Below are positions 1 to 64,000 of a DNA stretch of 64,000 nt, piece after piece. The notes beneath the pieces are model-generated. The model was given only the letters and a program-made list of their open reading frames with translations, ran no database searches and was not told the origin of the DNA. Origin of the DNA: Desulfobacterales bacterium (lineage in GTDB: Bacteria; Desulfobacterota; Desulfobacteria; Desulfobacterales; Desulfosalsimonadaceae); NCBI GenBank assembly GCA_018335195.1, contig JAGXKN010000008.1, positions 1 through 64,000 on the forward strand. Reading direction: 5' to 3'. The position numbers and the translations under genes are program-made. Every line of letters begins with the position of its first letter. Positions within the stretch are counted from its first letter, which is position 1.

Positions 1-27
1 TGTTTTAATAAAAACCGGAGGAAAATC

Positions 28-246
28 ATGACACAGCTACTTGAAAAAGCCTTCCAGGAGGCCTCAAAGTTGTCAGAACTGGAACAGAATGCTTTGGCCC
101 GATGGCTGATTGATGAAATCCTATCTGAAAAAAAGTGGATGAATACATTTGCAGAGTCAGAGGCGGTACTGGAAAAACTTGCGGATGAAGCCCTTTCAGA
201 ACATAAACAGGGAAGGACAAAACCATTGGATATTGACTCGCAGTGA
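28..246 (+). CDS. putative antitoxin of a type II toxin-antitoxin pair
   Basis: A 72-residue acidic, helix-rich protein with no motif I can name. I call it an antitoxin only because of its context. A strong Shine-Dalgarno GGAGG lies a few bases upstream of the ATG. Its TGA stop overlaps the GTG start of a RelE/ParE-like toxin gene, which is the usual translationally coupled arrangement of type II modules. The N-terminal half is probably helical (LLEKAFQEASKLSELEQ) and the C-terminal tail is charged. The gene lies at the window edge, so its promoter is not visible. It could instead be an unrelated small protein. Confidence 0.6.
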   Translation: MTQLLEKAFQEASKLSELEQNALARWLIDEILSEKKWMNTFAESEAVLEKLADEALSEHKQGRTKPLDIDSQ

Positions 247-515
247 TTTCGCATACAACAGAGCGCTTTCGTAAGCTATTGGCAAACCTGCCGAAGGAAA
301 TCCAAAAGCAGGCAAAAGAGGCTTATACACTGTTTGAAAAAGACCCTTATCATCCTGGGTTGCACTTCAAGCGGGTACATTCAAAGCGACCGATTTATTC
401 CGTGCGCGTTTCAAGAGATTACCGTGCTTTGGGGATACAGCAGGATGGTGAGATGATATGGTTCTGGGTCGGTTCGCATTCAGACTACGATAAGATATTG
501 AACCAGTTTTCCTGA
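243..515 (+). CDS. RelE/ParE-family toxin-like protein
   Basis: A 90-residue basic protein with the RelE/ParE layout: an N-terminal helical part (FRKLLANLPKEIQKQAKEAY), then a compact beta region with HPGLHFKRVH, a VRVSRDYRALG strand and WFWVGSHSDYDKIL at the end. The family usually cleaves ribosome-bound mRNA or poisons gyrase, and I cannot tell which applies here. The GTG start overlaps the stop of the upstream antitoxin-like gene in a GTGA arrangement, which indicates coupled translation. The C-terminal H-Y-D pattern resembles the RelE-type 'hypothetical cytotoxin' subgroup. The family call is fairly secure. Activity is an inference. Confidence 0.7.
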   Translation: MISHTTERFRKLLANLPKEIQKQAKEAYTLFEKDPYHPGLHFKRVHSKRPIYSVRVSRDYRALGIQQDGEMIWFWVGSHSDYDKILNQFS

Positions 516-527
516 TTTTCCCGCCTT

Positions 528-555
528 TTGCAATATCAATAATTGCGATTATAAT
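528..555 (+). promoter_or_regulatory. sigma70-type promoter before the DUF748 gene
   Basis: TTGCAA at 528-533 and a perfect TATAAT at 550-555 are separated by 16 bp. Transcription would start near 562, only about two bases before the ATG at 564, so the mRNA would be nearly leaderless. Confidence 0.6.
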
Positions 556-563
556 ATATTTTT

Positions 564-3500
564 ATGTTACCAAAACAATTACTGTCACCTTTTCGCAAAA
601 AGATTTTATATGCCATTGCCGGCATTGTGCTGATTTACGCGATTGCCGGGTTTGTCGCGGTGCCCCTGGTGGCGGAAAAAAAGCTGCCGGAAATCGCCGC
701 TTCCGCGATAAACGGGCAGGTAACAGTCCGGGATATCGACTTTAACCCCTTTTTCTTCAGCGCATCAATCCACGGGCTCGATGTGGCTGACAAATCCGGA
801 CAGACCATGGTCTCTGCACAGCGGGTTTCAGCCAATGTGGAACTGCGCTCGGTTTTCAAAAAAGGGCCGGTGCTTAAGTCCGTTTCGATCCGGGGCCCGG
901 AAATCGACCTGGTGCGATATAAAAACGGCGAATTCAACTTCGCGGACCTGCTTGTTAAAAAGCCGAAACCCGATTCTGAACCAAGCGCGCAAAAACCCGG
1001 CGATCCGTCCGGCAGCCCGATCTATTTTTTTGTTGAAAAATTTCGCATCCGCGACGGTCAGATCCGGTTTCTCGATGAAAGCAACGGATTTCAGACCCGT
1101 GCAGAATCAATTTTCTTGGGTGTGGACCGGCTTGGCAGCAAAACCGACAGGCCGGCGGCATTCAACCTTTCCGTTAAAACCCGGGCCGGGGAGGAAATTG
1201 ACTGCACCGGCGAATTCGGGGTTTTTCCTGTTGCCGCAGAGGCCCGCATTGACCTGAAAAACGCGGATATCAAAAAATATGCCCCCTTTTACCAGGCCCA
1301 TACCGGCCTTGCGGTCAAAAGCGGCCGGGTGGATGTGTCCGCAGACGTGCGCTGGCCGCAGCAGGCATCTTCAGCAGAAACCGGCAGCCTGGTTTCCAAC
1401 GGAAAAATCCGCGTGCACTCCCTTTCCGTACTTGACCCGCAGACCGGCAACGCGGTTTTTGACATCCCGGTATTCACGCTTTCGGGGATTGACGCGGATT
1501 TGGCAGGCAAGTCCGTTTCCGCGAAAAGCGTTTCCACCAGTGGCGGAACCATTCTGGCCGAGCGAACCGCTGAGGGCGGGATCAATTTCAGCCGGATTAC
1601 GGCCAGGGCGCCGGCAGCCGGCGACGGCAGCGACGCCCCTGAACGGGAAAACCCGAAGCCTTCCGAAAAAAAAGCTTCTGAGCCGGCGGCCGAACCATGG
1701 AATATCCGGCTTGATACCATCAGCGTCAGCGATTACACCCTGGCCTACTCCGATCTGGTACCGGAAAATCCCGTGTCCTTCAGGATCCGGCGCACCAACG
1801 TCCGCTTGTACGATTTTACCCTGCAAAAAGACAGCCCGAGCTACTGGTCCGTTTCCTCCCTGGCCGAACAGGGAGCGATTTCCGCCCAGGGCCGCGTTCA
1901 GTTAACTCCGCTTATGGCGGATCTGGATTTCAAGGTGACAGACATCGGCATAGATACCGCAGGCCCCTATGCAGCGCCTTTTGGCATGAACGTCGAGAAA
2001 GGCACCTTCAACGTTGCCGGCAGCATCGAGGCTGAGCAAACCCCGGAGGGCTTTGCCGGAAATTATGCGGGCGATCTTTGGATTGATGATCTTGCGGTCA
2101 CCGGCATAAAGGCCGGGCCCCTTGAGATGAACATCCGGGAGGGCAGCCTGGAACTTGCAAGCAGATTTGCGGGGCAGACCACCCCTGACGGGTTTTCCGG
2201 CAGTTATACGGGCAATTTCCGGGTCGATGATCTCGGGTTGAGCGGCATCACTTCGGATTCCCTGGGCATAAACGTCACCCGGGGCAGCCTGAATCTCGGG
2301 GGCGAAATTGCGGCCGAACTCAAGCCTGACGGGTTTTCGGGCAGCTATGCCGGAGATTTCGGCATTGATGATTTTGCGGTCAGGGACGTCAAGTCCGGTG
2401 AACCGTTTCTGCGTTTTACGCACCTGGGCCTGGAGAACATCCGGGCCGGTTCCGATCCCATGGCTTTTCAAACTGGCCGGGTGATCCTCCGATCGCCTGA
2501 AATTTCCATGATCCGGGGCGAACAGGGCGATCTCACCCCTGCCCTGCTTGCCGGGAGCGATAAAAAAGCCGGGGCCGAACAAAAACCGGACAAGTCCGCG
2601 CCGAAACAGGACCAGCAGGAATCCGGAACATCGCTTGAGCTGGCAATTGCGGAGATCAAGCTTGAAAACGGCTTGTTCTCCTTTACAGACCGGTTCATCG
2701 ATCCCGCGTTTTCAACCAGGCTGAATGCCCTTGACCTCCGGGTCTCCGACTTCCTGCTGGATCCGGAAAGCGTGGCGCCGTTTGAGCTCTCCGGCCGGCT
2801 GGAAAACCAGGCCCCGTTTACTATCAAAGGCGAGATCCGGACCCTACAGCCCACGGCCCGCACCGGGGTGAATATCGCCTTTTCCAACATCGGGATGCCC
2901 TTGTTTACCCCGTATTCCGGCAAATACCTGGGATACGAAATCCAGAAGGGCAAGCTGAACCTGGACCTGGACTACCGCATTGACGCCAGGAAGCTCAAAG
3001 CCAAAAACAAACTGATTTTCAACCAGTTCTACCTGGGGCAAAGTGTGAAAAGCCCGGATGCGCCCAACCTCCCCCTGAAGCTGGCCCTGGCGCTTTTGCG
3101 GGACCGTTCCGGAAAAATCCGCCTGGACGTGCCGGTGGAAGGCGACATGTCCAGCCCGGAGTTCAAGCTGGGCGGGGTGATTTATTCGGCTTTTATCAAC
3201 CTGCTCAAGCGGATTGCCACCTCCCCCTTTGCCGCGCTGTCATCCCTGGTTCCCAATGCCGAGGAACTCAAATACGTGGATTTTGCGCCTGCAGGTGCGC
3301 AACTGGCGGAACAGGGAGAAGAAAAGCTGGATAACCTGGAGGCCGCCCTTTACGAACGCCCCGGCCTGCAGCTGCTGATTCGTCCGGGTGCGGATCCGCA
3401 AAAGGACCGGGAGGCATTCAAGCAACAGGCCGTGGAACAACTGGTTGAAGAGCAAAAAACCGGGTCTGCGGATACCCGCCGCACACCGGAACAGGAATAT

Positions 3501-3758
3501 GAAAAATACCTGAAGGCCGCATGCCGGACGGCTGATATTGATACAGAAGATCTGTCAGCGGCGGAAATGGAGGCCGCCCTCCGGCAGACCATAGAAATTC
3601 CGGAACAACAGCTCACGGACCTGGCGCGAAAACGCGGAAAAACGCTTCGCGATCATCTGCTGGAAAAGGGCCGCATCAAGGCCGAGCGCATCTTCCTGGA
3701 AAATCCACAGATGACGGATAAACCCCGGGTGGAATTTGAACTGAAGGCAGCGCAGTGA
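564..3758 (+). CDS. DUF748 / AsmA-like envelope protein
   Basis: A 1064-residue protein with one N-terminal membrane helix (about residues 14-36) and then a long periplasmic part, typical of the DUF748 branch of the AsmA/YhdP superfamily of lipid-bridge-like envelope proteins. The N-terminal block with 'VRDIDFNPFFFSASIHGLDV' is characteristic. Residues about 475-612 hold three tandem repeats of about 47 residues, each beginning with N(V/I)xxGxxxL and containing GFxGxYxGxxxxDD. The last 150 residues are charged and may form an OmpA-like or coiled tail. No Shine-Dalgarno precedes the ATG and the promoter -10 lies nine bases upstream. It ends exactly where convergent aroC ends. A role in envelope lipid homeostasis is an inference from the family. 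Confidence 0.8.
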   Translation: MLPKQLLSPFRKKILYAIAGIVLIYAIAGFVAVPLVAEKKLPEIAASAINGQVTVRDIDFNPFFFSASIHGLDVADKSGQTMVSAQRVSANVELRSVFKKGPVLKSVSIRGPEIDLVRYKNGEFNFADLLVKKPKPDSEPSAQKPGDPSGSPIYFFVEKFRIRDGQIRFLDESNGFQTRAESIFLGVDRLGSKTDRPAAFNLSVKTRAGEEIDCTGEFGVFPVAAEARIDLKNADIKKYAPFYQAHTGLAVKSGRVDVSADVRWPQQASSAETGSLVSNGKIRVHSLSVLDPQTGNAVFDIPVFTLSGIDADLAGKSVSAKSVSTSGGTILAERTAEGGINFSRITARAPAAGDGSDAPERENPKPSEKKASEPAAEPWNIRLDTISVSDYTLAYSDLVPENPVSFRIRRTNVRLYDFTLQKDSPSYWSVSSLAEQGAISAQGRVQLTPLMADLDFKVTDIGIDTAGPYAAPFGMNVEKGTFNVAGSIEAEQTPEGFAGNYAGDLWIDDLAVTGIKAGPLEMNIREGSLELASRFAGQTTPDGFSGSYTGNFRVDDLGLSGITSDSLGINVTRGSLNLGGEIAAELKPDGFSGSYAGDFGIDDFAVRDVKSGEPFLRFTHLGLENIRAGSDPMAFQTGRVILRSPEISMIRGEQGDLTPALLAGSDKKAGAEQKPDKSAPKQDQQESGTSLELAIAEIKLENGLFSFTDRFIDPAFSTRLNALDLRVSDFLLDPESVAPFELSGRLENQAPFTIKGEIRTLQPTARTGVNIAFSNIGMPLFTPYSGKYLGYEIQKGKLNLDLDYRIDARKLKAKNKLIFNQFYLGQSVKSPDAPNLPLKLALALLRDRSGKIRLDVPVEGDMSSPEFKLGGVIYSAFINLLKRIATSPFAALSSLVPNAEELKYVDFAPAGAQLAEQGEEKLDNLEAALYERPGLQLLIRPGADPQKDREAFKQQAVEQLVEEQKTGSADTRRTPEQEYEKYLKAACRTADIDTEDLSAAEMEAALRQTIEIPEQQLTDLARKRGKTLRDHLLEKGRIKAERIFLENPQMTDKPRVEFELKAAQ

Positions 3759-4811
3759 TCAGCAAATCGCTTTCTGGCGCAGCAGTTGATCTGCGATCAC
3801 CAGGCAGGCCATGGCCTCGCACACCACGTTAACCCGCGGGATCGCGCTGACATCATGGCGGCCCTTGACCGAAATGCTGCGTGCGTGACGGCTCCTGTCC
3901 ACGGTCTGCTGCTCAATGGCAATCGATGGAATCGGCTTGATCGCAGCCCGCGCAACCAGGTCCTGGCCCGTGGATATGCCCGCCAGGATGCCGCCGGCAT
4001 TGTTTGAGGCAAACCCTTCCGGGGCCAGCGGATCATTGTGGGCCGATCCGGTCATGCCGGCTGCGGCAAAGCCCTCTCCGATTTCAACGCCCTTGACCGC
4101 GCCGATGCTCATCAGCGCCCGGGCCAGTTCGGCATCCAGCTTGTCAAATACCGGTTCGCCCAGGCCCACCGGGAGCCCTTGGGCAAGAACCTCTACAATA
4201 CCGCCCAGGGAATCTCCGGCCTGCTTTACCGCGTCCACCCGTTCTTCCATTTTCCGGGCAGCCGCCATATCCGGTGCGCAGAACATGTTCTGTTCAATGG
4301 CCGCGCTGTCAAACCCGTTGCAGACAATACCGCCCAGGGCCCGGGTGTATGCCGTGACATGGATGTTTTCCCGCTTTAAAAGGGCTGCGGCAACAGCGCC
4401 GGCAGCCACCCGGGCCGCGGTTTCCCTGGCAGATGCCCTGCCCCCGCCGCGCCAGTCGCGGATACCGTATTTGGCGTCATACGTATAGTCTCCGTGCCCG
4501 GGCCGGTACAGGTCGGCATACGGCTGATAAGCCGAAGAATCCACGTTTTTGTTCTCGATCATAACGGCAATTGGTGCGCCCGTGGTCTGCCCTTCAAACA
4601 CGCCGGACAGGATTTTTGCCTGATCGGCTTCCTTTCTGGCAGTGCCGGTCTTGGCACTTCCCGGTTTTCTTCTGTCCAGCATCTGCTGGATGTCTGCTTC
4701 TGACAGGGCGATCTTCGGCGGGCATCCGTCGATAACCGCGCCGAGGCCCTGGCCGTGGGACTCGCCCCAGGTGGTGACCCGGAAAAGGGTTCCAAAGCTA
4801 TTTCCAGCCAT
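3759..4811 (-). CDS. aroC: chorismate synthase
   Basis: Converts 5-enolpyruvylshikimate 3-phosphate to chorismate with reduced FMN as cofactor, the last common step of aromatic synthesis. The 350-residue protein has the full set of family signatures: GESHGQGLGAVIDGCP near the start, the RPGHGDYTYDAKYG block, GGGRASARETAARVAAGAVA, GISTGQDLVARAAIKPIPSI and a C-terminal GRHDVSAIPRVNVVCEAM. The length is normal. It is the last gene of the minus-strand aromatic operon and its start overlaps the end of aroK by 14 bases. Its stop codon abuts the stop of the convergent DUF748 gene with no spacer, so there is no room for a separate terminator between them. Confidence 0.97.
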   Translation of the reverse strand: MAGNSFGTLFRVTTWGESHGQGLGAVIDGCPPKIALSEADIQQMLDRRKPGSAKTGTARKEADQAKILSGVFEGQTTGAPIAVMIENKNVDSSAYQPYADLYRPGHGDYTYDAKYGIRDWRGGGRASARETAARVAAGAVAAALLKRENIHVTAYTRALGGIVCNGFDSAAIEQNMFCAPDMAAARKMEERVDAVKQAGDSLGGIVEVLAQGLPVGLGEPVFDKLDAELARALMSIGAVKGVEIGEGFAAAGMTGSAHNDPLAPEGFASNNAGGILAGISTGQDLVARAAIKPIPSIAIEQQTVDRSRHARSISVKGRHDVSAIPRVNVVCEAMACLVIADQLLRQKAIC

Positions 4812-5328
4812 AACGGCTCCTTATTTTTTCCCGCAGGGTTTGGCAAACCTGTTCGATATCCGCATCATCGGTGGATATCCGAATATGGCAGGCATTTTCA
4901 TATAGCGGGTTTCTTTGCGCCAGGGTCTGGTGCACTTCATCTGCCAGGGGGTTGCTGGTAAAAGACGGGCGCTGATGCGGTGAATTGGCATCGTTTTGCA
5001 TCCGCGCCAGAATTGTGTCCGGCTGTGCGGTCAGCCATGCCACAATACCTGAATCCCGCATTTGTGCAACGTTTTTCTCCCGCAGGACCACGCCGCCGCC
5101 GGTGGCAATCACCAGGTCCTGCTGTTGGCTTAAATCCAGAAGGATGCCGGCTTCCATGTCCCGGAAAGACGCCCATCCGTAGCGCGATACATAATCGGCA
5201 ATATGCATGCCGGTCTGCTGTTCAAAAAGGCGGTCTGCATCCACAAATGCCATTTCCAGCAAATCTGCCAGGCATCGGCCCACGGCGGTTTTGCCCGTGC
5301 ACCGGTATCCGATCAGGTAGATGTTCAT
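4798..5328 (-). CDS. aroK: shikimate kinase
   Basis: Phosphorylates shikimate at the 3-hydroxyl using ATP. The 176-residue protein opens with a Walker A loop (GYRCTGKTAVG, residues about 7-17). It continues with the shikimate-binding aspartate in DADRLFEQQTG, the arginine region RYGWASFRDME, and the ATGGGVVLRE glycine loop that binds substrate. A C-terminal LID-like region contains the usual arginines. It overlaps aroA upstream by four bases and aroC downstream by 14, so translation is likely coupled along the operon. I cannot decide between the aroK and aroL names from sequence alone. Confidence 0.95.
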   Translation of the reverse strand: MNIYLIGYRCTGKTAVGRCLADLLEMAFVDADRLFEQQTGMHIADYVSRYGWASFRDMEAGILLDLSQQQDLVIATGGGVVLREKNVAQMRDSGIVAWLTAQPDTILARMQNDANSPHQRPSFTSNPLADEVHQTLAQRNPLYENACHIRISTDDADIEQVCQTLREKIRSRYGWK

Positions 5329-6587
5329 TTTGCGTAAAGCCCTTCAAGCACTTCCCAGAACCCGGGAAAGGATTTTTCCACGCAGGACGGATTGCGGACC
5401 GCCACTGCCGGGACCGCAAGGCCGGCCACGGCAAAGCTCATGGCAATGCGGTGGTCGTCATAGGTGTCAATTTCCGCGCCCTGCGGGCTGCCGCCGGTAA
5501 TCCGCAACCCGTCTTCGGTGATGTGCCCGTCAATTTTCATTTTGGCAAGTTCGTTTGCCACGGCTGCCAGGCGATCGCTTTCCTTGGCCCGCAGGTGGGC
5601 CACGTTGCGGATAATCGTGGTGCCCTCTGCAAATGCCGCGACCACGGCCAGGGTGGGCACCAGGTCGGGCATGTCTTTCATGTCTGCATCCACTGCAAAG
5701 AGCCTGCCGCCGGTTACAGTGATGCCGTCTGGATCGTATGACACCCGGCAGCCCATTTCTTCCAGAACACTTACAAACCGGATATCCCCCTGGCGCGTAT
5801 CCGCAGTGATGCCCGCCACTTTCACGCGGCCGCCGGTGATAGCTGCCGCAGCCCAGAAATATCCGGCCTGGGAACAATCCGGCTCCACGGTATACGCTCC
5901 CGCAGCATAGGTTTGGCCGCCCGGTACCCGGAAATCCGTCAGGCCGCTTCTTTCGTATCTGATGCCGAACCCGGACATGATATCCGCGGTCATTTCCACG
6001 TACGGGCCGGATACCGGGCCGGCAGTGACACGGATATCAAGGCCGTTTTCCGTGCACGGCGCCATAAGCAGCAGCCCGGAGAGATACTGGCTGCTTTTGG
6101 TGCAGTCAATGGATACTTTCCGGCCGGTGATGTTTCCGCCGCGGATTTCCACAGGCGGGCAATTGTTGTTGTTCATGGACCGGGCCGAGACCCCGGCCTG
6201 GGCGAGTGCGTCCAGAAGCTCCCCAATGGGCCTTTCATGCATGCGCCCGGTGCCGGAAAATTCGTAAGGCCCCTGCCCCAGGGCGGAAACCGCGGTCAGC
6301 AGGCGCATGGACGTACCTGAATTGCCAAGATAGATGGATTTCGGGCCGGGGGCAAACCCTCCGGCGCAGCCATGAACATCAATAGTATCTTTATTATTTT
6401 CAATATTGACGCCAAGTTGTGTTATGGCATCCAAAGTGTAATTTGTATCATCGCTATTCAGGTAATCAAAAATACTGCAGATACCGTTTGATAAAGCCGC
6501 CGCAATGGCAGTCCTGTGGCTATAGCTTTTTGAGCCGGGCACGTGCACCGTGGCATTAATTCCGGCAGCGCATTTGATTTTCCGCAT
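5325..6587 (-). CDS. aroA: 3-phosphoshikimate 1-carboxyvinyltransferase (EPSP synthase)
   Basis: Transfers enolpyruvate from PEP to shikimate 3-phosphate. The 420-residue protein shows PGSKSYSHRTAIAAAL near the N-terminus, LGNSGTSMRLLTAV (the PEP-binding region), SSQYLSGLLLMAP, RAKESDRLAAVANELAKM with the catalytic ESDR segment, and DDHRIAMSFAVAGL at the C-terminus. Length and domain order are normal. The YSH in place of the common NR at the first motif suggests a class other than the E. coli type. It lies between aroE (13-base gap) and aroK (four-base overlap) in the operon. Confidence 0.96.
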   Translation of the reverse strand: MRKIKCAAGINATVHVPGSKSYSHRTAIAAALSNGICSIFDYLNSDDTNYTLDAITQLGVNIENNKDTIDVHGCAGGFAPGPKSIYLGNSGTSMRLLTAVSALGQGPYEFSGTGRMHERPIGELLDALAQAGVSARSMNNNNCPPVEIRGGNITGRKVSIDCTKSSQYLSGLLLMAPCTENGLDIRVTAGPVSGPYVEMTADIMSGFGIRYERSGLTDFRVPGGQTYAAGAYTVEPDCSQAGYFWAAAAITGGRVKVAGITADTRQGDIRFVSVLEEMGCRVSYDPDGITVTGGRLFAVDADMKDMPDLVPTLAVVAAFAEGTTIIRNVAHLRAKESDRLAAVANELAKMKIDGHITEDGLRITGGSPQGAEIDTYDDHRIAMSFAVAGLAVPAVAVRNPSCVEKSFPGFWEVLEGLYAK

Positions 6588-6600
6588 GAACAGGCTCCAG

Positions 6601-7440
6601 TCAAAATTTTAAGGCATCATACACCACCTGCCGCATTTGTGCAACCGGGGCATCAAGGCCGGTCCACAGGGAAAACTGAAGCGCGCCCTGGTATACGAAC
6701 ATGCCCACGCCGTCGATCACATGGCATCCGGCAGCTTCGGCTTTTGTGAGCAGTTTTGTGCGAAGGGGATTATAAATGATGTCCATGACATGCATTTCCG
6801 GGACAAGTGCGGATTCAGGCACCGGCACGGCATCCGTATCCGGGTGCATGCCAACGGGCGTGGTATTTACCAGGATATCAAAGGACCTGCCGGAGATCGC
6901 GTCCATGGAAACGGCCTGTGCCCCGAGGTCTTCTGCAAGCAGGCGCGCCTTTTCAGGAGTGCGGTTGGCAATATAAGGATCCGCCCCGCCGGCCTTTAAC
7001 GCATGAACAATCGCCCGGGCCGCCCCGCCTGCACCGATGATGAGCGCCTTTTTGCCTGAAACCGCAATGTGTTCCGCCAGGGCCTGCACCGCCCCCTGGC
7101 CGTCTGTGTTGCAGCCCCTAAGTTTTCCGCCGGAATTTACGAAGGTGTTTACCGCCCCGATCTGCCGGGCGTTTTCATCGATTTCATCAAGAAAGTCCAT
7201 GATCCCCACCTTGTGGGGAATAGTCACGCTGGCCCCGCGGATCCCCAGGGCGCGGATGCCGGCGGCCGCGCCTTTGGCATCCGCGGTGTCAAATGCCGCG
7301 TAAACGCCGTCGCATCCGGCAGCGGCAAAGGCCCGGTTTTGCATCAGCGGGCTTAAGCTGTGGCCCACGGGGTGGCCGATCACACAGTACACGGGAGTTT
7401 TTGCGCTTATTTCCATGCTATTTTTCCGTGATGGTTTCAT
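6601..7440 (-). CDS. aroE: shikimate dehydrogenase (NADP)
   Basis: Reduces 3-dehydroshikimate to shikimate. The 279-residue protein has the substrate motif GHPVGHSLSPLMQNRAF, the catalytic lysine in VTIPHKVGIMDFLDEID, NTDGQGAVQAL, the dinucleotide loop GAGGAARAIVHAL and NRTPEKA, which favours NADP. The first residues (MKPSRKNSMEISAKTP) may be too long. An internal ATG at MEISAKTP is an alternative start, because the annotated start overlaps the end of the dehydroquinate synthase gene by 23 bases. No 3-dehydroquinate dehydratase gene lies in this operon, so that step must be encoded elsewhere. Confidence 0.95.
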   Translation of the reverse strand: MKPSRKNSMEISAKTPVYCVIGHPVGHSLSPLMQNRAFAAAGCDGVYAAFDTADAKGAAAGIRALGIRGASVTIPHKVGIMDFLDEIDENARQIGAVNTFVNSGGKLRGCNTDGQGAVQALAEHIAVSGKKALIIGAGGAARAIVHALKAGGADPYIANRTPEKARLLAEDLGAQAVSMDAISGRSFDILVNTTPVGMHPDTDAVPVPESALVPEMHVMDIIYNPLRTKLLTKAEAAGCHVIDGVGMFVYQGALQFSLWTGLDAPVAQMRQVVYDALKF

Positions 7441-8413
7441 CGATTTTCATGCCGAAATGCCGGCCCGCGTCCTCGGTTGCGGCAAGCACGCGGTCTCCTG
7501 GCTTGAGCACGGCAACAGAAACGGCCTTGCCGTCCGGGTCTGTCAGCCGGATGGTTTCCGCGTTCTGGACAATGGTGGAGATTTCACGGTCCCCGATTTT
7601 TGCCTTCACCATCATCAAAGGGCGCTTTTCGATTTTCAGGCGCCCCACGATACCGGCACTGGTCTCTCCCCTGTGGTTTACCAAAAGGACCTCGTCTCCT
7701 GCTGCCAGCTCCGAGAGATACCGGGTTTTTCCGTCAGGCACGCGGGTATAGGCGTGCACCGGTCCGGCGTTTACCCGGAAAGGGCGCGGGGCGACATACG
7801 GATTGGAAACACTTTCCGAATGCACCAGGAAAAGCGCCGAGCTGGCATTGCCCACAAGCATGCCCTCGCCCGGCCTCATATCGGAACAGGTGTCCACGCA
7901 CACGCGATCACCCATGCCCAGGGGTTTTAATTCCGTGATTTCAGCGATATCCAGGGCGATGGTCTCGGTTTCGGTCTTGAGCACGGACAGCGCCTTTTTC
8001 AGGTCTGCCGCATCCGAGGGGATGTAGAGGATGTGGCTTACCCCCTTTTCCAGTATGCCGAAGGCCGTGCGCGCCTCGTCCAGGTTCTCCACCCGGGCAA
8101 TTACATCCGCGCCCCTGGCAATCAGGTTTTCCAGCGGTATCACGGTCCAGTCGCCGCAGGTGAGGATCACCTTTTTCTCCCGGGCCAGCCGGGCGATTTC
8201 TTCTTCGTCTTCGCTGTCGGTGACTTCATAATACACAACATCTGTACCGATTTGCAAATCCCCGTCCTCGGATATGGTCCGGATGCGGCCCAGGGACTTG
8301 GCCGTATCCGCGTATCCGGGCGGAAGAACGAGACCGTCTGCCCCGCCTTCAAGTGCTGTGGTGGCCAGTTTTTTATCCCAGGGATCCACCTGGACCCAGA
8401 TCTTTTTTCGCAT
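7418..8413 (-). CDS. 3-dehydroquinate synthase II (archaeal type)
   Basis: A 331-residue protein of the AroB' family. It oxidatively deaminates and cyclises 2-amino-3,7-dideoxy-D-threo-hept-6-ulosonate to 3-dehydroquinate with NAD. It is unrelated to the classical AroB. Family features visible are the start KKIWVQVDPWDKKLATTALEGGADG, LGMGDRVCVDTCSDMRPGEGMLVG and the PRPFRVNAGPVHAYTRVPDGKT segment. Pairing with the ADH synthase gene just upstream confirms the alternative pathway, which skips DAHP. A repeat element of about 207 bp separates it from that gene, so it may depend on readthrough across the element. The call is strong, and the activity is inferred from the family. Confidence 0.93.
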   Translation of the reverse strand: MRKKIWVQVDPWDKKLATTALEGGADGLVLPPGYADTAKSLGRIRTISEDGDLQIGTDVVYYEVTDSEDEEEIARLAREKKVILTCGDWTVIPLENLIARGADVIARVENLDEARTAFGILEKGVSHILYIPSDAADLKKALSVLKTETETIALDIAEITELKPLGMGDRVCVDTCSDMRPGEGMLVGNASSALFLVHSESVSNPYVAPRPFRVNAGPVHAYTRVPDGKTRYLSELAAGDEVLLVNHRGETSAGIVGRLKIEKRPLMMVKAKIGDREISTIVQNAETIRLTDPDGKAVSVAVLKPGDRVLAATEDAGRHFGMKIDETITEK

Positions 8414-8433
8414 GACCCACCTCTTTTGTGTTA

Positions 8434-8640
8434 CCTAAACTGAGCGTTTCAAATTTTTAAACTTTTTGTTTTCATATTATTTTAAAGGATTTAAATAAAT
8501 TTACCTTTAAAAATTTGCAACCCTCCGGGATTTCCAAATTTTCCGTATCTACTTTGTCAGCGGATGTTTCGCATAGTTGCCTATAGCATAACATCCGCTT
8601 CCTCGTATCTACGGCAAACTTGAAAATCGCTCGGTTTAGG
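8434..8640. repeat. dispersed repeat with terminal inverted repeats, copy 1
   Basis: About 207 bp bounded by CCTAAACTGAGCGTTT at the left and, in reverse complement, CCTAAACCGAGCGATTTTC at the right. An inverted and diverged copy lies at 50678-50874. Shared blocks include ATTTTAAAGGAT, AACCCTCCGGGATTTCCAA and CGGCAAACTTGAAAA. The middle forms a hairpin (GCGGATGTT / AACATCCGC at about 8559-8598). It fills the gap between the ADH synthase and dehydroquinate synthase II genes. It encodes no protein I can see and looks like a MITE-like or REP-like element. Confidence 0.8.
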
Positions 8641-8642
8641 TT

Positions 8643-9443
8643 TTATTTGCCCAGGATTTGCAAGCCGTCTTCCACGGAACCGTTTTCAAACAGGATTTTG
8701 GCCATGGCCCGGATCAGTTTCTGGGGGGTTGCGTGCTGAAATACGTTTCTGCCGATGGAAACCCCGGAGCCGCCCGCATCGGTTGCGCCCTTGACCATTT
8801 CCAGGATGTCCCGGTCTGAATCCATTTTCGCCCCGCCGGCAATCACCACCGGCACAGTGGCGCCTTCAACCACTTCCCGGAAGGTTTCAGGCGAGCCCGT
8901 GTATGAGACCTTGACGATGTCTGCGCCCATCTCGCAGCCTAGCCGGGCGGCATGCTTGACCACGGAAACGTCGTATTCGTCCCGGATTTTCTCTCCCCTG
9001 GGATAGACCATGGCCATCAGGGGCATGCCCCAGGTGCGGGCTTCGGCAGCCACCCGGCCGAAATCGTTTAGCATCTCCTTTTCCTGGTGGTCCCCGATAT
9101 TCACATGGATGGACACGGCATCCGCGCCCAGCTTTAAGGCCTCCTCCACGCTGCATACCAGGGTTTTGGAATGCGGGTACGGAGAAAGGCTTGTTGACGC
9201 CGACATGTGCACGATCAGGCCGATGTCCGAGCCCCGGCGCCGGTGGCCGGCACCGACCAGGCCCTTGTGCTCAACGATGGCATTGGCCCCGGCTTCTGCC
9301 ACGTTTGCCACCGCGCCCCGGATGTCGCTTACCCCGGCAACGGGCCCCACTGTCACGCCGTGGTCCATGGGCACAATGATGGTGCGGCCCGTGTTTCTGT
9401 CCATGATCCGTTCCATGCGGATCTGCTTGCCGATGATGGTCAT
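8643..9443 (-). CDS. 2-amino-3,7-dideoxy-D-threo-hept-6-ulosonate synthase
   Basis: First enzyme of the archaeal-type route to 3-dehydroquinate, an aldolase/transketolase-like member of the DeoC/FbaB family. The 266-residue TIM-barrel protein has [23 protein letters not shown], a lysine in [16 protein letters not shown] expected to form the Schiff base, and [19 protein letters not shown] for phosphate binding, followed by [15 protein letters not shown] class I fructose-bisphosphate aldolase was considered, but the partner dehydroquinate synthase II and the following aro genes point to ADH synthase. It is the first structural gene after the attenuator. A clear GGAGG precedes the ATG. Confidence 0.9.
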
Positions 9444-9480
9444 TTTCAGCCTCCTTTGCTTTGCGGTTTAAATACTCTGT

Positions 9481-9577
9481 CCGGGGACAGACTTTAAGTC
9501 TGTTCCCGGTCCCCCTGATTCGGGGACGGATTTCAAATCCGTCCCCGGGCGGCTAGGACAGAATTAAATTCTGTCCC
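9481..9577. repeat. three tandem palindromes of one type
   Basis: Three palindromes lie side by side: 9481-9509, 9521-9547 (CGGGGACGGATTT / AAATCCGTCCCCG) and 9556-9576 (GGACAGAATT / AATTCTGTCC). Each follows the plan GGGGACrGAwtt-AAwTCyGTCCCC, with differences on one arm matched on the other. They lie in the transcribed leader, between the second terminator and the ADH synthase start. Confidence 0.75.
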
Positions 9578-9596
9578 TGGTTGTCCGGGTAACCAC

Positions 9597-9628
9597 AAAA
9601 AAAGCCGCAAGGGAGTTCCCCCGCGGCT
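9597..9628 (-). terminator. second intrinsic terminator of the aromatic leader
   Basis: On the minus strand a GCCGC / GCGGC stem with an inner GGGA/TCCC helix is followed by seven Us (plus-strand A-run 9597-9603). It lies directly downstream of the first leader terminator and would reinforce it. Confidence 0.7.
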
Positions 9629-9640
9629 GTTTTTGAAAAC

Positions 9641-9679
9641 AAAAAAGCCGCGGGCAGTTTCGGGTCTGCCTGCGGCTTT
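9641..9679 (-). terminator. attenuator terminator of the aromatic operon
   Basis: The minus-strand RNA forms AAAGCCGC-a-GGCAG (9679-9666) paired with CTGCC-c-GCGGCTTT (9657-9644), followed by a U-run. This is a canonical intrinsic terminator 28 bases after the stop codon of the leader peptide. Its 5' arm shares 9670-9666 with the antiterminator target. Confidence 0.85.
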
Positions 9680-9729
9680 GAAGATTTATGTGATTTCAGG
9701 ACTTCATCAGCGCGCCGGCGGCAGACCCG
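9661..9729 (-). promoter_or_regulatory. antiterminator pairing of the aromatic attenuator
   Basis: RNA segment 9729-9720 (CGGGUCUGCC), inside the last codons of the leader peptide, is perfectly complementary over 10 bases to 9670-9661 (GGCAGACCCG). Four more G-C pairs are possible after a two-base mismatch. The target includes five bases of the attenuator terminator's 5' arm, so the two structures exclude each other. Confidence 0.8.
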
Positions 9730-9790
9730 TTGCGTAAAAATAATAATAGGCGTAATAAAATCGGGGGCTGCCGGTATTCATTGCGTTCAT
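9707..9790 (-). CDS. leader peptide with Phe/Tyr run (transcription attenuation)
   Basis: A 27-codon minus-strand reading frame (ATG at 9790; a second in-frame ATG at 9781) contains FYYAYYYFY at positions 9760-9734: six Tyr and two Phe codons in nine. It then ends ATGLPPAR and TGA at 9709-9707. A GGAG lies about 12 bases before the first ATG. A promoter lies 60-90 bases upstream and an intrinsic terminator 28 bases downstream, and the next genes make aromatic precursors. This is the organisation of pheA-type leader peptides: scarcity of charged tRNA-Phe or tRNA-Tyr should stall the ribosome, free RNA segment 9729-9720 and block the terminator. A stall on the last Tyr codon would partly cover that segment, so early codons should matter most. 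Confidence 0.85.
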   Translation of the reverse strand: MNAMNTGSPRFYYAYYYFYATGLPPAR

Positions 9791-9853
9791 GGCGCTGTTT
9801 GTCTCCGGGTTGAAAATGGTTTTTACTGTTCCGAGCTTAATCTTTCGTGCCGC

Positions 9854-9882
9854 AGTTTTCCGAAATCGTCCCGGCTTGTCAA
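9854..9882 (-). promoter_or_regulatory. promoter of the aromatic operon leader
   Basis: Minus strand: consensus TTGACA (plus 9877-9882), a 17-bp spacer, then AAAACT (plus 9854-9859). The -10 is weak. The predicted start near 9847 leaves about 57 bases before the leader peptide ATG. Confidence 0.55.
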
Positions 9883-9895
9883 GCCTTTTTTTTAA

Positions 9896-10125
9896 TATTG
9901 ATGGCTTCGTAAAAAGCTGTTTATTCCGCTGCGGCGGCATTTTTGCAGAAAGAAAATCCGTAAGCACCTTGGCTGATCGGCGGCGCGAAAAAGGCGTTTC
10001 CTCGCTCCAGGAGCCTCTTCGAGTCTCAATTTCCGCTCGGAAACCCGCTTTTCCGCACCGCCGTCAGGTCAATGAAGTGCAATTTCGAAAGAGCGAAAAA
10101 TAGGGTTTCCCTGGAAACCGGACAA
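9896..10125. repeat. intergenic repeat-like stretch beginning TTGATGGCTTCGTAAAAAG
   Basis: The first 18 bases after position 9896 also occur, reverse complemented, at the right end of the element at 36942-37055. The rest is GC-rich, has no convincing gene, and ends near a GGTTTCC / GGAAACC palindrome (about 10107-10122). I see no coding capacity between the aromatic promoter and the terminators at 10202. Confidence 0.5.
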
Positions 10126-10201
10126 ATGTTATGCCCACCAGACAATAAAAGAGATAACATTCCGATTTTACTTAAACACTTAACACTTCAAACTTAACAC
10201 T

Positions 10202-10273
10202 GCCTGTAAAAAAACACTTTTTACAGGCTTATTAAAACTTAACACGGCCTGTACAAACAAAGTTTTTACAGGC
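10202..10273. repeat. duplicated hairpins downstream of the bifunctional nuclease gene
   Basis: Two related hairpins lie at 10202-10228 (GCCTGTAAAAA / TTTTTACAGGC) and 10247-10273 (GCCTGTAcAAA / TTTTTACAGGC). Each is preceded by CTTAACAC, giving a tandem unit of about 45 bp. The second touches the stop codon of the minus-strand gene, so they may act as terminators for it. Confidence 0.65.
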
Positions 10274-10770
10274 TACACCTTGTATTTGCCGAAATCCTCG
10301 GGCGAGAGATTCTGCAAATACTCGGCCCATTTCTGCCCCTGGTCGCTGTCGTCCTCCACTTCGTATTCCCCGTTTTTGACCTTGAGCTGCTGGACCACCG
10401 TATCATCTACATAAATGTCGGCCTTCAGGCGCAGTGCTATGGCAATGGCATCGCTTGGCCTGGAGTCCACGATAAACTCCCGGTCTTCGGCCTTGCAGTA
10501 CATCTTGGCGTAAAACGTGTTGTTCTGCAGGTCGCATACCTCGATGCGGGGGACCGTGATTTCGGCCTGTTCGATGAAGTTCTTGAACAGATCGTGGGTC
10601 ATGGGTCGCTCAAACTCGATGTTCTGCAACACGGACGCAATGGAAGCCGCCTCTGTCAGCCCGATCCAGATCGGCACCGAAAACTCCTCGTCCCTGGCAT
10701 TTAAAATCAGAATCGGCGCGTTGGAATTCGGGTCAATGGCAAGGCCGGCAACCGTCATTTCATGCAGCAT
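10273..10770 (-). CDS. bifunctional nuclease (BFN/DUF151) domain protein
   Basis: A 165-residue protein made almost wholly of a BFN domain. It has APILILNARDEEFSVPIWIGLTEAASIASVLQ near the N-terminus, TAHDLF-like and PRIEVCDLQNNTFYAKMYC strands, and the signature DSRPSDAIAIALRLKADIYVDD. Plant and bacterial homologues are reported to have DNase/RNase activity, but in most bacteria the role is unknown. The gene starts inside the last 11 bases of miaB, so it is probably co-transcribed and coupled with it. The acidic C-terminal tail is typical of Desulfobacterota members. Confidence 0.9.
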   Translation of the reverse strand: MLHEMTVAGLAIDPNSNAPILILNARDEEFSVPIWIGLTEAASIASVLQNIEFERPMTHDLFKNFIEQAEITVPRIEVCDLQNNTFYAKMYCKAEDREFIVDSRPSDAIAIALRLKADIYVDDTVVQQLKVKNGEYEVEDDSDQGQKWAEYLQNLSPEDFGKYKV

Positions 10771-12226
10771 GGATTTTCCCTCCTTTGTTCGTATCTCGCA
10801 CGGCTGATCCGTTTGCCGGCATTTTTCCCTTCAGCGAATTGGCGCAGGCCCGGTCAATAACCACCGGTATGATTTTTCCGATCAGCGCCTCCGACGCCTG
10901 CATCCCGGCGCCGGGCGGAACTTCAAAGTTGACGATCCGGTTTTCCGGGCTGCGGCCGCTCATTTCAACGGGCTCTTGCATATCCGCGCCTTCCGTATTC
11001 CGGCCGTGCTTGCTTACGCCCTCCACCAGCACATTCATGGTCCGGCCCACAAGCCTTTCATAAATGCGCCGGGTGATCTGTTCCTGGCAGTCCAGCAGTT
11101 CCCGGAGTCTGGCGTGTTTTTCCGCCGGGTCCACCTTTCCGTCAAACCGCCGGGCCGGAGCCTGCGGCCGGTCAGAGTAGGCAAAGGCAAACAGGGTGTC
11201 AAATTCCACCTTACTGAGCAGGTCCAGGGTCATCTCAAAATCCTCGCGGCGCTCCCCGGGAAACCCCACAATAAAATCGGTGGTTACGGCAATGTCCGGG
11301 CGCACGGACCGGAGTTTTTCAATGCGCTCCATGTAGGATTCCCGGGTGTATTTCCGGTTCATCCGTTTTAACACCGGGTTGGCCCCGGACTGTAGCGGCA
11401 GGTGAATATGATTGCACAGCTTGTCAACGGCGCCAAATGCAGCCACAAGTTCATCCGAGAGGTCCTTGGGGTGCGAGGTGACAAACCGGATGCGCTCCAG
11501 GCCTTCCACCTTGCTGACGCGCTCCAGCAGACCGGCAAATGAGCATAATCCTTCCTTTTTGCCGTATGAGTTCACATTCTGGCCCAGCAGGGTCACTTCC
11601 CGGGCGCCTGCGGCAACCAGCTCTTTGACCTCGCTGACAATCCGTTCCGGCGGCCGGCTGGCCTCCCGCCCCCGCACGTAGGGTACCACGCAATATGCGC
11701 AGAAATTGTCGCATCCCCGCATGATGGTGACATACCGGGAAACCCCGCCTGACTGGATGTTCTGTCCATGCGGGACAATTGCTGTTTCCGCATCCCTGCC
11801 AAGCGGTTCTGCTGTGCGGTCATCCGGCATTTCCACGTCCACAATGCGGTTTTCACCGTTTTCAAGCGCCCGGATATGGGCCGGCAGCCGGTGGATCACC
11901 CGGGTGCCCAGAATCAGGTTCACGCCGGCAAACCGGTCGGCAATTTTTTGCGCCTGCTGCTGGGCCACGCAGCCGGCCACGGCTATGCGCATTCCGGGCC
12001 GCCTGCGTTTTATGCCGCAGAGCCGGCCCACGGAGCTGAATACCTTCTGCTCGGCCTTTTCCCGGATTGCGCAGGTGTTGACAATCACCAGGTCCGCCTT
12101 CCACGGAGAATCCGTGAGCGTATATCCCATTTCAAGCAGCATGGCTATCATGCGCTCGGAATCATAGACGTTCATCTGGCAGCCCAGCGTCTGGATCATT
12201 GCCTGTCTGGTCCGGTTTTCTGCCAT
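10760..12226 (-). CDS. miaB: tRNA-2-methylthio-N6-dimethylallyladenosine synthase
   Basis: Radical SAM methylthiotransferase acting on i6A37 of tRNAs that read UNN codons. It has the N-terminal UPF0004 domain with its three cysteines (TLGCQMNVYDSE, VNTCAIREKAEQ, AVAGCVAQQ). The radical SAM cluster is CDNFCAYCVVPYVRGRE, and a C-terminal TRAM domain carries VLVEGVSKHGR. I chose the ATG at 12226 (MAENRTRQAM), giving 488 residues. It follows an AAGG site and clears the preceding DUF4911 gene, whereas the ATG at 12262 would add 12 unconserved residues inside it. Co-transcribed with the bifunctional nuclease gene. Confidence 0.95.
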   Translation of the reverse strand: MAENRTRQAMIQTLGCQMNVYDSERMIAMLLEMGYTLTDSPWKADLVIVNTCAIREKAEQKVFSSVGRLCGIKRRRPGMRIAVAGCVAQQQAQKIADRFAGVNLILGTRVIHRLPAHIRALENGENRIVDVEMPDDRTAEPLGRDAETAIVPHGQNIQSGGVSRYVTIMRGCDNFCAYCVVPYVRGREASRPPERIVSEVKELVAAGAREVTLLGQNVNSYGKKEGLCSFAGLLERVSKVEGLERIRFVTSHPKDLSDELVAAFGAVDKLCNHIHLPLQSGANPVLKRMNRKYTRESYMERIEKLRSVRPDIAVTTDFIVGFPGERREDFEMTLDLLSKVEFDTLFAFAYSDRPQAPARRFDGKVDPAEKHARLRELLDCQEQITRRIYERLVGRTMNVLVEGVSKHGRNTEGADMQEPVEMSGRSPENRIVNFEVPPGAGMQASEALIGKIIPVVIDRACANSLKGKMPANGSAVRDTNKGGKIHAA

Positions 12227-12228
12227 AT

Positions 12229-12507
12229 TCAACCTTGCCGCCTTTTGTCCGGATCGAGCCACTGGCCCGCCTCTTCAACAGGCTCGATCAGATACTGTTT
12301 TGACAAATCCGCAAGGATGCCGCTGACGGTATCCTCGCATCCGGGCGCCACGTGAAGTGCAACTTGCGCGGCTTTCGGGTCAAGGGTTTCGAGCACGGCA
12401 ATCCCTTCGTATGCTTCAAACAAATACTTGAAAAAGCAGATTGCGCTGCGCTCAATGCGCAGTTTCCGGCACACGGTCCGTTTTTGTGCGGGTTTGTCTG
12501 GTATCAT
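12229..12507 (-). CDS. DUF4911 domain protein
   Basis: A 92-residue protein of unknown function that matches the small DUF4911 family found mostly in Desulfobacterota. Visible features are an N-terminal basic stretch with two cysteines (TVCRKLRIERSAICFFKYLFEAYEGIAVLETLD) and a C-terminal acidic/hydrophobic part. It lies two bases upstream of miaB and forms an operon with miaB and the bifunctional nuclease gene. The fold could be ACT-like or ferredoxin-like, given the alternating hydrophobic strands, but I cannot support that from sequence. The role is unknown. Confidence 0.7.
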   Translation of the reverse strand: MIPDKPAQKRTVCRKLRIERSAICFFKYLFEAYEGIAVLETLDPKAAQVALHVAPGCEDTVSGILADLSKQYLIEPVEEAGQWLDPDKRRQG

Positions 12508-12578
12508 GACAAAATCATATCACCGCCGCTTTTTCCTTTGCAACACAAAATAGGCATCTGCGAGCGATCTTCAAGGCG

Positions 12579-12629
12579 TTTTCCCCTGACAATCCGGACC
12601 CTGCCAGTTTCTCATTGTCAGGGGGAAAA
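12579..12629. repeat. long inverted repeat between DUF4911 and recJ
   Basis: TTTTCCCCTGACAAT (12579-12593) faces ATTGTCAGGGGGAAAA (12614-12629) across a 20-base loop. The arms differ by one extra G. It lies in the divergent intergenic region, directly 5' of recJ, and could be a regulatory hairpin in the recJ leader or an operator. Confidence 0.6.
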
Positions 12630-12649
12630 GGATAAGTTATACCCACAGC

Positions 12650-14389
12650 ATGGAAAAGGCATGGAACATTTTGCAGCCGGACGAAAGGCAGGTGCGCCGC
12701 CTCTACCGGCGGCTGCAGTGCCACCCGATAACCGCCGCCGTATTGGCAAACCGGGGGGTTGACGCCCCGGATGCGGCCGAAGCCTTTTTCAATCCCTCCC
12801 TGCGCAATATCGAGTCCCTGTTTGCCCTGAAGGACCTGGAAACGGCAGTATTGCGCATATGCCGGGCCATTTCCGACCGGGAAGCCATCCTGGTTTTCGG
12901 CGATTACGACGTGGACGGCATTACCGCCACCACCATCATATATCAGTTTCTTGCACAAGCCGGGGCAAAGGTGGATTATCACATCCCGCACAGAATCGAG
13001 GAGGGCTACGGCCTGTGCGCAGAGCACATCACCGGGATCGCAGCCCGATACGGGGCGGGCCTGATTGTCACAGTGGACTGCGGCTCGGCCAGTCATGACG
13101 CAGTGGAACTTGCCAGCCGCTCCGGCATTGACGTGATAATCACGGATCATCACGATATTGACACCCTGCCGCATGCATGCGCGGTGGTCAACCCGAAGCG
13201 CCAAGACTGCTTTTCCGGCCTGGACCACTTGGCCGGAGTGGGCGTTGCATTTGCCCTGCTCATGCATCTGCGTGCCCGGCTCCGGGAAAAGGATTTTTGG
13301 CGGGACAGGGAAGAGCCCAATTTAAAGGAAGCCTGCGACCTGGTGGCCCTTGGTACCGTGGCGGATATCGTGCCCCTGGTTCACGAAAACCGGGTGCTCA
13401 CACGGGTAGGCCTGGAAATGTTAAACGCCGCACCGCGCCCCGGCATCCAGGCGTTGATCGAGGTCTGCGGCATTCAAAAACCGGCCCTGGAAGCCGAGGA
13501 TCTGGCCTTCCGGCTGGGTCCCCGCCTTAATGCCGCCGGCCGGATGGATCATGCCCGCCTGGCCGTGGAATTGCTGACCACCGGGGATCCGGAGGAAGCC
13601 CGCCGCCTTGCAGAACACGTAAACACCCTTAATTCCCGGCGCCAGAGCGTGGAATCACAGATCCTGCGCCGCATTGAAATGTATCTGGAGCAGTGCCCGG
13701 AAATGCTGGCACAAAAATCCCTGGTGCTTTCAGACCCGGAGTGGCACCAGGGCGTGCTGGGCATTGTGGCCTCCCGGGTGACGGAGAAATACGGCCGGCC
13801 GGCGGTGCTCTTCGGGGCGAGCAACGGAATGTGGGTGGGATCCGCCCGGAGCCTGCCCGGGATCGACCTGTACGAAAACATCTCCGCATGTGCCGATCAC
13901 CTGGAAGCCTTTGGCGGGCATGCCATGGCTGCCGGGCTTCGCCTGCGCCACGAACAGATTGAGGCGTTTCGCACCGAATTCGAGGCCCAAATTTGCAGCA
14001 ACTGCCCGGATTCGGTGTTTGCAGCCCGTGTGGATCTCGACTGCGAGGTTTCCTTTGACATGATCAGTGAAAACCTTGCAGACGAGCTTTCGCGCCTGGA
14101 GCCGTTCGGTGAAAAAAACCCGGAGCCCCTGTTTTTTGCGCAAAACGTGGAAGTGGTGTTTTCAAAGATCATCGGGGAAAAACACATGCGCCTGATGCTG
14201 CGGCAGCCGGAGTCAAAGAAAAAGCAGACCCTTCCGGCGGTCTGGTTCAACATCGATCCGCAGCGCAAACTTCCCCGCCGCCTGGACCGGCTGGCATTCC
14301 GGATCCGTTGGAATCATTACAACGGCAGAAAAGACATTCAGCTCATTGTGGCCGACGCGGCAACACACCCGGAAAAACCAGACTCATGA
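12650..14389 (+). CDS. recJ: single-stranded-DNA-specific 5'-3' exonuclease RecJ
   Basis: Degrades single-stranded DNA 5' to 3' in recombination and mismatch repair. The 579-residue protein has all DHH-family motifs: VFGDYDVDGITATTI (motif I), a VTVDCGSASHDAVELA stretch, VIITDHHDID (DHH motif), LVALGTVADIVPL and the DHHA1 motif AFGGHAMAAGLRL. A C-terminal OB-like RecJ domain ends with VWFNIDPQRKLPRRLDRLAF. The length is normal. It is transcribed divergently from the DUF4911-miaB operon. A long inverted repeat lies just upstream of the start. Confidence 0.95.
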   Translation: MEKAWNILQPDERQVRRLYRRLQCHPITAAVLANRGVDAPDAAEAFFNPSLRNIESLFALKDLETAVLRICRAISDREAILVFGDYDVDGITATTIIYQFLAQAGAKVDYHIPHRIEEGYGLCAEHITGIAARYGAGLIVTVDCGSASHDAVELASRSGIDVIITDHHDIDTLPHACAVVNPKRQDCFSGLDHLAGVGVAFALLMHLRARLREKDFWRDREEPNLKEACDLVALGTVADIVPLVHENRVLTRVGLEMLNAAPRPGIQALIEVCGIQKPALEAEDLAFRLGPRLNAAGRMDHARLAVELLTTGDPEEARRLAEHVNTLNSRRQSVESQILRRIEMYLEQCPEMLAQKSLVLSDPEWHQGVLGIVASRVTEKYGRPAVLFGASNGMWVGSARSLPGIDLYENISACADHLEAFGGHAMAAGLRLRHEQIEAFRTEFEAQICSNCPDSVFAARVDLDCEVSFDMISENLADELSRLEPFGEKNPEPLFFAQNVEVVFSKIIGEKHMRLMLRQPESKKKQTLPAVWFNIDPQRKLPRRLDRLAFRIRWNHYNGRKDIQLIVADAATHPEKPDS

Positions 14390-14474
14390 GTTTTTTCTTG
14401 AAATCGCCGGCTGGTGCCTTTATGATACAGGATTATCACTTTTACGAAACCATACATAAAAAAAGGAATCGGGT

Positions 14475-14900
14475 ATGTCCAAACGGTTTCGACCTGAGAA
14501 CAGCGGGGAATCCCGATTGATTTCCCGAATCGAGACATCCAAGGAATATGAACGCCGGCGCTCCATTCACGCGGTCGGCGAAGTAATCGGTGCTTTGGGC
14601 AATGCCCTCTCCTCGAAACTCGTTGAAAACCGGCTTGTTGAGACCAACAATACAAACGCGCTTCGCGAGCAGATGGAGTACTGCCTGGAAAGGCTTTCAA
14701 AGGCTGATGACTTCGATATTGACTATCAGGTTTCCCCCCTGCGCAACCTGGTGGCAAATCCGCACGTGGTGACCCTTTACATCACGGCGTTCGTAATCGA
14801 GCAACTGATCAAGCACCCGGAAATCATTGATATTTACGGGTCGGATGAAGAGATTTACGCCTGCATCCACCGCCAGGTGGTAAGGTACCTGATGACCTGA
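14475..14900 (+). CDS. hypothetical protein, co-transcribed with an RNase Z-like gene
   Basis: A 141-residue protein I do not recognise. It is mostly alpha-helical by composition, begins with a basic tail (MSKRFRPENSGESRLISRIE), and has VGEVIGALGNALSSKLVENRLVE and ITAFVIEQLIKHPEIIDIYGSDEEIYACIHRQVVRYL. An AAGGAA site six bases upstream supports the start. Its TGA overlaps the ATG of the RNase Z-like gene by one base (TGATG), so the two are translationally coupled and probably act together, perhaps in RNA metabolism. No membrane segment or signal peptide is visible. Confidence 0.75.
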   Translation: MSKRFRPENSGESRLISRIETSKEYERRRSIHAVGEVIGALGNALSSKLVENRLVETNNTNALREQMEYCLERLSKADDFDIDYQVSPLRNLVANPHVVTLYITAFVIEQLIKHPEIIDIYGSDEEIYACIHRQVVRYLMT

Positions 14901-15940
14901 TGCCGCCGATATTCAATCCCCGGCTTGTCAACGATCCCACCGGCGACCCGGGCCTGTTTGTGCCGTTTTTCTATGAAAAGCGGGCCCTGATGTTCGATGC
15001 CGGAGACATCTCCGCGCTTTCCCCGAAAGATATCCTGAAAATCACCCATGTGTTTATCACGCATACGCACATGGATCACTTTATCGGTTTTGACCGGGTT
15101 CTGCGCATCTGCCTGGGACGGGAAAAAACCCTGCACGTTTTCGGGCCCGAAGGGTTTATTGCCAATGTATCGGCAAAACTCGGCGCCTATTCCTGGAACC
15201 TGGTACACAACTATGAAGCCCCGCTCCGGCTGGCGGTTACGGAAATCCATCCGGACCGGCTGGTTACCTGCCGGTTTGACTGCAGGGACGGCTTTGCCGG
15301 CTCTGCGCCGCAATCCCAAAGCCATGCAGCGCCGGTGTTATACCGGGAGCCGGCATTTACGGTGGATGCCGCCTTGCTCGACCATGATATTCCCTGTGTC
15401 GGGTACGCGGTCCGGGAGCGCTTCAGCGTCAATATCCGAAAGGAAATGCTCGAAGAGATGGGGCTGACCCCCGGTCCCTGGCTCTACGAATTCAAGCAGG
15501 CCCTTTATGCCAACCGCGACCCGGAAACTGAATTTGAAATTCCCGGTGACTATTGTCGGGACCGGAGATCGGAACGGTTTTTACTGGGCGAACTTGCCCG
15601 GCGCCTGGCCATTGTCACCCCTGGCAGAAAAATGGCCTACATCGCGGATGCGGCATTTCACGAGGCCAACCGGGAGCGGATGGCAGCCCTGGCAGAAAAT
15701 GCGTATCATCTGTTTATAGAGGCGGCGTTTCTGGAGGAAGACCGGGATATCGCATGGCGGAAAAAACACCTGACCGCCGCCCAGGCGGGCCGGATTGCAG
15801 CCGAGGCCGGGGTTGCCCGGTTTACCCTGTTTCACTTTTCCCCCCGCTATTCCGGCAGGTACGCACAGTTTTCAATTGAAGCCGATCAGACCCGGTACCC
15901 TAGTCGGCTTCCAACTCGTCAAACTCCCCCTGGTGCATGA
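14900..15940 (+). CDS. RNase Z-like MBL-fold hydrolase
   Basis: A 346-residue metallo-beta-lactamase-fold protein. The zinc motif FITHTHMDHFIGFDRVLR matches HxHxDH. Further metal ligands are likely in LDHDIPCVGYAV and AYIADAAFH. The C-terminal stretch KKHLTAAQAGRIAAEAGVARFTLFHFSPRY is the characteristic end of the RNase Z/ElaC family, which trims tRNA 3' ends. It is longer than typical bacterial RNase Z (about 310 residues) and starts without the usual strand order, so a relative of unknown substrate is possible. Its 3' end overlaps the convergent TetR gene by 41 bases. Confidence 0.8.
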   Translation: MPPIFNPRLVNDPTGDPGLFVPFFYEKRALMFDAGDISALSPKDILKITHVFITHTHMDHFIGFDRVLRICLGREKTLHVFGPEGFIANVSAKLGAYSWNLVHNYEAPLRLAVTEIHPDRLVTCRFDCRDGFAGSAPQSQSHAAPVLYREPAFTVDAALLDHDIPCVGYAVRERFSVNIRKEMLEEMGLTPGPWLYEFKQALYANRDPETEFEIPGDYCRDRRSERFLLGELARRLAIVTPGRKMAYIADAAFHEANRERMAALAENAYHLFIEAAFLEEDRDIAWRKKHLTAAQAGRIAAEAGVARFTLFHFSPRYSGRYAQFSIEADQTRYPSRLPTRQTPPGA

Positions 15941-16517
15941 TCATCAGGGCCAGCTTGTGAATGGCCTTTCGTTTTTCTTCCTCTGTACGGCCCGGATAAT
16001 TTCTGAAGGTCAGCACCACCCCGGACAGGGAGGCAAAAAACGCCTGGGCGTTTAAGTGCAGATGTTCGGAGCCCTCGGTGTGCTCCACGGCCTTTTGAAA
16101 CATGTCCAGGAAATGGCGCTGCACGCTGTTGAATTTTTTCAGTGCCTGCGGATTTAACTCCCCCCGGATCATGAAATGCACCATCATCTGGAAGGTGGCC
16201 TCGTTGTCGATCAGGTAGTCCACCACGGCAATGGCCAGGTCCTCGATGTTGCTGCCGTTTTCCCAGCGGTTTTTCAGCCTTTGCTCGATGTGGTGGATAT
16301 CCTGGATCAACGCCTCCACAAACAGGTCATCCCGGCTGGGAAAATACCTGTATATGGATGCCGCCGAAACCCCGGCCTTTAAGGCAATATCCCGCATGCC
16401 GATTTCATGAAAGGACTTTTCTTCAAAAAGCTCCATGGCCGCCTTGATAATCAGCCGCTTGCGAACTTCGCGTTCATCTTCCCGTAGTTGTTCAAATGTG
16501 GATTTTTCAGACATCAC
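15900..16517 (-). CDS. TetR-family transcriptional regulator
   Basis: A 205-residue regulator. The N-terminal helix-turn-helix (KRLIIKAAMELFEEKSF through IALKAGVSAASIYRYFPSRDDL, residues about 18-64) is a textbook TetR domain. The C-terminal ligand domain is unclassified. The usual targets of such proteins are exporters or fatty-acid genes, but no obvious partner lies next to it. A perfect palindrome GTTTATTCTCATAAAC at 16599-16614, about 80 bases upstream of its ATG, is a candidate self-operator. It overlaps the tail of the RNase Z-like gene on the opposite strand. Confidence 0.9.
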   Translation of the reverse strand: MMSEKSTFEQLREDEREVRKRLIIKAAMELFEEKSFHEIGMRDIALKAGVSAASIYRYFPSRDDLFVEALIQDIHHIEQRLKNRWENGSNIEDLAIAVVDYLIDNEATFQMMVHFMIRGELNPQALKKFNSVQRHFLDMFQKAVEHTEGSEHLHLNAQAFFASLSGVVLTFRNYPGRTEEEKRKAIHKLALMIMHQGEFDELEAD

Positions 16518-16598
16518 CCGATTCCTTCAAAACTTTCTTCTCGTCAGACCGCACAGACTTCACCGAATGGTTTTCATCTAGTTTATCTGCATACCACA

Positions 16599-16614
16599 GT
16601 TTATTCTCATAAAC
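16599..16614. promoter_or_regulatory. candidate TetR operator
   Basis: GTTTATTCTCATAAAC is a 16-bp palindrome with 6-bp arms, and a further half-site GTTTAT lies at 16581-16586. Both sit upstream of the minus-strand TetR gene, where a -35/-10 would be expected (TTGTTT and TATGCA with a 17-bp spacer on the minus strand). Confidence 0.45.
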
Positions 16615-16708
16615 AATGTTTTTTGTATTTCCCGATAAATTGTAAACTTTTTAATGTAGAACAAAAAAAAATTAAACGCAATAACAGATTTTCAGTTGGT
16701 CGATTTTA

Positions 16709-19597
16709 TTACCAATCCACAGGGATGCGCACGTTTTTGCCGCCCTTGTTTTCAAAAAGCAGATACCCCTGCCGCCGGCCGAGCAAAAACAGTTCGTGCG
16801 TAATTTCCACGTCTTTTCGGCAATACGCGATGATTTCTTCGATACGGCCCTCTTTCCACCATTTCAATGCCTGCAGCCCGTCTGCGCTCTTGGGCGCGCC
16901 AAGGTTCACGCGGGCCAGGTGTTCAAGGGACAGCCGGTATCCCAGGTGGGTGTATACGTCTTCCAGGATGTCCAGGGTGGGCATCCGCCGGAAAGGCAGA
17001 TTCACGTATCCGGACAGCACCCGGTAATCAAAGCGCCGGATGTTGAATCCGATCACGAGTTCCAAAGCCCATAGCCGATCGGCCAGTTCGCCGATCTCAT
17101 CGTGGCGGAACACCAGGAAATCCGCTGCAACCGCGTCATAGAGCACCGCGCAGCTGATGCCCATGGCCGCGGCATTCGACCAGCCCCCGACTTCTTCTGC
17201 GCTGCGCTGGGTTTCAATGTCAAGTACCCCGTACCGGGTGATATCTGCATAGAGCTGCTTGCGCTGTCCGGATTCCGGCGCCGATATTGCCGAAACAGCG
17301 GGCGCCATGCCGGAGGGGTCTGCCTGCCCAGTGTTTTCATCCGCGTATACCAGGGCATCCAGAATGAATCCGGCGGAATTCTTGTCAATCGGCCGATTGC
17401 CGGATCCGCACTTGGGCGAATGTACGCAGGCGGGGCATCCGGTTTCGCACTCGCAGTCCGAAATCACCTTCAGGGTCTGGGCCAGCAGCTCATCTGCCCG
17501 GGCATATGCGCTTCTGCACAGGCCGATGCCGCCGGGAAATGCGTCATAGACAAAAACGGCCGGGCTTTGTACCTGGGCGTGAAACGGCGTGGAAATGCCT
17601 GCCAGGTCATCGCGGTCGCACAGGATAAACAGCGGGCAGATGCCGATGGCCGCGTGTTCCACTGCATGGATGCCGCCCATGAAGTGCAATTCCGCTGTTT
17701 CGGTTTTTTCCTGTACTTCCGGGGGCACGGCAAACCACATGCCCTCGGTTTCAAAAACCTGCGGGGGCAGGTCCAGCGAAAAGATGTTAATGCGCTTCTG
17801 ATCCCGGATCTGGCGCTTTTCATAACCCGTAACCTGGTCTGTGACCCTGAGGCGGCCAAATCCCACCCAGGTACCGCCCACGGTTTTGCGCTCATATTCC
17901 TCCAGGATCTCGGTCTGCTTGTTGGCCCGCACCCGGGTATAATAGTTGGGCCGCGCACTGGAAACCGTGACGGTCTTGGTTTCCGGGTCCAGCCGGTCCA
18001 CCCGGAAGGTCTCGCCCAGGTGCAGGTAAATCGCCCCGGGATGGGTTTCCCGAAAGGCCCGGAATCCGTCGACCTCTCCTCGGTTTTCCCCGGTTTTGCC
18101 GTCAATGATGTTAAACCGGCTGCCCGAGCCCCGCAGGTCGATGTTTCTGTGGGGCTGCTTGCGGGCGGCATAATAGATGTGCCCGCCTTCGCTGCACAGC
18201 AGTTCGCCCCTGCCGACCAGGCGCTTAAGGCACGGGCCGGACACGGCCGGGGAAAAGACCGGATCGTCTGCAGCCAGGGGATGCTCGGCTGCCGCACACA
18301 CCAGGTGCTTTTCCAGCAGGTCCGTGTTGTCCGGGTTGACCATGGCCGATTCCGGCGGCATATGAATGAAGTCCCCGGCGTGCCGCATGATGTACTGGTC
18401 CAGGGCATCCTCTCCGCCGATCATGATGATGCCGGCATCCCGGCCGCTTCTGCCCACCCGGCCGCTTCGCTGGCGCGTGGCCATGACCGTGCCCGGGTAT
18501 CCCACAAGGATGCAAAGGTCCAGATCGCCGATGTCAATGCCCAGCTCAAGGGCGCTGGTGGAAATCACTGCCAGCAGCTCACCGGACAGGAGCTTCTGCT
18601 CAATCTCCCTTCGCTCCCCGGGCAGAAAGCCGGCCCGGTAGGCGCTGATCTTTCCGGCAAACGCACCTTTCTGGCTTCCGGCCCACATGGCGATCAGCTC
18701 GGTCATTTTCCGGGACTGGCAGTAGACAATGGTCCGCAGGTCCCGGTGCAGGGCCGCCTTGAGCAAAAGAATGGCCGTGCGCGCCGGGCTGTCCACCGGG
18801 TTGATAAACAGCAGGTGGCGCTTTCCTTCCGGCGCCCCGGTTTCTTGAATCGGTTTTACATCCAGGCCTGTCAGGGCGGAACTCAGGGATGCGGGGTTGT
18901 CGATGGTGGCCGAACTGAAGATGAATACCGGATCCGCGCCGTATTGCGCGCATATGCGCCGAAACCGGCGCAGCACCTGGGCCATGTGAGATCCCAGGAT
19001 GCCCCGGTAGGTGTGAACCTCGTCAATAATGACAAATTCGAGCTCCGCCAGGAACGCCGTCCACTTCTCGTGGTACGGCAGAATGGCAAGATGCAGCATT
19101 TCCGGATTGGTCAAAACCACGTTGGGCATGGTTTCCCGGATTTTTTTGCGCCGCCAGGCCGTAGTGTCTCCGTCATAAATGGATGCGGTGGGAGCAACGC
19201 CCCGGCAGCCTTCAGCCATCTGGTGAAAGGCACGCAGCTGATCCTGGGCCAGGGCTTTTAACGGAAACATGTACAGGGCCTTTGTTTCCGGGCGGGCCAT
19301 GATCCGCTCGAGCACGGGCAGGTTATAAATCAGGGTCTTGCCACTGGAAGTCGGGGTTGCCACCACCACGTGCTGTTTTTCCCGGATTTTTGTTATGGCC
19401 TCGTGCTGGTGGGTATACAGGGCATGGATGCCCATTTCTTCAAGCAGGCCGTTAATTTGTGAATCCGGCCCGCTTTCTGCATATTGCGGGGGGCTTTCCG
19501 GCAAAACCGCGTGATGGACCACCTGGGTGCCCAGTCGCACGGATTGCTTCAGCGACCGGATGTATTCGTGGATGAGAAGGTCAGGGGATTGTGCCAT
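16709..19597 (-). CDS. DEAD/DEAH helicase with DUF1998 domain fused to RNase H-like exonuclease (MrfA-MrfB-like)
   Basis: A 962-residue protein. Residues about 60-480 are a two-domain SF2 helicase: Q-motif region YTHQHEAI, Walker A ATPTSSGKT, IIDEVHTY as motif II, and QRSGRVGRSGRDAG as motif VI. A DUF1998-type four-cysteine site (CECETGCPACVHSPKCGSGN) lies at about 713-731. Residues about 785-962 form a DEDD-type 3' exonuclease domain with DIET, NIRRFDY and YCRKDVE. In Bacillus, MrfA (YprA) and MrfB (YprB) are separate adjacent proteins that repair mitomycin-type DNA damage. Here both functions are in one chain. It is the last gene of the ileS-lspA-lgt-holA operon and its ATG overlaps the holA-like stop. 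Confidence 0.9.
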   Translation of the reverse strand: MAQSPDLLIHEYIRSLKQSVRLGTQVVHHAVLPESPPQYAESGPDSQINGLLEEMGIHALYTHQHEAITKIREKQHVVVATPTSSGKTLIYNLPVLERIMARPETKALYMFPLKALAQDQLRAFHQMAEGCRGVAPTASIYDGDTTAWRRKKIRETMPNVVLTNPEMLHLAILPYHEKWTAFLAELEFVIIDEVHTYRGILGSHMAQVLRRFRRICAQYGADPVFIFSSATIDNPASLSSALTGLDVKPIQETGAPEGKRHLLFINPVDSPARTAILLLKAALHRDLRTIVYCQSRKMTELIAMWAGSQKGAFAGKISAYRAGFLPGERREIEQKLLSGELLAVISTSALELGIDIGDLDLCILVGYPGTVMATRQRSGRVGRSGRDAGIIMIGGEDALDQYIMRHAGDFIHMPPESAMVNPDNTDLLEKHLVCAAAEHPLAADDPVFSPAVSGPCLKRLVGRGELLCSEGGHIYYAARKQPHRNIDLRGSGSRFNIIDGKTGENRGEVDGFRAFRETHPGAIYLHLGETFRVDRLDPETKTVTVSSARPNYYTRVRANKQTEILEEYERKTVGGTWVGFGRLRVTDQVTGYEKRQIRDQKRINIFSLDLPPQVFETEGMWFAVPPEVQEKTETAELHFMGGIHAVEHAAIGICPLFILCDRDDLAGISTPFHAQVQSPAVFVYDAFPGGIGLCRSAYARADELLAQTLKVISDCECETGCPACVHSPKCGSGNRPIDKNSAGFILDALVYADENTGQADPSGMAPAVSAISAPESGQRKQLYADITRYGVLDIETQRSAEEVGGWSNAAAMGISCAVLYDAVAADFLVFRHDEIGELADRLWALELVIGFNIRRFDYRVLSGYVNLPFRRMPTLDILEDVYTHLGYRLSLEHLARVNLGAPKSADGLQALKWWKEGRIEEIIAYCRKDVEITHELFLLGRRQGYLLFENKGGKNVRIPVDW

Positions 19598-21093
19598 TAT
19601 GTTGTTTGTTTTTTTCGAATATGATTTCCCCCCGCCTTTCCGGGGTTTCTGCAGATATTGAAAATCGCGGACTCAAGCACGGCCGCCGGGGCCCGGCCGG
19701 TGGTTTTTAGCTTGATGTCGGCCTGGTGCAGCGTTTTTAATGCCTCATTGAGTTCTGCCTGCGCAAACCGGTCGGACTGGAGAAACGTCTGGTACACCGG
19801 GTACGGGTTTTTGGGGTTCTTTGCGATTACCAGGTCGCTTGCCGCACCGCTTTTTTTGCCGGTTGCCCCGGGCTGGAGGTGGCTTCTGATTTCCCGGGCA
19901 TCATCGCTTAAGGCCTTGTCATATTCGACCACCGCCGGCATCACCTGCTGCCTGAAACGGTCATATCCCATTGCCGGCACCCACTGCCCGCCCCGGGACT
20001 CGGAAACAAAACTTTTGACGGCAACAAGGCGCCGGACCTGGTTGATCATTGCCGAGAGCAGCTGCATGTAGTGAAACCCGGATGCCAGCAGGGAATGCAG
20101 GTAATATATGGCCATGTCCGCATCCCGGCCGGCAAGCGCGCCTGTGAACGAAAAGACCGGGTCCTCCCGGCTCTGCTCGAGCACCGCGGCAACATCCTCC
20201 GCGGTAATGCGGGCGCGGTCTGCGGCAAAAAGGACCAGCTTTTCCAGGCTGGCGGCAAAACCGCCCGGGTCAAAGCCGATGCGCTGGTAGATCTGTTCAA
20301 AGGCGCCGGATTCGAGGGTTTTCTGGTGGGGGGCCAGGCTCTCCTTTGCGATCTGCCCCAGGATCCGCTGCTGTTCGTCGCGTTCGGCCTTTTTCGGGCC
20401 GGTGGCCACCGCGCAGTTGATCACGGTGCCGGCTTCCTTAATGGCCTTGTAAAGGCCCTTGCGCCGGTCCACACCGTCTGCGGCAATGACCAGGTAATGG
20501 TTTTTCGGCAGCCCCCGCTTGATGGCAGACAGCAGTATCCCGGCATCATCGGTTTTGCCGCCGTCGCCCGAATCGGGCAGTTCCCTGCATTTTTCCGCGA
20601 TTTCAGAGATCCAGGCCACATCCGGATGGGACTCCGTATCAATTTTCAGCCTGGCGGCAATTTCTTCGGCAGCCGCGCCGGCGATATCCTCAGCCCGGCA
20701 CCCGCGATGGGCCAGCAGGTCTTCCAGCAGGCGGGCGGCCTTGTAGCCGTCCCCGCTTTCGCGGGCGGCGCGCACCTTTTCCAGGTGCCTTGCCGGATCA
20801 AACGCCGAGACAAACAAATTCGGCGCCTTTAACAGGACCACCTTGTTGCCGGCAAAAAACGAAAACGTTCCCGCCCGCTCGGCAGCCTCGCTGGCTGCCG
20901 CGCCCTCGGCGGTATCCACGACTTCCAGGCAAATGGAACGGGATTCGGGGTCCGGCAGAATCGCCTCGATCAGGGCGCTGGTGATCCGCTGGCGCAGATA
21001 CGGCTCCCCGAACACGAGATAAACCGGTGAAAATCCGGTTTTGCCCGTGTTCTGGATATGCGCTGCGGCTTCCTTGTATGCAATCTCTGCCAT
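19597..21093 (-). CDS. holA: DNA polymerase III delta subunit (HolA-like)
   Basis: Clamp-loader subunit that opens the beta clamp. The N-terminal GFSPVYLVFGEPYLRQRITSALIEAIL, FFAGNKVVLLKAPNLF, and the central KNHYLVIAADGVDRRKGLYKAIKEAG and FDPGGFAASLEKLVLFA segments match DNA polymerase III delta. At 498 residues it is much longer than the usual 330-345. Most of the excess is about 90 residues of charged, low-complexity helix inserted after the first strand block (residues about 85-175). The gene lies between lgt and the helicase-exonuclease fusion. The holA identity is good, and the role of the insert is unknown. Confidence 0.8.
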   Translation of the reverse strand: MAEIAYKEAAAHIQNTGKTGFSPVYLVFGEPYLRQRITSALIEAILPDPESRSICLEVVDTAEGAAASEAAERAGTFSFFAGNKVVLLKAPNLFVSAFDPARHLEKVRAARESGDGYKAARLLEDLLAHRGCRAEDIAGAAAEEIAARLKIDTESHPDVAWISEIAEKCRELPDSGDGGKTDDAGILLSAIKRGLPKNHYLVIAADGVDRRKGLYKAIKEAGTVINCAVATGPKKAERDEQQRILGQIAKESLAPHQKTLESGAFEQIYQRIGFDPGGFAASLEKLVLFAADRARITAEDVAAVLEQSREDPVFSFTGALAGRDADMAIYYLHSLLASGFHYMQLLSAMINQVRRLVAVKSFVSESRGGQWVPAMGYDRFRQQVMPAVVEYDKALSDDAREIRSHLQPGATGKKSGAASDLVIAKNPKNPYPVYQTFLQSDRFAQAELNEALKTLHQADIKLKTTGRAPAAVLESAIFNICRNPGKAGGNHIRKKQTT

Positions 21094-21097
21094 GGGT

Positions 21098-21865
21098 TCA
21101 GGCTTTGTGCATGGTTCGACGGATCATCACCAGCGCCACGATCGAAAAAAACGCCACGCTCAGGCCGAGCACCTGGGAAACGGAAAAGATATTAAATATA
21201 TGCGCGCCCCGGTCGTCTCCCCGGAATATTTCGATAATCGAGCGCAGGACGCCGTAGAGGACCAGATAGAACAACAAAAGCTGCCCGGCAAAACGTTGGC
21301 GTTTGCGAAACGCGAATAATACAAGAAAGATAAACAGGTTTGCCGCAGCCGAATACAACTGGGTGGGATGCAGCGGCGTATGCAGCGGCGCCAGTGATTC
21401 CGGATGCGCAAAGCTCACTGCCCACGGAAGCTCGCAGGTTTCTCCGTAGCAGCATCCCGCGGAAAAACACCCCAGGCGCCCGAGAAAATGCCCCAGCGGC
21501 AGGGCCAGGGCGGCGATATCCGCGGTTTTGCCCAGGGGCAGCCGGTAGGCCCGCATCAATGCCAGGGCCGTGGCAAAGGCCGCGATAAACCCGCCGTAAA
21601 ACACCAGCCCCCCGCTCCAGATTTTAAATATGTCCAGGGGAGCGGCCAAGAAATAATCCAGATTGAGGACGACAAAAAACAGGCGTGAGCCCAGGATTGC
21701 GGCAATGACCAGGTAAAAGCACAGATCCACGATGCGGTCCGGGTCAACGCCCACGCGCCCGGCCTCGTAACGGGCAAAGAGGATCGCCGCCAAAACCCCC
21801 ACGGCCACGAAAAAACCGTAGGTATGCACGGTAAAGTCACCAAACTGGAATATCACGGGAAACAT
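21098..21865 (-). CDS. lgt: prolipoprotein diacylglyceryl transferase
   Basis: Inner-membrane enzyme that adds diacylglycerol to the lipobox cysteine of prolipoproteins. The 255-residue protein is strongly hydrophobic with seven predicted helices. It carries the Lgt signature GHFLGRLGCFSAGCCYGETCELPWAV, the N-terminal FTVHTYGFFVAVG and the C-terminal RSIIEIFRGDDRG segment. Together with lspA just upstream it forms the lipoprotein-maturation pair, and both lie downstream of ileS. The length is at the short end of the family but complete. Confidence 0.95.
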   Translation of the reverse strand: MFPVIFQFGDFTVHTYGFFVAVGVLAAILFARYEAGRVGVDPDRIVDLCFYLVIAAILGSRLFFVVLNLDYFLAAPLDIFKIWSGGLVFYGGFIAAFATALALMRAYRLPLGKTADIAALALPLGHFLGRLGCFSAGCCYGETCELPWAVSFAHPESLAPLHTPLHPTQLYSAAANLFIFLVLFAFRKRQRFAGQLLLFYLVLYGVLRSIIEIFRGDDRGAHIFNIFSVSQVLGLSVAFFSIVALVMIRRTMHKA

Positions 21866-21905
21866 AACTTGCGAATGCTCCGAATCGGGCCTACAGCATC
21901 CTGTC

Positions 21906-22394
21906 CTATGCAGGCATTTTTCTGAAAATCACGTAGAAGGCGAAGATGACAATGCCCAGGGTGATGGCGCTGTCAGCGACGTTGAATGCGGGCCAGTGGT
22001 AATCCTTGACATATAGATCAATAAAGTCGACCACGTTGCCAAAACGCAGCCTGTCGATCAGGTTGCCCACAGCCCCGCCGAATACAAGGGCCAGCCCGGC
22101 TGCAAGCAGGCGCTCACCCGCCGGGGTCTGTTTGTATAAATAAATGATCAGTCCGAGCGCCACAAGCGTAATTATAAAAAAAATCATGCCCAGGCCGAAA
22201 CCGCTTTGGGCGGCAAAGAGGCCGAATGCCCCGCCCGGATTCCGAAAGTGCACCACGTTTAAGAAGTCCGGAATCACGGTAATTGTTTCGTGCAGCGGCA
22301 CCAGGTTGAGTATCACCGACTTGCTCACCTGGTCTGCCGCGATCACGGCCGCGGATACCGCAATAAACAGAATGTGCCTTTTGACCCGCTCCAT
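21906..22394 (-). CDS. lspA: signal peptidase II (lipoprotein signal peptidase)
   Basis: Cleaves signal peptides of lipidated prolipoproteins. I chose the ATG at 22394 (MERVKRHILF), 13 bases after the ileS stop, giving 162 residues. The longer reading from 22574 would add 60 residues inside ileS with no family similarity. It has four membrane helices, AADQVSKSVI, VHFRNPGGAFGLFA, GGAVGNLIDRLRFGNVVDFID (first catalytic Asp) and WPAFNVADSAITLG (second catalytic Asp). ileS-lspA-lgt is a common order in Desulfobacterota and Gammaproteobacteria. Confidence 0.95.
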   Translation of the reverse strand: MERVKRHILFIAVSAAVIAADQVSKSVILNLVPLHETITVIPDFLNVVHFRNPGGAFGLFAAQSGFGLGMIFFIITLVALGLIIYLYKQTPAGERLLAAGLALVFGGAVGNLIDRLRFGNVVDFIDLYVKDYHWPAFNVADSAITLGIVIFAFYVIFRKMPA

Positions 22395-22407
22395 GATGCC
22401 CAACCGA

Positions 22408-25209
22408 TTATACCCCGGATTCGGCAAGCGCATTGCTGCATCGGCTGCAGATGCCGGGATGGTCATCATCGATTCCCACGGTCTCGTCATGAACCCAGCA
22501 GCGCTCGCATTTTTCCGCAGCAGAGGGCGCCACCCGGATCCGTAAGCCTTCCATGGATGCCTGGGAAAATGCATCGTCTGCCTGGCCCAGGGGCAGCAGT
22601 TTCACCCCGGAGACGATAAAAAACGTCCGCAAATCCGCCTTGTAGGTTTCAAGCAGCTCAAGAAGATCCGGTGCTGCAGCCAGGGTCAGTGCGGCATCCA
22701 GGGAGTGTCCGATGATTTTCTGCGCCCGGGCGGTTTCCATTACCCGGGTGACTTCCGTGCGGACCTTGAGCAGGGTTTCCCACCGCCCGGCCAGATCCGC
22801 GTCCAGGTGTTCTTCCGCGGTTTCGGGGAACCGGCTCAGGTGCACGCTTTGCTCCCGGCTGTCCTGTTGCGGCAGAAACGACCAGATCTCTTCTGCGGTA
22901 AACGGCAGAATCGGCGCCATGATCCGTGTAATCGCGGTAAGCGTTTCAAACATGACGGTTTGCGCGCTTCTGCGCGCCAGGGATTCGGCCGGTGAAGTGT
23001 AGAGCCGGTCTTTTAAAATATCAAGATACAGGCCGGAAAGATCAATGGTGCAGTAGTTGTACAGGGAATGATACACCACGTGAAACTCGTATGCATCATA
23101 TGCCCGGGCACACCGCCGGATCAGCTCCTGGAGCCGGTGGCGCATGAAGCGGTCCAAATCCGGCATATCTGCTGTTGCTGCCCGGTCTTCGACCGGATCG
23201 AAATCATACAGATTGCCCAGCATGAACCGGCAGGTATTGCGAATGCGACGGTAGGCATCGCTTAACTGCTGAAGAATGTTTTCCGATATCCGCACGTCAT
23301 CCTTGTAGTCCGAGGCCGCCACCCACAGCCGCAGGATTTCTGCACCGTACTTGTTGATCACCTTTTTGGGGGCGATCACGTTGCCCTGGGACTTGGACAT
23401 TTTCTTGCCTTCGCCGTCGACCACAAACCCGTGGGTGAGCACCGAGCGGTAAGGCGCCTGTCCCTTGATGCCCACCGCGGTCAGCAGCGAACTGTGAAAC
23501 CAGCCCCGGTGCTGGTCCGAGCCTTCCAGGTACAAATCCGCCGGCCAGGTCAGGTTTTCGCGGGCAGCCAGCACTGCGGCGTGGCTGACACCGGAATCAA
23601 ACCATACATCCAGGATGTCGGTTTCCTTTTCAAACCGGCTGCCCCCGCATGCCGGGCACGCGGTCCCCTCGGGCAGGAAAAAGTCGGTTTCCTTTTCAAA
23701 CCACGCATCTGCCCCGTTTTCCAGGAATGCGGAATACACCCGGTCCACCACTTCCCGGCTGATGAGCAGCTCGCTGCATTCGGCACAGTAAAACATGGGT
23801 ATGGGAACGCCCCAGGCGCGCTGGCGGGACACGCACCAGTCCGGCCGGTGCTGTATCATGCTGTAGATCCGCTCGCGTCCCCATGCCGGGATCCAGGTCA
23901 CCGTGTCAATGGCTTCAAGCGCCTTTCCGCGCAACCCCGTGCGGTCCATGGAAATAAACCACTGGGGCGTGGCCCGGAAAATCACGGGTTTCTTGCAGCG
24001 CCAGCAGTGGGGGTAGGAATGGGTCATCTGCGCGGAGGCCAGCAGCATCCCGTCTGCGGCCAGCTTATCAATGATCTGCCGGTCTGCGGCAAGCACGAAC
24101 TCACCGGCAAGGCCGGGGACGTCATCTGTAAAACAGCCGCTTTCATTTACAGGGGAATAAACGTCAAGTCCGTATGCCAGGCCGATCTCATAGTCCTCCC
24201 GGCCGTGTCCGGGCGCGGTGTGCACGCATCCCGTGCCTGCCTCCAGCGTGACATGCTCTGCCAGCACAACAAGGGCGTTCCGGTCGACAAAGGGATGCCG
24301 GCAGTGCATGTTCTCCAGGGCCGCGGGATCGATTTCGGCAATAACATTGTAATCCGGGATTCCGAATGCCTGCATGCAGGTTTCCATAAGATCCCGGGCC
24401 AGAATCAGCACGCCGTGCTGATCTGTGTCCACGGCAACGTATTTGAATTCTGGGTGCAGGGCCACGGCCATGTTGGCCGGCAGGGTCCAGGGCGTGGTGG
24501 TCCAGATCACAATGGAGACGGTTTTACCGGAAAGCGCCGGGTCCACCCGGCCCGGATCTGCTGACAGGGGAAAGCGGACGAAAATCGAGGGCGAGGCCGC
24601 GTCGCCGTATTCGATCTCGGCTTCGGCCAGGGCGGTTTTGCAGCTGCAGCACCAGTAAATCGGTTTTTTGCTGCGAAACAGGCTGCCGTTTAATGCAAAT
24701 TCACAGCACTGGCGCGCAATTTCCGCCTCGTAGGCATAGTTCATGGTCAGATAGGGATTATCCCATTCGCCCATTACGCCGAGCCGCTTGAACTCGTCGC
24801 GCTGAACGTCAATGTATTTTTCCGCGTACTTTCTGCACTCCTGCCGGATTTCCACGCCGGACATGGATTTTTTCTTCGGCCCCAGCTCCTTGTCCACGTT
24901 GTGCTCAATGGGCAGGCCGTGGCAGTCCCAGCCGGGTACGTATTCCGCGTTAAATCCGGCCATCTGCCGGCAGCGCACCACGATGTCCTTTAAAATCTTG
25001 TTTAAGGCTGTGCCGATATGAATGTTGCCGTTGGCATAAGGCGGCCCGTCATGGAGAATAAAGGGCGTGCGTCCGTGGGAATCCTTCCGGATTTGCGCAT
25101 AGAGGTTTTCCGCCTCCCACTTTTTGAGTTGTTCCGGCTCCCGGTTGGCCAGGCTCGCCTTCATGGGAAAACCGGTCTGCGGCAGGTTCAGCGTCTTTTT
25201 ATACTCCAT
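22408..25209 (-). CDS. ileS: isoleucyl-tRNA synthetase
   Basis: Charges tRNA-Ile. The 933-residue class I synthetase has HIGH as [17 protein letters not shown] and KMSKS as [10 protein letters not shown]. It has a large editing domain with [16 protein letters not shown] and [12 protein letters not shown], and a C-terminal zinc finger [12 protein letters not shown]...CSRC. The size and domain order match the bacterial (IleRS1) type. It is the first gene of the ileS-lspA-lgt-holA operon, and a promoter with consensus TTGACA lies about 70 bases upstream. No T-box is visible. Confidence 0.97.
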
Positions 25210-25276
25210 CGGATATATCCCTCATGTATCGTGGAATGATTCATCACGTGCGAAAGCGGGTTTAAAAGTCTTTCAA

Positions 25277-25304
25277 TTTATGCCAGTATCACAAAATATG
25301 TCAA
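25277..25304 (-). promoter_or_regulatory. promoter of the ileS operon
   Basis: Minus strand: TTGACA (plus 25299-25304), a 16-bp spacer, CATAAA (plus 25277-25282). The divergent dtd promoter lies about 35 bp away. Confidence 0.6.
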
Positions 25305-25338
25305 GGAATTTGACAGGCCCGCGCCCCCGGGGTTTTGC

Positions 25339-25367
25339 TTGACAAGCATGCAGGGGTTTTCTACTGT
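25339..25367 (+). promoter_or_regulatory. promoter before dtd
   Basis: TTGACA at 25339-25344, a 17-bp spacer, TACTGT at 25362-25367. Transcription would begin near 25374, before the small Cys-containing reading frame and dtd. Confidence 0.55.
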
Positions 25368-25388
25368 GACGAGCACCTTTAAAACATT

Positions 25389-25502
25389 GTGCAACTGATT
25401 TCTGCAAAAGAATGCAGGCACTGCAAGACGTATATCCGCAGGGGTGAACCTGTGGGTTGCCCCAATGAAGAAATCAAAATTTCAAAAACAATCCAGGTGT
25501 GA
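25389..25502 (+). CDS. possible 37-residue Cys-containing peptide upstream of dtd
   Basis: A short frame starting with GTG encodes 37 residues with CxxC and a third Cys followed by Pro-Asn (ECRHC...GCPNEE), suggestive of a partial zinc ribbon. It lies between the dtd promoter and dtd and stops three bases before the dtd ATG, which would allow translational coupling. No good ribosome-binding site is visible. Part of the DNA (TGCAAAAGAATGCAG) also occurs at about 31420-31434 on the other strand, so the region may be a dispersed repeat and not a gene. Confidence 0.3.
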   Translation: MQLISAKECRHCKTYIRRGEPVGCPNEEIKISKTIQV

Positions 25503-25505
25503 CAG

Positions 25506-25958
25506 ATGATCGCGGTTGTGCAGCGGGTAAAGCGCGCCTCGGTTACGGTGGAAGGCGAAACGGCCGGAAAAATCGGTCCGGGCCTGCTCGTGCTGCTGGG
25601 CGTGGCCCGGGAAGACGAGGCGCGCGACATTGCCTATGTGGCCGATAAAACCGTCAATCTTCGGGTATTTTCGGATGACGCCGGGAAAATGAACCTGTCG
25701 CTGGCCGATACAGGCGGGCAGATGCTGGTGGTATCCCAGTTCACCCTGCTGGGTGACTGCAGCAAGGGCAGAAGGCCTTCTTTTGTAAATGCCGCGCCCC
25801 CTGAAAAGGCGGATGACTTTTATCAGCAGTTTGTCGGGCAGGTCCGGGAAAAGGGAATTTCCGTGGAAACCGGGCAGTTTCAGGCCATGATGGACGTGGG
25901 CCTGGTCAACGACGGACCGGTGACCCTGATTGTGGAAAGTCGGCCCAGGTCTCAGTGA
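25506..25958 (+). CDS. dtd: D-aminoacyl-tRNA deacylase
   Basis: Removes D-amino acids mischarged on tRNA. It is a 150-residue homodimer-type protein with [17 protein letters not shown] at the start, [32 protein letters not shown], the catalytic [17 protein letters not shown] and a C-terminal [18 protein letters not shown]. The final motif is a short form of the GPxT cross-subunit Gly-Pro region (NDGPVT). The length is normal. Transcribed from its own promoter and divergent from ileS. Confidence 0.95.
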
Positions 25959-26026
25959 GTCTCCCCTCGCATAGCGGGTGGCCTCAGGTAGCTTCCTTAA
26001 AGGAAGCAGAAAAAAATACAGGGAAT

Positions 26027-26256
26027 AAATTCGAAAATCGAAGCACGAATATCGAAACAAATTCTAATGACCAAAATTCAAGATCCTAAACACATGCAGA
26101 AAATGGAACAACTGCCGGAAAAACCGGCCATATTAGTACCTGTTCTGCTATTTGGTTATTTTGATTTCGGATTTGTTTATCCCTTCCGGGATGATAGCGC
26201 ACGAATTTCGATATTCGAATTTCGCGCTTTAATTTATCTCTCCGCAAAGGTCAAAC
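26027..26256. repeat. AATTCGAAAATCGAA-type dispersed palindromic element, copy 1
   Basis: Left arm ATTCGAAAATCGAAGCACG at about 26029. The right arm GAATTTCGATATTCGAATTT at about 26210 is inverted. The segment AACAAATTCTAATGACC near the left arm is characteristic. It fills most of the 337-bp gap between dtd and the DacB-type gene and has no coding potential. A related copy lies at 29549-29702. Confidence 0.65.
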
Positions 26257-26295
26257 CTTTAAGGTTTCGATCCCGATAGCGATTTCGAGTTTGGT

Positions 26296-27513
26296 TTGAA
26301 AGAAACAAATTTTTCTTCATATGCATGGATTATTGCGGCGGCTGCTGCAGTTCTCTTCCTGCTTCCGGCGCCGGGTCCCTGCGGTCAGTGGCAGCGTGTT
26401 GCCCGCATGATCGGCCACCAGGATGCAGTGGCGGTGGCCACGCCCAAGGGCGAACCACTTTATGCCAAAAACACGGAAAAACCGCTTGTTCCCGCCTCCG
26501 CCCTCAAGTTGCTCACCGCCGGTACCGCCCTGTCCCATCTCGGAGCCGATTTCCGGTTTGCTACGGAATTTTACCTGACCGCCGAGAATAACCTGGTAAT
26601 TAAGGGATACGGCGATCCCCTGCTGGTCTCCGAGCAGGTTGCCGCGATTGCAGAAACTCTGGCCGGCCGGATCAATGAAATTCACGACATTGTCCTGGAT
26701 GACGCCTATTTCAGGACCCCCATCGAGATACCGGGCACGCGCGCGGATTCCACCCAGCCCTATGACGCGCCCATCGGTGCCTTGTGCGTGAATTTCAACA
26801 CGGTCAATTTCAAAAAGGTCAACAACGCATACGTCAGCGCCGAACCCCAGACGCCCCTGCTGCCCACCGCACGCAGGCGGATTCGTGGATGCGGGGTTGA
26901 ATCGGGCCGGATTCTGCTTTCCTTCCGGAAAAAGGAGAACCTGATATATGCCGGAGAGCTCTTTGCCTATTTTCTGGCACAACAGGGGATAAAACCGAAG
27001 GGGCAAATCCGCCCGGGGCGGGCGGACCCGCAGGCAGACCGACTGGTCTACCGGCACAAGTCCGAGTTTTTGCTAACTGAGGTCATTTCCCGGCTCATGG
27101 AACATTCCAGCAACTTTATCGCCAACCAGGTTTTGGTCCGCACGGGCGCAGAGGTATATGGCCCGCCCGGCACCCTGGAAAAAGGCGTGTGCGCGGTTAA
27201 CACGTACGCCCGGAGCGTGCTGGGCATATCCCCCACGGTCGTTGAAGGCTCGGGCATATCCCGGCGCAACCGGATGACAGCGCAAATGTTTATCCCCCTG
27301 CTGGCCGAGTTTGCTCCGCATTCTTCCCTACTTTCCGAAAAAAACGGGATATTCCGCAAGACCGGCACCCTGGACGGCATTCAGAACCGGGCCGGATACA
27401 TTGAAAAGGACGGAAAGCTCTACCCCTTTGCCGTGCTCATCAATACGCCGGGCAAATCCGCAGAACCGGTGGTGGAAGAAATTGCATCAATTGTGCGGGG
27501 GCTGAAAAAATAG
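26296..27513 (+). CDS. dacB: D-alanyl-D-alanine carboxypeptidase/endopeptidase (DacB, peptidase S13)
   Basis: A 405-residue penicillin-binding protein of the S13 family that trims peptidoglycan cross-links and peptides. An N-terminal signal sequence (SSYAWIIAAAAAVLFLLPAPG) directs export. The active-site motifs are PASALKLLT (SxxK), HSSNFIANQVL (SxN) and FRKTGTLDG (KTG). The start is a TTG without a clear ribosome-binding site. I kept it because it includes the full signal peptide. The protein is shorter than E. coli PBP4 (477), with a reduced insert domain, as in many Desulfobacterota members. Confidence 0.9.
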   Translation: MKETNFSSYAWIIAAAAAVLFLLPAPGPCGQWQRVARMIGHQDAVAVATPKGEPLYAKNTEKPLVPASALKLLTAGTALSHLGADFRFATEFYLTAENNLVIKGYGDPLLVSEQVAAIAETLAGRINEIHDIVLDDAYFRTPIEIPGTRADSTQPYDAPIGALCVNFNTVNFKKVNNAYVSAEPQTPLLPTARRRIRGCGVESGRILLSFRKKENLIYAGELFAYFLAQQGIKPKGQIRPGRADPQADRLVYRHKSEFLLTEVISRLMEHSSNFIANQVLVRTGAEVYGPPGTLEKGVCAVNTYARSVLGISPTVVEGSGISRRNRMTAQMFIPLLAEFAPHSSLLSEKNGIFRKTGTLDGIQNRAGYIEKDGKLYPFAVLINTPGKSAEPVVEEIASIVRGLKK

Positions 27514-27552
27514 GCGGCAGGTGCAGGCAGTGATTCATGCCGGTCTGCAACG

Positions 27553-28422
27553 TTACAGCGAGGGTTCCTCTCCGCTGGTGATAAAGGCGTAGGCGTTGTG
27601 GTTGTGGATGGACTCGTAGTTTTCAACACCCACGGCATACCAAGTGATGTTTTTGTCCTCCTGGAGCCCCAGGGCGATATCCCGGGCAATATCCTCGACA
27701 AACTTGGGATTGGTAAAGCCTTTTTCAGTGACGTATTTCTCATCCGAGCGCTTCAAAACGGAGTATACATCGCAGGAGGCGGCATTTTCCACCAGTTCGA
27801 CCATGTCCTCGATCCAGATGAACTTTTTAAACCGGGTGCTCAAATAAACCTTGCCCCGCTGGTTATGGGCGCCGCACTCGCTGATTTCCCGCGAACAGGG
27901 GCAAACCGAGGACACCGGAACCACCACCTCTGAAACCAGGTCCACCTTGCACCTGGAATTCACCGAGCCGATAAACCGGCAGGTGTAGTCCATCAGCCCC
28001 GGAGATTCGCTGACAGGCGCCTGCTTTTCGATAAAAAACGGGAAAGTAACCTCGATATGCGCGGATTCGGCGTTTAAATGGGATTTCATCTGGGTGAGAA
28101 TATCCGAGAAGGTCTTTAAGGACAGCTTGGGGCGAAACAGATGCAGCAATTCGACAAAGCGGCTCATGTGTGTGCCCTTGCATTCGTGCGGCAGGTCCAC
28201 GTACATGTTGATCGAGGCAACTGTGTATTGATGGCCCTTGTTGCGATCCAGCACCGTAACCGGATACCGCAGCCCCTTGATGCCGACCTTGTTGATGGGA
28301 ATATTGCGGTAGTCGCGCTCGCTCTGCACGTCCTTCATGGTTCGCTGTATTTTCAGGCGCCGCAGTTCCGCCTCGGTATCATCACCAATCATTTTCGTCA
28401 AACCGTATGGTCCCTGTTTCAT
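27553..28422 (-). CDS. folE2: GTP cyclohydrolase FolE2 (MptA type)
   Basis: Converts GTP to 7,8-dihydroneopterin triphosphate for folate or queuosine synthesis, with no homology to FolE1. The 289-residue protein has DVQSERDYRNIPINKVGIKGLRYPV near the start. It also has CKGTHMSRFVELL (the metal-binding region that gives the type its specificity) and the active-site cysteine segment VCPCSREISECGAHNQRG. The first 30 residues are not conserved and an internal Met may be the true start. It lies downstream of ttcA with a 13-base gap, suggesting one operon. Confidence 0.93.
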   Translation of the reverse strand: MKQGPYGLTKMIGDDTEAELRRLKIQRTMKDVQSERDYRNIPINKVGIKGLRYPVTVLDRNKGHQYTVASINMYVDLPHECKGTHMSRFVELLHLFRPKLSLKTFSDILTQMKSHLNAESAHIEVTFPFFIEKQAPVSESPGLMDYTCRFIGSVNSRCKVDLVSEVVVPVSSVCPCSREISECGAHNQRGKVYLSTRFKKFIWIEDMVELVENAASCDVYSVLKRSDEKYVTEKGFTNPKFVEDIARDIALGLQEDKNITWYAVGVENYESIHNHNAYAFITSGEEPSL

Positions 28423-28435
28423 CGAAATTGGCCGG

Positions 28436-29179
28436 TCAATTGGTCCGGTTTGTCTGTTTTAGCATGTAGTCGATATTGACATGGCTCATGGAACGGAAGA
28501 TATTGTCCTTGATCTTTTTTTTGCCCCGGGTCAGTTCATTGACCAGCGATTTCATCTCCCCCCGTTTGGAATTATTCGCGGAAGGACACGGATTGTCATA
28601 TTCCGGAAGCCCGATCTGCCCTGCCAGGCGGCGGATCCGGTCTTCATCCACGTATGCCAGGGGGCGGATAAGGGCAAAGCGCCCGGAAAACATTTCCTGC
28701 CACGGGCGCATGGTACTCATCACACCAGTATAGCACATATTAATGAACAGGGTTTCAATAATGTCGTCCTTGTGATGCCCGAGGGCGATTTTGTTGCAGC
28801 CCAGCTCATCGGCGACTTCAAAAATCCGCTTGCGCCGCATACGGGCGCACATGAAACACGGATTTTCCCGGTTTGCCTCGCTGTGTGCGAATGGACCGTT
28901 GTCCGTATACTCGACCCGCAGATCCCAGCCCATATCCCGGCACCATTTTTCCAGCTCCGGGGCAAAGCCGCCGTCAAATCCCGGGTCAATGTAAACCGGA
29001 TGCAGGCGGTAATCAATGGGAATCCGTGCAAGCCGCACGGCAAGCATCCACAGAAGCGTCAGACTGTCTTTTCCGCCGGAAACAGCCACCAGGATACGGT
29101 CATCCGGGGCGATCATGTCATACTGATGAATCGCCCGGCCCATGTCCCGATTGACAGCCTTGTAGTCATAATCAGACAT
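28436..29179 (-). CDS. ttcA: tRNA 2-thiocytidine(32) synthetase
   Basis: Thiolates C32 of some tRNAs using a [4Fe-4S] cluster. The 247-residue protein has the PP-loop VAVSGGKDSLTLLWML, NPCFMCARMRRKRIFEVADELG with the CxxC cluster ligands, GHHKDDIIETL, and a third cysteine in EYDNPCPSANNSKR. I chose the ATG at 29179 (MSDYDYKAVNRDMG), because the ATG at 29221 would overlap rpoZ by 23 bases. It follows rpoZ in the same direction. Confidence 0.92.
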   Translation of the reverse strand: MSDYDYKAVNRDMGRAIHQYDMIAPDDRILVAVSGGKDSLTLLWMLAVRLARIPIDYRLHPVYIDPGFDGGFAPELEKWCRDMGWDLRVEYTDNGPFAHSEANRENPCFMCARMRRKRIFEVADELGCNKIALGHHKDDIIETLFINMCYTGVMSTMRPWQEMFSGRFALIRPLAYVDEDRIRRLAGQIGLPEYDNPCPSANNSKRGEMKSLVNELTRGKKKIKDNIFRSMSHVNIDYMLKQTNRTN

Positions 29180-29198
29180 TGATTCAAACCCGAACACG

Positions 29199-29474
29199 CT
29201 ATGAATCGGTTTGCGCATCACCCTGGTGTTCAGTCGTATCTTCGGCTTCTTCAGGCTGATGTTCTATACCCTGGTAGTCTGTGTAGTGTTCGGTCACAAA
29301 TACCTTACCGGCTGCGATTTCCCGCAGCGCCACCACGATGTCCTCGTTTTCCGGAGCTTCGACCAGCCTGGCGGTGCCCTCTTTGAGCTGGCGTACGCGC
29401 TTGGCGGCCGCGTGCACCAGGAAAAAACGATTGGGGATGCGTTTTAAGCAGTCTTCCACGGTAACCCGTGCCAT
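29199..29474 (-). CDS. rpoZ: RNA polymerase omega subunit
   Basis: A 91-residue subunit that helps assemble the beta' subunit. The N-terminus [30 protein letters not shown] is the family signature and [16 protein letters not shown] closes the domain. The C-terminal 25 residues are an acidic tail, as in many Desulfobacterota. It precedes ttcA by 20 bases. A dispersed AATTCGAA-type element lies upstream between it and greA. GAGG precedes the ATG. Confidence 0.95.
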
Positions 29475-29548
29475 TTTTCAAAACCTCCTGTTTTATCAAG
29501 CAGCGCAATTCAGGTATTATACATTCGTTTCGTATAAACCTGCCATCT

Positions 29549-29702
29549 AACATTAAATCCGAAAATCGAAATTCGAAACAAATTCGAAATCTGAATGACA
29601 GAATGAACAAAACAATCCGGAACAAACCACGGCATTTTTGTCACACATCGTTGTTTGCCCCAGACGTTATGGGGATTTCGTGTTTCGATATTCGGACTTT
29701 CT
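29549..29702. repeat. AATTCGAAAATCGAA-type dispersed palindromic element, copy 2
   Basis: The left arm AAATCCGAAAATCGAAATTCG at about 29554 and the inverted right arm GTTTCGATATTCGGACTTT at about 29682 enclose a diverged centre. The family is the same as copy 1 at 26027. It occupies the rpoZ-greA gap. Confidence 0.65.
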
Positions 29703-29725
29703 GAACGCGTTTCTGCGTTCAGAGG

Positions 29726-30193
29726 CTATACAATATCAACGAGTTCGTAATTTCTCCGCCCGCCGGGCGCATCCACAACGATTTCCTCTCCGAGCTGTTT
29801 TCCCACGATTGCCCGGCCCAGCGGAGATCCCACTGAAATGCGGCCTTCCTTGATATTGGATTCCTCCGGCCCGACGAGCTGATAGGTGACCTCGTCTCCG
29901 GTATCTACGTTTTCAAGCACCACCGTGCAGCCGAACACGGCCTTTTCCTTGGAGAGCTGGTCCGGATCAATAACATCGGCGTTTGCCAGCTTGTATTCAA
30001 GTTCGTTGATGCGGGCATCCAGGAAGCTCTGCCGTTCTTTTGCAGCGTCAAATTCCGCGTTTTCGGACAAATCCCCGTGGGCCCGGGCCTCTTCAATGGC
30101 CTTGATGTTTCTGGGACGCTCCACGCTGCGAAGCTGGCTCAGTTCGTTTTTTAAAGTTTCGTATCCCTGTTTGGTGATCGGTACCTGTCTCAA
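29726..30193 (-). CDS. greA: transcription elongation factor GreA
   Basis: Stimulates RNA cleavage by backtracked RNA polymerase. The 155-residue protein has an N-terminal coiled-coil (ITKQGYETLKNELSQL, KAIEEARAHGDLSENAEFDAAKERQ) with acidic tip residues (D and E in GDLSENAEFDAAKE). The C-terminal FKBP-like domain has SPLGRAIVGKQLGEEIVV. It overlaps leuB upstream by four bases (ATGA), so the two are co-translated. Length and motifs are normal. Confidence 0.96.
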   Translation of the reverse strand: MRQVPITKQGYETLKNELSQLRSVERPRNIKAIEEARAHGDLSENAEFDAAKERQSFLDARINELEYKLANADVIDPDQLSKEKAVFGCTVVLENVDTGDEVTYQLVGPEESNIKEGRISVGSPLGRAIVGKQLGEEIVVDAPGGRRNYELVDIV

Positions 30194-31275
30194 TTTGATT
30201 CCTCTGATACCCCGGTTTTGATAAATTCTGCGACCATGTCTCCCACCTCGGCGGTGGAATATCCCATTCTTCCGGCGCCCACATCCTTGATGCGGTCTTT
30301 TAACACTTTCTTGACAGCCGTCTCCACATCCGCAGCCGCTTTTTGTTCGCCCAGGGTTTCGAGCAGCAGCTGGGTGGAGGATATGGCAGCCAGCGGATTG
30401 ATGATCTGTTTTCCGGCATAACGCGGCGCGGATCCGCCGATTGGCTCGAACATGGAAACGCCTTCCGGATTGATGTTGCCGCCGGCGGCGATCCCCATTC
30501 CGCCCTGGATCATGGCCCCGAGGTCGGTAATGATGTCTCCGAACATGTTGTCCGTGACAATGACGTCAAACCACTCGGGATTTTTCACCATCCACATGCA
30601 TGTAGCGTCCACGTGGGCGTAATCGGTCTCAATGTCCGGATATTCGGAAGCCACCGCATAAAAGGCCCGCTCCCAAAGGTCAAAGGCGTAGGTCAGCACG
30701 TTGGTTTTGCCGCAAAGGGTGAGCTTTTTCTTCTTGTTGCGGTTGCGGCAGTATTCAAATGCAAACCGGATGCATCTTTCCACGCCCTTGCGGGTGTTAA
30801 TCGAGTCCTGCACGGCCACTTCATCCGGCGTACCGCGCTTTAGCGTCCCGCCGGCCCCGGCATACAGCCCCTCGCTGTTTTCCCGGACCACTACGAAATC
30901 GATATCCGCAGGCCCCTTGCCGCCAAGCGGCGTCGCCACCCCTTCGTAGAGCTTGACAGGACGAAGGTTGATGTACTGGTCGAGCTCAAAGCGCAGCTTG
31001 AGCAATAAATCTTTTTCCAGGATCCCGGGCCTGACTTCCGGATGCCCGATGGCGCCGAGAAAGATGCTGTCCATGCCGCGCAGTTCCGCAAGCACGGAGT
31101 CCGGCAGAACCTCGCCGGTTTTCATGTAATGCTCCCCGCCCAGGGGATACCATTTAAAGTCGAGGTCAAATCCGTGCTTTTCCGCCGCGCTTTTAAGCAC
31201 CTTGACCCCTTCGTCCACCACTTCGGCACCGGTACCGTCACCCGGGATGACGGCCAGGGTGTATGTCTTCCCCAT
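30190..31275 (-). CDS. leuB: 3-isopropylmalate dehydrogenase
   Basis: NAD-dependent oxidative decarboxylation in leucine synthesis. The 361-residue protein has [32 protein letters not shown] (substrate arginines), [76 protein letters not shown] (metal-binding aspartates) and [14 protein letters not shown]. Isocitrate or tartrate dehydrogenase relatives share most of these. The [10 protein letters not shown] pattern and the length fit LeuB best, so substrate identity is not certain. Other leu genes are not in the window. It ends inside the greA start. Confidence 0.85.
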
Positions 31276-31371
31276 CTGGTTTAACTCCTTGTTGACTGTT
31301 GCGCAGTGCTACCAATATTTGCAAAATCGGGTAGACATAAACGGTATTGCCCGGTGACGCGCCACCCTAAT

Positions 31372-31391
31372 GGCGGACCGATGTGTCCGCC
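31372..31391. repeat. short palindrome upstream of leuB
   Basis: GGCGGAC / GTCCGCC separated by six bases, between psd and leuB. Nearby, about 31420-31434 on the minus strand matches 15 bases of the region before dtd. It resembles common intergenic repeats of Desulfobacterota, and no gene is seen here. Confidence 0.45.
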
Positions 31392-31447
31392 CTTAGAGGT
31401 ATACGGTTGTCATTGTCTGCATTCTTTTGCAAAAACCAATAGGTCTC

Positions 31448-32167
31448 TTAATCCTGCCGATATCCTGATGGTGATGCGGCATCGGGCAGATATCCCACAA
31501 TACTTGCACCCGCCCGGACCTTGTCACCCACGGCAACCGTCGGCCGGGATTCTTCCGGCAAAAACAAATCCACCCGGGAGCCGAAACAAATCATGCCGAA
31601 ACGCTGCCCGGTTTCTACCTCCTGATTTTCTCCCGTGTTACAGATGATCCGCCTGGCCACCAGCCCGGCAATCTGCAACACGCCGAGCGTGTATCCGCTT
31701 TCGGATTCCAGGATCACCGCGTTGCGCTCGTTATGGGAAAACGCGGTTTCCCGGTCAGCCGGGTAAAAGCGGCCCGGGGTGTAGCTGATTTCCCTGACCT
31801 GGCCCCTGCAGGGGATGCGGTTGACATGAACGCTGAACAGGTTCATGAAAATCCCGATCTGCAGGCACCTGCCCGCTACATACGGGTTGTTGTCAGTTAC
31901 GCGTACGCAGACAACTTTGCCATCCGCCGCGGAAACCAGCGCGCCTTGTGTATCTGGCGTAATTCGGTCCGGATCCCGGAAAAACCAGCAGATGAAGAAT
32001 GTGACCGCCAGTGCGGACAGGGCCAGGCCGACAATATCCACGAGGGCAAAAATCAGCGTGGCAAAACCTGCTGCTGCAATCAGCGGATACCCCGGCTCTG
32101 CAATAGGAAAGGCCGACCGGCTCTGCGGATCGGCCCGGAAAAAATTACCCATTTGCCTCTTTTCCAA
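31448..32167 (-). CDS. psd: phosphatidylserine decarboxylase proenzyme (short type)
   Basis: Makes phosphatidylethanolamine from phosphatidylserine. It is processed at a Gly-Ser bond to create a pyruvoyl group. The 239-residue protein has two N-terminal membrane helices (YPLIAAAGFATLIFALVDIVGLALSAL), SAADGKVVCVRV, FMNLFSVHVNRIPCRGQV, and the cleavage motif FGSRVDLFLPE near the C-terminus. The length and the GS motif place it in the short PSD-A group shared with archaetidylserine decarboxylases. The usual neighbour pssA is not present here. Upstream is tsaB. Confidence 0.92.
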   Translation of the reverse strand: MEKRQMGNFFRADPQSRSAFPIAEPGYPLIAAAGFATLIFALVDIVGLALSALAVTFFICWFFRDPDRITPDTQGALVSAADGKVVCVRVTDNNPYVAGRCLQIGIFMNLFSVHVNRIPCRGQVREISYTPGRFYPADRETAFSHNERNAVILESESGYTLGVLQIAGLVARRIICNTGENQEVETGQRFGMICFGSRVDLFLPEESRPTVAVGDKVRAGASIVGYLPDAASPSGYRQD

Positions 32168-32226
32168 TCGTATATAAATTTATTAATATATAATTTTTGC
32201 ATTTGTCTGTCAACAGGAACACAAGG

Positions 32227-32943
32227 TCATCTTGCGGCTTTCACACCGGCCGGGGCGGCCTTTTTTCTTTCGGCATCGGAGTTTCGAATATACTCCGGCA
32301 CGAGCTCAAACCCGGTTTGTGTTTGCCCGCATCTTGCGCGATGCCAGGCCATTTCCCCGACCACGCCGGCCCGGAGGTGGTTTGCCGCATCCGGTGCAAA
32401 AAGCGCATATTCTCCAAGGCGGCTTTCCAGCAGGTCCCGGTACAAAAGTGCGCCGCTGCCCACAAAACGGCAGGGCGCGTCAAGCTGCCGGATGTATTGG
32501 GCAAGCGCCTCAGGCGCGCAGACCCATGCCTGGCGGACCGGGTTCAGTTCGTTTTGTCCGGCCTTGTAGATTTGCGCGTATACCTCGCCTTTTCTGGCAT
32601 CAATAGTCGGGCAGAGAAGTCCCTGATTTTCGCGCAGCGGGTATGCCAGGGCCGATAGTGAGGTAATGCCCACAATCGGCTTGCTGCAGGCAAGTGCAAA
32701 GCCCTTGACCGTGGCAAGTCCGATGCGCAGCCCGGTAAAGCTGCCGGGCCCCACGGTCACGCCATATGCATCCATGTCCGCGATCTGCAGCCCGGCAAGC
32801 TGCATCAGGGAATCGACCAGTTTCATCAGGTGCCGGGCATGAGTTTGATCAAAATGGACAAATAGTTCCGCCCGGAGCCGGCCGTCGCTTACCAGCGCCG
32901 CACTGCAGGTCCGGCCTGCGGTATCCACTGCCAACAGGTTCAT
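32227..32943 (-). CDS. tsaB: tRNA threonylcarbamoyladenosine synthesis protein TsaB
   Basis: Non-catalytic partner of TsaD in forming t6A37. I chose the ATG at 32943 (MNLLAVDTAGRTCSAAL), giving 238 residues and a seven-base gap from lon. The upstream extension to 33069 lies within lon and is a proline/arginine-rich shadow. Signature: TVGPGSFTGLRIGLATVKGFAL, and HARHLMKLVDSLM. The C-terminal quarter is variable. It is co-transcribed with lon. Confidence 0.92.
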   Translation of the reverse strand: MNLLAVDTAGRTCSAALVSDGRLRAELFVHFDQTHARHLMKLVDSLMQLAGLQIADMDAYGVTVGPGSFTGLRIGLATVKGFALACSKPIVGITSLSALAYPLRENQGLLCPTIDARKGEVYAQIYKAGQNELNPVRQAWVCAPEALAQYIRQLDAPCRFVGSGALLYRDLLESRLGEYALFAPDAANHLRAGVVGEMAWHRARCGQTQTGFELVPEYIRNSDAERKKAAPAGVKAAR

Positions 32944-32950
32944 GACATCC

Positions 32951-35410
32951 CTATGCTTTTTCTTTTCCGGTCTGCGATTTGGCGGCGGTTTTGGTTCGGG
33001 TCTTTGCCGGCGCACGCTGCGGTGTTTTGGCCAGGTCCTTGCCGATGGCAACCTCGATTGCCTCGTCAAGGGTGTTGACCGGGATGAATTTGATTTTGCG
33101 GCGAACGTTTTTCGGAATCTCGGAGAGCTCGGGCTTGTTTTTCTGGGGAATGATAATGGTGTTAATGCCGAATCGCAGCGCGCCGATGGCCTTTTCCCGG
33201 AGTCCGCCCACCGGCAGGATTCTTCCCCGCAGAGAGACCTCGCCGGTCATGGCCACAGTCTTGTCCACGGGCCTGCGGGTCAGCGCCGAAATCAGGGCCG
33301 TGGCCATGGCAATGCCGGCTGACGGGCCGTCCTTGGGTATGGCGCCGGCCGGCACGTGGATGTGGATATCCAGGCTGTCAAACGTATTTTTCTTCACGCC
33401 CAGTGCCTCGCGGTGGGCCCTGGCATAGCTCACTGCTGCCCGGGCCGATTCCTGCATGACCTCGCCGAGCTGGCCCGTGATGATAAGCTCGCCCTTTCCT
33501 TCAAGCAGGGAAACCTCCACGTAAAGCACCTCCCCGCCCACCTGTGTCCAGGCCAGGCCGGTGGCCAGACCCATCTGGCTTTCGTCCTGGTCAAGCTCCG
33601 GAATATATTGCGGCGGACCCAGATAGGTGTGCAGGTTGCCTCGGGTCACCCGGAACGGGCCGCTTTGGCCTTCAGCGATTTTTCTGGCAACTTTCCGGCA
33701 TAAGGCGGCGATCTCCCGTTCCAGGTTCCGAAGCCCGGCCTCTGAGGTGTATTCGTTGATGATCCGGGACAGCGACGCCGGGCTCAGGGAGAAATAGTCC
33801 GTTGTCAGACCGTTTTCCGAAAGTTGCCGGGGCAGGAGGTAGCGCTCCGCAATCACGGTTTTTTCCTCCTCTGTGTAGCCGGGCAGCTGGATGAGCTCCA
33901 TGCGGTCGAGCAGGGCCGGGGGAATCGTGTCGGTCATGTTGGCCGTGAGAATAAACAGGACCCTGGACAGATCAAACGGCATATTCACGAAATGGTCGCT
34001 GAAATTGGTGTTCTGTTCCGGGTCAAGGGCCTCGAGAAGCGCTGATGAGGGATCTCCCCGGAAATCCATGCCGATCTTGTCGATTTCGTCCATCATGAAC
34101 ACCGGGTTGTTGCTGTTGCAATAGCGAAGTCCCTGTAGAATCCTTCCCGGCATGGCGCCGATATAGGTGCGGCGATGTCCCCGGATTTCTGCTTCATCCC
34201 GGATGCCTCCCAGTGAAAGCCTGAAAAATTTCCGGTTCATGGCATCGGCAATGGACTGGCCCAGCGAAGTTTTCCCAACCCCGGGCGGGCCCACAAAACA
34301 CAAGATCTGGCCCTTTTTACCGGGGTTTAACTTGCGCACGCTCAGATATTCCAGAATCCGGTCCTTGACCCGGTCCAGGCTGTAGTGGTTTTTGTCCAGC
34401 ACGGACTTGGCATGCGGAATGTCAATGACATCCTTTGTGGAGCGGCTCCATGGCAATTCGACCAGCCAGTCGAGGTAAGTGCGCACAATGGTGGCTTCTG
34501 AAGAGTCCGGGTGCATCTGCTCCAGGCGCTTGAGCTGCTTTTCCGCCTCTTTGGCCGGCTCCTTGGGCATCTTGGCCTTCTTGATCCGTGAGCGGTAGTC
34601 CTCGACCTCGGCGGAGCGTTCGTCCTGCTCGCCGAGTTCCTTGTGAATGGCACGCACCTGTTCCCTTAAAAAATAATCCCGCTGGTTCTTGGAGATTTCA
34701 TCACGCACGTTCGACTGGATTTTGGCCTGAACCGTGGAAAGTTCCACTTCCCGGGTCAAGTAATTGTTGACTTGGTTCAGGCGCTGCACCGGGTCCTCTT
34801 CTTCCAGCAGGCCCTGGGCTTCTTCAGTTTTGAGCTTGAGATTGGATGAAACCAGGTCGGCAAGCTTTCCCGGGTGTTCGATTTCGTCTAAAAGCATGCC
34901 GATCTCGCCGGTGTATTCACCCTTAATATTGAGTATTTTTTCACAGTTTTCCCGGACGTTACGCATCAAGGCCTGATGTTCCAGATCAATTTCTTCAACC
35001 GAACGGTCCGGAATTAAATCAATATTGACATGATAATATGTTTTCTTATTGACAAACCGGGAAACCTTCGCCTTTTCAATGCCGTGGATCAAGACCTTGA
35101 AGTGCCCGTCAGGCAGCTTAAGCATCCGCAGGATCCGACAGACCGTCCCCACCCGGTAGATTTCCTTGGAGTTGGGTTCCTCGGTCATGGGGTCCTTTTG
35201 GGCGGCGAGGAAAATCAGGCGGTTGTTTTGCATTGCATCCTCGATCGCTCGCATGGAGGGGTCTCGTCCAATGTATAACGGAAGCACCATGTCGGTAAAA
35301 ATCACGACATCGCGCACCGGCAGCAGAGGGAGCCTTCCGGGAATTTCGATTTCGCGCTCCTCGTTGTCGTCAATGAGGCGAATCAGGTCTTCCTTATCGC
35401 TTTCAGCCAT
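32951..35410 (-). CDS. lon: ATP-dependent protease Lon
   Basis: Cytoplasmic AAA+ protease that degrades damaged and regulatory proteins. The 819-residue protein has an N-terminal LON substrate domain (PLLPVRDVVIFTDMVLPLYIGR), Walker A GPPGVGKTSLG, Walker B VFMMDEIDKIG, and a C-terminal protease domain with the Ser-Lys dyad in PKDGPSAGIAMATALISAL and a following lysine. A basic Ala/Lys tail ends it. Its promoter (TTGACT / TTTATT) lies 65-92 bases upstream. No CIRCE or other heat-shock operator is visible. Confidence 0.97.
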   Translation of the reverse strand: MAESDKEDLIRLIDDNEEREIEIPGRLPLLPVRDVVIFTDMVLPLYIGRDPSMRAIEDAMQNNRLIFLAAQKDPMTEEPNSKEIYRVGTVCRILRMLKLPDGHFKVLIHGIEKAKVSRFVNKKTYYHVNIDLIPDRSVEEIDLEHQALMRNVRENCEKILNIKGEYTGEIGMLLDEIEHPGKLADLVSSNLKLKTEEAQGLLEEEDPVQRLNQVNNYLTREVELSTVQAKIQSNVRDEISKNQRDYFLREQVRAIHKELGEQDERSAEVEDYRSRIKKAKMPKEPAKEAEKQLKRLEQMHPDSSEATIVRTYLDWLVELPWSRSTKDVIDIPHAKSVLDKNHYSLDRVKDRILEYLSVRKLNPGKKGQILCFVGPPGVGKTSLGQSIADAMNRKFFRLSLGGIRDEAEIRGHRRTYIGAMPGRILQGLRYCNSNNPVFMMDEIDKIGMDFRGDPSSALLEALDPEQNTNFSDHFVNMPFDLSRVLFILTANMTDTIPPALLDRMELIQLPGYTEEEKTVIAERYLLPRQLSENGLTTDYFSLSPASLSRIINEYTSEAGLRNLEREIAALCRKVARKIAEGQSGPFRVTRGNLHTYLGPPQYIPELDQDESQMGLATGLAWTQVGGEVLYVEVSLLEGKGELIITGQLGEVMQESARAAVSYARAHREALGVKKNTFDSLDIHIHVPAGAIPKDGPSAGIAMATALISALTRRPVDKTVAMTGEVSLRGRILPVGGLREKAIGALRFGINTIIIPQKNKPELSEIPKNVRRKIKFIPVNTLDEAIEVAIGKDLAKTPQRAPAKTRTKTAAKSQTGKEKA

Positions 35411-35474
35411 TATTGCTCCTGACTTTCTTGGAATATCTGTTTTTTGACACTGGTAAAAATCGATTCCCGCTACG

Positions 35475-35502
35475 AATAAATCAATCCGGGCAAGCGAGTC
35501 AA
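35475..35502 (-). promoter_or_regulatory. promoter of lon
   Basis: Minus strand: TTGACT (plus 35497-35502), a 16-bp spacer, TTTATT (plus 35475-35480), about 65 bases before the lon ATG. Confidence 0.55.
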
Positions 35503-35588
35503 TAGTCTTGTGTCGGTAAAAATCAATTTGTTCTCAATACCGGATATGCTACAAGGGAACTTGTCTGTTAACTGTATTATTAAGCAAG

Positions 35589-36377
35589 GTGCCGGCCATG
35601 TCAAACCTGATTATCGGTGTATTTTCCTTTTGCGCCGGTCTTTGTATCGGCAGTTTCTTAAATGTCTGCATCAGCCGGCTACCCCGGAGCCTGTCAATCG
35701 TAAACCCGGGGTCCCGGTGTCCGCAGTGCGGCACGCCGATCCGGTTTTACGACAATATCCCGGTGCTCAGCTACCTTTTGCTGGGGGCGAAGTGCCGCGG
35801 CTGCGGTGAGTCCATTTCAGTGCGCTACCCGGCAGTCGAGCTGCTCGCCGGCACCATGGCATGCGGCATTGTACTAAAATACGGGCCCACGATTCCGGCG
35901 CTGATTTATTTTCTTTTTATTGCCGCGCTCATTGTGGTGGCCTTTATCGATCTGGACCACCGCATTATCTTTGATCGCATCAGCCTGACCGGCGTTGTGG
36001 CCGGACTGGCCGCCTCCCTCGTATTGCCGGAAATCTCCTGGACCGATTCCCTGATCGGAATTCTCGCCGGCGGCGGCAGCCTGTTTGCAGTGGCAATGGG
36101 ATATTACCTGATCACCGGCAAGGAAGGCATGGGCGGCGGAGATATCAAGCTGCTGGCCATGATCGGGGCTTTTACCGGATGGCAGGGCGTCGTCTTTACA
36201 ATCTTTGCCGCCTCTGCCGCCGGAACGGCAGTGGGCCTTGCCCTCATGGCCTCGGCAGGTAAGAACCTCAAGTTTGCCGTGCCGTTCGGCCCGTTTTTAT
36301 CCATGGGCGCCGTTGTCTATTTATTCTTTGGACAAGCGATAATTCACTGGTATTTAATGGGTTTTCGTCCGTACTAA
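35589..36377 (+). CDS. pilD: prepilin peptidase (A24 type IV leader peptidase)
   Basis: Cleaves and N-methylates type IV prepilins and type II secretion pseudopilins. The 262-residue membrane protein has an N-terminal segment FCAGLCIGSFLNVCISRLP, the zinc site CPQC...CRGC, and catalytic aspartates in FIDLDHRIIFDRI and GGGDIKLLAMIGAF. It has about eight membrane helices. No pilus genes are nearby, so it likely serves several secretion/pilus systems. It may start at the ATG three codons later (MSNLIIG). A type II secretion GspO assignment is equally possible. Confidence 0.92.
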   Translation: MPAMSNLIIGVFSFCAGLCIGSFLNVCISRLPRSLSIVNPGSRCPQCGTPIRFYDNIPVLSYLLLGAKCRGCGESISVRYPAVELLAGTMACGIVLKYGPTIPALIYFLFIAALIVVAFIDLDHRIIFDRISLTGVVAGLAASLVLPEISWTDSLIGILAGGGSLFAVAMGYYLITGKEGMGGGDIKLLAMIGAFTGWQGVVFTIFAASAAGTAVGLALMASAGKNLKFAVPFGPFLSMGAVVYLFFGQAIIHWYLMGFRPY

Positions 36378-36422
36378 ATTGTACAACAGGGAGCAAAACG
36401 GGCTTGAGGCATCAAAACATGC

Positions 36423-36451
36423 TTGACACACCGATTTGGCACAAGTATGTA
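36423..36451 (+). promoter_or_regulatory. promoter of the HU gene
   Basis: TTGACA at 36423-36428, a 17-bp spacer, TATGTA at 36446-36451. This leaves a 5' leader of about 180 bases before the GTG start. I see no gene in the leader. Confidence 0.6.
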
Positions 36452-36636
36452 TATCAGACAGAGCGGTTCGATTTTCTGACAATCCTTTACCATACGAGAC
36501 GAAACTGCTATCTCCATGCGCGGTTTTCACACACTTCAATCAACTCAATCAACATTGCCCATTGCCGGCATTGCCACGTTCATCAAGGCAGACCAACACC
36601 TTATTTTTAACCCAAACAAATGAAAGGAGTCATGCA

Positions 36637-36906
36637 GTGAACAAAGCAGATTTAGTCAATGAAGTCGCAAAAGTCGTAAGCACCAAAAAAGAGGCCCAGG
36701 CTGCAGTGGATTGCGTAATCCAGACGATTACGAAAGCCATGTCCAAGGGCGACAGCGTAACCCTGGTGGGATTCGGCACTTTCAAGCCGGTAAAGCGGGA
36801 AGCCAGAACCGGTCGCAATCCGCAAACCGGTGCCCCCATTCGCATCAGCGCACGCAAGGTGCCGAAATTTACACCGGGTAAAGGCTTAAAAGACGCGCTG
36901 AGCTGA
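36637..36906 (+). CDS. hup: HU-family DNA-binding protein
   Basis: An 89-residue histone-like protein that bends and compacts DNA. The start is a GTG 7 bases after GAAAGGAG, giving MNKADLVNEVAKVVSTKKEAQAAVD. The beta-arm segment ARTGRNPQTGAPIRISARKVPKFTPGK is diagnostic. The nearby ATG at 36632 is out of frame and runs into an immediate stop. The longer frame upstream (to 36436) has no family similarity. It is monocistronic, with its own promoter and a long leader. Identity as HU versus IHF is settled by the short PGK end. Confidence 0.93.
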   Translation: MNKADLVNEVAKVVSTKKEAQAAVDCVIQTITKAMSKGDSVTLVGFGTFKPVKREARTGRNPQTGAPIRISARKVPKFTPGKGLKDALS

Positions 36907-36941
36907 TTTCCACTTCATCCGCATTTTTCGTGAACAAGTTT

Positions 36942-37055
36942 GACCGTCTTGTAAAAAACCAGTTTGAGATGGCAAGAGAAAAGTTCAGTATCAAGGTGCC
37001 GCAAGTCCCGTGGAATGCGGCGCAACGCAGATATTGGACTTTTTACGAAGCCATC
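36942..37055. repeat. short element with terminal inverted repeats ending TTTTTACGAAGCCATC
   Basis: The left end GACCGTCTTGTAAAAAACC and the right end GGACTTTTTACGAAGCCATC (inverted) bound 114 bp. The right end, reverse complemented, shares 18 bases with 9896-9914. No coding frame is visible. It lies in the 313-bp gap after the HU gene. Confidence 0.6.
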
Positions 37056-37064
37056 AAGTTTTTT

Positions 37065-37129
37065 CAAAAATAAAAATGTGCCGGGGTCTGTGAATTTTCC
37101 AGTTCCGCCAAGGCACATTTTTATTTTTG
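37065..37129. terminator. strong hairpin after the HU gene (bidirectional)
   Basis: CAAAAATAAAAATGTGCC (37065-37082) pairs perfectly with GGCACATTTTTATTTTTG (37112-37129) around a 29-base loop. The U-rich 3' arm fits a terminator or a recent repeat insertion. Confidence 0.55.
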
Positions 37130-37155
37130 CGTTTGGACGTCTTGCGGCAAGACAC

Positions 37156-37191
37156 AAAAAAGGCAACACCAACGAAACCGGGTGTTGCCTT
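37156..37191 (-). terminator. terminator of the HesB-like selenoprotein gene
   Basis: On the minus strand AAGGCAACACC and GGTGTTGCCTT (plus 37160-37170 and 37181-37191) form an 11-bp stem followed by a U-run, about 30 bases after the stop codon at 37220. Confidence 0.8.
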
Positions 37192-37219
37192 CAAACCTAC
37201 CGGCTGGTGACTGCGGGAA

Positions 37220-37525
37220 CTAACAGGTTCCGGTCCCGCAGCTGGAGCATCCCTGCCCCATCTGCATATTTGAACTTATTGAAAAGCCGAACCCTGTAAA
37301 ATCGATTTTAATCGGCTGGGCCTCGGCCAGAAAGTCCTTGTTCGCGATAAATTGAAAACCATTGATGTGAAAGACTTCGTCGGATTCGTTTGGTTCATCC
37401 AGAACCATTGCCAATGACGGCCCGCCTCAGCCGCTTGGATTTAAAAGCACCCGGATGGGCCGGACGCTTTTGTCCTTGAAGAATTCCGTAATCTTGTCAT
37501 ATGCGGCATCTGTAACTTCCAGCAT
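37220..37525 (-). CDS. HesB/IscA-like selenoprotein (in-frame UGA = selenocysteine)
   Basis: Reading across a TGA at 37429-37427 gives one 101-residue HesB-like protein: MLEVTDAAYDKITEFF at the start, then LLNPSG-U-GGPSLAMVLDE, and a C-terminal GQGCSSCGTGTC. The Sec is residue 33, where IscA-family proteins carry the first conserved cysteine. Frame and similarity continue on both sides of the codon. Downstream of it the RNA can form a hairpin at 37407-37391 (UGGUUC / GAACCA, loop UGGAU). Its loop begins 26 bases after the UGA, which fits a bacterial SECIS. GGAGG precedes the ATG, with a promoter upstream. HesB-like selenoproteins are a known family in anaerobic Deltaproteobacteria. Their role in Fe-S or redox metabolism is not settled. 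Confidence 0.9.
37391..37407 (-). promoter_or_regulatory. bacterial SECIS-like hairpin
   Basis: A 6-bp stem (UGGUUC / GAACCA) with a five-base loop UGGAU lies within the coding region, 20 bases after the UGA of the HesB-like gene. A G near the start of the apical loop fits SelB binding. Confidence 0.65.
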
Positions 37526-37613
37526 GTAAAACCTCCATGGTAAAAAATTAATTGTGATGGCTTTTGCAAGCGTATTCAAACTTATGCCCCGTTGCATAAA
37601 AAAGGGGTTATTG

Positions 37614-37642
37614 AAACTAGCCACAAATTGGGCTGTTGTCAA
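37614..37642 (-). promoter_or_regulatory. promoter of the HesB-like selenoprotein gene
   Basis: Minus strand: TTGACA (plus 37637-37642), a 17-bp spacer, TAGTTT (plus 37614-37619), about 90 bases before the ATG. Confidence 0.55.
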
Positions 37643-37675
37643 TAAAAATTCGACTCTTTTTGACGGATTTTGGGT

Positions 37676-38212
37676 TCACTCGGCTGATTCCTGCATGGAT
37701 TCGATAGTTTTCCTGTAAACCGCAGCGTCCTGCTCGGAAAACAGCAAAAAAATGACCTTTTCAATGGAGGAATTGTTTTTCAGGAATTCGATGGTGGCCT
37801 CCACTGCGACCTTGGCCGCCTCGTTGACGGGGTATCCGTACACGCCGCAACTGATTGCCGGAAAAGCAATGGTTCGCACGCCGTTTTCCGCGGCCAGCCT
37901 CAAGCTGTTTTTGTAACAGGCGGCCAGCAGTTCCGCGTCCTGAGGCTTTCCGCTATATACCGGCCCCACGGTGTGGATCACGTATTTCGCATCCAGATTG
38001 CAGCCCCGGGTAATTCGGGCTTCTCCGGTGGGGCATTCCCCGATTTTTCTGCATTCATCGAGCAGTTGCGGGCCCGCTGCCCGGTGTATGGCGCCGTCCA
38101 CCCCGCCGCCGCCCTTCAGAGTCTGATTTGCCGCATTGACAATGGCATCCACGGCCAGCTTCGTAATATCCCCGATTTGTATTTCCATGCGGTCAAAAAC
38201 GTTATTGCGCAT
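37676..38212 (-). CDS. macro-domain ADP-ribose hydrolase
   Basis: A 178-residue macro-domain protein that binds ADP-ribose and probably hydrolyses O-acetyl-ADP-ribose or mono-ADP-ribosyl groups. Signature: IVNAANQTLKGGGGVDGAIHRAAG near the start, GEARITRGCNLDAKYVIHTVGP, and FPAISCGVYGYPVNEAAKVA. I chose the ATG at 38212 (MRNNVFDRME), 5 bases after GGGGAGGA. The ATG at 38245 adds 11 residues that include this ribosome site. The cysteine in AISCGVYGY is a usual family feature. Confidence 0.92.
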   Translation of the reverse strand: MRNNVFDRMEIQIGDITKLAVDAIVNAANQTLKGGGGVDGAIHRAAGPQLLDECRKIGECPTGEARITRGCNLDAKYVIHTVGPVYSGKPQDAELLAACYKNSLRLAAENGVRTIAFPAISCGVYGYPVNEAAKVAVEATIEFLKNNSSIEKVIFLLFSEQDAAVYRKTIESMQESAE

Positions 38213-38344
38213 AAGGTCCTCCCCTGAAAGATGTGTTCCCCGCACTGCGAACCTTTGTCAGTGTGCCCCTTTTTGCCCTGAATGTCAAACCGGTCTGTTT
38301 TTCAAACGCCGGCAATTCTTGACGCAAACAAAGTGATCTGTTAC

Positions 38345-38373
38345 TTGACCCGAGCTCCGTCTTCAGATATCAG
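38345..38373 (+). promoter_or_regulatory. promoter of ndk
   Basis: TTGACC at 38345-38350, a 17-bp spacer, TATCAG at 38368-38373. The start of transcription would be about 50 bases before the ndk ATG. Confidence 0.45.
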
Positions 38374-38430
38374 AGACCCTGCTTCCCATTTATATTTTTT
38401 ATATATTCAAAAGAGAGAAAGGAACATGCC

Positions 38431-38847
38431 ATGGAACAAACCTTATCCATCATCAAGCCCGACGGCGTCAGCCGGTGCCTTATCGGCGAGGTCATAAAGC
38501 GTCTCGAGCAGGACGGCATCCGGATTGCCGCCATGAAAATGCTGAAAATGAACAAGGCGCAGGCCCAGGGGTTTTACGCCGTGCACCGGGACAAGCCCTT
38601 TTTTGACAGCCTTACCGACTTCATGTCTTCCGGGCCGATCGTGGTCATGGTCCTGGAGGGCGACAATGTTATCGAAAAAAACCGCACCCTGATGGGCGCC
38701 ACCAATTACGAGGAAGCCGCAGAGGGAACCATCAGACGTGATTTTGCAACAGACATTGAAAAAAATATCGTACACGGTTCGGATTCCCGCCAGACCGCGG
38801 AATTCGAGATCGGGTACTTTTTTAACCGCTTTGAATTTGCTGTCTGA
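38431..38847 (+). CDS. ndk: nucleoside diphosphate kinase
   Basis: Transfers gamma-phosphate between nucleotides through a phosphohistidine. The 138-residue protein starts MEQTLSIIKPDGVSRCLIGEVIKRLEQDG, then has FYAVHRDKPFFDSLTDFMSSGPIVVMVLEG, GATNYEEAAEGTIRRDFA and the active-site histidine in NIVHGSDS. Length and motifs are normal. An AGAGAAAGGAAC ribosome site precedes the ATG. It is convergent with lepA, 72 bases apart. Confidence 0.97.
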   Translation: MEQTLSIIKPDGVSRCLIGEVIKRLEQDGIRIAAMKMLKMNKAQAQGFYAVHRDKPFFDSLTDFMSSGPIVVMVLEGDNVIEKNRTLMGATNYEEAAEGTIRRDFATDIEKNIVHGSDSRQTAEFEIGYFFNRFEFAV

Positions 38848-38919
38848 AAAAAATACACCCGAAGCACCCGGAGCAATGGTTTCTCTTCTCCTGATTTCCG
38901 GGTGCTCCGGGGTTATGCC

Positions 38920-40713
38920 CTACTCCTTGCCTTTTAAAACCGACATAAAGGCGCTCTGGGGAATCATCACCTCGCCTGCCATCTTCATCCGCTTTTTGCC
39001 TTTTTTCTGTTTTTCCAGCAACTTTCGTTTCCGTGTAACATCGCCGCCGTAACACTTGGCAGTAACGTCCTTGCGGTAGGCGTTGATGGTTTCCCGGGCG
39101 ATCACCTTGGCGCCGATGGCGCCCTGGATGGCGATTTTAAACATGTGCCGCGGGATTTCCTCCTTGAGCCGTTCGCAGGTCTGGCGTGCCCGGGTTGTCG
39201 CCTTGTCCCGGTGCACGAGCTGGGAAAGCGCATCCACCCGTTCACCGTTGATCAGGATGTCAATGCGCACGATGTCAGATTCCCGGTAATCGAGCATATC
39301 ATAATCAAACGAGCCGTACCCCTGGGTCACGGTCTTTAAGCGGTCGTAGAAATCATACACCACTTCGGCAAGCGGCATCTCGAATACCATCTCCATGCGC
39401 CCGCTGCCAAAATGCTGGTAATCCCGATTAATTCCCCGGCGTTCCATGCACAGCTGCATGACCTGTCCCATGTGCGTGTTGGGCGTGATAATTGCAGCCC
39501 GAATGTAGGGTTCCCGGATATAGGCAATATCCGTCGGATCCGGGTAGTGTGCCGGGTTTTCGATGATCATGCTGGTGCCGTCGTGCAGTCCGATTTCATA
39601 CTGGACCGACGGGGCGGTAACAATTAAGGAGAGACCGTATTCCCGCTCCAGGCGCGCCTGGACAATTTCCAGGTGAAGCAGGCCGAGAAAGCCGCACCTG
39701 AATCCGAAACCCAGCGCGGCAGAGGAGTCCTTTTCATAGACCAGGGAGGCGTCATTTAGCTTGAGCTTGTCCATGGCTGCGGCCAGGTCCGGGTACTCGT
39801 CTGTGTCCACGGGGTAGATCGAAGAGAAAACCACGGGCTTGGGTTCCTTGAACCCCGGCGTGGGCGCGTCACAGGGCCGGCTCTTGACTGTAATGGTATC
39901 TCCGGACTTGGTGTCGCTGACGGTTTTGATCCCGGCGACCACGTATCCGACCCGGCCGGCGGTAATTCTGTCCTGGGGCACGCGCTTGATCTGGAAAATG
40001 CCGACTTCCTCGACCGTGTATTCGGCCCTGTTGGACCAGAACATGATTCTGTCGCCGGCCCGGATGGTGCCGTCAAGCATCCTGAAATGAACGATCGTGC
40101 CGCGGAACGGATCATAATGCGAATCAAAGATCAGTGCCCTGGCCGGATTGTCAGGATCCCCCTTGGGCGGCGGCAGCCGGTTGACAATTGCCTCCAGGAT
40201 TTCTTCAATGCCGAGCCACTGCTTGGCTGAAACCAGAATGGCGCTGTCCGGATCCAGGCCGAGTTCATCGTCGATCTGGGTTTTGACCTTGTCGATATCC
40301 GCAGATGGCAGATCGATTTTGTTGATCACCGGGATGATTTCCAGTTCGTTTTCCAGTGCCAGGTACAGGTTGGCAATGGTCTGGGCCTCCACGCCCTGGC
40401 TTGCATCCACCAGCAGCAATGCGCCTTCGCACGAGGCAAGCGCCCTGGATACCTCGTAGGAGAAATCCACGTGGCCGGGGGTGTCAATCAGGTTCAGGTA
40501 ATAAAGATTTCCGTCCTTGGCGGTATACGGCAGGCAGATGGTCTGGCTTTTGATGGTGATGCCCCGCTCGCGCTCAAGGTCCATGGTATCGAGCATCTGG
40601 TCCTTGAAATCCCTTTCGGACACGATGTCCGTGGTCTGGATCAGGCGGTCGGAAAGCGTGGATTTACCGTGATCAATATGTGCAATGATGCTGAAATTGC
40701 GAATGTGTTCCAT
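38920..40713 (-). CDS. lepA: elongation factor 4 (LepA)
   Basis: Ribosome-associated GTPase implicated in initiation fidelity and back-translocation. The 597-residue protein has the G1 loop IAHIDHGKSTLSDRL, DTPGHVDFSYEVSRAL (G3), VINKIDLPSAD (G4), and the C-terminal LepA-specific region ending RKKLLEKQKKGKKRMK (QKKGKKRMK is the LepA signature). It is complete. Convergent with ndk. TTGACA with TAGCTA lies upstream on the minus strand at about plus 40817, a plausible but weak promoter. Confidence 0.97.
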   Translation of the reverse strand: MEHIRNFSIIAHIDHGKSTLSDRLIQTTDIVSERDFKDQMLDTMDLERERGITIKSQTICLPYTAKDGNLYYLNLIDTPGHVDFSYEVSRALASCEGALLLVDASQGVEAQTIANLYLALENELEIIPVINKIDLPSADIDKVKTQIDDELGLDPDSAILVSAKQWLGIEEILEAIVNRLPPPKGDPDNPARALIFDSHYDPFRGTIVHFRMLDGTIRAGDRIMFWSNRAEYTVEEVGIFQIKRVPQDRITAGRVGYVVAGIKTVSDTKSGDTITVKSRPCDAPTPGFKEPKPVVFSSIYPVDTDEYPDLAAAMDKLKLNDASLVYEKDSSAALGFGFRCGFLGLLHLEIVQARLEREYGLSLIVTAPSVQYEIGLHDGTSMIIENPAHYPDPTDIAYIREPYIRAAIITPNTHMGQVMQLCMERRGINRDYQHFGSGRMEMVFEMPLAEVVYDFYDRLKTVTQGYGSFDYDMLDYRESDIVRIDILINGERVDALSQLVHRDKATTRARQTCERLKEEIPRHMFKIAIQGAIGAKVIARETINAYRKDVTAKCYGGDVTRKRKLLEKQKKGKKRMKMAGEVMIPQSAFMSVLKGKE

Positions 40714-40884
40714 AAAAAAGATCTTATCTCAAAAGTTTGTTGTATAAAGGAAAACGACGTTACCGGGCATGCGGAGTAAAAGAAAATCCATAATAGCTAA
40801 CAATTCGCGGGACCCCTGTCAAGCAGACAAGGGGGAGAAAACATGGATTGCACCAATAAGAAGCGGGCACCCGGATAAAATCCC

Positions 40885-41868
40885 TTACCAGGGTTGTTCA
40901 ATGCGCACTTTTAAATACAGGTCGCCCCGGTTTCCTTTTCCGTCATCCCTGCCCTGCCCCTTGAGTCGCAGCACCCTGCCGTCGCGTATTCCTGCGGGTA
41001 TCCGGAGTCGATACATCCGTTTCTGGAGCCCGCGGGAGATGTTGACAAGCTTTACTGCACCGGCGGCCGCTTCATAGGGAGTTACCCGGACGGTTTCGTA
41101 CAGGTCAGGCGAATCCCCGGAGGCGGAAGGCCTGATGACCTGCAGCCGGTCGCTTTTTTTACGCCGGATGGCCCCGCGGTGGTAGCCGTCCCGGGTTTGT
41201 GCGGCAGGCAGCAGGGGTAATAATTTCAAAGCCGCCACGCCGAATGCAAAACCGCCGATATGTGCCCACCAAGCAATGCCGGTCTGCTGTGCCTGCGAAC
41301 CGGCGGCGTTTAACAGCTGCATGAAAAACCAGAGCCCCAGGAAGAAAAACGCCGGAATTTCCACAAACAACGGGATAAACAGAATCGGGATCAGGGTCAG
41401 GATCCGTGACTGCGGGTAGAGAATAAAATAGGCGCCCATGACCGCGGCAATGGCCCCGCTGGCCCCGATCACCGGCGTGGTGGAGGCCATGTTCAAAAAA
41501 AAGTGGGCCAAACCGGAGGTCAGCCCCCCGGCAATATAGAAGAGCAGAAAATAAAACGGCCCCAGGTGGTCCTCCACATTGTCGCCAAAGATATAGAGCA
41601 TCCACATGTTAAACAGCAGGTGGAAAAACCCGCCGTGAACAAACATGAAGGAAAACAGGGAAAACACCTGCTGGGGCAGCGAAAAATAGGCCGCCACATC
41701 CCCGACCGTATACCGGGCGGGCACAAGACCGTAGGTGAATATGAATCGCTGGAGATCCTGGGGGCCGTAGGAAATCTGCGCCAGGAAAACGAGTACGTTC
41801 ACGGCAATCAGGGCGTGGGTGACAAGGGGATAGTGTTTTGCCGGAACCGTGTCTCGGATCGGGATCAT
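40885..41868 (-). CDS. rhomboid-family intramembrane protease with DnaJ-type C-terminal domain
   Basis: A 327-residue protein. The N-terminal 230 residues are a rhomboid protease. They have about six membrane helices, the catalytic serine in IGASGAIAAVMGAY, a histidine in WWAHIGGFAFG, and HGGFFHLLFNMWMLYIFGDNVE in the second helix region. The C-terminal 80 residues resemble the DnaJ C-terminal substrate-binding domain: VTPYEAAAGAVKLVNI...YRLRIPAGIRDGRVLRLKGQG...GDLYLKVRI. No J-domain is present. Such a tail may present misfolded substrates to the protease. The fusion is an inference from motif similarity. It lies between lepA and nadC. Confidence 0.85.
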   Translation of the reverse strand: MIPIRDTVPAKHYPLVTHALIAVNVLVFLAQISYGPQDLQRFIFTYGLVPARYTVGDVAAYFSLPQQVFSLFSFMFVHGGFFHLLFNMWMLYIFGDNVEDHLGPFYFLLFYIAGGLTSGLAHFFLNMASTTPVIGASGAIAAVMGAYFILYPQSRILTLIPILFIPLFVEIPAFFFLGLWFFMQLLNAAGSQAQQTGIAWWAHIGGFAFGVAALKLLPLLPAAQTRDGYHRGAIRRKKSDRLQVIRPSASGDSPDLYETVRVTPYEAAAGAVKLVNISRGLQKRMYRLRIPAGIRDGRVLRLKGQGRDDGKGNRGDLYLKVRIEQPW

Positions 41869-41888
41869 GGCCGTGGCCTACAGCAATT

Positions 41889-42773
41889 TTAGGGTCCCGT
41901 GCCAGGCGCCCCCTGTTTCAGGGACGCCATGCACATGCTCAAATCCACAAATCGTGCGGCATGCGTCAAGGCGCCCGATGAGATGACATCCACGCCCAGG
42001 CTGCTCAAGCGCTCGAGCTGTTCCCGGTCCACCCGGCCGGAAACCTCCACAGCGGCCTTGCCTCCGATGATTTCAACCGCCTCGGCAATCATCTCGGGCG
42101 TCATGTTATCGAGCATAATCACATCCGCGCCTTCTGCCAGGGCGGCCTCGACCTGCTGGAGGTTTTCGGTTTCCACTTCAATGCGGATCAGGTGAGATAC
42201 CCGGCTGCGCACGCGTTGCACGGCCGAAGCAATCCCGCCGCAGGCGGCAATATGGTTGTCCTTTATCAGTACGCCGTCATACAAGCCCATCCGGTGGTTG
42301 CATGCACCACCCACCCGAACGGCGTATTTTTCCAGCGCCCGCCATCCGGGAACCGTCTTCCGGGTATCTGTCAACCGGATGGCGGATTCCGGCAGTGTGT
42401 CCACATAGGTCCGTACGTGGGTAGCAATGCCGGAGATGCGCTGGAGAAAATTCAGAGCAATGCGCTCGCCAAGAAGCAGGCTCTGCATATCGCTTTTCAG
42501 CTCAGCAACCACGCCTTGCGGGGCCACCCACGCGCCCTCCTCGACCCGGGCTTGAAACGATATGTTGCAACCGAGCTTTTCATATACCCGCCGGACCGCA
42601 TCAAGCCCGGCGATCACCAGCGGCTCGTTGGCCACGATCCGGGCCTGACCGGCAGCAAGGCCAAGGCCGAGCGGTTCGGTGGTAATGTCGCCGTGCCCGA
42701 TGTCTTCTGCAATGGCCAATTCGATTAACTGGTCCACGGCCCGGCAGAGCGGAATTTCAAAAGGATGCATCAT
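41889..42773 (-). CDS. nadC: nicotinate-nucleotide pyrophosphorylase (quinolinate phosphoribosyltransferase)
   Basis: Makes nicotinate mononucleotide from quinolinate and PRPP in NAD synthesis. The 294-residue protein has IAEDIGHGDITTEPLG, ERIALNFLQRISGIATHVRTYVD, DTRKTVPGWRALEKYAVRVGGACNHRMGLYDGVLIKDNHIAACGG, and VEVSGRVDREQLERLSSLGVDVISSGALTH. It is complete. The ATG is four bases inside the end of valS, so the two are translationally coupled. nadA and nadB are not in this window. Confidence 0.96.
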   Translation of the reverse strand: MMHPFEIPLCRAVDQLIELAIAEDIGHGDITTEPLGLGLAAGQARIVANEPLVIAGLDAVRRVYEKLGCNISFQARVEEGAWVAPQGVVAELKSDMQSLLLGERIALNFLQRISGIATHVRTYVDTLPESAIRLTDTRKTVPGWRALEKYAVRVGGACNHRMGLYDGVLIKDNHIAACGGIASAVQRVRSRVSHLIRIEVETENLQQVEAALAEGADVIMLDNMTPEMIAEAVEIIGGKAAVEVSGRVDREQLERLSSLGVDVISSGALTHAARFVDLSMCMASLKQGAPGTGP

Positions 42774-45442
42774 GACTGGTGCGATTCGATGGCTTTGATT
42801 TTTTCTCTATTGCTCCGGAGCTTTTCAAGCTTTTCCGCCTCTTCTTCGTACTGGCGCCGGACCTGCTCGACCACCGAAGCCGGGGCCTTGGACAAAAATC
42901 CCGGGTTATCCAGTTTTTTGCCCAACCCGGCCATATCCTTGTCCAGCTTGGCGATTTCCTTGTCAAGACGCTCAATTTCCTTTGAAAAATCGATTACGCC
43001 CTCGAGATAGACAGATACCGCGGCATCGGCGACAATGGCAGTGGCGCAACCGCCGGGCTTTTCCCCGGCTGTCCCAACAGTCAGGTCCTGCAGCCGGGCC
43101 AGCGTGGAGATCATGTTTCGGTGCCTTTCCACGGTTTCCCGGGTTTTGGGTTCTTCGGCCTGAACCAGCACGGACAGTGCAGTCGAGGGGGCGATATTCA
43201 TCTCCCCGCGGATGTTCCGCACGGAAGTGACAACGCCCATGATCAGTTCCATATCCGCTTCTGCTGCCGGGTCCACTGAAACCTCCGGGTATCGGGGATC
43301 TTCTCCGGCAAAGCATGCCGTCATGATCGAATCCCGGGTACCGGGCAGTTTATGCCAGATCTCCTCTGTGACAAACGGGATAAACGGGTGCAGCAGGATC
43401 AGGGTATCATGGAGCACCCGCCATAGCGCAGCCCTGGAGGCCTGCTGCGCATTGTCATCAAGATTGCCGTAAAGTGCCGGCTTGACCGCCTCCAGGTACC
43501 AGTCGCAGAATTCGTGCCATACAAACCGGTACAGGGTATTGGCCCCGTCATTGAAATGGTAGCCGTCCAGGGCCTGCCTGACCCCGTCAGTGGTTCGCTT
43601 CAGCCGGGATAAAATCCACCGGTCCGGCAAAGAAAGCTTTTCCGGGTCAAATTCGGGATGGGCCGCTGTGATGTGCATGAAGGAAAAGCGCGCGGCATTC
43701 CACAGCTTGTTAATAAAATGCCGGTAGCCCTCAATCCGCTTTTCCGAGAGTTTGATATCCCTGCCCTGGGCGGCAAACGCGGCCAGGGTGAAACGCAGGG
43801 AATCGGTGCCGTAATTTTCGATCACGTCCATGGGGTCAATCACGTTGCCATAGGACTTGCTCATCTTCTTGCCGTCTTCGTCCCGGACCAGGGCATGCAC
43901 GTAGACGTCGTAAAACGGGACCGCTTCCATGAAGTGAATGCCCATCATCATCATCCGGGCCACCCAGAAAAACAGGATGTCAAACCCGGTCACCAGCACG
44001 GAGGTGGGATAGAATATATCCAGCAGATCGGTTTTCTCCGGCCAGCCCATTGTGGAAAACGGCCAGAGCGCCGAGCTGAACCAGGTATCCAGCACGTCGG
44101 GATCCCGCACCAGTTCGTCGCTGCCGCAGTCCGGGCATTCGGCCGGATCTTCCATGGAAACGATGAGTTTTCCGCAGCCTTCGCAGGTCCAGGCCGGAAT
44201 CTGGTGGCCCCACCAGATCTGCCTGGAAATACACCAGTCCCGGATATTTTCCATCCAGTTGTAATAATCGTTGGCCCATTTTTCCGGGATGATCTGCGTG
44301 CGGGACTGCCGCACCGCCGCAACGGCCTCTCTGGCCAGTGGGCCGGTTTTTACAAACCACTGCCGTGACAGGTTCGGCTCCACCACGGTGCTGCACCGGT
44401 AGCAGTGACCCACACTGTGCTGATAATCCTCGATTTTAATCAGCAGCCCTGCTTTCTTAAGGGCTTCAATAACGGCCTCCCGGCATTCAAACCGATCCAT
44501 GCCGGCAAAATCGCCCGCCTCCGCAGTCATGTGCCCGTTGTCCGCGATCACCTTCAGACTGTCCAATCCCTTTCTCTGGCCCACCTCAAAGTCGTTGGAA
44601 TCGTGGGCCGGCGTGATTTTCAGGGCCCCGGTGCCGAAAGACATGTCAACGTATTCGTCCCGGATAATCGGTATCTCCCGGCCGGTCAACGGCAGGATCA
44701 CACGGTCAGCAGTAACGGATTTGTAGCGGTCATCATCCGGATGGACCGCCAGTGCCGTATCCCCCAGCATGGTTTCCGGGCGGGTGGTCGCCACGATCGG
44801 GCCTTCCTTGCCGCCCGGGTAAGGATAACGGATATGATACAGGTGACCGTGGTGCTCCTCGTGTTCCACCTCGATGTCGGCAAGTGCGGTCTGGCACCTG
44901 GGACACCAGTTGATAATATAGCTTCCCTGGTAAATCAGGTTTTGTTCGTAAAGTTCCACAAAGACCTTGCGCACGGCCCGGGAAAGGCCGTCATCCATGG
45001 TAAAGCGCTCCCTGCTCCAGTCGCAGGAGGCCCCCAGTGACTTGAGCTGCCGGATAATGGCACTGCCGTATTTTTCGCGCCAGTCCCATACCGCATCAAC
45101 AAACCGTTGCCTGCCCATTTGATGCCGGTCGAGGCCCTGTTCCGAGAGCTGGCGCTCCACAACGTTCTGGGTGGCAATGCCGGCATGATCGGTCCCCGGC
45201 ACCCAGAGCACGTTATCGCCCCGCAGCCGCCGGTACCGGCAGAGGATATCCTGCAGGGTGATGTTTAACGCATGTCCCATATGCAGTACGCCGGTCACAT
45301 TGGGCGGCGGGATAACGATTGAAAACGGTGTTTCGGTTTTGCTTTCCCCGGCCTCAAACAATCCCTGCGCTTCCCAGTATGCATACCAGCGCGCTTCCAC
45401 GTCCCGGGGTTGGTACCCCTTGTTCAGCGTTTCGCCCCCCAT
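42770..45442 (-). CDS. valS: valyl-tRNA synthetase
   Basis: Charges tRNA-Val. The 890-residue class I synthetase has PPPNVTGVLHMGHALNITLQD (HIGH), KKMSKSYGNVIDP (KMSKS), the editing region TTRPETMLGDTALAVHP, and zinc-type cysteines CEGCGKLIVSMEDPAECPDC. The C-terminal coiled-coil arm (IDFSKEIERLDKEIAKLDKDMAGLGKKL) is typical of ValRS. It is followed by nadC with a four-base overlap. The acidic-protein gene upstream ends in a terminator, so valS probably has its own promoter. Confidence 0.97.
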   Translation of the reverse strand: MGGETLNKGYQPRDVEARWYAYWEAQGLFEAGESKTETPFSIVIPPPNVTGVLHMGHALNITLQDILCRYRRLRGDNVLWVPGTDHAGIATQNVVERQLSEQGLDRHQMGRQRFVDAVWDWREKYGSAIIRQLKSLGASCDWSRERFTMDDGLSRAVRKVFVELYEQNLIYQGSYIINWCPRCQTALADIEVEHEEHHGHLYHIRYPYPGGKEGPIVATTRPETMLGDTALAVHPDDDRYKSVTADRVILPLTGREIPIIRDEYVDMSFGTGALKITPAHDSNDFEVGQRKGLDSLKVIADNGHMTAEAGDFAGMDRFECREAVIEALKKAGLLIKIEDYQHSVGHCYRCSTVVEPNLSRQWFVKTGPLAREAVAAVRQSRTQIIPEKWANDYYNWMENIRDWCISRQIWWGHQIPAWTCEGCGKLIVSMEDPAECPDCGSDELVRDPDVLDTWFSSALWPFSTMGWPEKTDLLDIFYPTSVLVTGFDILFFWVARMMMMGIHFMEAVPFYDVYVHALVRDEDGKKMSKSYGNVIDPMDVIENYGTDSLRFTLAAFAAQGRDIKLSEKRIEGYRHFINKLWNAARFSFMHITAAHPEFDPEKLSLPDRWILSRLKRTTDGVRQALDGYHFNDGANTLYRFVWHEFCDWYLEAVKPALYGNLDDNAQQASRAALWRVLHDTLILLHPFIPFVTEEIWHKLPGTRDSIMTACFAGEDPRYPEVSVDPAAEADMELIMGVVTSVRNIRGEMNIAPSTALSVLVQAEEPKTRETVERHRNMISTLARLQDLTVGTAGEKPGGCATAIVADAAVSVYLEGVIDFSKEIERLDKEIAKLDKDMAGLGKKLDNPGFLSKAPASVVEQVRRQYEEEAEKLEKLRSNREKIKAIESHQS

Positions 45443-45483
45443 TTATTTTCGCTCCAGAATTCTTGTTCCGCGTTTAAAATCAA

Positions 45484-45514
45484 AAAGATGGGGATTGTAA
45501 AAACCCCCATCTTT
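45484..45514 (-). terminator. terminator of the acidic-protein gene
   Basis: Minus strand: AAAGATGGGG and CCCCATCTTT (plus 45505-45514 and 45484-45493) form a 10-bp stem followed by T-rich sequence, between the acidic-protein stop at 45576 and valS. Confidence 0.75.
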
Positions 45515-45575
45515 CAAAAAATTTACAATTTTTGTCTCATTGCCAGAAAATCGGCCTGCAGATCAAGGCGCCGGT

Positions 45576-46154
45576 TTATGAGCCGGCGTTACGGTTTAAT
45601 ATCAACTCTTTGATTTTTTCAATATCCTCAAGCAGCCGCTGCTCGATCGCCTCATTAATCAGTCGTTCGATGATATTTGCATATTTTTTTTCAATCACCC
45701 GTTCCAAGGCGGCTTCCAGTTGTTCCTCGATAAAGGAGCCCCTCGGATCCTGTCCGGGTTGGGATTCCTGGCCCGCCGGTGCGCCGGTACGAGCCATGCC
45801 ACCTGCACCCGGGGCTTCATCCGGAGGAAAGTAATCGTCGAGTTCACGGGTGATATCCTCGACTTCAGATGAAAGACCTGCTTCAGGCGCTTCCAGGTCC
45901 CCGGATGTCTCGGTTCGACCGGCGTCTTCGGTCTGTCGGGGGGGGGCGTCCGGGGAAGGCATTTCCCTGTCGAGCTCAAGCTCGCTGGACTCCTCCCGAC
46001 CGTTCCGGGTGGCGCCGGAAATCCCGTTTCTGGCCTCATCGACAACCTCTTCGGTCAATTCGATGATCTCCTCATCTTCAACCGAGGTCCCAACCGCAAT
46101 GTTGGACAACTCGATGACACTTGCCTTCTGATTCTTTTTATTGTTTTCTGCCAT
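45576..46154 (-). CDS. acidic hypothetical protein with PopZ-like C-terminus
   Basis: A 192-residue protein that is very rich in Glu, Asp, Pro and Gly between residues 30 and 140, so this part is probably disordered. The last 50 residues are a predicted amphipathic helix bundle (IEEQLEAALERVIEKKYANIIERLINEAIEQRLLEDI) that resembles the C-terminal oligomerisation region of PopZ, a polar organising protein of Alphaproteobacteria. That resemblance is inferred from composition and pattern only. I chose the ATG at 46154 (MAENNKKNQKAS). The frame upstream has no family evidence. It has its own promoter and a terminator. Confidence 0.65.
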   Translation of the reverse strand: MAENNKKNQKASVIELSNIAVGTSVEDEEIIELTEEVVDEARNGISGATRNGREESSELELDREMPSPDAPPRQTEDAGRTETSGDLEAPEAGLSSEVEDITRELDDYFPPDEAPGAGGMARTGAPAGQESQPGQDPRGSFIEEQLEAALERVIEKKYANIIERLINEAIEQRLLEDIEKIKELILNRNAGS

Positions 46155-46203
46155 AAGGGATCCCCTGTTTATAAGGCTGATATGACAATAACTAAATACT
46201 AAA

Positions 46204-46232
46204 AAAATATCCGAATCCCCGTCTATTGTCAA
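46204..46232 (-). promoter_or_regulatory. promoter of the acidic-protein gene
   Basis: Minus strand: TTGACA (plus 46227-46232), a 17-bp spacer, TATTTT (plus 46204-46209). Confidence 0.6.
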
Positions 46233-46294
46233 GGAATTTGCCGCCCTGTAACTTTTTCCGGATGTGGGAATTGGCGTGCCGCCGGTAAAACGCT

Positions 46295-46322
46295 TTGCAA
46301 GCAGCCGCCCGGTTAGTATATG
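46295..46322 (+). promoter_or_regulatory. promoter of rsmE
   Basis: TTGCAA at 46295-46300, a 16-bp spacer, TATATG at 46317-46322, about 40 bases before the rsmE ATG. Confidence 0.45.
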
Positions 46323-46363
46323 ATGCAGGAACCAGTCCCTGAACTGATTTGCAGGTGGAGGCA

Positions 46364-47104
46364 ATGCGCCGATTCTATATTCATCCGGAACAACTCGACA
46401 AGGCCGAGCCCCGAATCACCGGAAAAGATATCCGGCATATCCGCGACGTGCTCCGCTTGTCGCCCGGTGACACCATCCGGCTGCTCGATGGATCCGGCCG
46501 CATGTTTGATGCGCGGATTGCGGCATTCGAGGAAAATGCCGTGCGCGTCGCCCTTTTGAATCGGGTTGAAGCACGGAACGAATCCGCACTTGAGCTTATC
46601 GTGGCCCAGGGGTTTTTAAAGGACCGGAAGATGGATGACCTGGTCCGGCAGATCACGGAACTGGGCGCAACCAGATGGATCCCGATGATCACCGAAAGAA
46701 CGGTAGCCCGGCCGGATGCAAAACGCATGGAAAAACGGATTCAGCGATGGCAGGCCATTGCCGTGGAAGCGGTCAAGCAGTGCGGCCGCAGCATGGTCCC
46801 GAAAATCGACTCCATGACGGGCTTCAAAAACGTGCTCGGACTGGCGGGAACCGTGGATCTGCCTGTGTTTTTCTGGGAACGCGCCACAGCGCCCATGGAT
46901 CAGCCCCCTGAAATTCGGCCCGCATCCGTGCTGCTGGTGCTCGGCCCGGAGGGCGGCTTCACGGAGGCTGAGGCCGGGCAGGCAAAGGCGCGCGGATTGC
47001 GCTTTGCCACGCTGGGCCCGCGCATCCTGCGGGCCGAAACCGCGGCCTTGACAACCACCGCTTTGGCCCAGTACCTTTTCGGCGACCTTCAAAAAAGTCC
47101 TTGA
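46364..47104 (+). CDS. rsmE: 16S rRNA (uracil-1498-N3)-methyltransferase
   Basis: Methylates U1498 of 16S rRNA with SAM. I chose the ATG at 46364 (MRRFYIHPEQLD), five bases after GGTGGAG, giving 246 residues. The TTG at 46349 would add five residues. It has a PUA-like N-terminal domain (GKDIRHIRDVLRLSPGDTIRLLDG) and SPOUT domain motifs KDRKMDDLVRQITELGATRWIP, AVEAVKQCGRSMVPKI, LVLGPEGGFTEAEAG and LGPRILRAETAALTT. The -35 of the tRNA-Phe promoter overlaps its stop codon. Confidence 0.95.
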   Translation: MRRFYIHPEQLDKAEPRITGKDIRHIRDVLRLSPGDTIRLLDGSGRMFDARIAAFEENAVRVALLNRVEARNESALELIVAQGFLKDRKMDDLVRQITELGATRWIPMITERTVARPDAKRMEKRIQRWQAIAVEAVKQCGRSMVPKIDSMTGFKNVLGLAGTVDLPVFFWERATAPMDQPPEIRPASVLLVLGPEGGFTEAEAGQAKARGLRFATLGPRILRAETAALTTTALAQYLFGDLQKSP

Positions 47105-47128
47105 CAGTGCAGCCGCTTTCCTTATACA
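47101..47128 (+). promoter_or_regulatory. promoter of tRNA-Phe
   Basis: TTGACA at 47101-47106 overlaps the rsmE stop codon, with a 16-bp spacer and TATACA at 47123-47128. The start of transcription would be about ten bases before the tRNA. Confidence 0.65.
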
Positions 47129-47144
47129 TCATAACAAAATTTAT

Positions 47145-47220
47145 GCCGAGGTAGCTCAGTCGGTAGAGCAGGTGACTGAAAATCCCCGTGTCGGTGGTTC
47201 AAATCCGCCCCTCGGCACCA
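47145..47220 (+). tRNA. tRNA-Phe (GAA)
   Basis: A cloverleaf with acceptor stem GCCGAGG / CCTCGGC, D-stem GCTC / GAGC, anticodon loop CTGAAAA with GAA, T-stem GGTGG / CCGCC and an encoded CCA (47218-47220). The anticodon stem GGTGA / TCCCC holds a U-C mismatch at the third pair (positions 29 and 41), which is unusual for tRNA-Phe. A promoter lies upstream and a terminator downstream. Confidence 0.93.
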
Positions 47221-47230
47221 GCGAAATCAT

Positions 47231-47269
47231 AAGAAGGCGGCCCGTAAAAGGCCGCCTTTCTTATTTCGG
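47231..47269 (+). terminator. terminator after tRNA-Phe
   Basis: AAGAAGGCGGCC and GGCCGCCTTTCTT flank a seven-base loop and are followed by ATTTC, ten bases after the encoded CCA. Confidence 0.75.
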
Positions 47270-47344
47270 ATCAGGCCCCCTTGGGATTGACGGTGAGTCG
47301 GAAATACGTTTACCCGCCTGTCCGGAACAGGGGGTGACTGCGAG

Positions 47345-47539
47345 TTACTCCTTGATCACGATCGCTCCGGGAGCGCATTCTTCGGCAGCCCGGCGGACCC
47401 GGTCTTCGAGCTCAGGCGGGACCTCATCGACAATGACCCGGCCGATAAGCTGATCATCATCATAAGCGAACACTTCCGGGCATACCTTGTTGCAGTTGCC
47501 GTCACCCATACAAAGATCATAATCGATTTGCACCTTCAT
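47345..47539 (-). CDS. single-cluster [4Fe-4S] or [3Fe-4S] ferredoxin
   Basis: A 64-residue electron carrier with four cysteines: CMGDGNCNKVCPEVF near residue 10 and CAPGAIVI near the C-terminus. The spacing Cx5Cx3C differs from two-cluster ferredoxins. It resembles Desulfovibrio-type ferredoxin I, in which the second position can be Asp. The acidic surface is typical. It lies downstream of lipA on the same strand. LipA needs low-potential electrons, so it may supply LipA, though this is an inference from position. GGAG lies eight bases before the ATG. Confidence 0.9.
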   Translation of the reverse strand: MKVQIDYDLCMGDGNCNKVCPEVFAYDDDQLIGRVIVDEVPPELEDRVRRAAEECAPGAIVIKE

Positions 47540-47615
47540 GACATCTCCTTCTTGTCAATTGATTTCGTTGTTTGCAGGCATCACAGCAAGCAAATGACTG
47601 TATAATGCGTCAAGA

Positions 47616-48521
47616 TCAGACCCGATCCCCTGAAAACATCTCCCGGGCGCGGTAGGAGCTTCTCACCATCGGACCGGATGCCACCGCGGCAAATCCTGCC
47701 GCAAGGGCGTACTGCCGCCAGCCTTCAAACATTTCCGGTGTTACGTATTCTTCAACCGGCAAATGCCGGGGTGTTGGCTGCAGATACTGCCCAATTGTAA
47801 GCATGCTGCATCCGGACGCAAGCAAATCGGAAAGTGCCTGTTCGACAGCCGCCCAGTCTTCTCCCAGGCCCATCATGATCCCGGACTTGACCGGCATATC
47901 CGGCCGGGCTGCGGCGGCCTCGGCAAGGACATTCAGGCTGCGGCGGTAGTCGGCCTCCGGCCGAACCCGGTGATAAAGCCCGGCAACAGTCTCGATATTG
48001 TGATTCAACACGTCCGGGCCGGATTCCATCACCTGCTGCAGGCAGTTGCTGCTGCCCCCGAAATCCGGCACCAGCACTTCAATTGATGCTTGCGGGAGCT
48101 GCCTTCGGATTTCCCGGATGGTTTGCACGAAACACCCTGCCCCCTGATCCGGCAGATCGTCCCGGGTAACCGAGGTGACCACCACGTGCTGAAGATCCAG
48201 TTCCCGGGCGGCGGCGGCTACCCGGACGGGCTCCTCGCGGTCCGGCGCTCCGATTGGGCCGTGGGGTACGGCACAAAACCGGCAGTTTCGCGTGCACCGC
48301 TGTCCCATGATCATGAATGTGGCGGTCCGGCGGGAAAAGCATTCCCAACGATTGGGGCATGCGGCTTCTTCGCATACCGTGCAGATCCCTTTTTGTCGCA
48401 AAAACCGCCGGGTTTGCGCGCATTGACCGCCAATCGGCAGGCGTCTTCGGAGCCAGGCCGGTTTGCGCAAATCCCGGCTGCAGTCTGTCGATCCCCGCTT
48501 TTCAGGCGGAAACTTCTGCAT
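47616..48521 (-). CDS. lipA: lipoyl synthase
   Basis: Radical SAM enzyme that inserts two sulfurs into octanoyl groups on carrier proteins. The 301-residue protein has the auxiliary-cluster cysteines CTVCEEAACPNRWEC, the radical SAM motif CTRNCRFC, DLQHVVVTSVTRDDLPDQGAGCF, and a C-terminal SSYRARE that supplies the serine ligand of the auxiliary cluster. The start (MQKFPPEKRG) lies inside the last 20 bases of lipB, indicating coupling. The gene is intact, even though the upstream glycine-cleavage genes are broken. Confidence 0.96.
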   Translation of the reverse strand: MQKFPPEKRGSTDCSRDLRKPAWLRRRLPIGGQCAQTRRFLRQKGICTVCEEAACPNRWECFSRRTATFMIMGQRCTRNCRFCAVPHGPIGAPDREEPVRVAAAARELDLQHVVVTSVTRDDLPDQGAGCFVQTIREIRRQLPQASIEVLVPDFGGSSNCLQQVMESGPDVLNHNIETVAGLYHRVRPEADYRRSLNVLAEAAAARPDMPVKSGIMMGLGEDWAAVEQALSDLLASGCSMLTIGQYLQPTPRHLPVEEYVTPEMFEGWRQYALAAGFAAVASGPMVRSSYRAREMFSGDRV

Positions 48522-49254
48522 GGCCCGTCTCCTTGAAGTATTTTTTTAAGTAAGAGGCCGAAATCGGCTCCAGACGGACGCCGAACACGCTTGAAAAATG
48601 CGCTTTGGCCGTCCGGATGACCTCGGGCATGGATACGGGGCCGCAGATTTGTCTTGCAACGGAGGTCATCTGTACCCCGGACAGGCCGCAGGGGGAAACC
48701 CAGTCAAAGGGCTCAAGATCCGGGTCCACGTTTAAAGCCAGTCCGTGAAAACTGACCTTCCGTCGTACCCGCAGGCCTACGCTGCCGATTTTTTTGCCTT
48801 GGACCCAGACCCCGCGGCCAAGGGCGTCCCTGCGGGCCGGCAGTCCCCAGTGGCAGGCAATTGCAATCATCACGGTTTCCAGGGCATGGACAAAGTCCGC
48901 GACATGCCAGTCGTTTAAGGCCAGGTCCACGATAGGATAGGCCACGAGCTGTCCCGGCCCGTGATACGTAATGCTTCCTCCCCGGTTGGTTTTAACCAGG
49001 GAAATGCCGCGGGCATTTAAAAAATCTTCCGAAACGCGCAGGTGCTCTGCCCCGCCCCGGTTGCCAAGGGTAAATACCGGCAGATGCTGGAGAATAAGCA
49101 CGATATCCCGGTTTAACTCCCGGTTTGCCCGGGCGGAAACCAGCTTCTGCTGAAGCCGCAGGGCCTGCATGTAGTCTGTTACCGGCAGCTCCAGGCAGGC
49201 CCATACAGGCTTTACGCAGGAAGGGCCTTGATGTTTGGTGCCTGTATTATTCAT
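48502..49254 (-). CDS. lipB: octanoyl-(acyl-carrier-protein)-protein octanoyltransferase
   Basis: Transfers octanoate from ACP to lipoyl domains. The 250-residue protein has RGGSITYHGPGQLVAYPI, GVWVQGKKIGSVGLRVRR (catalytic lysine) and the catalytic cysteine in WVSPCGLSGVQMTS. The C-terminal tail is longer than usual. It lies seven bases after the lpdA::gcvPB remnant and overlaps lipA, so the whole lip block was probably once part of a glycine-cleavage operon. Confidence 0.95.
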   Translation of the reverse strand: MNNTGTKHQGPSCVKPVWACLELPVTDYMQALRLQQKLVSARANRELNRDIVLILQHLPVFTLGNRGGAEHLRVSEDFLNARGISLVKTNRGGSITYHGPGQLVAYPIVDLALNDWHVADFVHALETVMIAIACHWGLPARRDALGRGVWVQGKKIGSVGLRVRRKVSFHGLALNVDPDLEPFDWVSPCGLSGVQMTSVARQICGPVSMPEVIRTAKAHFSSVFGVRLEPISASYLKKYFKETGHAEVSA

Positions 49255-49260
49255 AATTCT

Positions 49261-50640
49261 TCACCCACTCAGGCACGGGTTTCTGGCGGCCGTGGTCCGG
49301 CCCAGCCGCCTGAGCCTGCTCGCGGTCGGGGCCTGGCGCAGAAGTTCAGGCTCTGTGCGGGCTTCCCTGTCAATGGCTTGCACGGCAGCGATATAACCAT
49401 CCAGTGTTTCCTTGTTTTCGGTTTCCGTGGGCTCGGTCATGAGGGCGCCGTGCAACACAAGCGGAAAATAGATCGTCGGCGGGTGAAAACCGTAATCGAT
49501 CAGACGCTTGGCGATATCCAGGGTCTTTACATGGCAGTCGGCCGGGTTTTTGTTCGTGAACACGCACTCCTGCATGCACAGCCGGTCATAGGGCAAATGA
49601 AGCGTCTGCTTTAAATTTTCCTTGAGGTAGTTGGCGTTTAATATCGCCAGTTCACTGACTTTCTGCAAATTTTCCACGCCCATGCTGAGTATATAGCAGC
49701 AGGCTTTTACCATCACGCCGAGATTCTCCAGGCCCATGTCAGAAAGTACGGGCGTTCGTCCGATGCAGACCAGCAGCCTTTCAGCGGACGCCTCGGTTTT
49801 GGGCTGCGGCTCCGACTGCTGCTGAAACGGCGAGTCACCGATGGTTCCATTCGCGCCCGGCTCGGTTTTTTGGATGGATTCCACCGCCCGTTCCGGGAAG
49901 CATTTGATTTGCTGCTTTTGAAACTCGCGCAAAAGCGTTTTGGAGCAGGTTTCGTCAATAAGCGAAAGCGGAAGCAGTCTGTCCATGACTTCCACGAGGG
50001 TTACCCGGCTGCCCAGCGCGGAAAAAATCGTGGCAAACTCGCAGCCGATGACACCGCCGCCGGCAATCACAAGTGATTCCGGCACGGTTTCAAGGCAGAG
50101 GGCATCCGCGCTGGAAATGACCCGCTCGCCGTCAAACGGGATGCCGGGCAGCGGCCGGGGACCGGCTCCCTCGACAATAATCAGGCGGTCCCATTGAACG
50201 GTTTGCGTGCTGCCGTCGGCCTGTGTCACTGTAAGCTTCCGCGGTCCTTTAATAAAGCCACGGCCGTTTACCACCCGGACCCCCAGCTTATCAAGGATCC
50301 GGTCGACCTCCCTTGGCCTGGGCGGAGACAACCTATTGTCTGCGGGCGTTGAGCCGGGGCATGTCAATTTCAGGAGAACCTGGCAGGCGCACCCCGAATT
50401 TACTGAAACGCCGGCAATCGGTCATCAATGCGCCTTCCGCCCGCATCACCTTGGAGGAAATACATCCCCGGTTCAGACAGGTGCCGCCAAGGGCGTCGGC
50501 TTCCACCATCGCCACCTCAACGTTTAACTGGGCGGCCCGCACGGCTGCAAACAAGCCGCCGGGACCGGATCCCAATACGGCTATTTTTAAAGGCAGATCA
50601 AATTCCCGGGCCTGATGCCGGATTCGTTGACTGAAATGCA
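49261..50640 (-). pseudogene. chimeric remnant: dihydrolipoamide dehydrogenase N-terminus fused to glycine dehydrogenase subunit 2 C-terminus
   Basis: From about 50587 the minus strand encodes an LpdA-like N-terminus (KIAVLGSGPGG, GGTCLNRGCISSK, the active disulfide). A TAG at 50335-50333 interrupts it. Homology then continues in the same frame (VVSAQAK) until a one-base insertion near 50311-50317, after which EVDRILDKLG runs on in another frame. The NAD domain (VIAGGGVIGCEFATIFSALGS) follows. At about 49713 the sequence switches to the C-terminal third of GcvPB (ANYLK, FHPPTIYFPLVLHGAL, EPTETENKETLD). Stop codon, frameshift and missing parts of both genes mean that neither enzyme can be made here. 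Confidence 0.85.
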
Positions 50641-50677
50641 GAAACTGTGGACATTTCTTTTCATATTTATATTTATA

Positions 50678-50874
50678 CCTAAATTGAGCGTTTTTCAAGT
50701 TTGCCGGATATACAAGGAAGATGCAGACTCGCTATAGTAAGCTATGCGAGGCTGCATCTGACGCAGTAGATGCGGTAAACTTGGAAATCCCGGAGGGTTT
50801 CAGATCTTTAAAATAGAAATGGGTGTTATCCTTTAAAATAAATTGCTTTTAAAAATCTGAAACGCTCAATTTAG
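50678..50874. repeat. dispersed repeat with terminal inverted repeats, copy 2
   Basis: CCTAAATTGAGCG at the left and AACGCTCAATTTAG at the right bound 197 bp. It is the inverted, diverged relative of 8434-8640. Its central hairpin is GATGCAG / CTGCATC (with CTCGC / GCGAG inside), where copy 1 has CGGATGTT / AACATCCG. The stem is therefore kept while its sequence changes. The left end lies close to the start of the lpdA remnant, and its ATG at 50698 is probably not used. Confidence 0.8.
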
Positions 50875-50994
50875 ATTATAATATAACAGGAATTCCTCTT
50901 TTTGTAAATTTTCGGGGCAATTGCCGGCCAATTTTCAGCTTTTCCATAATCAAAACCCCGCGCTTTTTTTTGGTTTTGACGTTTATCAAAAAGA

Positions 50995-51023
50995 TTGACA
51001 GGCAAGTCAAATTTTGTTTTAAT
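50995..51023 (+). promoter_or_regulatory. promoter of the two-component pair
   Basis: TTGACA at 50995-51000, a 17-bp spacer, TTTAAT at 51018-51023, about 37 bases before the kinase ATG. Confidence 0.65.
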
Positions 51024-51060
51024 TTCAGTTAACTAAGTTTATCCTCGCCTGGAGGGAGAA

Positions 51061-52632
51061 ATGATTCCGTCCACCCACTCCACATCCGACCCGAACCAGA
51101 CCCCCCTGTCGGTAGCTATTGTTGGCGGCGGCCGACGCTGTCTTTCACTTCTACAGATGCTCCAGTCCGATGCGTTAAGGGACCTGAAGGCCGAAATCGT
51201 GGGAGTTGCCGATACGAATCCGGGTGCGGTGGGCTACCGGCATGCGGAAAAATCCGGCATTTTCACGACATCCGACTTCCACCGCCTCTTTCAAATTCCG
51301 AATCTGGACCTGATCATCAATCTTACCGGAAGCCCGGAGGTCAGCCAGCAACTTGTGGATTTTGCGCCTTCCGGGATCAGCGTGTTTCCCCACGCTGGCT
51401 CCCGACTGTTCCAGGAAATTGTCGAAAAGGTGCTCGGCGCTGAGCGGCAGATCGACCAGCAGGCTGATGAAATTTCCCGGGCCCAGGCATTTGCACGGGC
51501 AATCGCCCAGGCAACGATTGTCGACGTGATTGTCCTGGACCGGGATTTCCGGATTGTCTGGATCAATGAAGCGGGCCTTCGGACCGCCGGATTGACCCGG
51601 GAAGAAGCGCTGGGCCGCTACTGTTTCCAGATCTCCCATCAGCGGCTCAAGCCCTGCGTCGGCCCGGATGCGCCCTGCCCCATGCAGGAAACCCTGGAAA
51701 CAGGCCAGGCAGCCCATGCCATGCACGAACATCGCAGCGCAGACGAACATTCCAGGTATTGCGATATTTCAACATATCCGCTGTTTAACCGTGCCGGGGA
51801 AGTTGTGGAAGTGGTGGAAATCATCCGGGACATCACCGACGATCTCAATGAAAAGTTTGAGCAGCGGACCCGGGCGCTCAAGGAAAATCTCGCCCAACTG
51901 GTGCAGGAAGATAAACTGGTGGCCCTGGGAAAAATGGTGGCCTCAGTGACCCATGAAATCAATAATCCCATTAGCTCCATCATCAATTTCACAATGCTGG
52001 TCTCTGAAACGCTTCAGGAAGGCCCGCCGGATCCGGCGCAACTTGAAAAACTGGTCAAATACCTGGACCTGAGCCGTCGCGAGGCCGAACGCTGTGGAAA
52101 GATCGTAAACAACCTCCTCTCTTTCGCGCGGCAGCAGCCCATGGAGCCGAAAATTATCGATTTGTGCGAAATCATGGAACGGGTCATCAATCTACTCGGA
52201 CACACCATGGAATTGTCCAAAATCCGCCTGGACTGGAATTGCCAGGAATCCGCCCTTTATCTGCGCGCAGATTACAACCAGATCGAGCAGTGCCTGCTCA
52301 ATCTGGTTTTCAACGCCATTGAGGCCATGCCCGACGGCGGGCAACTGACCATCAGCGCAGGGCTTGATTCGGCGGGCGAACGAATCTGGTGCCAAATCAA
52401 GGACCAGGGCGTAGGTATTTCTTCCCGGGATCTGCCCCACATCTATGAGCCCTTTTTTACCACCAAGAGCGAAAGCTCGGGTGTTGGCATGGGCCTTTCC
52501 ATGGTCTACGGCATCATCCGTGAACATAAGGGGGAAATTTCAGTGGACAGCGCGGAAGGAAAGGGCACAACTTTTGAAATCACCCTTCCTGCAGCACCCA
52601 ATGAACACGCCGGGGGAAAGGGCAATGAATGA
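51061..52632 (+). CDS. PAS sensor histidine kinase with N-terminal Rossmann-like domain
   Basis: A 523-residue soluble kinase with no membrane helix. Residues about 15-115 look like an NAD-binding Rossmann domain (VAIVGGGRRCLSLLQML, then IVGVADTNPGAVGYRHAEKSGI), as in oxidoreductases. Residues about 145-265 are a PAS domain (DVIVLDRDFRIVWINEAGL) with a CxxxxxxC pair (CVGPDAPC). The kinase core has the H-box SVTHEINNPISS (His near 298), NLVFNAIEAMPDGG, DQGVGISS and GVGMGLSMVYGI. It overlaps its response regulator by eight bases. The Rossmann domain may sense redox or NAD state, which is an inference. Confidence 0.9.
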   Translation: MIPSTHSTSDPNQTPLSVAIVGGGRRCLSLLQMLQSDALRDLKAEIVGVADTNPGAVGYRHAEKSGIFTTSDFHRLFQIPNLDLIINLTGSPEVSQQLVDFAPSGISVFPHAGSRLFQEIVEKVLGAERQIDQQADEISRAQAFARAIAQATIVDVIVLDRDFRIVWINEAGLRTAGLTREEALGRYCFQISHQRLKPCVGPDAPCPMQETLETGQAAHAMHEHRSADEHSRYCDISTYPLFNRAGEVVEVVEIIRDITDDLNEKFEQRTRALKENLAQLVQEDKLVALGKMVASVTHEINNPISSIINFTMLVSETLQEGPPDPAQLEKLVKYLDLSRREAERCGKIVNNLLSFARQQPMEPKIIDLCEIMERVINLLGHTMELSKIRLDWNCQESALYLRADYNQIEQCLLNLVFNAIEAMPDGGQLTISAGLDSAGERIWCQIKDQGVGISSRDLPHIYEPFFTTKSESSGVGMGLSMVYGIIREHKGEISVDSAEGKGTTFEITLPAAPNEHAGGKGNE

Positions 52633-53974
52633 CCTGAGAATCCTGGTTGTCGATGATGAAGAGGCCGTGCGGGAATCCATGGCTGCGTGGCTGGAAAAAA
52701 CCGGCTATACGGTCTCTCTGGCCAAAAACGGCCCCGATGCCTTGGCCTTTCTGTCCCGGGAGCCCTTTGATCTTGTACTGCTGGACATTAAAATGCCGGG
52801 CATGGACGGGCACGAGCTTCTACGGGAGATCCGGCAGCACCATCCGGACACGATAATCGTCATGATCACGGCGTACGGATCCATCGATTCGGCGGTTACC
52901 GCCATGAAGGAAGGCGCCAGTGACTACCTGCGCAAGCCTTTTAACCCTAAGGACCTGATCCAGTTGGTCGAAAAGCTGGCAAAAGAAAAGGAAATGGCAG
53001 ATGAATACCGTCTGGCCCGGGATCGGCTCGCAGCGTATGAAAACAAGGAATTCGGAGACCTGATCGGATGCTCTGAGGTGATGCAGTCCCTGTTTCAGCA
53101 GATCGAGGAGGTGGCCCGGGCAGACGTGCCAGTGCTGATTACAGGGGAAACCGGCACCGGCAAGGAACTGGTCGCTCGTGCGATTCATTCGCACAGCAGC
53201 CGCGCCTCGGGTCCCTTTGTCGCCATCAATTGCGGAGCGGTTCCGGAACAACTGCTTGAAAGCGAGTTGTTCGGACATGAACGGGGCGCATTCACCGATG
53301 CCGTGAAGGCCCGGGTTGGCCGCCTGGAAATGGCGGATCAGGGCACCCTTTTTCTCGACGAGGTGGGAGAAATATCTGCCCAGATGCAGGTAAGCTTGTT
53401 GCGGGCGCTGGACGAAAAATCCTTTTTCCGGGTGGGCGGAAGCCGCCAGGTAAAAAGCGATTTCCGCCTCATCTGCGCCACCCACCAGGATGTGCAGGCC
53501 CTGCTGAAAAGCGGTCAAATGCGAAGCGACTTTTTCTATCGCATCAGCGTGATGCCCATGCACATCCCGCCTTTGCGGAAGCGCGGGGATGATATCATCC
53601 TGCTGGCCCGCCGTTTTCTGGAGCGGTTTTCCCATGAGATCAACAAGCCGATCGAGGATTTCACCCCGCCTGCCTATCGCTTGTTAAATCGTCACAACTG
53701 GAGCGGAAATGTACGTGAACTCATTAACGTCATTGAACGGGCGGTCATGGTGGGCCAGGGATCGAAAATCGATGCCGAGGACCTGTCCTTTCTCGGATCC
53801 GAGCCGGCAACGCCGTCGCCGGGGGCGCCCTTAAGGGAGGTTGAGGCAAAGCATATTCGCCAAACACTGGAAGACTGCGGATGGAATATCTCCCGGGCCG
53901 CCGAGGTGCTGGAAATCGATCGCGGCACCCTGGCCCGGCATATGAAAAAACACGGGATTGTCAAACCCCGATAA
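52625..53974 (+). CDS. NtrC-type sigma54-dependent response regulator
   Basis: A 449-residue regulator. It has an N-terminal receiver domain with the phospho-acceptor in LVLLDIKMPGMDG (Asp near 54). The AAA+ domain has Walker A GETGTGKE, GERGAFTDA at the sigma54-contact loop and VGEISAQMQVSLLRAL. The C-terminal Fis-type HTH has WNISRAAEVLEIDRGTLARHM. The contact loop reads GAFTDA, while the classical form is GAFTGA. I chose the ATG at 52625 (MNDLRILVVDDEE), because the longer frame from 52445 lies within the kinase gene. The target genes are not visible. Confidence 0.95.
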   Translation: MNDLRILVVDDEEAVRESMAAWLEKTGYTVSLAKNGPDALAFLSREPFDLVLLDIKMPGMDGHELLREIRQHHPDTIIVMITAYGSIDSAVTAMKEGASDYLRKPFNPKDLIQLVEKLAKEKEMADEYRLARDRLAAYENKEFGDLIGCSEVMQSLFQQIEEVARADVPVLITGETGTGKELVARAIHSHSSRASGPFVAINCGAVPEQLLESELFGHERGAFTDAVKARVGRLEMADQGTLFLDEVGEISAQMQVSLLRALDEKSFFRVGGSRQVKSDFRLICATHQDVQALLKSGQMRSDFFYRISVMPMHIPPLRKRGDDIILLARRFLERFSHEINKPIEDFTPPAYRLLNRHNWSGNVRELINVIERAVMVGQGSKIDAEDLSFLGSEPATPSPGAPLREVEAKHIRQTLEDCGWNISRAAEVLEIDRGTLARHMKKHGIVKPR

Positions 53975-53987
53975 AGCAAAACAAACC

Positions 53988-54578
53988 ATGTGGCAGGTTC
54001 CTGTGGAGCACAGATCCGGGTGCGAAGAAAAGCCCCTGACAAAGCGGCGCCACGTGGAGGTCGTTGCCCTGGGGCAAGTGGAAGAACTGGCTATTTCCGT
54101 TGCAGCTGCCAATATTCAGGCGATTCTGGGACTGATGGCCAGGGTGGTCCCGCCGTGGTCGGATCCGGATTACGCGGTTTTGCCGGGACGGGGGCAATAC
54201 AATGCCATCCCGGTTTTAAAGGAGTTAAGCCGCCAGGCAGAAAACAATACCCTACGCCTGGGAATCACAAGCGCAGATCTCTGCCTGCCTTTTTTGAGCT
54301 TTGTCTATGGAGAGGCCCAGGTTAACGGAAAAGCCGCCGTGATTTCCCTGCATCGGCTCAAGCGCGGTCCGGACGGAAAAACCGCACCTTCCGGGCTTTT
54401 TCTCCAGCGGCTGGCCAAGGTTGCCATCCACGAAACCGCCCACGTGATCGGCATGACCCATTGCCGGCAGCAGGGTTGCATCATGTGCTTTTCCCTGGAG
54501 CTCGAATTTCTCGACGCGCTGTCCATGTCATTCTGCCCGGACTGCGATCTGGATCGCAGACGGCGGGTTCGGATATAA
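53988..54578 (+). CDS. amzA: archaemetzincin-type metalloprotease
   Basis: A zinc peptidase of the archaemetzincin family. The active site HETAHVIGMTHCRQQGCIMCFS fits HExxHxxGxxH with a Cys, then a second zinc site with CPDC near the C-terminus. The start used is the ATG at 53988 (MWQVPVEHRSG), giving 196 residues. A TTG at 53958 is possible but overlaps the regulator's stop. Its position right after the sigma54 regulator suggests co-transcription or control by it, which is an inference. Confidence 0.88.
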   Translation: MWQVPVEHRSGCEEKPLTKRRHVEVVALGQVEELAISVAAANIQAILGLMARVVPPWSDPDYAVLPGRGQYNAIPVLKELSRQAENNTLRLGITSADLCLPFLSFVYGEAQVNGKAAVISLHRLKRGPDGKTAPSGLFLQRLAKVAIHETAHVIGMTHCRQQGCIMCFSLELEFLDALSMSFCPDCDLDRRRRVRI

Positions 54579-54615
54579 AGCCTAACTTTGCGCGGCAAAC
54601 CGGCCTGTATACGGA

Positions 54616-55542
54616 TCAGGTGCGCAGGAACTTGTGTTTCAGTTCATGCCAGTCCAGTTCCGGGAGGTGGCCGTAGATGTCGGGCATGGCCCGGCCGCCG
54701 GTGGCTGCCAGCGCATGTCCGCTTTCCTCGGCGATAATTGCCGTTAGCGCCTCTGCTTCCTGTTCCAGCCAAGTGCGGCTTTCCTCGCCAAAATACAGCC
54801 TGTGCAGGCGGCTGCTCAGATGAACCGGCTCAATTACCATCAGCCACCCGTCGTCAAACGGCTCCCATTCCGGAAACGAGTCTTTTCCCGAGGCCTTGGG
54901 ATTTACAGCTACCACCACGCCTTCTGTCGGGCACAGGCATTCGGCCTGCAGGCTGCCGCGGATCAGCTCGCAGCAGGCCTCACCCTGGCGGATCGCCGTT
55001 CCCATCCCGGGCAGCACTATCCGGTCAAACGGGCCGAACAGGCGGGCGGAAAAATCATCAAGCCCCGTGCGGACAAATCCACCGTATTCCACCCGCGCCC
55101 ACGTGTGGCCGGGATGGTAGTAATAACTCTCAGCCAGGGCAAACCCGCTGACGATTTTCTGCACCGAGTGATCCTGGAAATCCGCCAGCGACTCATTTTC
55201 TATCATTTCATTGTAGGGGCAGGTATCGCACTGGTAATTGTTGATGCAGTACTTATAAGAAACTCTTCCGGAAAGCATATGGCGGCATTTCATCTGTTCG
55301 GCTTCCGTGCGGAACCGATCCGGAAAAGCCCGCCAGTCCATTGGAGCGCGACCATTCTTTAACCGGCCGCTGGCCACGTCTTTTTTCAGACGCTTGTGCA
55401 GCGGGCAGCTCAGGCAGTCAAATGCATTGATACACCGGGTCGGCTTGATTACCCCGGCCTTGCTCCATACGCAGGTATTGCTGCGCATGTCAAATACCGC
55501 CGGGCTCCCTGCGGAATGGCGGCCCTGGGTTTTTCTCTTCAT
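54616..55542 (-). CDS. Cys-rich protein with GcvH-like lipoyl domain
   Basis: A 308-residue protein. The N-terminal half has two matching Cys patterns (CINAFDCLSCPLHKR and CINNYQCDTCPYNEM), each Cx5-Cx2-CP. These are probably metal or Fe-S ligands. Residues about 155-265 are a GcvH-like domain (YYHPGHTWARVEYGGFVRTGLDDFSARLFG, then FDDGWLMVIEP). The lipoyl-lysine site reads ELIRGSLQAECLCPTEG, while GcvH has ESVKA at this place, so the usual lysine is missing. I chose the ATG at 55542 (MKRKTQGRHS) after AAAGGAGGT. The role is unknown and may be scaffold or redox related. Confidence 0.75.
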   Translation of the reverse strand: MKRKTQGRHSAGSPAVFDMRSNTCVWSKAGVIKPTRCINAFDCLSCPLHKRLKKDVASGRLKNGRAPMDWRAFPDRFRTEAEQMKCRHMLSGRVSYKYCINNYQCDTCPYNEMIENESLADFQDHSVQKIVSGFALAESYYYHPGHTWARVEYGGFVRTGLDDFSARLFGPFDRIVLPGMGTAIRQGEACCELIRGSLQAECLCPTEGVVVAVNPKASGKDSFPEWEPFDDGWLMVIEPVHLSSRLHRLYFGEESRTWLEQEAEALTAIIAEESGHALAATGGRAMPDIYGHLPELDWHELKHKFLRT

Positions 55543-55689
55543 GGGGACCTCCTTTGTGTTTGGAATTAAAGTTGATTTCCGACACATAAGAAGGCAAAAA
55601 GAATGCCAGTTCGCCAAATTTCCGCATTTATTTGCGTTTATTCTAATATACTGAAAAAATAAGATAATCAATATGAATCAAAGGCGGGC

Positions 55690-55942
55690 ATGGGGCCTGG
55701 CAATTTTGGGCAGCGCGGCGCATGTGATGCATGATCCACCAGAATTGTGCCAGGGATCAGGCAATCCCCGGGGTTGCCGGGGCATAAAAGGTGTGCGGGG
55801 AATTCTGCAGTGCCATGTGGCACCGCGCAGCAAGCATCCGTTCCTGTATACGGATGCTGCAAAATGCCGCATCTGTGCAGAATCATCCGGGCATTCGAAG
55901 GGTTATTCAGTGACCGGTTCCGGCCTCCGGTACCAGGAGAAC
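55690..55942 (+). ncRNA. candidate structured RNA between GcvH-like gene and dodecin
   Basis: The plus-strand sequence folds strongly. Stem 1 pairs 55695-55708 with 55738-55753 (6 bp plus 8 bp with a two-base bulge). Stem 2 is 55759-55777 (GGCAA / TTGCC with inner CC/GG). A third unit has an outer ATTCTGCA / TGCAGAAT helix (55802-55809 / 55876-55883) with two inner hairpins (GTGCCA / TGGCAC and AGCATCCG / CGGATGCT). No protein frame here is convincing. Both strands could form these helices, so the direction is uncertain. I do not recognise a known RNA class. Confidence 0.35.
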
Positions 55943-55945
55943 TTC

Positions 55946-55988
55946 AAACCATGAAAAGGCGGCCAGCAGGGCTGCCTTTTCATGGTTT
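55946..55988. terminator. bidirectional terminator hairpin downstream of dodecin
   Basis: AAACCATGAAAAGGC (55946-55960) pairs perfectly over 15 bp with GCCTTTTCATGGTTT (55974-55988). It lies about 30 bases after the dodecin stop on the minus strand and could also end the candidate RNA on the plus strand. Confidence 0.65.
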
Positions 55989-56018
55989 CCGTCTTACGGG
56001 ATTTTCCCTAAGAAGATT

Positions 56019-56231
56019 TTACTCTGACTTGTACTTGAAGGATAGCTTGACAACTGCCCGAAACAGCGACACTTTCCCGTCCTCGATTTTTACGTCCAGG
56101 TCCTTGACTTCAGCCACCCGCGTGTCGCGCAGCGATTTGGAAGCGGTTTCAACGGCATTCTTGACTGCCTCTTCCCATGAGGTTTTGCTTGTGCCGACCA
56201 GTTCGATGAATTTGTAAACGCTTTCACTCAT
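56019..56231 (-). CDS. dodecin
   Basis: A 70-residue flavin-storage protein that forms dodecameric spheres. The sequence MSESVYKFIELVGTSKTSWEEAVKNAV is the family signature, and ASKSLRDTRVAEVKDLDVKIEDGKVSLFRAVVKLSF follows. The tryptophan in TSWEEAV stacks with flavin in homologues. It has its own promoter (TGGACA, 17 bp, TATATT) and a terminator downstream. A GGAGG-like site precedes the ATG. Confidence 0.95.
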   Translation of the reverse strand: MSESVYKFIELVGTSKTSWEEAVKNAVETASKSLRDTRVAEVKDLDVKIEDGKVSLFRAVVKLSFKYKSE

Positions 56232-56287
56232 GGTTTCCCTCCTTGTCTGGTTAGTTGTGTTCTATGTTTTTAATCAAACCCTTATTT

Positions 56288-56316
56288 AATATAATAAACG
56301 TGGTTGTGTTTGTCCA
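56288..56316 (-). promoter_or_regulatory. promoter of the dodecin gene
   Basis: Minus strand: TGGACA (plus 56311-56316), a 17-bp spacer, TATATT (plus 56288-56293). It is one of the better matches to consensus in the window. Confidence 0.65.
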
Positions 56317-56473
56317 ACCCATTTCATCTTAACCAAACACTGAGAGATGGTCGCTAATCCTTTTGAATTTCTTCATCATTCTTCAGCGCCCCTTGCATTC
56401 GCCCGGCAAGTGATTATTGTAGAAACATCAAGCTTTCAAAAAATCAAATAATATGGCGAGATTTTAGGTTATT

Positions 56474-58255
56474 ATGGAACGCAAGAACATGAATATCCCG
56501 AATCCCAAAGAGATCGAAAAAGAAATTTCAGACTTTCTTTCCAAAAAATACGGAAATCAGGTAAAAATCGTTTCCCCGATCGTGGTGCCGGAACACGGAT
56601 CTTCCGAAGATTCCCCGGGAAAAGGCCAAAACGATCATGACGTCAATTTTGACTTAAGACCCGAAGAGCTCATCGGTTATCTGGACCAGTATATCATCCG
56701 GCAGGAAGCGGCCAAGCGGATTCTGGCCACCAAGATCTGCACCCACTTCAACCGCATCGGCTACGGCGAGCGCGCCGGGCAAGGTGGCGATTTCGAGGGG
56801 CGGATCAAGAATAACATCATCATGATCGGCCCCACGGGCGTGGGCAAGACTTACATGATCAAGCTCATCGCCAAGAAAATCGGGGTCCCTTTCGTCAAGG
56901 CAGATGCCACCAAGTTCAGCGAAACCGGATATGTGGGCGGTGATGTGGAGGACATGGTGCGCGACCTGGTCCGGGAGAGTGACAATGATATTGACCTGGC
57001 CCAGTACGGCATCGTCTACATCGACGAAATCGACAAGATCGCCGGCAGCAAGACCCACTACGGCACGGATGTTTCGAGAACCGGCGTGCAGCGGGCACTG
57101 TTAAAGCCCATGGAGGAGACCGAGGTTGAGCTTAAAAACCACAATGACCCCATTTCCATGATCCAGGAGGTGGAACAGTTCAAAAAGACCGGAAAACGGG
57201 AAAAACGTTCGGTCAATACCCGAAACATCCTGTTCATTGTCAGCGGCGCATTTTCCGAACTGCCGGAAATCGTGCGAGAACGCACCACGGACCAGTCCAT
57301 CGGCTTCGGGGCCAGAATTCAGGAATCCCCGGATGAGGCAGCCGCCCTCCACCGGGTCAAGGCGGAAGACCTGGTTGAATACGGGTTTGAATCCGAGTTC
57401 ATCGGCCGGCTGCCGGTGCGCTCCGTATTTGAGCGCCTTTCCCAACAGGATCTGCTGGAAATTTTGAAAAACCCCAACAACCCGATTATTTTGAGCAAAC
57501 GGCTCGATTTTGCCACATACGGAATTGATGCACGCTTTTCCGAGGAGGCCCTGGACATCCTTGCCCAGCGGGCTTATGATGAAAACACCGGCGCCCGGGG
57601 GCTTGTCAGCGTTATCGAGCAGGCGCTGATCCCGTTTGAAACCCGCCTGCCCTCCTTTAAAATCAGGCGACTTCCGATCACCGCCGAGGTGGTCGAAATT
57701 CCGGATAAAGTGCTTGAAAAATGGATCGCCGGCGGGGACACCGACCGGCGGGAGGCGGAATTTACCCGTATTGCCGAGCAAAACCGCAGCCGGTTGATCC
57801 AGTATCTCCGGGAAAACCGCAAGATGCTTTCCGAGCAATACGGCCTGCCGCTTTCAGAATACCGTATTGAGCGGATTTCAGACGAATACTGGAACAACGT
57901 GGTGGAAATCGGCACAGCTGTCAGTAAGATCAAGTCCTATTACGATCTGATCAAAAAGGTCGAAATTGATTTTTACAACCGGCACGATGTCAATGTCGTA
58001 CTTGAAGAAGACGCCATTGATTATATTTGCGAGCTGATGTCGAATCAATCATTGAATATCGACCAGATCTATCGTAAGCTGTCCGATGATTTTGAATACG
58101 GATTGAAATTGATACGGGAAAAAACCGGCAAAAACCGCTTTTTCATATCGAAAAACGCGCTTGCGGAGCCGGAAAAATTTTTGGACAACCTGATAAAAAC
58201 TGAATTTGCCAAGCACAACATCTCCCCGGATCTGGATACGGACCCGGTCCAATAA
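56474..58255 (+). CDS. ClpX-like AAA+ ATPase with long C-terminal extension
   Basis: A 593-residue relative of ClpX. There is no N-terminal zinc-binding domain. Instead, about 60 residues with NPKEIEKEISDFLSKKYG come before the AAA+ core. Core motifs are DQYIIRQEAAKRILA, Walker A GPTGVGKTYMIKLIA, FSETGYVGGDVEDMVRDL, Walker B YIDEIDKIAG, the IGF-type loop SIGFGARIQE, and EFIGRLPVRSVFERLS. The IGF loop suggests it may still dock on ClpP. About 165 residues after the small domain (from about 425) have no family match I know. Alternatives are a HslU relative or a specialised unfoldase. Confidence 0.88.
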   Translation: MERKNMNIPNPKEIEKEISDFLSKKYGNQVKIVSPIVVPEHGSSEDSPGKGQNDHDVNFDLRPEELIGYLDQYIIRQEAAKRILATKICTHFNRIGYGERAGQGGDFEGRIKNNIIMIGPTGVGKTYMIKLIAKKIGVPFVKADATKFSETGYVGGDVEDMVRDLVRESDNDIDLAQYGIVYIDEIDKIAGSKTHYGTDVSRTGVQRALLKPMEETEVELKNHNDPISMIQEVEQFKKTGKREKRSVNTRNILFIVSGAFSELPEIVRERTTDQSIGFGARIQESPDEAAALHRVKAEDLVEYGFESEFIGRLPVRSVFERLSQQDLLEILKNPNNPIILSKRLDFATYGIDARFSEEALDILAQRAYDENTGARGLVSVIEQALIPFETRLPSFKIRRLPITAEVVEIPDKVLEKWIAGGDTDRREAEFTRIAEQNRSRLIQYLRENRKMLSEQYGLPLSEYRIERISDEYWNNVVEIGTAVSKIKSYYDLIKKVEIDFYNRHDVNVVLEEDAIDYICELMSNQSLNIDQIYRKLSDDFEYGLKLIREKTGKNRFFISKNALAEPEKFLDNLIKTEFAKHNISPDLDTDPVQ

Positions 58256-58274
58256 AGGATGACGTGAGGCTTAG

Positions 58275-59456
58275 ATGATCGGAATTTCCAAGCTTTACTG
58301 CGGCACGGTGGAGCCCTCGGATACCCTGCGCTACGGCCGGCAATCCAAAGAAATGCCTTCGCACCTGCTCCAGTTTTCAGCAGACAAACGGCCCGTGGTG
58401 GTCTGGAATATCACCCAGCGCTGCAATCTCAGGTGTATTCACTGCTATGCTCATGCCAAGGCGGGCCTTCAGGAAAACGAGCTTTCCACCGCCGAAGGCA
58501 AGGCCTTAATTGATGACCTTGCCGAGATGGGGGCCCCTGTGCTGCTTTTGTCCGGCGGAGAACCGCTGATGCGGCCCGACTTGCCGGAACTTGCTGAATA
58601 CGCGGTCAACCGGGGGATGCGGGCCGTTATATCCACCAACGGAACCCTGATTGACCGGGATACCGCACGGGTATTAAAAGACATCGGGCTTTCCTACGTG
58701 GGCATCAGCCTGGACGGCAACAGGCAGGTTAATGACCGGTTCCGGGGAATGGAAGGCGCCTTTGACCAAGCCATGAAGGGAATCGAAAACTGTCAGGCCG
58801 CAGGCATCAAGGTCGGGCTGAGATTTACCATCAACCGGTTTAACGTGGATGAAATCCCGGGGCTTTTTGACCTTCTCGAGGAAATGGAGGTCCCCCGCAT
58901 CTGCTTTTATCACCTGGTATACGCGGGCCGCGGTTCGAGCCTGGTCAATGATGATGTCTCTCATGAAGAAACCCGGCAGATACTGGATCTGATCATGGAT
59001 CGCACCCGGGATCTCCATGACCGGGGCAAGCCCAAGGAAGTGCTCACCGTGGACAACCATGCAGACGGTCCATATATTTATCTGCGCCTGCTGCGGGAAA
59101 ATCCCGAGCGGGCCGCGGAAGTGCTCGAACTGCTGCAGATGAACGAAGGCAACAACTCGGGCCGAGGCATCGGGTGCGTGAGCTGGGACGGCGAGGTGCA
59201 TGCAGATCAGTTCTGGCGTCACCACAGTTTCGGCAATGTCCGGCAGCGGCCCTTTTCGGAAATCTGGACTGACACCTCGGCTGACCCGCTGCTGGCCAGG
59301 CTGAAGGAAAAGAAAAAGCACGTCAACGGCCGGTGCGCGAAATGCCGATGGCTTGACATCTGCGGCGGGAACTTCCGGGTTCGGGCCGAGGCGGTGACCG
59401 GCGATGTCTGGGCTCCGGATCCGGCCTGCTACCTGACAGACGAAGAAATCCAATAA
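58275..59456 (+). CDS. ahbC: radical SAM heme biosynthesis protein AhbC-like
   Basis: Likely acts on 12,18-didecarboxysiroheme, removing acetate groups to form iron-coproporphyrin III in the alternative heme pathway. The 393-residue protein has NITQRCNLRCIHCYAHAKAG as the radical SAM motif, SGGEPLMRPDLPELAEYA, SLDGNRQVNDRFRG and C-terminal cluster cysteines CAKCRWLDICGGNFRVRAE. It is followed by hemB and a second paralogue (AhbD-like), which fixes the pathway. A GTGAGG site precedes the ATG. NirJ-type enzymes are related, but the hemB neighbour and the absence of other nir genes favour AhbC. Confidence 0.88.
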   Translation: MIGISKLYCGTVEPSDTLRYGRQSKEMPSHLLQFSADKRPVVVWNITQRCNLRCIHCYAHAKAGLQENELSTAEGKALIDDLAEMGAPVLLLSGGEPLMRPDLPELAEYAVNRGMRAVISTNGTLIDRDTARVLKDIGLSYVGISLDGNRQVNDRFRGMEGAFDQAMKGIENCQAAGIKVGLRFTINRFNVDEIPGLFDLLEEMEVPRICFYHLVYAGRGSSLVNDDVSHEETRQILDLIMDRTRDLHDRGKPKEVLTVDNHADGPYIYLRLLRENPERAAEVLELLQMNEGNNSGRGIGCVSWDGEVHADQFWRHHSFGNVRQRPFSEIWTDTSADPLLARLKEKKKHVNGRCAKCRWLDICGGNFRVRAEAVTGDVWAPDPACYLTDEEIQ

Positions 59457-59477
59457 AAAAACAGCGGGGATTCAAAT

Positions 59478-60464
59478 ATGCAGTTTCCGGATTACCGGCC
59501 CAGGCGAATGCGGCAGAGCGAACCATTCCGGCGAATGATCCGCGAAACCCGCCTTTGCACGGACAATCTGATCATGCCCCTGTTTGCCGTCACCGGCAAA
59601 AACGTGCGGGAGCCCGTGGAATCCATGCCGGGTCAGTATCACATGTCCGTGGACCATGTGGCCAAAACCGCAAAAGAGGCCAAAAACCTGGCAATCCCGG
59701 CAATCATTCTCTTTGGCGTGCCGGATCAGAAAGATCCGCTGGCCACCCAAGCCTATGCCAAAGACGGTATTGTACAGCAGGCAATCCGTTCGGTAAAGGA
59801 TGAATGTCCGGATATTGGGGTAATCACGGATGTCTGTCTTTGCCAGTATACGGACCACGGACATTGCGGGATGGTGGAAAAAGGGGTGATAGATAATGAT
59901 GGATCCCTGGACCTGCTGGCCCGCACCGCCCTGTCCCATGCAGAAGCCGGGGCCGACATGGTGGCGCCTTCGGACATGATGGACGGCCGGGTGGGTTTTA
60001 TCCGGGAGATCCTGGATGAAAACGATTTTACCCACATGCCGATCATGTCCTATGCCGCCAAGTATTGTTCCGCCTATTACGGTCCGTTCCGGGAAGCGGC
60101 GCACTCGGCGCCGCAGTTCGGCGACCGGCGCACCTATCAAATGGATCCGGCCAATGCGCTGGAAGCCGTGCGCGAGGCAAGCCTCGACGTGAGCGAAGGG
60201 GCGGATGTCATCATGGTCAAGCCCGCCCTGCCCTATCTTGACATTATCAGCCGGATCCGCGAAGAAATCGATCTGCCGGTGGCCGCCTACAATGTCAGCG
60301 GCGAATACGCCATGATCCGTGCTGCCGAGAAAATGGGTTGGCTCGACGGAACCGCGGCGGCTCTGGAGACCCTGACTGCCATCAAGCGGGCCGGGGCGGA
60401 CATGATCCTGACCTATTTTGCAATGGAAGCCGCCCGGACGCTGCAAAGCGATCCGTCCGGTTAA
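59478..60464 (+). CDS. hemB: delta-aminolevulinic acid dehydratase (porphobilinogen synthase)
   Basis: Condenses two 5-aminolevulinates to porphobilinogen. The 328-residue protein has RRMRQSEPFRRMIRE at the N-terminus, DVCLCQYTDHGHCG (zinc-ligand cysteines), the Schiff-base lysines in MSYAAKYCSAYYGPFR and MVKPALPYLDII, and AAYNVSGEYAMIRAAEKMGWLDG. The zinc cysteines are intact, so it is a zinc-dependent form. It lies between the ahbC-like and ahbD-like genes. The rest of the tetrapyrrole genes are elsewhere. Confidence 0.97.
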   Translation: MQFPDYRPRRMRQSEPFRRMIRETRLCTDNLIMPLFAVTGKNVREPVESMPGQYHMSVDHVAKTAKEAKNLAIPAIILFGVPDQKDPLATQAYAKDGIVQQAIRSVKDECPDIGVITDVCLCQYTDHGHCGMVEKGVIDNDGSLDLLARTALSHAEAGADMVAPSDMMDGRVGFIREILDENDFTHMPIMSYAAKYCSAYYGPFREAAHSAPQFGDRRTYQMDPANALEAVREASLDVSEGADVIMVKPALPYLDIISRIREEIDLPVAAYNVSGEYAMIRAAEKMGWLDGTAAALETLTAIKRAGADMILTYFAMEAARTLQSDPSG

Positions 60465-60482
60465 GGCAGTGGGAAACTTATC

Positions 60483-61610
60483 GTGAATACCGAAAACCGC
60501 AGACATCCCGAAAACCGGGACACAGCCGGAACGTCTCCGGACCCGGGTAATCTGCGCCTGGTGGCCTGGGAAGTGACCCGCAACTGCAACCTGTCCTGCG
60601 TGCACTGCCGGGCAGCGGCAACATGCGGGCCTTATACCGGCGAGCTGGACACGGCTGCATCCTTTGCCCTGCTGGATCAAATCGCAGAAGTCGGCCGTCC
60701 CATCGTCATTCTCACCGGCGGCGAACCCCTGCTACGGGAGGATATCTTCGATATTGCCGCATACGGCTCCCGAAAAGGCCTGCGCATGGTCATGGCGCCC
60801 AACGGCACCCTGGTTACCCCGCAGAAGGCCAGGCAGATGATCGACTCGGGCATTGAGCGTATCAGCGTCAGCCTCGACGGCGCCACTGCGGAGGGCCATG
60901 ACGGGTTCCGGGGCGTGGACGGCGCGTTTGAAGGCGCGCTTTCCGGCATTGAGGCGGCAAAGGCCGCGGGTATTGAATTCCAGATCAATACCACCATCAC
61001 CCGATTAAATCGCGATGAGATCCCCCGAATTCTTGAACTCGCGGAAAATCTCGGGGCGGTGGCCCTGCACATCTTCCTGCTGGTACCTACCGGACGGGGA
61101 AAGTACATTGTGGATCAGGCCATCACGGCCCGGGAATATGAAGAAACGCTGAACTGGTTTTACGATCAGAAGAACAAAACCCGGCTGCAGCTCAAGGCCA
61201 CCTGTGCGCCGCACTATTATCGGATTCTGCGCCAGCGGGCCCGCAGCGAGGGCAGGCAGGTCACCTATCAGACCGATGGCCTGGATGCAGTAACCCGCGG
61301 ATGCCTGGGCGGAACCAGCTTCTGCTTTATTTCCCACAGGGGCGTGGTGCAGCCGTGCGGCTTTCTGGATCTCAACTGCGGGGAGGTGACCCGCACTTCT
61401 TTTGCCGACATCTGGCAAGATTCGGAAATTTTCCAATCCCTGCGCAACTTTGACAACCTCAAGGGCAAATGCGGAGCATGCGAGTATAAGCGGGTCTGCG
61501 GCGGATGCCGGGCAAGGGCCTACGAGGCCACCGGAGACTGGCTGGCAGAAGAGCCCCTGTGCACCCATGACCCCCTGAAAAAGGCACGCAAAAATAAGGA
61601 ATCCGGATAA
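60483..61610 (+). CDS. ahbD: radical SAM heme synthase AhbD-like
   Basis: Likely converts iron-coproporphyrin III to heme b by oxidative decarboxylation of two propionates. The 375-residue protein begins with a GTG and has WEVTRNCNLSCVHCRAAATCG, LTGGEPLLREDIFDIAAYG, SLDGATAEGHDGFRG and CGACEYKRVCGGCRARAYEATG at the C-terminus (auxiliary cluster). It is a paralogue of the ahbC-like gene 1 kb upstream. Whether this copy is AhbD or another pathway member rests on order and family only. Confidence 0.85.
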   Translation: MNTENRRHPENRDTAGTSPDPGNLRLVAWEVTRNCNLSCVHCRAAATCGPYTGELDTAASFALLDQIAEVGRPIVILTGGEPLLREDIFDIAAYGSRKGLRMVMAPNGTLVTPQKARQMIDSGIERISVSLDGATAEGHDGFRGVDGAFEGALSGIEAAKAAGIEFQINTTITRLNRDEIPRILELAENLGAVALHIFLLVPTGRGKYIVDQAITAREYEETLNWFYDQKNKTRLQLKATCAPHYYRILRQRARSEGRQVTYQTDGLDAVTRGCLGGTSFCFISHRGVVQPCGFLDLNCGEVTRTSFADIWQDSEIFQSLRNFDNLKGKCGACEYKRVCGGCRARAYEATGDWLAEEPLCTHDPLKKARKNKESG

Positions 61611-61647
61611 ACCGCAAAAAAATGCGATTTTCCAGTTCGAGGCGGCA

Positions 61648-62277
61648 ATGGAAATCAAGCAGATCTTTATTCCCAGGATGGCCAATTTTGCCTACCTGAT
61701 CGGCGATCCGGCAACCGGCACCTGTGCGGTGCTCGATCCGGCATTTGATCCCGGAAAAATCCTGAGCGAAGTGCAGGCCGGCGGATATACCGTCAAGTAC
61801 GTGATCAATACCCATGCACATTCCGATCACACTTCGGGCAACGCGAAAATCATCAGCGCCACCGGCGCACGGCTCTGCATTCACAAGGACGATGCCCGGC
61901 AGCTGGCCAAGGTGCTATCCCGGGCAATCTCCCGGGTCATGGGCGGCAAGGGCTCACCCAGAGCGGATTGTCTGCTTGCCGATCATGACGTGATTCAGCT
62001 GGGACAGATCGAGCTGCAGGTCATTCACACCCCGGGGCACACGCCCGGCTCCATTTGCATATACACGCCCGGTCACGTGTTTACCGGGGATACCCTTTTT
62101 GTCGAGGCCGTGGGCCGGACCGACCTGCCTGGAGGTTCCTTTCAGCAGATTCTGGCCTCAGTCCACGAAAGACTCTATACCATCCCCGCAGATACCTGTG
62201 TCTGGCCGGGCCACGACTATGGGCCTTCGCCCTCGTCAACCATCGGCCATGAAAAGCAGAACAATCCCCTTTCGTGA
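61648..62277 (+). CDS. MBL-fold hydrolase (glyoxalase II-like)
   Basis: A 209-residue protein with two-metal-site motifs NTHAHSDHTSGN, IHTPGHTPGSICIYTPG, FTGDTLFVEAVGRTD and VWPGHDYG. This set is common to glyoxalase II and persulfide dioxygenases. The short length and the absence of the glyoxalase II C-terminal domain favour an ETHE1-like or other small hydrolase. Substrate unknown. It precedes nagZ with a one-base gap, so the two are probably in one operon after the ahb genes. Confidence 0.85.
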   Translation: MEIKQIFIPRMANFAYLIGDPATGTCAVLDPAFDPGKILSEVQAGGYTVKYVINTHAHSDHTSGNAKIISATGARLCIHKDDARQLAKVLSRAISRVMGGKGSPRADCLLADHDVIQLGQIELQVIHTPGHTPGSICIYTPGHVFTGDTLFVEAVGRTDLPGGSFQQILASVHERLYTIPADTCVWPGHDYGPSPSSTIGHEKQNNPLS

Positions 62278-62278
62278 T

Positions 62279-63286
62279 ATGCAAATCCGGGATCTGACAC
62301 ACCGGCAAATGGCAGGCCAGCGAATCATGGCCGGATTTACCGGAACCATGTTAAATGCGGATCTCAGATATCTCATTGATACGCTCTGCGTGGGCGGCAT
62401 TATCCTGTTTTCCAGGAATATTGAAAACGCCGGCCAGGTTCAGCAGCTCTGCGCCGATGCCCGGGCATACGCCGCATCCTGCGGCAACCCGTCCCTGATC
62501 ATTGCCGTGGACCAGGAAGGGGGGCCAGTGGCACGGCTCAAGCCCCCGGATTTTACCGAGCTGCCGGCAGCCGCCCATATCCGCAATGCATCCGAAGCTG
62601 CTGAATTTGCAGGTATTGCCGCTCTTGAACTTTCCCGGGCCGGCATCAATATGAACATGGCACCGGTTCTGGACGTGACCGATCCGGCGGGCAACAGCGT
62701 AATGACCGGACGCGCATTCGGCAATGACCCGGCAAAGGTGGCGGAGATGGGCACGGCGGTGATTTCCGGCCTGCAGAAAAACGGTGTTATGGCTGTGGCC
62801 AAGCATTTCCCCGGCATCGGCAGGACATTTACGGATTCCCACGCCGACCGCCCGGATCTGGACATCTCGGCAGCGGAACTCCAGGCCCGGGACCTAATTC
62901 CGTTTTCCGCCGCCGTCCGGAACCACGCCGCCGGGATCATGCTGTCGCATGTAAGGTATGGCGCGTTTGACCCAAAGTGCCCGGCCAGCCTGTCGCCGGC
63001 GGTGGCCAGCGACCTGCTGCGCCGGAAGATGGGCTATCGGGGACTTGTGCTCACCGATGACCTGGAAATGGGTGCCATTGCCCGGTATTACGAGATGCCG
63101 GAGGCGGTTCACCAGATCCTGGAAGCAGACATCGACATCGCCCTGATCTGCCATACCATGGCAAAAATCGAAGCTGCCTTTGAAACCATTTACGCGGAAT
63201 CCGCCGGCACGAAGTATCGCCGCGGCCTGACTGAACCGGTTACCCGGATCCTTTCAACCAAGGAGCGTTATCTCGAACAGGCTTGA
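62279..63286 (+). CDS. nagZ: beta-N-acetylhexosaminidase (NagZ-like, GH3)
   Basis: Removes GlcNAc from peptidoglycan turnover products. I chose the ATG at 62279 (MQIRDLTHRQMAGQR), one base after the previous stop, giving 335 residues. The ATG at 62249 overlaps the upstream gene by 29 bases, and no strong ribosome site decides between them. Motifs: LIIAVDQEGGPVARL, AGINMNMAPVLDVTD, KHFPGIGRTFTDSHADRPDLD (the usual form is KHFPGHG, here GIG, with the DSH acid-base region kept), LVLTDDLEMGAI (nucleophile Asp). It is convergent with the next gene. Confidence 0.9.
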   Translation: MQIRDLTHRQMAGQRIMAGFTGTMLNADLRYLIDTLCVGGIILFSRNIENAGQVQQLCADARAYAASCGNPSLIIAVDQEGGPVARLKPPDFTELPAAAHIRNASEAAEFAGIAALELSRAGINMNMAPVLDVTDPAGNSVMTGRAFGNDPAKVAEMGTAVISGLQKNGVMAVAKHFPGIGRTFTDSHADRPDLDISAAELQARDLIPFSAAVRNHAAGIMLSHVRYGAFDPKCPASLSPAVASDLLRRKMGYRGLVLTDDLEMGAIARYYEMPEAVHQILEADIDIALICHTMAKIEAAFETIYAESAGTKYRRGLTEPVTRILSTKERYLEQA

Positions 63287-63287
63287 T

Positions 63288-64000
63288 TTATTGCAGGTCC
63301 TCGAGTATCTCCTGCTTCTGGTCCTGGTACTCGGACTCGGTAATCAGCCCATCTTCGTAAAGATCCTTTAAATACTCCAGCCTGTCGCGGATGCCCTCTT
63401 TGCGGGTTTCCCAGTCACCGGCCGGTTCTTCCGGCCCGGGTTTGTGCGCCTCGGGTGTTTTTTCTTTCCCGGGTTTTTTCTGCTCCGGCTTTTCGGCTGC
63501 AGATGTCTCCCCGGCAGATTCTTGCACCTGTTTTTTGCCTGCCGGCTTCACACCTTCTGCCACCCTGCGGATATCTTCGACTGGCGCCTGTATCCACATG
63601 GGGTCTGCCTTACCGTTTTCCCCCCGATGATGCCGGATATAGGGCCGATTGGCCAGAACCGGGGTGTCGGACTCGGCCACGCCGATGGAGTCCCCCTGAT
63701 TGAATTCGCTTCTTCCCTTGGGCTGGTCATCCAGGTTGACCTCCTGGTTGATCCAGGAGAAATCAATATTGAAATTCCCCCCGGCATCCACGAAAAGCGT
63801 GCCCTGCGTGATCCGGCGTTTTTGAAACAAAAGCCCCCGGCTGTAGTTAAAAGAAGTAAAATGAACCCGCTGGGTGGCATCCGCGTTTTTCAGGGCCCGG
63901 GATACCGCCGGGGCAAGCCGGTTGATCTCGCGGTTCTGAAAAACCGGCCTTTCTTCGGAGTCGCTCAAAAGCCTTGGCGTCGTCATATAAGACAGGTCAT
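63288..64000 (-). CDS. partial protein with SHOCT-like C-terminus (runs off the window)
   Basis: The visible 237 codons include an uninterrupted frame to the window edge, so the N-terminus probably lies beyond 64000. The ATG at 63986 is likely internal. The N-terminal part has mixed strands. Residues of the last third are Glu/Lys/Pro-rich, and the C-terminal RLEYLKDLYEDGLITESEYQDQKQEIL matches the SHOCT short domain (oligomerisation). Its stop is one base from the nagZ stop on the other strand. Function unknown. Confidence 0.75.
   Translation of the reverse strand, partial: DLSYMTTPRLLSDSEERPVFQNREINRLAPAVSRALKNADATQRVHFTSFNYSRGLLFQKRRITQGTLFVDAGGNFNIDFSWINQEVNLDDQPKGRSEFNQGDSIGVAESDTPVLANRPYIRHHRGENGKADPMWIQAPVEDIRRVAEGVKPAGKKQVQESAGETSAAEKPEQKKPGKEKTPEAHKPGPEEPAGDWETRKEGIRDRLEYLKDLYEDGLITESEYQDQKQEILEDLQ

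Follow-up and report, generated by a model that had tools for sequence, protein, structure and literature searches.

A phenylalanine/tyrosine-rich leader peptide with two tandem terminators very probably attenuates an archaeal-type aromatic operon in a relative of sulfate-reducing bacteria

Introduction

What decides whether an archaeal-type aromatic operon is transcribed when a short reading frame crowded with phenylalanine and tyrosine codons lies just ahead of it? The question is raised by a locus of a Desulfobacterales bacterium, a relative of sulfate-reducing bacteria, in which such a frame precedes the gene for 2-amino-3,7-dideoxy-D-threo-hept-6-ulosonate (ADH) synthase. The trp, pheA and pheST leaders of Escherichia coli each read one amino acid and each control one terminator. 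An earlier note on the window (the whole stretch of 64,000 nt analysed here, positions 1 to 64,000 of contig JAGXKN010000008.1 in assembly GCA_018335195.1) had proposed a Phe/Tyr attenuator for this operon. We have compared the locus with its orthologues in relatives, with other loci of the same genome and with the wider phylum. We are confident that the ADH-synthase operon is controlled by a ribosome-mediated transcription attenuator of the trp/his kind, in which two terminators are probably coupled.

Methods

ADH synthase was searched for in 40 relatives and then in 291 genomes of the class, 130 of which match at 1e-90. Upstream DNA was read for 26 orthologues (first set) and for 90 more (second set), the latter being 90 of the 92 new class orthologues at E <= 1e-112, with G282 and G284 left out. 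Counts of leaders exclude L012, L018, L042, L049 and L053, where a contig end lies too near the gene. The scan for leaders at paralogous ADH synthases covered L027 and L121-L130 and left out L028-L030 (26-28% identical).

Twenty-four loci served to build a covariance model, R1, which starts just 5' of the antiterminator strand (region 2 below), after the aromatic run, and its base pairs are those of terminators 1 and 2 only; the antiterminator (2:3) and the pairing of regions 4 and 5 are absent from the model. The alignment drew on 100 sources and has 98 rows, L013 and L072 having scored under the cut-off. The second set contributed 76 of its 90 loci, and 14 with truncated, weak or no R1 matches were excluded (L042, L049, L062, L090, L091, L097, L102, L107, L108, L109, L114, L115, L117 and L118).

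Results

The operon and the parts of its leader

All parts of the locus are read on the minus strand. The operon begins with ADH synthase (9443-8643; TIGR01949, 354.7 bits against a cut-off of 299.45) and continues with 3-dehydroquinate (DHQ) synthase II (8413-7418; PF01959 and NF002627 above cut-off), shikimate dehydrogenase AroE (7440-6601; TIGR00507 above cut-off), EPSP synthase (6587-5325; TIGR01356 above cut-off), shikimate kinase (5328-4798; PF01202 above cut-off, the best NCBIfam models slightly below theirs) and chorismate synthase (4811-3759; TIGR00033 above cut-off). The archaeal-type aromatic operon named in the earlier note is borne out. The gap between these two genes (8642-8414) is a dispersed repeat with 42 matches in its own genome, itself included, many of them about 200 bases long at 72-77% identity; one of these matches lies at 50677-50874 of the window, and L012 has a part copy where its contig ends, 5' of ADH synthase.

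Upstream of ADH synthase is the frame MNAMNTGSPRFYYAYYYFYATGLPPAR (9790-9707; ATG 9790-9788, stop 9709-9707), 27 codons and a stop as originally described. Its codons 11-19 (9760-9734) spell FYYAYYYFY, eight of the nine being Phe or Tyr codons, and it contains no Trp. The sequence GGAG at 9806-9803, 12 nt 5' of the ATG, is a candidate Shine-Dalgarno site. Region 2 (9729-9720; CGGGUCUGCC), the antiterminator strand, coincides with the codons of TGLP and is complementary over exactly 10 nt to region 3 (9670-9661; GGCAGACCCG), which overlaps the 5' arm of terminator 1; the perfect pairing drawn in the earlier note is therefore present. Region 1 (9774-9762), a partner of region 2 flanking the aromatic codons, is indicated by folds and by a helix test and would act as the protector (1:2).

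Two intrinsic terminators had been placed before ADH synthase, and conservation and folds recover both, ending at 9641 and 9597. Terminator 1 (3:4; 9679-9641) is a hairpin at 9679-9644 with a U-run to 9641, and terminator 2 (5:6; 9634-9597) is a hairpin at 9628-9603 with a U-run to 9597. Covariation and folds further define region 4 (9654-9641), the 3' arm and U-run of terminator 1, as the partner of region 5 (9634-9620), which forms terminator 2's 5' arm. The earlier account had missed two things: the hairpin 1:2, and the pairing 4:5, by which terminator 2 is tied to the switch. As a whole the leader RNA (9850-9597) has a folding z of -3.64, and 1 of 200 shuffles was equally low.

The promoter proposed for this locus is not borne out as a consensus site. 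A perfect TTGACA at 9882-9877, found by eye, is a candidate -35 box, but the hexamer at the -10 position 17 nt past it (AAAACT, 9859-9854) is poor and a consensus scan of 9400-10300 returned no promoter-like sites. Promoter scores of at least 10 occur in the upstream regions of 37 of 107 relatives, against 7 in shuffles; the relatives as a group exceed chance, and the window's own promoter is weak by the consensus scan.

About 150 nt separate terminator 2 from the start of ADH synthase, and they hold three palindromes of the type GGACAGA-TT-AA-TCTGTCC (9485-9576). The pattern, with at most two mismatches, occurs at 14 places in the genome and at none in a reversed control, and the three copies in the 5' untranslated region look like a REP-type element inserted there.

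The leader peptide in relatives

A Phe/Tyr-rich leader lies upstream of ADH synthase in 109 of the 111 orthologues with enough upstream DNA (24 of 24 in the first set and 85 of 87 in the second). One of the two others, L115, has no leader in its upstream DNA; in L069 the RNA element is present (68.1 bits) and the aromatic run is broken by a stop. The relatives of the window genome are, among those with titles, mostly Desulfobacterales from environmental samples. The aromatic runs of the 109 leaders comprise 354 Phe, 502 Tyr and 75 Trp among 1063 residues. Phe and Tyr occur in every leader and Trp in 66 of the 109, a feature of the relatives' predicted peptides that the earlier account had missed. 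Leaders containing Trp include those of L014 and of Desulfonema magnum 4be13 (L043 and L201), a cultured relative. Most of the leaders end in GLPxxR or close to it.

Chance can be dismissed as the source of such frames. A frame with at least seven aromatic residues in ten was found in the sense direction in 102 of 109 upstream regions, which had been preselected for a frame with at least five in ten, compared with 3 of 109 in antisense and 0 of 327 dinucleotide shuffles; at six or more in ten the counts are 108 in sense, 14 in antisense and 13 in shuffles (109, 109 and 327 tested). Shine-Dalgarno-like sites lie 5' of 77 of the 109 leader starts, against 15.4 at random positions, and the leader frame is probably translated. 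One could suppose that the terminators simply belong to an upstream gene and that the frame arose by chance, since genes for MiaB and a bifunctional nuclease lie upstream of the leader on the same strand; the presence of the leader at 109 of 111 orthologous loci, the covariation described below and the Shine-Dalgarno-like sites reduce the probability of this to practically nil.

Paralogous ADH synthases give a different picture. L027 has no leader, and among L121-L126 nothing was found in five, with L122 offering only frames of five aromatic residues in ten.

Conservation and covariation of the RNA helices

The earlier note had staked its reading in part on conservation in related genomes. There the leader is kept at 109 of 111 loci, and in the 98 aligned loci the antiterminator and both terminators are, by comparison of sequences, conserved and covarying. 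The antiterminator 2:3 is paired in 77.0% of cells (84.6% in the main helix and 53.3% in the inner part) and the 4:5 helix in 93.4%; the corresponding figures for terminators 1 and 2, 94.6% and 94.2%, are biased upward because the alignment was fitted to these two hairpins by R1. Covariation scores of 2:3, 4:5, terminator 1 and terminator 2 each exceeded all 500 shuffles and all slid versions, a shuffle control that can be inflated by the relatedness of the loci. Extra pair types were less distinctive, at 36 for 2:3 against 33.0 in shuffles (a value reached by 70 of 500) and 19 for 4:5 against 16.0 (reached by 24 of 500). The antiterminator strand is GGUCUGCC, and the constant GLP codons of the leader are therefore explained as RNA.

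The protector hairpin was assessed separately. A motif like GGCAGA upstream of the run can pair with UCUGCC of region 2, and in a test for contiguous helices the best helix between regions 1 and 2 surpassed all 20 shuffles in 59 of 108 leaders, where about 5 are expected. Energy folds alone separate poorly, giving 1:2 in 104 of 109 leaders against 78.5 in shuffles.

By a simple rule, 79 of the 98 rows have both terminators, 12 the first only and 7 the second only; in four of these seven, terminator 1 is a single base short of the U-run rule. The 3:4 hairpin lacks a U-run in L026, L099 and L113 by the rule and in L097 and L107 by eye, and all five loci keep the leader and terminator 2. Terminator 2 would therefore be the sole terminator at these loci, and control there must run via 4:5.

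This last point bears on whether attenuation acts at terminator 1 only, with terminator 2 an independent, leaky second terminator or a backup and 4:5 a by-product of similar hairpins. The two hairpins are indeed alike, and their likeness could account for part of the 4:5 signal. In addition, 12 of 98 rows have no terminator 2 recognisable by the simple rule, 4:5 and terminator 2 are near balance in the window, and some measures of 4:5 fall within the range of shuffles: it has six pairs with double changes, and 39 of 500 shuffles gave at least as many, while two slid versions gave more. Against this reading, 4:5 is paired at the high frequency given above and its doubly changed cells number 29 against 11.4 in shuffles, transcripts that get past terminator 1 would be ended by a terminator 2 that was strong and unregulated, and the loci without a U-run at 3:4 retain both leader and terminator 2. 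We regard restriction of control to terminator 1 as unlikely, and a coupled pair of terminators as likely.

Could the RNA itself, or a protein bound to it, sense the amino acid? A riboswitch, a T-box or an RNA-binding protein with an incidental frame finds some encouragement in the best sub-threshold Rfam match of the window leader, the trpB motif RF04312, which is filed as a riboswitch candidate; the match was rejected at 27.9 bits against a gathering score of 59. RF00514 (His_leader) was likewise rejected, at 24.3 bits against 49. At the gathering scores of Rfam 15, no T-box or other curated cis-regulatory RNA was found, the window yielding only a tRNA and 15 loci nothing, and no Rfam family rose above threshold in the window leader or in those loci. 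The aligned region contains no large conserved structure beyond the attenuator helices, and the aromatic frame is far above chance. Sensing by RNA or protein is accordingly an extremely improbable account of the locus.

Predicted folds and the proposed switch

Truncated-RNA folds of the window reproduce the alternation expected of an attenuator in which a ribosome reads the leader. With RNA to 9597 and a ribosome on the first or a middle aromatic codon, the best fold combines 2:3 with 4:5 and completes neither terminator; placing the ribosome on the last Tyr codon or the stop codon gives both terminators, and leaving it out gives both together with 1:2. These folds agree with the earlier proposal that an early stall leaves 9729-9720 free and that a ribosome at the stop codon covers it.

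The balance among the helices is fine. RNA to 9660 without a ribosome prefers 2:3 over 1:2, and RNA ending at 9618-9612, where the 3' arm of terminator 2 is not yet out, has 4:5 as its best pairing in every ribosome state, including that at the stop codon. The choice between 4:5 and terminator 2 is a close one in the window: RNA to 9597 favours 4:5, and in a transcript about 3 nt longer 2:3 with terminator 2 is preferred. Full-length folds with a stalled ribosome at 24 loci, read by eye, gave the antiterminator at 6 and terminator 1 at 18, with 4:5 in 2. The antiterminator being best in only 6 of these 24 equilibrium folds, 2:3 must in most relatives hold by forming first; likewise, the preference for 2:3 at 9660 and for 4:5 at 9618-9612 in all states means that formation order must decide. 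The order of helix formation usually matters in attenuators, and from these modelled folds we infer that it must matter here.

The locus has three of the features by which trp, his and phe attenuators are recognised: a leader with a run of product codons, an intrinsic terminator before the first gene and an antiterminator that, freed by stalling, excludes the terminator (in the window folds and by covariation; at equilibrium in 6 of 24 loci). At the level of predicted pairings it also has the his-type chain, 1:2, 3:4 and 5:6 against 2:3 and 4:5. From the sequence elements, their conservation and covariation and the truncated-RNA folds we infer the transcription start, translation, stalling, termination and timing of a switch in which translation of the leader very probably decides whether the two tandem terminators form. 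With ample charged tRNA-Phe and tRNA-Tyr, the ribosome would reach the leader stop codon and cover region 2; terminators 1 and 2 would then form, and transcription would end before the operon. With no ribosome, region 1 would hold region 2 and the terminators would form too. When charged tRNA-Phe or tRNA-Tyr is short, the ribosome would stall early in the run, covering region 1 and freeing region 2, and in many relatives a shortage of tRNA-Trp would stall it likewise. Free region 2 would pair with region 3 and prevent terminator 1; region 4, freed in turn, would pair with region 5 and block terminator 2 while RNA polymerase passes. One stalled ribosome could disarm both terminators in the fashion of the his attenuator.

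Related elements in the same genome

The three best full-length matches of R1 in its own genome are this locus (107.9 bits), a trpE leader (37.7) and the leader of a DAHP synthase-prephenate dehydratase gene (29.8). Two partial matches to a terminator hairpin reach 31.4-32.0 bits, and matches at L136-L138 (25.8 to 28.8 bits) have no aromatic leader. With leaderless matches at up to 28.8 bits and partial ones at 31.4-32.0, the R1 score alone is therefore no proof in this range, and the leader decides.

The trpE leader peptide contains NWWWR; TrpE itself is above its NCBIfam cut-off in one test and slightly below it for the part tested in another. The DAHP synthase-prephenate dehydratase fusion, of 626 aa, lies on contig C36 of the same genome (L135; 1237-3117 in L168), and is preceded by a Phe-only leader, FFVFGRFFFGF, and by two terminator-like hairpins seen by eye. 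Upstream of a DAHP synthase-AroB pair, also in this genome, is a frame with FFWCW and a terminator by eye. DAHP synthase, prephenate dehydratase and AroB are all above NCBIfam cut-offs.

These leaders help in judging whether the peptide could be an arrest peptide that senses free aromatic amino acids as TnaC does, or a functional small protein. A conserved and probably translated leader is what such a role would call for. Leaders differ freely, however, in how many Phe, Tyr and Trp residues they have and in how these are arranged, the constant GLPxxR tail is accounted for by RNA pairing, and leaders of the same genome match the product of their operon, with Trp for trpE and Phe for prephenate dehydratase. 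A role for the peptide itself is thus very improbable.

Distribution in the phylum

Across the phylum, 108 of 297 genomes have an R1 match at 1e-6. An aromatic or Trp leader accompanies the best matches at 29 of 29 loci, six of them already counted, and was present at 17 of 20 weaker matches picked by hand, both counts standing without a shuffled control; the three weaker loci that lack one precede, by our reading, LeuA (two) and acetolactate synthase (one). R1 starts after the aromatic run, yet its matches carry aromatic or Trp leaders, which we count in favour of the attenuator.

Among the genes below R1 elements are, by eye, those for ADH synthase, DAHP synthases and TrpE. G034, a genome in one contig, has no ADH synthase by TIGR01949, and there a DAHP synthase is preceded by the same leader, with its antiterminator and its pair of terminators: as far as sequence can tell, the switch is the same and the enzyme different. 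Other leaders precede other kinds of gene. Trp-rich leaders lie before a TrpB-like enzyme (NCBIfam) in L264 and L265. Phe/Tyr-rich leaders lie before a PLP-dependent aminotransferase in L257 and L269 (NF005305 in L257), which is a candidate aromatic aminotransferase. Phe- or Tyr-rich leaders with a terminator element lie, by eye, before genes like those for branched-chain-type ABC binding proteins in L259, L262, L267 and L268; the product in L259 has no NCBIfam match, and the leaders suggest aromatic amino acid uptake.

Discussion

The comparisons support the earlier interpretation in substance. The mechanism is classical attenuation; its target, its breadth and the coupling of its terminators are new within the literature searched. 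We regard it as a well-supported variant that would read more amino acids, that probably couples two terminators and that is widespread. Among the literature titles listed, in which subscription journals are thinly covered, none describes such a leader in this phylum. A study of amino acid operon attenuation by Lopatovskaya, Seliverstov and Lyubetsky may include some of these leaders, and so may work by Vitreschak and colleagues.

The novelty claimed in the earlier note is consistent with the titles listed for this phylum, but control of the pathway's first enzyme by a leader is known from aroR of Corynebacterium glutamicum. According to the excerpts cited, the aroR leader, with its Phe-Tyr-Phe, controls aroF (DAHP synthase) via ribosome stalling (PMC11802643, PMC4046766). 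Both systems place the first enzyme of the aromatic pathway under a leader peptide, but aroR has three aromatic codons where the present leaders have a run of about 7-16, and acts on DAHP synthase in another phylum rather than on ADH synthase. In these excerpts aroR is reported to answer to Phe and not to Tyr, and they describe no tandem terminators. For Acholeplasma aroF, leader-peptide attenuation has been proposed for the uORFC-13-1 motif, which in the cited part of that report resembles the present element: a frame holding one or more Phe codons lies, together with a terminator, ahead of the DAHP synthase gene (PMC8632094). As given there, it differs in its 24 representatives from Acholeplasma and environmental sequences, its one or more Phe codons and its status as a proposal.

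In its logic the element matches the his operon attenuator, in which, as outlined in the cited excerpt (PMC10989985), an alternating chain (AB, CD, EF against BC, DE) lets one ribosome position set a far terminator. The his leader has His codons, and that excerpt describes the EF hairpin with uridines; here, by contrast, the middle hairpin mostly qualifies as a terminator as well, in 91 of 98 rows by the simple rule. The E. coli trp, pheA and pheST leaders share the runs of product amino acids and the 1:2, 2:3, 3:4 logic, as summarised in the part cited (PMC11802643), but govern branch or synthetase genes whereas the present leader governs the common pathway. The trpB motif RF04312 likewise has two hairpins, the second a terminator, near amino acid genes. 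That motif belongs to Firmicutes and Fusobacteria and is, in the cited portion of its description, a riboswitch candidate whose authors leave room for attenuation (PMC11109978).

Judged by the leader, ADH synthase and DHQ synthase II appear to respond to how much Phe and Tyr is available, and in relatives to Trp as well. Two routes to 3-dehydroquinate are encoded in the window genome, one through ADH synthase and DHQ synthase II (7418-9443) and one through DAHP synthase and AroB (L171). On the evidence of DNA alone, the Phe/Tyr leader argues that the archaeal-type route feeds aromatic amino acid synthesis, even beside DAHP synthase and AroB. More generally, RNA regulation in this phylum becomes open to prediction: the leader names the amino acids that are sensed, and where a transporter or an aminotransferase has such an element, the make-up of its leader hints at the substrate. 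Two serial terminators under one ribosome would be a natural low-leak design.

Taken together, these observations could describe a portable all-aromatic cassette common in the phylum: an OR gate for Phe, Tyr and Trp in which one stalled ribosome throws two serial terminators. Such a cassette would have been retained above different enzymes, ADH synthase across most of the class and DAHP synthase in G034, and would coordinate an aromatic regulon made up of both kinds of synthase, trp genes, one aminotransferase and candidate transporters. We offer this joint reading tentatively, giving it a little under an even chance.

A leader of a different make occurs at a second, paralogous ADH synthase (57-63% identical) in L127-L130, where it is Phe-rich with Trp near its end.
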